A program made the translations under genes and the position numbers. This document shows, piece by piece, positions 1 to 24,033 of a DNA stretch of 24,033 nucleotides; position 1 is the stretch's first letter; each line of letters starts with the position of its first letter. Under the pieces are notes generated by a model, which worked only from the letters and a program-made list of their open reading frames with translations, did no database searches and was not told the DNA's origin. Location of the stretch: positions 1 to 24,033 of the IMG/VR virus record IMGVR_UViG_3300043436_004641; one strand, written 5' to 3'. Source of the stretch: a virus.

Positions 1-1
1 T

Positions 2-1027
2 TGTGCAAATGGAACATCTGTGGTGATATACGCATTTGACCCATTATTTGACCTAAACACTCAATTCTATACGACATCAACAGGTGATGTTACATATGAC
101 ATGACAGGATTTTATAGTGATGGAAATTCTGTAATAGAATTAAACAGTGGTGGATTGAAAATTGGGGCATATGGTTTATGTTCTGCTTTAGCAACACCTA
201 CACCAACACCTACACCAACAACTACAACAACACCAACACCTACTGTGACTCAGACACCTACTCAAACGTTTGCATGGTATACTTATAGTTTAGGAACAGG
301 TGCAACAGCAAATGATGCTTGTACGGCATTTGGTTCATCACCTCAAACAATTTATGGGTCAGTTGCAGGTGGTGTAGGTCCAAACGTAGGTGAATACTTA
401 TATGAGACATCAGGAATACCATTAACAGATGCGGTTCCAAATGGTTTCTATTCTAACGGAACAGCTTGGTATCAAGTTACAGGTGGATTAGGACAAATTA
501 CATCTTCAGACCCTAACGGTTGTTCAAACTTACCATCATCTACACCAACTCCAACTATAACTCCAACTCCAACTATAACTCCAACAATTACAAGTTCTCT
601 TACTCCAACACCTACTCAAACTCCAACACAAACAGAAACACCTACTCAAACTCCAACACAAACAGAAACACCTACTCAAACTCCAACACCAACATCTACT
701 GTATTATTTAATATGATTGGTGAGAATCAATCAACAACTGATTCAGCAATTATAAATTTTGTTGATGACGGTGGAACTATACCACTCAGTATTCTATCAG
801 GGACGTTCCCTGTAGGTTCAGGACAAACACTTAACGCAATACATGGTGTGACATTTGGTAATCCTAGAGCTTCCATAACTGGAACAACTTCTGTTAATTA
901 TGTAGTTGAACTCAATGGGTCGGTGTTAAGTTCAGGGTCAACAAACCCACCATCATCAATTGGATTAACAAGTGGCGGAGTTCCTTTACAAATTTCAGAC
1001 GTGGCAAAAATTACACTTACAAATTAA
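2..1027 (+). CDS. Fibre/adhesin-like structural protein with Thr-Pro linkers (5' end outside window)
   Basis: The frame is open from the first bases, so this is the last 341 residues of a longer protein; the GTG at 20 is not a convincing start. Two related domains of about 60-70 residues can be seen (residues 1-60 and about 105-174). Each is bounded by cysteines and carries GFYS(D/N)G followed by GGL near its end. They are joined by Thr-Pro-rich linkers (about residues 65-89 and 178-232), and a beta-rich C-terminal domain of about 110 residues follows. Repeated small domains on extended Thr-Pro spacers are typical of phage fibre, adhesin or decoration proteins; I infer this role and recognise no named family. 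It ends just before a terminator and is followed by the glycosyltransferase cassette, which could act on the Thr-rich linkers. The paired cysteines could form one disulfide per domain. Confidence 0.7.
   Translation, partial: CANGTSVVIYAFDPLFDLNTQFYTTSTGDVTYDMTGFYSDGNSVIELNSGGLKIGAYGLCSALATPTPTPTPTTTTTPTPTVTQTPTQTFAWYTYSLGTGATANDACTAFGSSPQTIYGSVAGGVGPNVGEYLYETSGIPLTDAVPNGFYSNGTAWYQVTGGLGQITSSDPNGCSNLPSSTPTPTITPTPTITPTITSSLTPTPTQTPTQTETPTQTPTQTETPTQTPTPTSTVLFNMIGENQSTTDSAIINFVDDGGTIPLSILSGTFPVGSGQTLNAIHGVTFGNPRASITGTTSVNYVVELNGSVLSSGSTNPPSSIGLTSGGVPLQISDVAKITLTN
611..689 (+). repeat. 30-bp tandem repeat encoding Thr-Pro linker
   Basis: A 30-bp unit beginning cctactcaaactccaacaca occurs twice in perfect tandem (611-640 and 641-670). 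A third copy matches for 19 bases (671-689). The unit is a multiple of three, so gain or loss of copies would change linker length without a frameshift. It lies inside the fibre-like gene and encodes Thr-Pro-Gln/Glu repeats. Confidence 0.9.
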
Positions 1028-1047
1028 ATTTAAAAAATAATAAAGTC

Positions 1048-1077
1048 AAAACCCTCTACTTTGGTAGGGGGTTTTTT
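1048..1077 (+). terminator. Rho-independent terminator after the fibre gene
   Basis: A 10-bp stem (1050-1059 with 1064-1073, one G-T pair) has a TTTG loop and is followed by a T-run (1072-1077). The A-run before the stem could extend pairing to 12 bp. It sits 20 nt after the fibre stop codon and separates that gene from the glycosyltransferase cassette. Confidence 0.9.
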
Positions 1078-1100
1078 ATTATTATTCATAAAAACAATTT

Positions 1101-2369
1101 ATGAGCAAAATTTTTATACAAATTGCGAGCTACAGAGACCCACAGTTGGTCCCAACTCTAAAGGATATGATTGCAAATGCCAAGAAACCAAAAAATTTAG
1201 TTTTCTCAATTGCAAGACAATTCAGTGAAACAGATGGGTTTGATAACCTTGATGAATTCAGAAACGATAAAAGATTTAAAATTTTAGACATTCCTTACCA
1301 AGAAGCTAAAGGTGTTTGTTGGGCAAGAAATTTAACCCAACAATTGTATGATGGTGAAGAATATACAATGCAGATTGACTCTCACATGAGATTTGAAAAA
1401 GATTGGGATGAAACTTTAATTAAAATGATAAAGGGTCTACAAAAAGACGGTTACAAGAAACCTCTACTTACGGGTTATGTCCCGTCTTTCGACCCTGAAA
1501 ATGACCCAGCGGGAAGAGCTAAAGATGCATGGAGAATGTCATTTGACAGATTTATTCCTGAAGGTGCGGTGTTCTTCTTACCTGAAACAATCCCAGGTTG
1601 GAAAGAACTTAAAAAGCCTGTGACGGCAAGATTCTATTCGGCTCACTTCTGTTTTACATTAGGGCAGTTTTCAACTGAAGTTCAACACAATCCTGAATAT
1701 TATTTCCACGGAGAAGAAATCTCAATTGCTGTAAGAGCTTACACTTGGGGTTATGATTTATTCCACCCACACGTTCCTGTAGTTTACCATGAATATACTC
1801 GTAAGGGTAGAACAAAACAATGGGATGACGATAAGGGTTGGGGTGAAAGAAACAGAATTTCTCATTTGAAAAACAGACAACTCTTTGGTATGGACGGCGA
1901 AAAACAAGAAGGACATGACGGACCTTATGGATTTGGACCTGAAAGAACTTTGAGAGAATATGAAAAGTATGCAGGAATCTTATTCGAAAAAAGAGCAATT
2001 CAACAATACACATTAGATAAAAATTATGCACCGAATCCATATAACTATGAGACAGAAGAGGATTGGAAAAACGATTTTGCTGTAGTATTCAAACATTGTA
2101 TTGATATCGGATATGCACAAGTTCCAGAAAAAGATTATGATTTTTGGGTGGTTGCATTTCATAATAAAGAGGATAAAACTTTATTTAGAAAAGATGCTGA
2201 TAAGGCGGAAATTAGTAGAATGATGAATGACCCTGATAAGTATTGTAAAGTGTGGAGAGAATTCCAAACATCAGAAACACCAACTTATTGGGTTGTTTGG
2301 CCTCACTCAGAGTCAAAAGGATGGTGTGATAGAATTACTGGTCAATTAACACACAATCACATAAGTTAA
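1101..2369 (+). CDS. GlcNAc-type glycosyltransferase (PF11397-like, Skp1 GlcNAc-transferase family)
   Basis: Probably transfers an activated sugar to an acceptor in the host cytoplasm. The N-terminus IFIQIASYRDPQL, the GVCWARNLTQQLY segment (71-83) and the DxH metal/nucleotide-sugar motif in QIDSHMRF (D93, H95) match the GlcNAc-transferase family that includes the Dictyostelium Skp1 hydroxyproline GlcNAc transferase. A second conserved block, FHGEEISIAVRAYTWGYDLF, follows in the middle of the protein. The last 100 or so residues, rich in Trp and charged residues, appear to be an added domain that I do not recognise. It is the first gene of a seven-gene same-strand cassette, directly after a terminator, so a promoter should lie in 1078-1100. 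The only near-match there is TATTCAT at 1083-1089. The family call is strong; donor and acceptor are unknown. Confidence 0.85.
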   Translation: MSKIFIQIASYRDPQLVPTLKDMIANAKKPKNLVFSIARQFSETDGFDNLDEFRNDKRFKILDIPYQEAKGVCWARNLTQQLYDGEEYTMQIDSHMRFEKDWDETLIKMIKGLQKDGYKKPLLTGYVPSFDPENDPAGRAKDAWRMSFDRFIPEGAVFFLPETIPGWKELKKPVTARFYSAHFCFTLGQFSTEVQHNPEYYFHGEEISIAVRAYTWGYDLFHPHVPVVYHEYTRKGRTKQWDDDKGWGERNRISHLKNRQLFGMDGEKQEGHDGPYGFGPERTLREYEKYAGILFEKRAIQQYTLDKNYAPNPYNYETEEDWKNDFAVVFKHCIDIGYAQVPEKDYDFWVVAFHNKEDKTLFRKDADKAEISRMMNDPDKYCKVWREFQTSETPTYWVVWPHSESKGWCDRITGQLTHNHIS

Positions 2370-2388
2370 GTATTTAAATAAAATTATC

Positions 2389-3021
2389 ATGATAAAAGAA
2401 TGGAGTTACAACCAAGTTGGTGGAAGAAGAGATGAAATAAAAAAATATATTTTAGATAATAATTTGATGTCTATTGATTTAGGCGCTTCCGCAATGTATT
2501 GGTCTTATCCTGAGTGTAAGTTTGTTGCGGATTCATTAGTTATTTCGAAAGAAGGAACAACCTTTTTTGAGGTTAATTTAGAAGATAAAAACACTTGGTC
2601 AGAATTGTTATCATATGTGGCATTGAATGGAAAGTTTGATTTTTCAATTTGTTCTCATACTCTCGAAGATGTTTTTAACCCTTTGGAGTTGATAGAATTG
2701 TTAGAAAAAATTTCTAAATCAGGATTTGTTGCAATTCCATCTAAGTATGATGAGTTCTCATTCTTATATGAAAACAAATATAGAGGGAATGCTCATCACA
2801 AACAATTTTTTGATGTGATTGACAATGAACTTGTTGTGTTTCCAAAGTTTTCTTGGATAGAAAATAATGAAAGGAGTAATGAAGTTTTAAAATACGACAA
2901 AGGGCATGAATTGTCTTTGACTTGGGAAAAAGAAATTCCTGTAAAGATATTTGCACAAGGAAAACCTTTTAGGTCAGACGGAGATTTAATACATAATTAC
3001 TATAATGAATTAATGAATTAG
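2389..3021 (+). CDS. Putative class I SAM-dependent methyltransferase
   Basis: A 210-residue protein with a Rossmann-like start: SIDLGASA (28-35) occupies the SAM-binding motif I position. FDFSICSHTLEDVFNP (83-98) resembles the motif IV region of Methyltransf_11-type enzymes, followed by a strand-loop ending in VAIPS. Motif I is divergent (DLGAS rather than E/DxGxGxG), so activity is not certain. It lies between two glycosyltransferase genes, one nucleotide from the next start (stop TAG, then ATG at 3023), which suggests methylation of a glycan. A TATTTAA sequence at 2371-2377, 18 nt before the ATG, may be an internal promoter. Some members of this fold instead bind sugars or are inactive. 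Confidence 0.6.
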   Translation: MIKEWSYNQVGGRRDEIKKYILDNNLMSIDLGASAMYWSYPECKFVADSLVISKEGTTFFEVNLEDKNTWSELLSYVALNGKFDFSICSHTLEDVFNPLELIELLEKISKSGFVAIPSKYDEFSFLYENKYRGNAHHKQFFDVIDNELVVFPKFSWIENNERSNEVLKYDKGHELSLTWEKEIPVKIFAQGKPFRSDGDLIHNYYNELMN

Positions 3022-3022
3022 G

Positions 3023-3724
3023 ATGAGTAAGATAGCAGTTATAAGTATATTATTTGATTATCCGAATCATTTTATTCCAACCTTCGAAAACAAACTTCTT
3101 AAAGATTTTAATCAAGAAGATTATTATGTTATTAGGTATGTAAGTGAAAACGAATCAATTAAGAATGAAAGTTATTATTTTAAGTTTACACATTTCAGAA
3201 TAAAAAAATTCGTTAGTTTCATAGAAGAAAATATTTTAGGAAAATATGATTATTTTATTCTTTTGGACGCTACAGACATAGGATATGTTGGTGATATAAA
3301 AAATATTCCAAGCATTATGGAGGAATATAAATGTAACATTTTATTTGGTGCTGAGAGGAATCTTTGGCCGAATACTGATTACAGTCATTTACATGAAAAT
3401 AAGGAAATTCCAACATCATATAAGTTTCTTAATGCAGGTGCTTTTTGTGCAAAACCAGATTCTTTTGTCTTTCATGTTAAAGAAATAATAGAAAGAGGAT
3501 TGGTAGGTTTGTGTGACCAAGGAAATTGGCAGATTGAATATCTTTTAAATTCGGATATTGAATTAGATTACAATAATAAACTAGTGTTAAATTCTTATTT
3601 GGCAAAAGATGATTTAATTATTGGTTATGATGGTATTGAATTCAAAACAAACACACCAATTTTTGTTCATGATAATGGAGGATATAATGACGATACAATA
3701 AAAATAATGGAATATTTCAAATGA
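3023..3724 (+). CDS. PLOD-type (procollagen glycosyltransferase-like) glycosyltransferase
   Basis: A 233-residue GT-A-fold candidate. YFILLDATDIGYVG (77-90) holds an acidic LDxxD motif for metal and nucleotide-sugar binding. LFGAERNLWP (107-116), KFLNAGAF (134-141) and CDQGNWQ (164-170) fit the glycosyltransferase domain of lysyl hydroxylase/procollagen glucosyl- and galactosyltransferases, which is also found in giant viruses and some phages. There is no hydroxylase domain, only the transferase. It is tightly coupled: one nucleotide after the upstream stop, and its own TGA overlaps the next ATG (ATGA at 3721-3724). In known members the acceptor is hydroxylysine or its galactosyl derivative; here the acceptor is unknown. 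Confidence 0.75.
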   Translation: MSKIAVISILFDYPNHFIPTFENKLLKDFNQEDYYVIRYVSENESIKNESYYFKFTHFRIKKFVSFIEENILGKYDYFILLDATDIGYVGDIKNIPSIMEEYKCNILFGAERNLWPNTDYSHLHENKEIPTSYKFLNAGAFCAKPDSFVFHVKEIIERGLVGLCDQGNWQIEYLLNSDIELDYNNKLVLNSYLAKDDLIIGYDGIEFKTNTPIFVHDNGGYNDDTIKIMEYFK

Positions 3725-4704
3725 GAACAGTAAGAATTACAAGACAAGGATTTCCAAATCACGGTCAACATAGTTGGATAAACTATTTTAAATTCATTTT
3801 ATCTAAAAAGTATAATGTAATTATCGACCCAATAAATCCTGATATTATTATACATTCTGATTTGAATTATAATGAGAATAATATTGACACATATACAGGA
3901 CACTTACCAACTAAATTTACACAAACAGATAAAAACAAAAAATTTATTTATGTGTCTGGTGAAGTTGCTAACTTTAGAGATTGTTTGGAATCAAATGAGA
4001 ATCAATGGTCAATAGGTTATAATAAATTCGAACACCCAAGATTTTTAAGACAACCTTCAGGTGTATTGGATGTATGGACTCTTTTTGATGAATCAAGATT
4101 GGTTGATAGTCCGTTGAATTGGTTGACAGAAAAGAGAGACTTCGATAAGATATTTTCAAGGAATGTTAGGTTTTGTTCAATAACTCAAGCATCACATAAT
4201 GATTTCAGAGAAAGTGTTTTTAACAAACTTGGAGAATACAAACAAGTTACATCATCTGGACCATGGAAACAAAATATCGATAGGTCTGAAGAACTTAACA
4301 AATACCAATGGATGAATCCTGTTTATGTTGGTAGAAATGATGGATTAACATATAGAGAAAAATTAAATTTCTTTGAGAAATATAAATTCAACATTGCAAT
4401 TCACTATACCAACACTGATTACATTCTACAAGAAAAAATATTCCACGCTTATTTCAGTGGTGCAATACCAATTTTCTTTGGAAACAAATACATTTTGGAA
4501 GAAGGTTTTAACCCTGAAAGTTTTATAAATTTACATGACTTTACAGATTTGAATGAATTTTTATCATTAGTTAAGGAGATTGATACTAATGAAAGTTTAT
4601 ATAGAAAATATATCGAATCTCCAATCTTTGTTGATAATAAATTACCAGATTATTATAACTTTGATTATACCCTAAACTTTTTAGAAAAAATAGTTGAATC
4701 TTAA
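3721..4704 (+). CDS. GT10 family fucosyltransferase-like glycosyltransferase
   Basis: The C-terminal half carries the alpha-1,3-fucosyltransferase signature: KFNIAIHYTN (222-231), then ILQEKIFHAYFSGAIPIFFG (235-254) with the conserved Glu-Lys pair (E238, K239), then NPESFINLHDF. This region binds GDP-fucose in GT10 enzymes. The N-terminal half is a divergent acceptor-binding half (FIYVSGE, then a WTLFDES block). The total of 327 residues is normal for bacterial GT10 proteins. It overlaps the previous gene by 4 nt and the next by 1 nt (TAATG), so translation is probably coupled. It should add fucose or a related GDP-sugar to a GlcNAc- or Gal-containing acceptor; the exact donor is not proven. 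Bacteroidota commonly make GDP-fucose, which would support such an enzyme. Confidence 0.8.
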   Translation: MRTVRITRQGFPNHGQHSWINYFKFILSKKYNVIIDPINPDIIIHSDLNYNENNIDTYTGHLPTKFTQTDKNKKFIYVSGEVANFRDCLESNENQWSIGYNKFEHPRFLRQPSGVLDVWTLFDESRLVDSPLNWLTEKRDFDKIFSRNVRFCSITQASHNDFRESVFNKLGEYKQVTSSGPWKQNIDRSEELNKYQWMNPVYVGRNDGLTYREKLNFFEKYKFNIAIHYTNTDYILQEKIFHAYFSGAIPIFFGNKYILEEGFNPESFINLHDFTDLNEFLSLVKEIDTNESLYRKYIESPIFVDNKLPDYYNFDYTLNFLEKIVES

Positions 4705-5417
4705 TGAAATACATTTTTACCACGTTAGCTGTAGGTGAAACATATCTTCAAAACGCATCAGAGTGTTATACAAAATATAGTGACCGTTGCACTGCAGACT
4801 TTAATATAACAACAAACGAACAATATCAGGTTGGTCCTAAAGTTAATTTAGACATATTCAAATTGGATAGATACGAAGACGGTAATCCCGGTTTTTCGTT
4901 TTACCTCAATTTAAAAGTGTTGTCTTTAAAATATTGTTTGGATAAAGGTTATGACTACATCATATATAACGATGCTGATTGGAGAATGACCGAAAATTTT
5001 AGTGAAGATAAATTATTTAAAATGTTCAATCACATGGAAAACAATAATTTAGACTTCCTTTTCGAAAGACCGGCTAAGATTGGTGGTCATAAGCAAGATA
5101 TGAGTAATTGTTTCTTTGATAGAAAATTATACGACTATCATGTATTCGAACACTCAAAATGGGATGAAGCTCACGTAGTTAATGAACAATTTATGGTTTT
5201 CAAGAATACTTGGAAATTCAGATATTTTGTTAGAAGGTGGGAAGAGTTTTTATGGTATTCAATTCACAATAACATAAGAAACTATCCTGATGGTTTTGAC
5301 ATTGGGGTGTCAGCATTAGATGCTGAAATGAAATGGGATTGGAATAGTTTTAGGGGATTTTTACCTGGATGTTTCGAGTTCCATGATAAAGCAGGAAATT
5401 TACATACAAGATTTTAA
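4704..5417 (+). CDS. Putative GT-A-fold glycosyltransferase with DAD motif
   Basis: A 237-residue protein whose beginning, MKYIFTTLAVGETYLQNA, resembles a GT-A first strand and nucleotide loop. IIYNDADWRM (86-95) supplies a DxD motif (D90, D92) after a hydrophobic strand. EQFMVFKNTWKF and a late FDIGVSALDAEMKW segment fit the acceptor side of such enzymes. I cannot place it in a named CAZy family. Its ATG shares one base with the preceding stop, and it lies in the middle of the cassette, which supports a sugar-transfer role. Confidence 0.55.
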   Translation: MKYIFTTLAVGETYLQNASECYTKYSDRCTADFNITTNEQYQVGPKVNLDIFKLDRYEDGNPGFSFYLNLKVLSLKYCLDKGYDYIIYNDADWRMTENFSEDKLFKMFNHMENNNLDFLFERPAKIGGHKQDMSNCFFDRKLYDYHVFEHSKWDEAHVVNEQFMVFKNTWKFRYFVRRWEEFLWYSIHNNIRNYPDGFDIGVSALDAEMKWDWNSFRGFLPGCFEFHDKAGNLHTRF

Positions 5418-5418
5418 T

Positions 5419-6045
5419 ATGAATATACAAGAAAACATCACCAAGTTTACTGACTTGGAAAAAAACGACAGTCTATCTGCATTTAGAGGACACACGGCAC
5501 AACAAAGCCATAACGCATATCAAGTTTTTTATGACTTCATCTCAGAAGTTAAACCAAGAAGAATTTTGGAGATTGGAACCGCATTAGGTGGGTTTACTGA
5601 ATTCTTAAGATTGATAACAAACGAACTTAATTTAGAAACCAAAATATTATCATATGATATTGCCGAAAGACCATGGTATAACCAAATGATTGAAAAGGGA
5701 ATAGATGTAAGAGTTGAGAACATTTTTAATGATGATTGGTCAGGAGTAAAACAAGAGGTTTCTGATTTTATAAAAGGGGATGGTCTTACTATTGTTCTTT
5801 GTGATGGTGGTTGGAAAATTGGTGAATTCAAAGTGTTATCTAAACTTATTAAAGAAGGTGATTTTATTCTAGCTCACGATTATTCTTTTAGTAAAGAAGT
5901 TTATGAATCAGAAATTAAAGATAAAATTTGGAATTGGTGTGAAATTACGGAATCAGATATTGAACAGTCTGTAATAGAAAATAATCTAAAATCTTATCAA
6001 GCAGATAAATTCTCCCAAGCAGTTTGGGTTTGCAAAGTAAAATAG
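5419..6045 (+). CDS. Putative class I SAM-dependent methyltransferase (Methyltransf_24/CmcI-like)
   Basis: I chose the ATG at 5419, one nucleotide after the upstream stop. An in-frame ATG at 5383 would overlap the upstream gene by 35 nt and add 12 residues with no family similarity. In the 208-residue protein, RRILEIGTALGGFTEF (47-62) is a clear SAM-binding motif I with E51 and GTALGG. LSYDIAERPW fits motif II. A later IVLCDGGWK block and ILAHDYSF (a metal- or acceptor-binding Asp) fit cephalosporin-hydroxylase/CmcI-type and sugar O-methyltransferases. It is the second methyltransferase-like gene in the cassette; O-methylation of a sugar, for example as a chain cap, is a reasonable inference. 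Confidence 0.7.
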   Translation: MNIQENITKFTDLEKNDSLSAFRGHTAQQSHNAYQVFYDFISEVKPRRILEIGTALGGFTEFLRLITNELNLETKILSYDIAERPWYNQMIEKGIDVRVENIFNDDWSGVKQEVSDFIKGDGLTIVLCDGGWKIGEFKVLSKLIKEGDFILAHDYSFSKEVYESEIKDKIWNWCEITESDIEQSVIENNLKSYQADKFSQAVWVCKVK

Positions 6046-6048
6046 TAT

Positions 6049-7716
6049 ATGAACGGAGTGACTTTAGTAACAGGTATTTGGGATATTGGTAGAGGTGAAC
6101 TATCTGAAGGATGGTCAAGACCTTATCAACATTATTTAGATAGATTCGAAAAACTATTGGATGTTGAGGAAAACATGATAATTTTTGGTGATGAAAGTTT
6201 GAAAGAACTTGTTTTCAGGAAAAGAACGTCAGATAACACTCAATTTATAGTTAGAGATGTTTCTTGGTTCAAGAATGAATTCTTTGACAAAATTCAAAAC
6301 ATTAGAAATAGTGATGAATGGTCAAATCAAGTCGGGTGGCTAAAAGATTCAACGCAAGCAAGACTTGAATATTACAACCCTTTGGTGATGTCTAAGGTAT
6401 TCCTATTACATGACGCTAAAATTATGGACCAATTCAATTCAGAATATTTGTTTTGGATTGATGGTGGTATTGCGAACACAGTTCATCCTGGTTATTTTAC
6501 ACACGATAAAGTATTTGATAAGTTGCCTAAATTCATTTCCAAATTTTCATTTATTTGTTTTCCATATGAGGCAACAAGTGAAATTCATGGATTCAATTGT
6601 CATGTTTTAAATGAAATTGCTGGAGACAAAGTTAATAAAGTTGCAAGAGGTGGATTTTTTGGAGGACCTAAACACACAATTGCGGATATAAATTCAATAT
6701 ACTACGGATTATTAAGTTCAACCCTAAATGAAGGATACATGGGGACGGAAGAATCAATCTTTTCAATCATGTGTTATAAACATTCAGATTTAATTAATTA
6801 TTTCGAAATAGAGGGCAACGGACTTATAAATAAATTTTTTGAAGAACTTAAGAACGAAACGTTAGTTGTTAAATCTGAAAATCCGACAAGAGGATTATCA
6901 AATTTAGATACAAATAAAGTTGGATTGTATGTGATTGGATTCAATAGTCCAAAACAATTCAAGACTTTAATAGATTCAATGTTGGCTTACGACCAAGATT
7001 ACATTTTAAAAACTAAAAAGTTTTTATTAGATAATTCAACCGACCTATCAACTACCGAGGAATATTTGGCAATTTGTAATGAGTTTGGTTTTGAACATAT
7101 TAAAAAAGATAATTTAGGTATTTGTGGTGGAAGACAATGGATTGCGGAGCATTTTGACCAAACTGATTTAGATTATTATTTATTTTTCGAAGACGATATG
7201 TTTTTCCATCCGAAAGACGGAGTTTGTAGAAATGGATTCAATAGATTTGTTCCAAATTTATATTCTAAGACTTTGGAAATTATTAAGAAGGAAAATTTTG
7301 ATTTCTTAAAACTAAACTATTCAGAATTTTTTGGTGACAATGGGACACAATGGTCTTGGTATAATGTTCCACAACATTTAAGAGTTGAATATTGGCCAGA
7401 AAAACCTAGACTACCCCAAGTAGGATTGGACCCAAATGCACCAAGAACTTTATTTAAATCGGTTCATTCACATAAAGGAATCCCTTATGTTAAGGGTGAA
7501 GTTTATTATTGTAATTGGCCACAAGTGGTTTCAAGAACAGGAAATCAAACAATGTTTTTGGATACAACGTGGGCACATCCTTACGAACAAACATGGATGA
7601 GTCATATGTATCAGTTAACAAAACAAGGAAAATTATATTCAGGTTTATTGTTAATGACTCCAACAGAACACGATAGGTTCGAACATTACGACAGAAGTAT
7701 ACGCAAAGAGTCATAA
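6049..7716 (+). CDS. Two-domain glycosyltransferase: HtrL/YibB (WlaTC)-like domain plus GT-A domain
   Basis: The N-terminal part (about 1-270) matches the HtrL/YibB family: VTLVTGIWDIGRGEL near the start, NMIIFGDESL (42-51), YNPLVMSKVFLL, FWIDGGIANT (135-144), ARGGFFGG (199-206) and GTEESIF. That family includes the Campylobacter WlaTC-type transferases. After a short junction (about 275-290), a second domain begins with VGLYVIGFNSPKQF and resembles GT2-like GT-A enzymes. It has LGICGGRQW (356-364) and YLFFEDDMFF (377-386) with an acidic EDD triad. At 555 residues it is about twice the length of one such domain, which supports a genuine fusion rather than insertion. It is the last gene of the cassette, three nucleotides after the upstream stop. 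The two active sites may add consecutive sugars; specificity cannot be read from the sequence. Confidence 0.7.
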   Translation: MNGVTLVTGIWDIGRGELSEGWSRPYQHYLDRFEKLLDVEENMIIFGDESLKELVFRKRTSDNTQFIVRDVSWFKNEFFDKIQNIRNSDEWSNQVGWLKDSTQARLEYYNPLVMSKVFLLHDAKIMDQFNSEYLFWIDGGIANTVHPGYFTHDKVFDKLPKFISKFSFICFPYEATSEIHGFNCHVLNEIAGDKVNKVARGGFFGGPKHTIADINSIYYGLLSSTLNEGYMGTEESIFSIMCYKHSDLINYFEIEGNGLINKFFEELKNETLVVKSENPTRGLSNLDTNKVGLYVIGFNSPKQFKTLIDSMLAYDQDYILKTKKFLLDNSTDLSTTEEYLAICNEFGFEHIKKDNLGICGGRQWIAEHFDQTDLDYYLFFEDDMFFHPKDGVCRNGFNRFVPNLYSKTLEIIKKENFDFLKLNYSEFFGDNGTQWSWYNVPQHLRVEYWPEKPRLPQVGLDPNAPRTLFKSVHSHKGIPYVKGEVYYCNWPQVVSRTGNQTMFLDTTWAHPYEQTWMSHMYQLTKQGKLYSGLLLMTPTEHDRFEHYDRSIRKES

Positions 7717-7721
7717 CAATA

Positions 7722-7728
7722 TATTTAT
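7722..7728 (+). promoter_or_regulatory. TATTTAT promoter-like element, 11 nt before ATG 7733
   Basis: TATATTTAT lies in the 16-nt gap between the cassette and the next gene; the TATTTAT core starts 11 nt before the ATG. It sits inside an imperfect-loop inverted repeat (AACAATA, TATT, TATTGTT, 7715-7732), which could also act as an operator or hairpin. Confidence 0.55.
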
Positions 7729-7732
7729 TGTT

Positions 7733-8113
7733 ATGGAATTTTATATCAAGAAAAACGCAACACTTCCTGTATTAAAAATGCAGGTTGTAAAAGATGGTAG
7801 AGCGGGTTATCTGCAGTTAATGGAAGACTTAGAAGTTTCAACAATTTTCTTTTCGATGATTGATGTTGAGACTGGTATCCCTAAGATTGTATCTGCACCT
7901 GCTGAGATTGTTGCATTGATAATGGCCGAGGACGGAGCTCCAACCGAATACTACATTTATTTCAAATTCTCATCAAGAGATACAAACACACCTGGTAGAT
8001 ACCAAGGACAATTCTTAATCAAAAACGATGAAGGAAGTCTTATTTTACCGATTAGAGAAGAACTTTATATCAACGTTCAAGACAGCTTTATTTCTGAAAC
8101 GGCTTGTTGTTAA
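7733..8113 (+). CDS. Small structural protein, possibly baseplate-associated (BppU-like N-domain fold)
   Basis: A 126-residue, beta-rich protein of which I recognise no exact family. LPVLKMQVVKDGRAG, then STIFFSMIDVETG, then DTNTPGRYQGQFLI and a final PIREELYINV follow the pattern of the immunoglobulin-like N-terminal domain of phage baseplate upper proteins: a ligand-free polar term, a two-strand kinetic-type description, then GxYxGxF. It has its own promoter-like element and stands between the glycan cassette and the polymerase gene. It ends ETACC, with two terminal cysteines, which is unusual. A minor baseplate or fibre-attachment protein is my best inference. Confidence 0.5.
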   Translation: MEFYIKKNATLPVLKMQVVKDGRAGYLQLMEDLEVSTIFFSMIDVETGIPKIVSAPAEIVALIMAEDGAPTEYYIYFKFSSRDTNTPGRYQGQFLIKNDEGSLILPIREELYINVQDSFISETACC

Positions 8114-8138
8114 TTTGATTAATCACCAACATTTTTTA

Positions 8139-8145
8139 TATTTAT
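8139..8145 (+). promoter_or_regulatory. TATTTAT promoter-like element for the DNA polymerase gene
   Basis: TATATTTATTGG lies 65 nt before the polymerase ATG. If initiation is about 11-12 nt after the start of the core, the mRNA leader would be about 54 nt and would contain the hairpin at 8159-8175. Confidence 0.45.
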
Positions 8146-8158
8146 TGGAGAAGGTAAA

Positions 8159-8175
8159 TTTCACATATTGTGAAA
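8159..8175 (+). promoter_or_regulatory. Perfect 7-bp hairpin in the polymerase leader
   Basis: TTTCACA and TGTGAAA pair around a TAT loop, 29-45 nt before the polymerase ATG. No T-run follows, so it is not a terminator. T4 and RB69 DNA polymerases bind a hairpin in their own leader to repress translation. Those operators overlap the ribosome site, whereas this one lies further upstream, so a similar role is only a possibility. Confidence 0.4.
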
Positions 8176-8203
8176 GCTAATAGACCACTCTAAAAAATAT
8201 ATT

Positions 8204-10993
8204 ATGATATCTAACGAAGAGATAGAATCGTTCCTACATGGAAACGACCCTGAAGAATTTATAGTCGCAATCGAGTTTGACTACGCATCCAATTCAATTT
8301 ACAAAATCAAAGAGGCACCTGGTAAAGGAAAAGAAATCCGTAAGGATACATTCATTCCGTTTGCATGGGTTGGTGATTTACGTGGGTTAAAATTTTACGG
8401 TGATTCCAAAGCAGTTCAGAAAGAGGCGATGACCAAATACGGAATCATGATTGACAAGTTAGAGACTCAGGGTAATGAAAGACTCGAAAAAGGTTTAACT
8501 TATATGGTTAAGTCTTTGAAAGGATATCGTGAGTTAATTCAGTTTTTTAGAGATGGTGGTTGTGACCCTTGGGGTGAAAAAGCCAAGGACAAAATAATGA
8601 TTCTACCTCCTGTAGAACAATACTTAATTTCCAAAGAAAAAAGATTATTCAAGGGTTATGAAGACTACGACCAAGTTACGAGACTTGTATTCGACTTGGA
8701 GACGGATGCCCTTGACCCTAAAGATGGTCGTATTTTCATGATTGGAATTAAAACCAACAAAGGATACCATCGAGTGATTGAGTGTCTTGATGAGTCTCAA
8801 GAGAAGACTGCAATCATCGAGTTCTTCCGAGTAATAGATGAAATCAAGCCGAGCATTATTGGTGGATACAATTCTGCGAACTTTGACTGGCATTGGATAT
8901 TCGAAAGATGTAAAATATTGGGGGTTGAACCCAAGAAGATTTGTCGTTCATTACACCCCCAACATTCATTCACAAGAAAAGACAGTATGTTGAAACTTGC
9001 GAATGAAGTAGAGGAATATGTTCAAACATCTATTTGGGGTTACAATGTAATTGACATTATCCATGCTGTTCGTAGAGCTCAGGCTATCAACTCAAGTATT
9101 AAGGCTGCGGGTTTGAAATATATTACAAAGTTTATTAATGCTGAAGAACCTGACCGTGTGTATATTGACCATGAGAATATTGGTAAGATGTATAGGAACA
9201 AAGAAGAGTATTGGTTGAATGTTCAGAACGGAAAATATAAGAAGGCAACTGAATACCAAGATTTGGATATTAAGTTTCCTGGTGTATACATAAAAACTAC
9301 TGGGGATAACCTCGTTGAGAGATATCTTGACGATGACTTGGATGAGACTTTGAAAGTTGATAAAGAATTCAACCAAGGTTCGTTCCTACTTGCTGCGATG
9401 ATTCCAACAACATATGAGAGAGTTTCTACAATGGGAACTGCAACTTTATGGAAAATGTTGATGTTAGCTTGGTCATACAAACATGGTTTAGCTATTCCCG
9501 CAAAACAATCGAAGACAGACTTCGTAGGAGGTCTTTCTCGACTACTTAAGGTCGGGTATAGTAAGAACGTCCTCAAGCTCGACTTCTCGTCTCTATACCC
9601 CTCTATTCAACTTGTGCACGATGTTTTTCCTGAATGTGATGTGACAGGTGCAATGAAAGGAATGTTAAAGTATTTCCGTGACACCCGTATCAAATACAAA
9701 CAACTTGCAGAAGAATACTATGACAAAGACCGTAAAAAATCTGAATCATATGGTAATAAACAATTACCGATTAAAATCTTCATTAACTCAATGTTCGGTG
9801 CGTTGTCTGCTCCTCAGGTTTATGCTTGGGGTGACATGTATATGGGAGAACAAATTACTTGCACCGGTAGACAATACCTTCGTCAGATGATTAGATTCTT
9901 TATGACAAAAGGATATGTTCCGTTGGTAATGGATACGGATGGTGTGAACTTCTCAACTCCTGATGATGCAAAAGACAGAGTTTATGTTGGTCGTGGTTTG
10001 AATTGGAAGGTTAAGTTGGGTAAAGAGTATTATGGACCTGAAGCGGATGTTGCGGAGTATAACGATATATTCATGAGAGGTGAGATGGCTCTTGATACCG
10101 ATGGTGTATGGCCTTCATGTATAAATCTTGCCAGAAAAAATTACGCTGTTATGGATGCCAAAGGAAAGATAAAATTGACTGGCAACTCCATTAAGTCAAA
10201 GAAACTACCTTTATATATTGAAGAATTTTTGGATAAGGGTATTAAGATGTTATTACAAGGTGACGGTAAGTCGTTCGTCGAATACTACTACGAATATCTA
10301 CAGAAGATATTCGATAAGAAAGTTCCATTAAGTAAGATTGCCCAAAGAGCAAAAGTTAAACTGACTCTTGATGAATATAGAAAGAGATTGACAACTAAAA
10401 CTAAAGCGGGGAATAGTATGTCTCGTATGGCACACATGGAACTTGCAATACAGGAAGGGTTAGGTGTAAACTTGGGTGATGTGATTATGTATGTCAATAA
10501 TGGAACGAAGGCATCGCAAGGTGATGTTCAGAAGATGACTGCAAAACAAATCAAAGATACAAACGCTTTGAACCTACACAACAATCCTAAAGCAAAACCA
10601 ATCACGGATGGTGTTATGGTAAACTGTTACATGTTAGATAAAGATATCTTAGATAAAGACCCTGATTTAACAGGTGATTATAATGTTCCGAGAGCAATCG
10701 CAACTTTCAATAAAAGAATTGAACCTTTGATGGTTGTATTCCAAGATGAAGTTAGAAATGGTTTAATTGTTTCTGACCCGGCAGAAAGAGGTATATTCAC
10801 CACAGCACAATGTGAGTTAATCAATGGACATCCATTAGGTGAAGGTGACCAAGATGATTTACAAAAAGACGTGTTAGATGTAACCGAACAAGAGTTAAAT
10901 TATTGGGAAAGACGAGGTCTAAAACCTGACTACATGTATGATTTAGCTGAAGAAGGTTGGGAACTTAAATTAGGAGTTCTTGAGACCGTCTGA
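8204..10993 (+). CDS. Family B replicative DNA polymerase (T4 gp43-like)
   Basis: This is the phage replicative DNA polymerase with 3'-5' proofreading. Exo I is FDLETDALDP (D164, E166), Exo II is YNSANFDW (222-229, D228) and Exo III is YLDDD (Y374, D378). Palm motif A is DFSSLYPS (460-467), motif B is K524 to NSMFG (528-532), and motif C is DTDG (577-580), where most family members have DTDS. The length of 929 residues is close to T4 gp43 (898), with no intein or split. The segment GLKYITKFINAEEP between Exo II and Exo III, and TTYERVSTMGTATLWKM before motif A, suggest a T4-like lineage distant from T4 itself. The leader of about 60 nt holds a hairpin. The 3' end overlaps the convergent minus-strand gene by 24 nt. 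The call is secure; the lineage is inferred. Confidence 0.97.
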   Translation: MISNEEIESFLHGNDPEEFIVAIEFDYASNSIYKIKEAPGKGKEIRKDTFIPFAWVGDLRGLKFYGDSKAVQKEAMTKYGIMIDKLETQGNERLEKGLTYMVKSLKGYRELIQFFRDGGCDPWGEKAKDKIMILPPVEQYLISKEKRLFKGYEDYDQVTRLVFDLETDALDPKDGRIFMIGIKTNKGYHRVIECLDESQEKTAIIEFFRVIDEIKPSIIGGYNSANFDWHWIFERCKILGVEPKKICRSLHPQHSFTRKDSMLKLANEVEEYVQTSIWGYNVIDIIHAVRRAQAINSSIKAAGLKYITKFINAEEPDRVYIDHENIGKMYRNKEEYWLNVQNGKYKKATEYQDLDIKFPGVYIKTTGDNLVERYLDDDLDETLKVDKEFNQGSFLLAAMIPTTYERVSTMGTATLWKMLMLAWSYKHGLAIPAKQSKTDFVGGLSRLLKVGYSKNVLKLDFSSLYPSIQLVHDVFPECDVTGAMKGMLKYFRDTRIKYKQLAEEYYDKDRKKSESYGNKQLPIKIFINSMFGALSAPQVYAWGDMYMGEQITCTGRQYLRQMIRFFMTKGYVPLVMDTDGVNFSTPDDAKDRVYVGRGLNWKVKLGKEYYGPEADVAEYNDIFMRGEMALDTDGVWPSCINLARKNYAVMDAKGKIKLTGNSIKSKKLPLYIEEFLDKGIKMLLQGDGKSFVEYYYEYLQKIFDKKVPLSKIAQRAKVKLTLDEYRKRLTTKTKAGNSMSRMAHMELAIQEGLGVNLGDVIMYVNNGTKASQGDVQKMTAKQIKDTNALNLHNNPKAKPITDGVMVNCYMLDKDILDKDPDLTGDYNVPRAIATFNKRIEPLMVVFQDEVRNGLIVSDPAERGIFTTAQCELINGHPLGEGDQDDLQKDVLDVTEQELNYWERRGLKPDYMYDLAEEGWELKLGVLETV

Positions 10994-11305
10994 TGATAAG
11001 ATATACCAATTATTAACAACGAATCTAAACTCAACACAAGCGTATCTATCTAAAAGAATTTCATCGTAATCCTCATCGATTTTTCCGATGTCAGGTTTTA
11101 CGAGTGTTCTTGTCATAGCCTTAACGACTACGTGGTCTGTGGTTCTTGAATCTAACACGATTGTTGATTCATCGATACCTCTTACAACGATACACGCTTC
11201 TCCGTTTGTTGAGTATTCTCTTTCTGACACAGTAGATATTTCGGAAGTCTTTAAAGTAACTCCGTTGATGATTCTCTGTGATGGTATTGTTTTAATAATT
11301 GCCAT
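10970..11305 (-). CDS. Small conserved-looking phage protein of unknown function, downstream of the neck gene
   Basis: A 111-residue, mostly beta-strand protein (TLKTSEISTV, EACIVVRGIDESTIVLDS, HVVVKAMTRTLVKPDI, CVEFRFVVNNWYILSS) with no motif I recognise. The fold looks like a small structural or decoration-type beta protein. Its ATG shares one base with the stop of the neck gene (TAATG on the minus strand), so it is translationally coupled to it and probably acts in head or neck assembly. Its 3' end overlaps the 3' end of the polymerase gene by 24 nt in opposite orientation. Confidence 0.65.
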   Translation of the reverse strand: MAIIKTIPSQRIINGVTLKTSEISTVSEREYSTNGEACIVVRGIDESTIVLDSRTTDHVVVKAMTRTLVKPDIGKIDEDYDEILLDRYACVEFRFVVNNWYILSSDGLKNS

Positions 11306-12432
11306 TATATTACGTATATTTGTCTCGGCATTGCTCTGAACTTCATTTGTTTATTTAAGTTCTCAGCAATTAATGCTTCTCTTTCCATTACCTTTTCAGG
11401 TCTAAGTCTTGTTAACCATCCCTCGGCACCAATAAGTTCCTCAAGTAATTTAGACTTTTCGTCCTTAGCCTCAGTTAACAATGATTGGTAATCCATGGTA
11501 ATTTCAGAGTCAGGTGTTTTCAAATTTCCACTATACTTACCTCTTACTCTTGCCAAAGTTTCTTTAACATATGCGGTGAACCATCTTCTAACCCATTGTT
11601 TACCTGGAGTATTCAAGTCTTCCCAAGTCAAATCTTCAATAGGGACGTCTGTTGGTAATTTGATGATATCTGGATTTGCTTTCAAACAATCAGCTCTGTC
11701 ATCAGTGCCTACATCATAATACCAATACCAAACAGCTTTACCTGCATATAAACTATAGTTATTCCAATTGAATCTACCGCCAGGTGTGTTGTAAAGGAAA
11801 ACGTTTCTTTTACCATCAGGTAATCCTGTAATTCTATAAGTTAAAGAACCACCAAGGATTCTGTTCAATATATTTGCCTCTTGCATTCTTATCAAGTAAT
11901 CGAAACCTGACATCATGAAATAAGAACCTTGATAACCCATTTGAGCGTATCCGGCTTCATTAGCACCTAAACCAATACCACCAAAACCAAATCCACCAAC
12001 ACCACCTAAACCAAACGCAGTCCATGGTTGGTTACTGAACCATAAAAGTTCGTTAACTTCACGACCAGCAGGTATTTCGTAGTTTTGAGTGTTTGCACTT
12101 AATATAAAATAATCTTGTTTTAATACCCAAGGGCCTGTGGTTTGGAGACCAACAATTTTTGAATATGAGTATGCGAATTGTTGTTCAAAATCCATTGTTC
12201 TTGTAACAAGGGCTCTCGCTACAGATTTTTCCGTCATATTAAGGTTAACAAGGTTAACCCACTGACTATCAATCAACCATTGAAGAACATATTCTTCATA
12301 ATCACCAATGGCAAGTTCCATCAGAGAATCCATCATCTCATCTTCAACTTCCACACTTCTGAGTGGAGCACCTAACAGGTGTTTAATTCTGGTATATATT
12401 TTCGACCTTTCTGGTTCTGGTATTACTGGCAT
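11305..12432 (-). CDS. Neck protein, T4 gp13-like head completion protein
   Basis: A 375-residue protein with features of gp13-type neck proteins, which close the filled head and join it to the tail. It has an N-terminal helical region (LMELAIGDYEEYVLQWL), a W-V-L-K-QDY strand, QNYEIPAGREVNELLWF (116-132), and a late amphipathic block, WFTAYVKETLARVRGKY (284-300), followed by a charged helix. Between residues 138 and 156 there is a Gly/Phe-rich loop (FGLGGVGGFGFGG) that lengthens it relative to T4 gp13 (309 residues). An element TATATTTAT lies just before the ATG. The gp13 assignment rests on remembered family features and on nearby gp15/gp18-like genes, so it is probable rather than certain. 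Confidence 0.6.
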   Translation of the reverse strand: MPVIPEPERSKIYTRIKHLLGAPLRSVEVEDEMMDSLMELAIGDYEEYVLQWLIDSQWVNLVNLNMTEKSVARALVTRTMDFEQQFAYSYSKIVGLQTTGPWVLKQDYFILSANTQNYEIPAGREVNELLWFSNQPWTAFGLGGVGGFGFGGIGLGANEAGYAQMGYQGSYFMMSGFDYLIRMQEANILNRILGGSLTYRITGLPDGKRNVFLYNTPGGRFNWNNYSLYAGKAVWYWYYDVGTDDRADCLKANPDIIKLPTDVPIEDLTWEDLNTPGKQWVRRWFTAYVKETLARVRGKYSGNLKTPDSEITMDYQSLLTEAKDEKSKLLEELIGAEGWLTRLRPEKVMEREALIAENLNKQMKFRAMPRQIYVI

Positions 12433-12437
12433 ATCAT

Positions 12438-12444
12438 ATAAATA
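12438..12444 (-). promoter_or_regulatory. TATTTAT promoter-like element, 12 nt before the neck-gene ATG
   Basis: On the minus strand the sequence reads TATATTTATATGATATG, with the core starting 12 nt before the ATG at 12432. It lies in the 21-nt gap to the SOD-fusion gene. Confidence 0.6.
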
Positions 12445-12453
12445 TATCTTTGT

Positions 12454-13992
12454 TTATTCTATTTCATGTAACAGAGAGTCTATGTTAAATGAATATTGAT
12501 TTTCACTTGTTAATGGATTGTTTTTGAAAATAAGTATCTTATTTGTCTTCTGATTAACAAATATTAACCAATCAGTATCATATTTCTTCACATTACCTGT
12601 ATCTAATAATTTTACCTTATTTTTCATCAAAGACATGTTAGAATATGGTTTTACCTGTGCAGTATATTCTTTACCATCTAAATTAACAATCAAATCAATT
12701 CCTTTGAATGCATCTTTTTTCTGTCCATGACCTCCGACTTGAATTATTTTCGCATCTTTACCGAAATACAATTCCATTTTCTTTGTTGCACTTGATTCAC
12801 TTTTTTGACCTCTCTTCCAAAGAACCATTAGGACTTTGATGATATTAATAAAATCTTTGTTTGTTTTGGTAAAGATGTCGTTTCTAAAATAATCTAACGC
12901 TCTTAAGAATCTTTTCACCTCATTGAGGTTTCTATTTTCGGGATTTGAAAAATCAAACATCTTATCTAATTGTCCTAAAGATTCTATTTGATTGTTTACT
13001 GCTTTAACAATAAGACAAAATGCGTTGAAATTTGTGTTAAGGTTATTTAACATTGACCTACCATCTTTTGTTTCAATTCCGTAGAATCCTGACATTTCTT
13101 TTGAAGTGGCGTCAACCCAAAATTGACTAAAGACTTTTTTCAAGATGTGTGTTATACCAGTCTGATAAACATCTTTAATTTTTCTATTATTAATTAACTC
13201 ATTGTAGAAGGCAACTTCTTTTGGAGAACAGAATTTAGGTTCTTCTGATTCAGAAATAATTTTCGAAAATCCTTCTGATTCTAAAAGTTTTGTTTCTGTT
13301 TTCATCTCATACAACTTCGATATAAAATCCCAATTGACAACCTTCCAAAAATTTGAAATGTATTCGTCTCTTTTGTTTCTATATTTCAGATAATAAGCGT
13401 GTTCCCATAGGTCCAAACCTAAAAGTGGAAATCCACCACCTTCAATAACATTCATTAGAGGATTGTCTTGGTTTGGTGTTGACATAATTTTTAAACCATT
13501 TTTTGCAGTCAGAACCAACCAAACCCAACCAGAACCAAATCTATCTTTGGCAACGGTTTCAAATTTCTTTTTAAAAGTTGTGAATGAACCAAACTCTTTG
13601 TTAATTTTTTTATGAAGTTCGCCAGTTAACTTTTTTGGGTTGGGTGTTAACATGTTCCAAAACAAAGCGTGGTTGAATGCTCCACCAGCATTGTTTCTAA
13701 CTGATTTATCAAAACGGCTAATAGTTTTAATGATTTGTTCTAATTCTAAATCACCGTATTTTTTCTTTGATAATGCTGCGTTTAATTTATCTACATACCC
13801 TTTGTAATGCTTGTTATAATGGAAGTCCATTGTTTCTGCATCGATAAATTGTTTGAGGGCTGAGTAGGAATAAGGTAGTTTCTCTATTCCGATTTTTTTC
13901 ATTTCGTTAATCAACTGTTTTTTTTCTTCTTGTATGTGGTTTTCTTGTATTTGTTTTTCTATCAGTTGAATCTCTTCTTCGATTTTTTTCAT
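12454..13992 (-). CDS. Fe/Mn superoxide dismutase fused to a PD-(D/E)XK nuclease-like domain
   Basis: Residues 1-35 form a charged, probably coiled-coil leader. Residues 37-230 are a complete Fe/Mn superoxide dismutase. The metal ligands H58 (DFHYNKHY), H108 (GGAFNHALFW), D194 and H198 (LDLWEHAYYLKYRN) are all present. GG before NH and Q175 in NQDNPL fit the Mn-type or cambialistic form. Residues about 255-512 form a separate domain: a helical part (EVKRFLRALDYFR), then E407, then KGIDLIV (D433) and AQVKPY (Q446, K448), the D...QxK arrangement of restriction-endonuclease-fold enzymes. The strand WLIFVNQKTNKILIF follows. Typical SODs are about 200 residues, so more than half of this protein is extra. 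One frame runs through both parts with no stop. The SOD half should convert superoxide to peroxide and oxygen; the nuclease activity is inferred from motifs only. Confidence 0.85.
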   Translation of the reverse strand: MKKIEEEIQLIEKQIQENHIQEEKKQLINEMKKIGIEKLPYSYSALKQFIDAETMDFHYNKHYKGYVDKLNAALSKKKYGDLELEQIIKTISRFDKSVRNNAGGAFNHALFWNMLTPNPKKLTGELHKKINKEFGSFTTFKKKFETVAKDRFGSGWVWLVLTAKNGLKIMSTPNQDNPLMNVIEGGGFPLLGLDLWEHAYYLKYRNKRDEYISNFWKVVNWDFISKLYEMKTETKLLESEGFSKIISESEEPKFCSPKEVAFYNELINNRKIKDVYQTGITHILKKVFSQFWVDATSKEMSGFYGIETKDGRSMLNNLNTNFNAFCLIVKAVNNQIESLGQLDKMFDFSNPENRNLNEVKRFLRALDYFRNDIFTKTNKDFINIIKVLMVLWKRGQKSESSATKKMELYFGKDAKIIQVGGHGQKKDAFKGIDLIVNLDGKEYTAQVKPYSNMSLMKNKVKLLDTGNVKKYDTDWLIFVNQKTNKILIFKNNPLTSENQYSFNIDSLLHEIE

Positions 13993-14015
13993 GATATTTG
14001 ATTATCTATTTCTAA

Positions 14016-14022
14016 ATAAATA
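14016..14022 (-). promoter_or_regulatory. TATTTAT element upstream of the SOD-fusion gene
   Basis: TATTTAT on the minus strand starts 30 nt before the ATG at 13992, in the 44-nt gap after the SNF2 gene. It would give a leader of about 18 nt. The flanking sequence also reads TTTATTTAG. Confidence 0.4.
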
Positions 14023-14036
14023 ATCTGTAAGTGCGT

Positions 14037-15797
14037 TTAATGTCTTAACTCGTTGATTCTTCTTAAAATTTCTTCAGCATAATCTGCAGAATTTACGTTA
14101 TCTCCCATTACAGTTGAGATAACTTGTTTTTTTGCGTTGAGAATATCGTAGATAATTCCTTCGATTGTATTTTCAAAAATAGGATAATAAACGAGAACGT
14201 TATTTTTTTGACCATATCTATAAGCTCTGTCTTCGGCTTGTGAATGGTCGGATGGTAAAAATGATAGGTCATTCATAATTACTGCTTCAGCGGAGGTCAA
14301 TGTTAAACCAACACCAGCAGCCTTAATGTTTCCAACAAAAACTTTTACTTTGGGGTTATCTTGAAACTCATCAACACTATGTTGTCTTTCTACTTTTGAC
14401 ATCGAACCGTCAACCTTAACCGCAGACTTTCCAAAGTGTTCAACAATTTTATTTAGTGATTCTGTAAAATTACAAAAGATAATAACCTTCTTATCTTGTT
14501 CTAAAATATTTTCTGTTAATTCAATCGTTTGTGTAATTTTTTCGTTTGCAATTATCTGTCTTACTTTTGTAAGTTTTGTAAATTGAACTGTTAAGGATTT
14601 AGATTCTTCAGGATTTTTTTCATACCAATTATAGTATTCTCCCATAACCTCCTCATATTCTTTTGATTTTAATCTTAGATAGATTGGAGTTATAATTTTA
14701 TCAGGTAAGTCTAACACATCTTCTTTCAATCTTCTTAAGGTTAGACCTGAGGTTCTATCTCTTAATTCTTCCAAATTAGATGCACCCATTACATTCCATA
14801 CTTTTCTTGAACCAACTTTGAATTGGTATCCTTGACAGTATCTTATAACATAAGCCATCCAATTTTTTGCAACTGGAGAATCTATCAAACTCAATAAATT
14901 ATAATAATCAATTGGACGTGATGTCATAGGTGTTCCTGTAAGTAACCACAATCGGTCAACTTTTTTTACAAAGTCGTTGATTAATTTTGTTCTTTGGGCT
15001 TGAGCATTTTTGATATAGTGTGCCTCATCAATAACCACCAAATCAAAATTGGCTCCAAGAATTTGCGACTCATCTTTTTTCTTAGCGTCATGGAAATTTT
15101 TTATAATGTCGTAGTTTATAATAACAAAGTCGTGTTCTGTCGAAAATTGTTTTCCTTCCGCAATGAAGATTGACCTATCAGAATAATTTTCAATTTCTCT
15201 TTTCCAGTTTATTTTCAAAGTTGCGGGACAAATGATTAGGATTTTTTTGGCTCCCGATTCTAATGCAGCAACGATACTTGAGGTTGTTTTACCAAGACCC
15301 ATGTCGTCAGCTAAAATGAATTTTTTATTTTCAAGAAGTTTTTGGATTGCTTCTTTTTGGTGTGATAACAAAGGTCGTTTAGAATATTTTTCATAATCTA
15401 CCACAACATCTTTTACAGTATTGTCTTTGATTATTGCTGCCTTTGGTAACCAAAAATCATGAAGCTCTTGTGATTCTTTTATCTTACCCCAAATGTGAAA
15501 CGCCTTTTCTTTGTCCGCTAATAATTTCTCAACCCAAACTTTTTCAGGAATTTCAGTTAACAATCTATCGTCAGCTAATTTCTGTGCGAAGTATGCGTCG
15601 AGGATAACCCATTTCTTTGCGACCTTGGGTTGTTTGTCATGATTGTTAATGATGTATTCAGCCTGACTTCTTGTTGGGTAAAACTTACGATTTATTTCCG
15701 ATTTTCTTTTTAATTCAAGAATATAATTGTTTGCACCATTATACGTTTCCAAAATAGAAAGTGCTTTAGATTCCATCGATATGGTATTATCACTCAT
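14037..15797 (-). CDS. SNF2-family (SF2) DNA helicase/translocase
   Basis: A 586-residue ATP-driven DNA translocase. Motif Q/I region: LLSHQKEAIQKL (143-154), then DDMGLGKTT (164-172, Walker A K170). Motif Ia is ICPATLKINW, motif II is DEAH (257-260) and motif III is LLTGTP (285-290). The C-terminal RecA lobe has VIIFCNFTES, VGLTLTSAE (496-504) and motif VI QAEDRAYRYGQ (520-530). The arrangement and short length resemble SMARCAL1/HARP-like and phage SNF2 proteins; no chromatin-binding or nuclease domain is attached. I start at ATG 15797; a TTG one codon earlier is less likely. The ATG shares a base with the SET gene's stop (TGATG), so the two are translationally coupled. Roles could include fork or recombination-intermediate remodelling (as T4 UvsW), anti-defence or stripping of bound proteins. 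Confidence 0.93.
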   Translation of the reverse strand: MSDNTISMESKALSILETYNGANNYILELKRKSEINRKFYPTRSQAEYIINNHDKQPKVAKKWVILDAYFAQKLADDRLLTEIPEKVWVEKLLADKEKAFHIWGKIKESQELHDFWLPKAAIIKDNTVKDVVVDYEKYSKRPLLSHQKEAIQKLLENKKFILADDMGLGKTTSSIVAALESGAKKILIICPATLKINWKREIENYSDRSIFIAEGKQFSTEHDFVIINYDIIKNFHDAKKKDESQILGANFDLVVIDEAHYIKNAQAQRTKLINDFVKKVDRLWLLTGTPMTSRPIDYYNLLSLIDSPVAKNWMAYVIRYCQGYQFKVGSRKVWNVMGASNLEELRDRTSGLTLRRLKEDVLDLPDKIITPIYLRLKSKEYEEVMGEYYNWYEKNPEESKSLTVQFTKLTKVRQIIANEKITQTIELTENILEQDKKVIIFCNFTESLNKIVEHFGKSAVKVDGSMSKVERQHSVDEFQDNPKVKVFVGNIKAAGVGLTLTSAEAVIMNDLSFLPSDHSQAEDRAYRYGQKNNVLVYYPIFENTIEGIIYDILNAKKQVISTVMGDNVNSADYAEEILRRINELRH

Positions 15798-16162
15798 CAA
15801 AAAACGATACCATTGGCGTAGTTTATAAAAAGTTCTTCACCTTCTTTGATGTCTCTCAGCGCTTTGAATACAAAAAGACCTAATTCGTTTTCTGTATACC
15901 AATTAACATTAGCGTTCTCTGAATGATTATAGTAAGAACCATAACCCGTAACTAATGCGTGAGTTGTCCACCTTTCACCTCTTGGAAAACAGAAAGTATA
16001 GTTTGAAAAAGCGGGAACTTGTTCGTTTTTGTTTTGTGGGAATGCTAAGAATGGGCACTCTTCTATTATTTCACCTTTAGATATTCTTTGACTTGAAAAA
16101 ACACCCAAACCGTGAATTGGACTTTTCTTTAAAATTATTTTTGTAGGTGGTCTTATTTCCAT
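15797..16162 (-). CDS. SET-domain protein (putative protein-lysine methyltransferase)
   Basis: A 121-residue minimal SET domain. It has HGLGVFSSQRISKGEII (17-33, the N-terminal SET-N block), then GYGSYYNHSENANVNW (73-88) with the NHS core (N79-S81) that forms the pseudoknot and SAM site. The end, LRDIKEGEELFINYA (102-116), carries the catalytic tyrosine (Y115). No pre-SET, post-SET or zinc Cys cluster is present. SET enzymes methylate lysines of histones and other proteins using SAM; the bacterial and phage targets are mostly unknown. It is the first gene of a two-gene unit with the SNF2 helicase, and its own promoter-like element lies in a 38-bp divergent gap. Confidence 0.88.
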   Translation of the reverse strand: MEIRPPTKIILKKSPIHGLGVFSSQRISKGEIIEECPFLAFPQNKNEQVPAFSNYTFCFPRGERWTTHALVTGYGSYYNHSENANVNWYTENELGLFVFKALRDIKEGEELFINYANGIVF

Positions 16163-16167
16163 TTGGT

Positions 16168-16174
16168 GTAAATA
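16168..16174 (-). promoter_or_regulatory. TATTTAC promoter-like element, 12 nt before the SET-gene ATG
   Basis: On the minus strand the sequence reads TATATTTACACCAAATG, one base different from the TATTTAT core, with the same 12-nt distance to the ATG as other genes in the window. It is divergent from the element at 16190-16196. Confidence 0.5.
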
Positions 16175-16189
16175 TAAACAACAATAAAG

Positions 16190-16196
16190 TATTTAT
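16190..16196 (+). promoter_or_regulatory. TATTTAT promoter-like element, 11 nt before ATG 16201
   Basis: GTATTTATCAATATG, with the core 11 nt before the ATG. It supports ATG 16201 as the true start, since an in-frame ATG at 16147 would place the element inside the coding region and overlap the divergent SET gene. Confidence 0.6.
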
Positions 16197-16200
16197 CAAT

Positions 16201-16713
16201 ATGGAAAATTTAGTCCCTATAACAAGATTAGGTAAGTTCTTTGGTAGAGAAGATTATGCCTTGGATATCGGTATGGGTGAAGAGTGGTTAATTGGTGACA
16301 TGAACTTTACCGTTATACTTTATCGTATTGATAGATATAAAACCAAAACTGATGATGTTTATGGTGAGGTTTTGGAAGATGGAATTCAATTCTTAGCACC
16401 TGTTGAACTCAAAGGTTATGTTCAGGTTATGGCTCCTACGGGTAAAAATTACGGTAATTCTAAACTTGAATTACAAGAACCTGGTAACATGAAATTCTCA
16501 ATTTATCAAAAGACTTTGGAAGATTTGCAAGTTGAAATATTCCAAGGAGATTACTTTGGTTACTATGAGAGTGAGGATAGGGTCAGATATTATGTTGTGA
16601 GTGATGATGGGTATGTTAGGTCTGATAATAAACATACGTATGGTGGATATAAGCCGTTCTATAGAACAATTGTGGCGACATATGTTAGTGAAAATGAATT
16701 CAGAGGGATATAA
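16201..16713 (+). CDS. Phage structural protein of unknown type, possibly neck/tail completion
   Basis: A 170-residue, beta-rich acidic protein starting MENLVPITRLGKFFG. I see no catalytic motif. Features are GEEWLIGDMNFTVILYRIDRY early, a GIQFLAPVELKGYVQV centre, and a GDYFGYYESEDRVRYYVVSDDG hairpin region near the end, which looks like a virion protein. Its place between gp13-like and gp15-like genes matches the T4 order 13-14-15, so it could be the gp14 counterpart. This is synteny only, because the sequence does not visibly match gp14. The start is supported by the TATTTAT element and the lack of overlap with the divergent gene. Confidence 0.6.
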   Translation: MENLVPITRLGKFFGREDYALDIGMGEEWLIGDMNFTVILYRIDRYKTKTDDVYGEVLEDGIQFLAPVELKGYVQVMAPTGKNYGNSKLELQEPGNMKFSIYQKTLEDLQVEIFQGDYFGYYESEDRVRYYVVSDDGYVRSDNKHTYGGYKPFYRTIVATYVSENEFRGI

Positions 16714-16743
16714 TAAAATATATATAATTTAATAATTAATAGA

Positions 16744-17451
16744 ATGGAATACTTAATTTCTGAAAACCAACTCAAGTTTTTAATCAATGAGATTGAATAC
16801 GACCCTGAAGTTGAGAAGATTCAAAAAATTCTTGTTAAGAAATATGACTTAGGTAACTTTGGTCCAAAGAATGACGGAGTTGATGGTAAAGCAGGTCCGT
16901 TGACAAGAAAGGCTTATCAAAAAGAATTCGGTAAAGAATTAAGTTTGAAAAATAAGACTGATGTTAAATCCCCTGATAAATCTCCTGTCAAGTCAACTGG
17001 TTCATTTGATGCAGTATTGGTTGGTGGGTTAGATTATAGAGACGGAGATTTGGATATTGATTCACAAGTAAAATTATTAAATTCAGGATTGGGAAGTGAT
17101 AAGAAAATAAAAGGTTTCAGATATAGCACTTCAACACGAGATATTGAAGACTTCTTGGAAAAGAATCCAAAGATTCCTGTCTACTTATTTAGTGCTGGTT
17201 GTAAAAAAGCAAATGAGTTGGCGGTAAGTCCATATGTGAACAAAAATAAACTTTTTATAATTGAACCATATGCCTTAGGACCAGTTACTAAAAACAATGT
17301 TAGAGCGGCTGTAAGTAGTGGGGTTCCTTCGTCAAACGTGTTTGTGGGAAAGTCAGGAGGTAGAGGTGCTGGTGTTGTAAGTGGTGCTAGTTCATCTAAC
17401 TCGTCATCTCATTGGGGTGCGTTGAAACAAGTTGGATTAATGACAAAATAA
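16744..17451 (+). CDS. Peptidoglycan-binding-domain protein with N-terminal packaging-like peptide
   Basis: A 235-residue protein in three parts. Residues 1-16 (LISENQLKFLINE) resemble a prohead-protease propeptide ending in an I-x-E cleavage-type site; similar N-termini occur in the genes at 22059 and 23104. Residues about 20-63 match PG_binding_1: EVEKIQKIL, then DGVDGKAGPLTRKAYQ with the DGxxGPxT signature. After a Lys/Ser/Pro linker (68-86), residues 88-235 form an alpha/beta domain I do not recognise (DAVLVGGLDYRDGD, PVYLFSAGCKKANELA, LFIIEPYALGPVT, VFVGKSGGRG). It could be a virion-carried cell-wall protein or endolysin-related protein, but I see no known muramidase or amidase catalytic set. 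Thirty nucleotides separate it from the upstream gene, and seven from the next. Confidence 0.65.
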   Translation: MEYLISENQLKFLINEIEYDPEVEKIQKILVKKYDLGNFGPKNDGVDGKAGPLTRKAYQKEFGKELSLKNKTDVKSPDKSPVKSTGSFDAVLVGGLDYRDGDLDIDSQVKLLNSGLGSDKKIKGFRYSTSTRDIEDFLEKNPKIPVYLFSAGCKKANELAVSPYVNKNKLFIIEPYALGPVTKNNVRAAVSSGVPSSNVFVGKSGGRGAGVVSGASSSNSSSHWGALKQVGLMTK

Positions 17452-17458
17452 TTAAAGA

Positions 17459-18499
17459 ATGCCATTACCTAAACAAGTCAAACCAACATTACCATTAGTT
17501 CCTCAGAAGACATTGTCTGCAAGGAGAGAACAGTTGTTGGAATTTATTAATAAGGATGGGACTTATCTTCCTAAATCTGTATTACATGCTGATTTGGATA
17601 GAGGTATGTTAGATTTTGTTAAAACTGATTTAGAGGTTGTGACAGCAGGTAAAGTTGTTCCTATGGTTGATACTATCATAACAACCCAAAACTGGGCTCA
17701 GTATGTTGAAACTGCATTATTCGTTGATTTGGATTTTAACCCTTCACCACCTTTTATCACAGTTGTAAGAAGCCCTGACGTTAAATACGGAACCAATCCT
17801 GCATTACAATATACAATTCCTAATAGGAAACAATTTTATTACGCATCAGTTCCAACTTGGAATGGTAATGAACAAGGTATGGACATATACACAATACCAC
17901 AACCCGTTCCTGTTGATATTAATTATAGTCTTAAGTTTATCTGTAATAGAATGAGAGAGTTGAACCAACTCAATAAAATTGTTATGCAGAAGTTTTCATC
18001 AAGACAAGCATATACTTTTATTAAAGGTCAATATGTTCCGATAATATTAAATAACGTAGCTGATGAGTCTCAAATGAATTTGGATTCAAGAAAGTATTAT
18101 GTTCAAAGTTATGATTTCACCATGTTAGGTTATTTGATTGACGAAGAAGAATTTGAAGTTAAACCAGCAATTGCTAGAGTGTCTCAAGTATTCGAAGTTC
18201 AATCTGACATCAAAAGGAAAAAGAGAGACATATATCCTGAGAATCCTGATGAGTTCGGACAAAACTTTTTATTTGTTTCGGGTAATACAGTTCTTAGCGG
18301 TCTTGTTGATTATACTGTTGACATGACTTTTATTTCTTCAAATAATATTAATTCGTATGATGTTTACATCAACAACAATTATTATGGAACAGATTTAAAT
18401 GTCATTCAAGTTACTTTGGATGATATATTGAGAATTGAGGTTATCAAAAACAACAACACGTTGGAGGGTAATATTCTTTTCGAAAACAAGTTAGTCTAG
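17459..18499 (+). CDS. Tail protein, possibly gp15-like tail/sheath terminator
   Basis: A 346-residue protein with a Pro-rich start (PLPKQVKPTLPLVPQK). PQPVPVDINYSLKFICNRM (147-165) followed by a helix and FIKGQYVPIIL recalls T4-like gp15, where a conserved strand (P-W-x-L-x-F) leads into a helix and then a strand. SRKYYVQSYDFTMLGYLIDEEEF then leads to a C-terminal beta-rich domain of about 75 residues (FLFVSGNTVLSGL to the end). It lies just before the tail sheath gene, as gp15 precedes gp18 in T4 with gp16/17 between; the terminase genes are not here. The gp15 name is tentative. Its stop overlaps the convergent RHH gene's stop by 4 nt. Confidence 0.5.
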   Translation: MPLPKQVKPTLPLVPQKTLSARREQLLEFINKDGTYLPKSVLHADLDRGMLDFVKTDLEVVTAGKVVPMVDTIITTQNWAQYVETALFVDLDFNPSPPFITVVRSPDVKYGTNPALQYTIPNRKQFYYASVPTWNGNEQGMDIYTIPQPVPVDINYSLKFICNRMRELNQLNKIVMQKFSSRQAYTFIKGQYVPIILNNVADESQMNLDSRKYYVQSYDFTMLGYLIDEEEFEVKPAIARVSQVFEVQSDIKRKKRDIYPENPDEFGQNFLFVSGNTVLSGLVDYTVDMTFISSNNINSYDVYINNNYYGTDLNVIQVTLDDILRIEVIKNNNTLEGNILFENKLV

Positions 18500-18657
18500 T
18501 TCTCTCCGTAGATATCTTTCTTTTCGACACACTTTTCCATTATCAAATTTTCTAAAAACTTATAAATTTTTATCCCTCTCTTGTCACAGTATTTTTTTAG
18601 GATTTCGTGTGATTCAGGGGATATTTTTATGTTTTTGATTTCTTTCTTTGTTTTCAT
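18496..18657 (-). CDS. Small ribbon-helix-helix (MetJ/Arc-like) DNA-binding protein
   Basis: A 53-codon frame read on the minus strand from ATG 18657 to TAG 18496. It starts MKTKKEIKNIKIS. The strand IKNIKIS is followed by PESHEILKKYCDKRG (helix 1) and then IKIYKFLENLIMEK (helix 2), the strand-helix-helix pattern of ribbon-helix-helix repressors. The basic N-terminal strand would contact DNA as a dimer. It lies in the 277-bp gap before the sheath gene, in the opposite orientation, and has a TATTTAT element 41 nt upstream plus a perfect 12-bp palindrome in its leader. It ends GEN and overlaps the upstream gene by 4 nt. Autoregulation or control of the sheath operon is likely but unproven. Confidence 0.75.
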   Translation of the reverse strand: MKTKKEIKNIKISPESHEILKKYCDKRGIKIYKFLENLIMEKCVEKKDIYGEN

Positions 18658-18671
18658 GGTAGAAAAAAGGC

Positions 18672-18683
18672 AGAATTAATTCT
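18672..18683. promoter_or_regulatory. Perfect 12-bp palindrome AGAATTAATTCT (candidate RHH operator)
   Basis: AGAATTAATTCT equals its own reverse complement. It lies between the RHH gene's start and its promoter-like element (18692-18698), and 53 bp before the divergent sheath element. Its place in the leader of a gene for a dimeric RHH repressor suggests an operator. AT-rich palindromes this long can also occur by chance in such a genome. Confidence 0.4.
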
Positions 18684-18691
18684 CACCGTTT

Positions 18692-18698
18692 ATAAATA
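18692..18698 (-). promoter_or_regulatory. TATTTAT element for the RHH gene
   Basis: TATTTAT on the minus strand starts 41 nt before the RHH ATG at 18657, the same distance as for the sheath gene on the other strand. Confidence 0.5.
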
Positions 18699-18735
18699 GA
18701 TATCAGAAAGTCAAGTTTTTTCATTCAGATACTAA

Positions 18736-18742
18736 TATTTAT
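18736..18742 (+). promoter_or_regulatory. TATTTAT promoter-like element for the tail sheath gene
   Basis: AATATTTATC starts 41 nt before the sheath ATG, predicting an A/T-rich leader of about 30 nt. The last gene of the window has the same arrangement (43 nt). These may be the strongly expressed virion genes. Confidence 0.55.
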
Positions 18743-18776
18743 CATTAAAATAAATCTGCATTAGAATAATTTAATA

Positions 18777-21700
18777 ATGGCAACAGCACAAGCAAATCAA
18801 AAAGTATTCGTTTCACCTGGTGTATACACCTCTGAAACTGACTTATCTTTCGTGGCTCAAAGTGTCGGTGTAACTACACTAGGTCTTGTTGGAGAATCCA
18901 TCAAAGGACCAGCATTTGAACCTGTATTTATTACCAACTATGATGAATTCCAAGCTTACTTTGGTGGAACAATCCCAGAGAAGTTCGTGAATACACAAAT
19001 CCCTAAATATGAAGCGGCGTATATTGCCAAATCTTATCTCCAACAGTCTAACCAAATGTTCTTTACAAGAATTCTTGGTTTATCTGGTTATGACGCAGGT
19101 CCATCTTGGAGTATAAGAGTAACAGCTAACCCTGACCCGACAACTATCGGTATCAACTCGGCTGTTGCAACAACTCCTTGGAGTGCGTCTTTTACGGGTT
19201 CTACTTCAGGAAATACAATTACATTCGTTGGAGGTGCGTTACCTGCACCTGTGGCTTTAGATTTAAACACTCAATTTACTTTATCAAACGGTTCAACTTC
19301 AACATATGCTGAAGGTTTTAACACATACGTTGGTAATATAATTGATACTCCTTCTTTATCTGCAACAACAGCAGTTGTTTACGGGTCAATTCCTGGAACT
19401 GATTATGCGAATTTATCAGGTTATACAACAATTGTTAATGCGTTTGGAAGTGATTCAACTAATTTAGATAATAACGATTTATCATCTGGAGATAACGACC
19501 CTTGGTTTTACGCAACATTTGATATCCCTAATGGAAACAACTATTCAGGATATTCATTTGATTACGTAGTTTCTAATTTAGTTTCTTTAGGTAGCACTGT
19601 TTATAGTGGAACAGTGTCAGGTAATAGTTATACTTTTTCTGGAACCGCTTTCCTTGATTATAACAATATGGTTGTAGCTACTTTACGTTCAAGAGGTATT
19701 TCTCTTTTCACTAATAGTGCTTCAAGTCCTAATCACGGACCTGTTTATGAGGTTACTGGATTAACTGATGTTCAGTTAGTTTGTTCTGACCAATACTCAG
19801 GGGTTACTAAGAATCCTTTTGGAACTTTCTTAGTTTCTGGTGTTACAAAAGATGCAGACACGTTCTCTTTCGAGACATCGTTGTTAGCGTCTTCTTCAAA
19901 ATATCTTACAAAAGTGTTTGGTATTGATAACTTTGGAAAATCGAGAAATGAAGTTCCATTGTTTGTTGAAGAAATTTATCCAGGTTCTTTAAACTACGCA
20001 TTCAATCAAAGTTACATTAGAGGTTTGAATTGTGAATTAGTTGCTTTACCTGAAGCAAGAGTTACAAACTCAACAACAACAATAGCTTGGAAATTACAAA
20101 GATATCAGTCACCTAAGACTCCTTACTTTGTTTCTGAACTAAGAGGTAATAGAGTTTATAATCTTTTCAGATTTATATCTATTTCTGATGGTGATGCTGC
20201 AAATACAGAAGTTAAGGTTTCAATTGCAAACCTTTCATATAATAATATGACATTTGATATTTTGGTTAGAGATTTCTTTGATACAGACCAAAATCCTGTA
20301 GTTCTTGAAAAATATACGAATTGCACAATGGACCCAGCAACTAACAACTTTATCGGTGTTAGAATTGGAACTTCAAATGGTGAATACGCTTTAGTTTCAA
20401 GATACATCATGGTCGAAATGGCGGACGGTGCTCCTATCGATGCTCTTCCTTGTGGATTCAATGGATACACACAAAGAGAGTATGAAACTGCATCCAACCC
20501 TTCACCTTATATTGTATTCAAAACAAAATATAACTTCCCTGGTGAAGTAATTTATAATCCTCCGTTTGGAACTACTTCAGGTGGCTCTAACGCGGTTGAA
20601 TCTCCAGGTGATGTTGTTAGAAGAACTTATTTAGGTTTCTCAACACAATACGGTATTGATGATTCGTTCTTACAATACAAAGGTCAACAAAACCCTATTG
20701 GTGATTGGGCACAAGCAACTGAATCTATTCCTTGGAATTATCTTTCAAAAGGTTTCCATATGGACTCAGGTGCAACCGTTGTAACAATTGGTAATATATA
20801 CGACACAAGTGGTCAAACTGCTTTTGAGTGTGGTGTTGCTGAATTCAGAAATGACCCAGAGTCTCAGGAAAACCCTTACTATTTTATTTACGCTAGAAAA
20901 TACACATGTTGTTTTGCTGGTGGATTCGATGGTTGGGATATCTACAGAGAGTGGAGAACAAACGAAGATAGATTCCAATTAGGTGCTTCAGGTTTCATGG
21001 CAGGTTTCGCACCTGACCCAAGATACCCAACAGCAACTGGTGATGGTATCTTCAAGAGAATAGTGGTTGAGAATAATAGAAGTGATTTTGCTAACACTGA
21101 CTACTACGCTTACTTACTTGGTATCTTAAGTTTCTCAAACCCTGAATCTACAAACATCAACGTATTCGCAACTGCATCAATCAACTATATTGATAACTCA
21201 AACTTAGTTGAATCAGCAATCGATATGGTTCAATTCCAAAGAGCGGATTCAGTGTATATCGCAACGACTCCTGACTATGACATGTTCTCACCAGATGCTA
21301 CTGACCCTCAGTTAATTGTTTATCCACAAGAAGCTGTAGATGCTCTCGATAACACAGGAATCGATTCTAACTACACAGCGACTTACTATCCTTGGATACT
21401 TGTAAGAGACACTGTTAATAATACACAAATCTATCTACCTGCAACAGGTGAAGTTTGTAGAAACTTAGCATTAACTGATAACATCGCATTCCCTTGGTTC
21501 GCATCAGCGGGTTATACGAGAGGTCTTGTAAACTCAGTTAAAGCGAGAGTTAAACTAACTCAAGAAGATAGAGATACATTATATCAAGGTAGAATTAACC
21601 CTATCGCAACTTTCTCTGACGTAGGAACTGTAATTTGGGGTAACAAAACTTTACAAGTTGCTGATACCGCTCTTAACAGATTAAATGTTAGAAGATTGTT

Positions 21701-21986
21701 ATTACAAGCTCGTAAGTTGATTTCAGCGGTGGCTGTAAGATTATTGTTCGAACAAAACGACCAAATCGTTAGACAACAATTCTTAGACAGTGTTAACCCA
21801 ATCTTAGATTCAATCAGAAGAGACAGAGGTTTATACGATTTCCGTGTAACAGTTTCATCTACCCCTGAGGATTTGGATAGAAATACACTTACAGGTAAGA
21901 TTTACTTAAAACCTACGAAGGCATTAGAATTCATCGACATCGAATTCTTCATTACTCCAACAGGAGCTTCGTTTGAAAATATCTAA
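18777..21986 (+). CDS. Contractile tail sheath protein (T4 gp18-like)
   Basis: Main subunit of the contractile tail sheath. The N-terminus VFVSPGVYTSETDLS (10-24) and GLVGESIKGPAFEPVFITNYDEFQAYFGG (36-64) are typical of sheath proteins. The C-terminus also fits: INPIATFSDVGTVIWGNKTL, RRLLLQARKLISAVAVRLLFEQ, VNPILDSIRRDRGLYDFRV and LKPTKALEFIDIEFFIT match the conserved core that polymerises around the tube. At 1069 residues it is about 400 longer than T4 gp18 (659). The surplus is mostly in the N-terminal half (about residues 110-360), where Ser/Thr/Gly-rich strands suggest an inserted surface domain. There is one frame with no break. A strong terminator follows the gene. The call is secure; what the extra domain does is unknown. 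Confidence 0.96.
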   Translation: MATAQANQKVFVSPGVYTSETDLSFVAQSVGVTTLGLVGESIKGPAFEPVFITNYDEFQAYFGGTIPEKFVNTQIPKYEAAYIAKSYLQQSNQMFFTRILGLSGYDAGPSWSIRVTANPDPTTIGINSAVATTPWSASFTGSTSGNTITFVGGALPAPVALDLNTQFTLSNGSTSTYAEGFNTYVGNIIDTPSLSATTAVVYGSIPGTDYANLSGYTTIVNAFGSDSTNLDNNDLSSGDNDPWFYATFDIPNGNNYSGYSFDYVVSNLVSLGSTVYSGTVSGNSYTFSGTAFLDYNNMVVATLRSRGISLFTNSASSPNHGPVYEVTGLTDVQLVCSDQYSGVTKNPFGTFLVSGVTKDADTFSFETSLLASSSKYLTKVFGIDNFGKSRNEVPLFVEEIYPGSLNYAFNQSYIRGLNCELVALPEARVTNSTTTIAWKLQRYQSPKTPYFVSELRGNRVYNLFRFISISDGDAANTEVKVSIANLSYNNMTFDILVRDFFDTDQNPVVLEKYTNCTMDPATNNFIGVRIGTSNGEYALVSRYIMVEMADGAPIDALPCGFNGYTQREYETASNPSPYIVFKTKYNFPGEVIYNPPFGTTSGGSNAVESPGDVVRRTYLGFSTQYGIDDSFLQYKGQQNPIGDWAQATESIPWNYLSKGFHMDSGATVVTIGNIYDTSGQTAFECGVAEFRNDPESQENPYYFIYARKYTCCFAGGFDGWDIYREWRTNEDRFQLGASGFMAGFAPDPRYPTATGDGIFKRIVVENNRSDFANTDYYAYLLGILSFSNPESTNINVFATASINYIDNSNLVESAIDMVQFQRADSVYIATTPDYDMFSPDATDPQLIVYPQEAVDALDNTGIDSNYTATYYPWILVRDTVNNTQIYLPATGEVCRNLALTDNIAFPWFASAGYTRGLVNSVKARVKLTQEDRDTLYQGRINPIATFSDVGTVIWGNKTLQVADTALNRLNVRRLLLQARKLISAVAVRLLFEQNDQIVRQQFLDSVNPILDSIRRDRGLYDFRVTVSSTPEDLDRNTLTGKIYLKPTKALEFIDIEFFITPTGASFENI

Positions 21987-22005
21987 TACTGATTACAGTA
22001 TTTCG

Positions 22006-22038
22006 AAATCCCCCACCACAAATGGGGGATTTTTGTTT
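22006..22038 (+). terminator. Rho-independent terminator after the sheath gene
   Basis: A perfect 10-bp stem, AAATCCCCCA (22006-22015) with TGGGGGATTT (22023-22032), encloses a 7-nt loop and is followed by TTGTTT. It lies 20 nt after the sheath stop and just before the promoter element of the next gene. Confidence 0.92.
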
Positions 22039-22046
22039 AATAAAGG

Positions 22047-22053
22047 TATTTAT
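22047..22053 (+). promoter_or_regulatory. TATTTAT promoter-like element, 12 nt before ATG 22059
   Basis: GGTATTTATATGTTATG. The element directly follows the sheath terminator, so it must drive the next gene independently. This strengthens its reading as a promoter rather than chance A/T-richness. Confidence 0.65.
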
Positions 22054-22058
22054 ATGTT

Positions 22059-23084
22059 ATGAGAAAAAAATTGATTATCAGTGAATCAGAAATCGATGAA
22101 ATCCGTAGAATGTATGGATTGGTGACAGAACAATCTTCTTCATTCTCTATACCTAAAGAAGTTGCTGGTTTCATTTCAAAAATAGAATCAGTTTTTTCGT
22201 ATATGGAGCTGGGTAAAATTGTGGGGAAAACATATAATGGTTCTGAAAATTTGAATCTATTTAAAAACTATGTTGAAAATACAATAGGTTTTGATTGTTG
22301 GAATAATATGAGTGATGCTTTCAAAGCACAGTTATGGTCTTATGCTTTTCAGGCTGATTCCGGTCAAAAAGGAATGTTTTTTAGATGGGTGGCTGGATTG
22401 GCGAACGCAATTGACCCTTCGATTGATAGACTTAGCATTGTTAATAAACCATTGGAAAACAAGAATGTTCAAGACGCTATAAAATTAATTAAAAAAAATT
22501 GTTCAAACATAAATGATTACTATGAACAATATTTGAATGTAGTTGATTCTCAGTATAAATCTGGTGATTATAATGATAATTACAAATACATATGGCGATA
22601 CAGACCAATTGCAATTTCAAGGTTAATGAATGGTGAAAGTTGGAATAAGGTTAAGCAAGATTGGAAATCATCTCTAAACAATGTAGTTACGACTATCCCT
22701 TCAAAGGTGGTTGATAAATCTGTTACGAAATCAACTGATAAAGTTGTTTCGGAACCAACGACAAACTCTCCATCAAAAAAGAAAGAAAAGATAACAGGTA
22801 AAGATTTACAGGAGTTTTTAGATAACATAAGAAGTAAAACAGTCGGTCTTAAGGTTGATTTCGATTCTGTGAATATTGACATGGATAAACGAGAATTGAC
22901 TTTTAGTTTAGATGAAACCAAAGAACCTGTCAAAAGATTGACATTTGCTGTTAACCTGAATAATGAGAAAACTTGTGAATCTTGTGTTAACATTGGGGTA
23001 AAAAACAATGTTCCTGATGACAAGAGAATTAAAGGAAAGTTTGAAAACGGAACAAGAATGTTTGAGTTATTCGCCCTTTATTAA
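22059..23084 (+). CDS. Lysozyme-like phage protein with N-terminal packaging-like peptide
   Basis: A 341-residue protein. Residues 1-25 (KKLIISESEIDEIRRMYGLVTEQ) resemble the N-termini of the genes at 16744 and 23104 and contain I-S-E and V-T-E sites of the type cut by prohead proteases. Residues about 60-205 look like a lysozyme-type helical domain of large Bacteroidota phages: FDCWNNMSDAFKAQLWSYAF, then RWVAGLANAI (109-118), then YNDNYKYIWRYRPIAISRLM (171-190). I cannot assign the catalytic residue with certainty. A Ser/Thr/Lys linker (about 210-245) leads to a small C-terminal beta domain with ECT-type cysteines (TCESC). It stands between two promoter elements and directly after a terminator, so it is a single-gene unit. 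It could be packaged and ejected to breach the cell wall. Confidence 0.5.
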   Translation: MRKKLIISESEIDEIRRMYGLVTEQSSSFSIPKEVAGFISKIESVFSYMELGKIVGKTYNGSENLNLFKNYVENTIGFDCWNNMSDAFKAQLWSYAFQADSGQKGMFFRWVAGLANAIDPSIDRLSIVNKPLENKNVQDAIKLIKKNCSNINDYYEQYLNVVDSQYKSGDYNDNYKYIWRYRPIAISRLMNGESWNKVKQDWKSSLNNVVTTIPSKVVDKSVTKSTDKVVSEPTTNSPSKKKEKITGKDLQEFLDNIRSKTVGLKVDFDSVNIDMDKRELTFSLDETKEPVKRLTFAVNLNNEKTCESCVNIGVKNNVPDDKRIKGKFENGTRMFELFALY

Positions 23085-23091
23085 AAAAGGA

Positions 23092-23098
23092 TATTTAT
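23092..23098 (+). promoter_or_regulatory. TATTTAT promoter-like element, 12 nt before ATG 23104
   Basis: GGATATTTATATAATATG, in the 19-nt gap after the previous stop. It decides the start of the following gene, because a longer frame opening at 23008 would swallow the element and the upstream gene's end. Confidence 0.65.
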
Positions 23099-23103
23099 AT
23101 AAT

Positions 23104-23934
23104 ATGTTAAGAGTTATTAAAGAAGGTTTTAAAGAACCTAATAGTCCAGATATGAAATATTATGCGTTCGATTGGGACGATAATATTGTTCATATGCCAA
23201 CAAAAATCGTTCTTAAGACGGATGATGGTGAAGAGTTTGGAATGAGCACAGAAGACTTTGCGGAATATAGAAGTGAAATTGGTAAGGGTCCTGTAGAATA
23301 TAAAGGGAAGACTATTGTGGGATTTGCTAACAATCCATTCAGAAACTTTAGAACTGAAGGAGACAAACAATTTTTGGTTGACGCAATGAAAGCCAAACTT
23401 GGACCTGCATTCGATGATTTTAGAGAGGCAATCAATAATGGTTCAATATTTGCAATCATCACGGCAAGAGGTCACAACCCCAACACACTGAAAGAAGCTG
23501 TTTACAATTACATCATAAATGATTTCAATGGTATAAGTAAGGAGAGTCTTCTGAAGAACCTTAGAAAATACAGGTCGTTCGTCGATGAAGAGGAAATGAC
23601 TGACGATGAATTAATCAAATCTTATTTAGAACTCAACAAATACCACCCCGTTTCTTTTGGTGACGACAAGGGTGCGGCAAGTCCTGAAGAGTTAAAGGTT
23701 ATTGCGATGGATGATTTTGTGAGTTATATTAAAGGAATGGCTGCAGTGTTAAATAAGAAAGCATTTCTTAAAAAAGATATAGGTAATAAATTCGTTCCAT
23801 CTAAACCAGTTATAGGATTTTCAGACGATGACCCTAAAAACGTAGAAGTAATGAGTAAACACTTTAAAGATAAACCAGATAATCTAGTTAAGACTTATTC
23901 TACAGCTGGAGGAATTAAAAAGGAAGTTAAATAA
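23104..23934 (+). CDS. HAD-like hydrolase protein of the phage structural region
   Basis: A 276-residue protein. YYAFDWDDNIVH (19-30) has the HAD motif I pattern DxD (D23, D25), with N in place of the usual T after it. FAIITARGHNP (116-126) gives motif II (T120), and IGFSDDDPKNVEVM (237-250) gives motif IV (D241-D243). The middle (about 40-110 and 140-200) would be the cap. HAD enzymes are mostly phosphatases, so it could remove phosphates from nucleotides, sugars or proteins. The N-terminus MLRVIKEGFKEP contains an I-K-E-G site of the prohead-protease type, hinting at packaging in the head. The start at 23104 is preferred over an in-frame ATG at 23008 because of the promoter element and the lack of overlap. 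Confidence 0.7.
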   Translation: MLRVIKEGFKEPNSPDMKYYAFDWDDNIVHMPTKIVLKTDDGEEFGMSTEDFAEYRSEIGKGPVEYKGKTIVGFANNPFRNFRTEGDKQFLVDAMKAKLGPAFDDFREAINNGSIFAIITARGHNPNTLKEAVYNYIINDFNGISKESLLKNLRKYRSFVDEEEMTDDELIKSYLELNKYHPVSFGDDKGAASPEELKVIAMDDFVSYIKGMAAVLNKKAFLKKDIGNKFVPSKPVIGFSDDDPKNVEVMSKHFKDKPDNLVKTYSTAGGIKKEVK

Positions 23935-23986
23935 AGAATATTCTTTTAGAAAAAAAAGTAAAGTAATATATTTTTCCACAAGACTA

Positions 23987-23993
23987 TATTTAT
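23987..23993 (+). promoter_or_regulatory. TATTTAT promoter-like element for the gene at the window's end
   Basis: CTATATTTATAAC starts 43 nt before the ATG at 24030 and is followed by an A-rich leader (AAACAAGAAAAAAACAAAAC), which resembles an efficient Bacteroidota translation start region. Confidence 0.55.
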
Positions 23994-24029
23994 AACATAT
24001 AAACAAGAAAAAAACAAAACTAATATAAC

Positions 24030-24033
24030 ATGG
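24030..24033 (+). CDS. Start of a further gene (only the first codon is in the window)
   Basis: ATGG at the right edge, preceded by a TATTTAT element and an A-rich leader like that of the sheath gene. In T4-like phages the tail tube gene (gp19) often follows the sheath, so a strongly expressed tail gene is possible. No coding sequence can be read. Confidence 0.35.

What the first reader, a model, noticed from the sequence alone, without database searches (positions are those of the whole stretch)
12454..13992. Superoxide dismutase fused to a PD-(D/E)XK nuclease-like domain in a phage
One 512-residue frame contains a complete Fe/Mn SOD (metal ligands H58, H108, D194, H198 all present) and a C-terminal domain with KGID (D433) and QVK (Q446, K448), the core of a restriction-endonuclease fold. 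Free-standing SODs of about 200 residues are known; I know of no described SOD-nuclease fusion. A possible logic is that a redox- or metal-handling domain senses or protects against oxidative burst while the nuclease acts on DNA, or that the SOD fold has been recruited as a metal-dependent switch. That is speculation.
Basis: partly seen in the sequence, partly recalled or inferred. Interest (0 to 1): 0.82.

Follow-up and report, generated by a model that had tools for sequence, protein, structure and literature searches.

The report
Phage SOD–nuclease, likely packaged in capsid
Large T4-like freshwater phages carry one gene that joins a superoxide dismutase to a new DNA-cutting domain, and the joints carry the cut sites of the phage's own head-maturation protease, which suggests that both enzymes are packed into the virus head and perhaps injected into the host.

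Summary
A 512-codon gene (minus strand) encodes a complete Mn-type superoxide dismutase (residues 36-229) and a C-terminal domain (about 254-512). AlphaFold2/Foldseek place that domain in the PD-(D/E)XK nuclease fold. Its catalytic-type residues E399, D433, Q446 and K448 are invariant down to 22% identity. The fusion occurs in at least 246 full-length frames (68 distinct) from viral contigs, always between helicase and neck genes, so it is not an assembly error. No such fusion turned up in the papers searched, but one distant 501-residue protein is already deposited simply as 'superoxide dismutase'.

The linkers tell a different story. N-terminal to the SOD and between SOD and nuclease, conserved residues form (I/L)-x-E|(S/M) motifs, the cleavage consensus of the T4 prohead protease gp21. 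The ~320-kb relatives encode gp21 and a gp23-like capsid protein whose propeptide ends in the same LINE|A. At the same locus other phages keep the SOD but swap flanking modules, with such motifs at most joints. Best reading: a capsid-targeted polyprotein, cut in the prohead, carrying SOD and nuclease as virion cargo. Packaging and cleavage are inferred.

The parts
12454..13992 (-). whole SOD-nuclease gene, 512 codons plus stop
13903..13992 (-). residues 1-30: N-terminal leader, predicted helix, proposed capsid-targeting propeptide
   Evidence: AF2 helix 2-33 at low confidence; alignment
13939..13950 (-). residues 15-18 I-x-E|x, weaker possible prohead-protease site (E17 91%)
13900..13911 (-). 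residues 28-31 I-N-E|M, proposed prohead-protease site before the SOD (E30, M31 invariant, middle residue N/T/Q)
   Evidence: MCP propeptide ends LINE|A
13306..13887 (-). residues 36-229: Fe/Mn superoxide dismutase domain
   Evidence: Pfam, PDB profile hits to 8.9e-66
13819..13821 (-). H58 metal ligand
   Evidence: invariant
13669..13671 (-). H108 metal ligand
   Evidence: invariant
13411..13413 (-). D194 metal ligand
   Evidence: invariant
13399..13401 (-). H198 metal ligand
   Evidence: invariant
13276..13287 (-). residues 236-239 L-x-E|S, proposed prohead-protease site in the linker
   Evidence: L236 and E238 invariant, middle residue variable
13246..13257 (-). residues 246-249 (I/L/V)-x-E|S, second proposed prohead-protease site in the linker
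   Evidence: E248 invariant, middle residue variable
12811..13233 (-). residues 254-394: helical part of the C-terminal domain
   Evidence: AF2
12457..12810 (-). residues 395-512: PD-(D/E)XK-like nuclease core (QxK type)
   Evidence: AF2 and Foldseek
12796..12798 (-). E399, helix-1 glutamate
   Evidence: invariant down to 22% identity
12694..12696 (-). D433, catalytic-type aspartate
   Evidence: invariant down to 22% identity
12655..12657 (-). Q446 of the QxK motif
   Evidence: invariant down to 22% identity
12649..12651 (-). K448 of the QxK motif
   Evidence: invariant down to 22% identity
14037..15800 (-). SNF2/UvsW-like helicase gene, conserved upstream neighbour
11305..12432 (-). neck / head-tail adaptor (Ad2-like) gene, conserved downstream neighbour

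Best explanation
The gene encodes a capsid-cargo polyprotein of a T4-like large phage, probably of Bacteroidota. Proposed steps: (1) the N-terminal ~30 residues act as a capsid-targeting propeptide that brings the protein into the prohead core; (2) the phage's gp21-type prohead protease cuts after E30 and after E238 and/or E248; (3) this releases a Mn-type SOD and a ~265-residue QxK-type PD-(D/E)XK nuclease inside the head; (4) both stay with the packaged DNA and may be injected, the SOD guarding against superoxide and the nuclease acting on host or rival DNA. Shown by sequence and model: SOD, nuclease fold and invariant residues, conserved fusion and locus, protease and capsid genes in relatives, conserved motifs at the joints. 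Inferred: targeting, cleavage, presence in the virion, injection, targets.
For: Across 33 representatives the strictly invariant hydrophobic-x(variable)-E triplets of the protein are at 28-30, 236-238 and 246-248, all at domain joints, with a near-invariant one at 15-17. Six neighbouring gene families give 5 such triplets in 2536 residues, so 0.13 expected in these 66 joint residues (p about 3e-4). L/I-X-E is the T4 gp21 cleavage consensus and T4 internal proteins carry short N-terminal propeptides (PMC9026906). Six relatives have a gp21-type protease match (five above the Pfam cut-off) and a gp23-type capsid protein; the capsid propeptide ends LINE|A, and (I/V)SE|A in two cultured relatives. 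In 13 diverse fusions the 40 residues after the SOD hold 14 [ILV]xE[AS] motifs against 1.1 in shuffles (0 of 5000 reach 14), while SOD and C-domains hold fewer than chance. (I/L/V)xE-type motifs precede the SOD in 14 of 22 free-standing and 17 of 21 fused sequences from viral contigs, against 4 of 80 bacterial SODs. Modules swap around the SOD at one locus. Nuclease: Foldseek hits to SPARDA DREN and I-Ssp6803I; DREN uses D41, Q60, K62 (PMC12205087).
Against: No virion proteomics or cleavage data exist here. The linkers are homologous, so motif counts are not independent. (I/L)xE is a short motif. The residue after E30 is always Met, unlike Ala after the capsid site. The zincin-SOD forms have no obvious N-terminal targeting peptide. 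Some longer forms lack the strict [ILV]xE[AS] motif after the SOD (3 of 13, one of them a truncated frame). A nuclease in the head beside phage DNA needs an unexplained safeguard. The viral-contig set includes some bacterial-looking SODs.
Confidence: 0.62

Rival explanations
1. A single-chain bifunctional enzyme that works in the infected cell and is not packaged: the nuclease serves phage DNA processing or host DNA breakdown beside the helicase, and the SOD protects DNA from superoxide.
For: Both domains keep their catalytic-type residues; the gene always follows a helicase gene; free-standing SODs occur in other large phages.
Against: Does not explain invariant L/I-x-E triplets at the joints matching the capsid propeptide site, nor module swapping with similar joint motifs.
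Confidence: 0.2
2. The SOD serves mainly as an oligomerisation scaffold for the nuclease: MnSOD dimers or tetramers bring nuclease domains together, as DREN and I-Ssp6803I work as tetramers.
For: The closest folds, DREN and I-Ssp6803I, form D2 tetramers and DREN alone is inactive (PMC12205087); the WEHAYY segment, which holds the SOD dimer-interface residues (family knowledge), is invariant.
Against: SOD metal ligands and second-shell residues are all kept, so enzyme activity is likely retained; the SOD also stands alone or with unrelated modules at the same locus.
Confidence: 0.08
3. A neck or head-completion protein with a nuclease fold, cutting or sealing DNA at the portal.
For: Always adjacent to the Ad2-like neck gene; no TnsA-like PF08722 protein found in four relatives, so that slot could be open.
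Against: The SOD persists at this locus without any nuclease (L489, L508); a SOD in a neck protein has no rationale.
Confidence: 0.07

Closest known systems
T4 internal head proteins (IPI, IPII, IPIII, Alt) with capsid-targeting sequences processed by gp21
   Same: T4-like phage with gp23/gp21; L/I-x-E sites after an N-terminal leader; enzyme cargo
   Different: Two enzymes in one chain with internal sites; longer leader; SOD and QxK nuclease are not known T4 cargoes; virion presence untested
Fe/Mn superoxide dismutase (Mn type, nearest relatives in Bacteroidota)
   Same: All ligands and both domains present; 46-57% identical to bacterial SODs
   Different: Flanked by a leader and a fused nuclease; forms its own cluster
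PD-(D/E)XK nucleases: SPARDA DREN and homing endonuclease I-Ssp6803I
   Same: Predicted alpha-beta fold; D...QxK residues as in DREN
   Different: No detectable sequence-family match; extra ~140-residue helical part; own family with a stand-alone relative in a 735-kb phage
A0A6J5L953, 501-aa 'superoxide dismutase' of an uncultured Caudovirales phage
   Same: C-terminal domain matches the model (Foldseek E 3.9e-15, 29% identity); named as SOD
   Different: C-terminal domain unnamed; its DNA record was not found in the collections searched

Membership tests
Fe/Mn superoxide dismutase | Both Pfam domains above cut-off | tested here: met
   6e-23 and 1.8e-40
Fe/Mn superoxide dismutase | Four metal ligands H, H, D, H | tested here: met
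   H58, H108, D194, H198 invariant in 33
Fe/Mn superoxide dismutase | Mn-type second shell (H62, Y66, Q175, Gly rather than Gln before the second His) | tested here: met
   Invariant residues; Mn assignment rests on general knowledge of the family
Fe/Mn superoxide dismutase | Superoxide dismutation | not testable with these tools
   needs assay
PD-(D/E)XK nuclease superfamily | alpha-beta core fold | tested here: met
   pLDDT 80.8; best PDB hits are PD-(D/E)XK enzymes, probability 0.99 but E only 6.5e-3 and local
PD-(D/E)XK nuclease superfamily | Catalytic D...(D/E/Q)xK plus helix-1 Glu | tested here: met
   E399, D433, Q446, K448 invariant to 22% identity
PD-(D/E)XK nuclease superfamily | Match to a named family in Pfam, NCBIfam or PADLOC | tested here: not met
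PD-(D/E)XK nuclease superfamily | DNA cleavage | not testable with these tools
   needs assay
T4-type internal head protein | Phage encodes gp21-type protease and gp23-type capsid | tested here: met
   In relatives G001-G006; the window itself is too short to hold them
T4-type internal head protein | L/I-x-E cleavage motifs at propeptide and joints | tested here: met
T4-type internal head protein | N-terminal capsid-targeting sequence of 10-19 residues | tested here: inconclusive
   30-residue helical leader; targeting specificity not testable; zincin forms lack it
T4-type internal head protein | Present and processed in virions | not testable with these tools
   needs proteomics

The most novel reading that the evidence does not exclude
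Large T4-like phages use one locus as an exchangeable enzyme-cargo cassette: a SOD core flanked by swapped modules (zincin-like domain, QxK nucleases, unknown domains) is packaged as a polyprotein, cut by the prohead protease at conserved joints, and injected with the genome, so that SOD and nuclease act in the first moments of infection.
Probability: 0.45. Interest if true: 0.88.

Novelty: new variant of a known kind. Interest (0 to 1): 0.74.

Why it matters
Phage SODs are usually listed as auxiliary metabolic genes that help the dying host. If these are virion cargo, they are instead pre-made enzymes delivered or kept with the DNA, and the fusion is a packaging device. It also gives a concrete rule (leader plus (I/L)xE joints) to find other packaged enzymes in uncultured large phages, and it defines a new QxK nuclease family with a solved-structure relative in a bacterial defence system.

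Tried and rejected
Assembly or frame artefact: rejected; one relative, L256, is split in two frames, probably a sequencing error or a broken copy. C-terminal domain in bacterial genomes: no relative by pattern scan. Relatives of the 735-kb phage's stand-alone domain in viral contigs: none. Pattern HGxKxDAxKG also hit UvsW helicases, unrelated. Head-completion TnsA family: not found in four relatives. Pfam, NCBIfam and PADLOC gave no C-domain family; PHROG 5018 gave weak hits (best 7.9e-5 in a relative), function unknown. SOD tree: the label test was spoiled by two fragmentary long-branch phage rows; leaving them aside, the fused SODs lie together beside Bacteroidota SODs, so origin is indicative only. 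Papers: no account of this fusion or of SOD in phage virions found in the open library. In some searches the C-domain query began with K instead of E, a trivial slip.

Full report
OBSERVATION. The gene is on the minus strand, 12454-13992, 512 codons. Residues 36-229 are a full Fe/Mn SOD with invariant ligands H58, H108, D194, H198. Gly before the second His and Q175 in NQDNP point to the Mn type (family knowledge). Pfam and NCBIfam find only the SOD.

THE FUSION IS REAL. Scans of viral contigs returned 246 full-length frames, 68 distinct, 65-100% identical, some in contigs of about 320 kb. Gene order is constant: tail sheath, intervening genes, [SET], helicase, SOD-nuclease, Ad2-like neck, small gene, polB. 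Rough dN/dS is low in every part.

THE C-TERMINAL DOMAIN. An AlphaFold2 model of residues 229-512 from 33 relatives has mean pLDDT 80.8: helices followed by an alpha/beta core. The best solved structures are SPARDA DREN, I-Ssp6803I and, lower in the list, EcoT38I, a phage Holliday-junction resolvase and PvuRts1I. E-values are modest (6.5e-3 at best) but nearly all high-probability hits are PD-(D/E)XK enzymes; MepB also appears. DREN uses D41, Q60 and K62 (PMC12205087), the same D...QxK pattern as D433, Q446, K448. A stand-alone 290-residue relative lies in a 735-kb phage (hmmsearch 1.8e-16 in a one-sequence test, hhalign 97%), beside a SET gene; no SOD was found in that record. E399, D433, Q446 and K448 are invariant from the window to that relative at 22% identity. 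An active nuclease is therefore likely, though untested.

WIDER FAMILY. Of 17 loci checked, 15 match the window locus, most with helicase upstream and neck downstream; L500 and L502 do not. The zincin assignment is from the motif only; Pfam gave a weak Peptidase_M91 hit (0.04, below cut-off).

THE JOINTS. In the 33-row alignment, triplets with a hydrophobic residue, a variable residue and an invariant Glu occur only at 28-30, 236-238 and 246-248, with a near-invariant one at 15-17. Other conserved hydrophobic-x-E triplets have a fixed or nearly fixed middle residue and lie in the folds. Six neighbour families give 5 in 2536 residues; expectation for the joint residues is 0.13 (p about 3e-4). 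T4 gp21 cuts after L/I-X-E, and T4 internal proteins carry N-terminal propeptides (PMC9026906). Relatives encode gp21-type protease (1e-22 to 1e-25 in five; a weak partial hit in G004) and gp23-type capsid protein (1e-62). The capsid propeptide ends HLINE|ASS or FLINE|ASS; in Flavobacterium phage immuto QIVSE|AN and Microcystis phage Mel-JY01 QLISE|AN. The window SOD-nuclease has QLINE|M, KLLE|S and IISE|S. The exact capsid cleavage point is inferred from the motif and its place before the mature gp23-like region. After the SOD, 13 diverse fusions hold 14 strict motifs against 1.1 in shuffles, while SOD and C-domains hold fewer than expected. Leaders of viral-contig SODs carry such motifs far more often than 80 bacterial SODs (14/22 free-standing, 17/21 fused, 4/80). 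In one 321-kb relative, 20 of 319 proteins begin with a leader holding two such motifs, many of the type LTESDL...LVKRVIKEQ, against 7 of 1160 internal windows, so such leaders are widespread; their function is not shown.

MECHANISM. The simplest account is a capsid-targeted polyprotein processed in the prohead, leaving SOD and nuclease in the head. T4 precedent shows that fused enzymes, including nucleases, can be packaged this way (PMC9026906). What the cargo does is open: protection of DNA or host from superoxide, attack on host or rival DNA. How phage DNA is spared is unexplained (DNA modification, metal limitation or need for oligomerisation, as for DREN, are possibilities).

HOST. Capsid relatives include Flavobacterium, Microcystis and Rhodothermus phages, and the nearest SODs are mostly from Bacteroidota; a Bacteroidota host is likely, not shown.

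LIMITS. All evidence is sequence and prediction; contigs are metagenomic; linkers are homologous and not independent; the full-length model is poor in the SOD half because the alignment is shallow.

Noticed in passing
L496, L545, L508, L450, L456 (and others): At the same locus the SOD is preceded by a ~130-aa zincin-like domain (TLAHEWVHExQ...NEDEANAFAG) and followed by other domains of ~350 aa, one QxK nuclease-like and one unknown.
   Followed up: partly
G001 (L581-L597), e.g. 199376-199729, 202592-202996, 215495-216007: About 20 proteins have an N-terminal leader with two (I/L/V)xE motifs, many of the type KIVRLTESDLxRLVKRVIKEQ, possibly a capsid-targeting module.
   Followed up: partly
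window 16744-17448 (+) and 22059-23081 (+): Two window proteins start with similar leaders (MEYLISENQLKFLINE; MRKKLIISESEIDEIRRMYGLVTE), one with a peptidoglycan-binding-like stretch.
   Followed up: no
L082:5332-5769 and window 15797-16162: A SET-domain gene lies near the nuclease domain both in the window and in the 735-kb phage.
   Followed up: partly
L166, L172, L200, L202, L203: UvsW-like helicases of other viral contigs carry intein-like insertions at DEC|HG (CFDGDTLIKT...VVSN).
   Followed up: no
window 1101-7716 (+): Cluster of glycosyltransferase and methyltransferase genes (GlcNAc transferase, HtrL_YibB, CmcI-like) next to a PTPT-repeat protein.
   Followed up: no
L256:3988-5447 (-): SOD-nuclease split into two overlapping frames, probably a sequencing error or a broken copy.
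   Followed up: no
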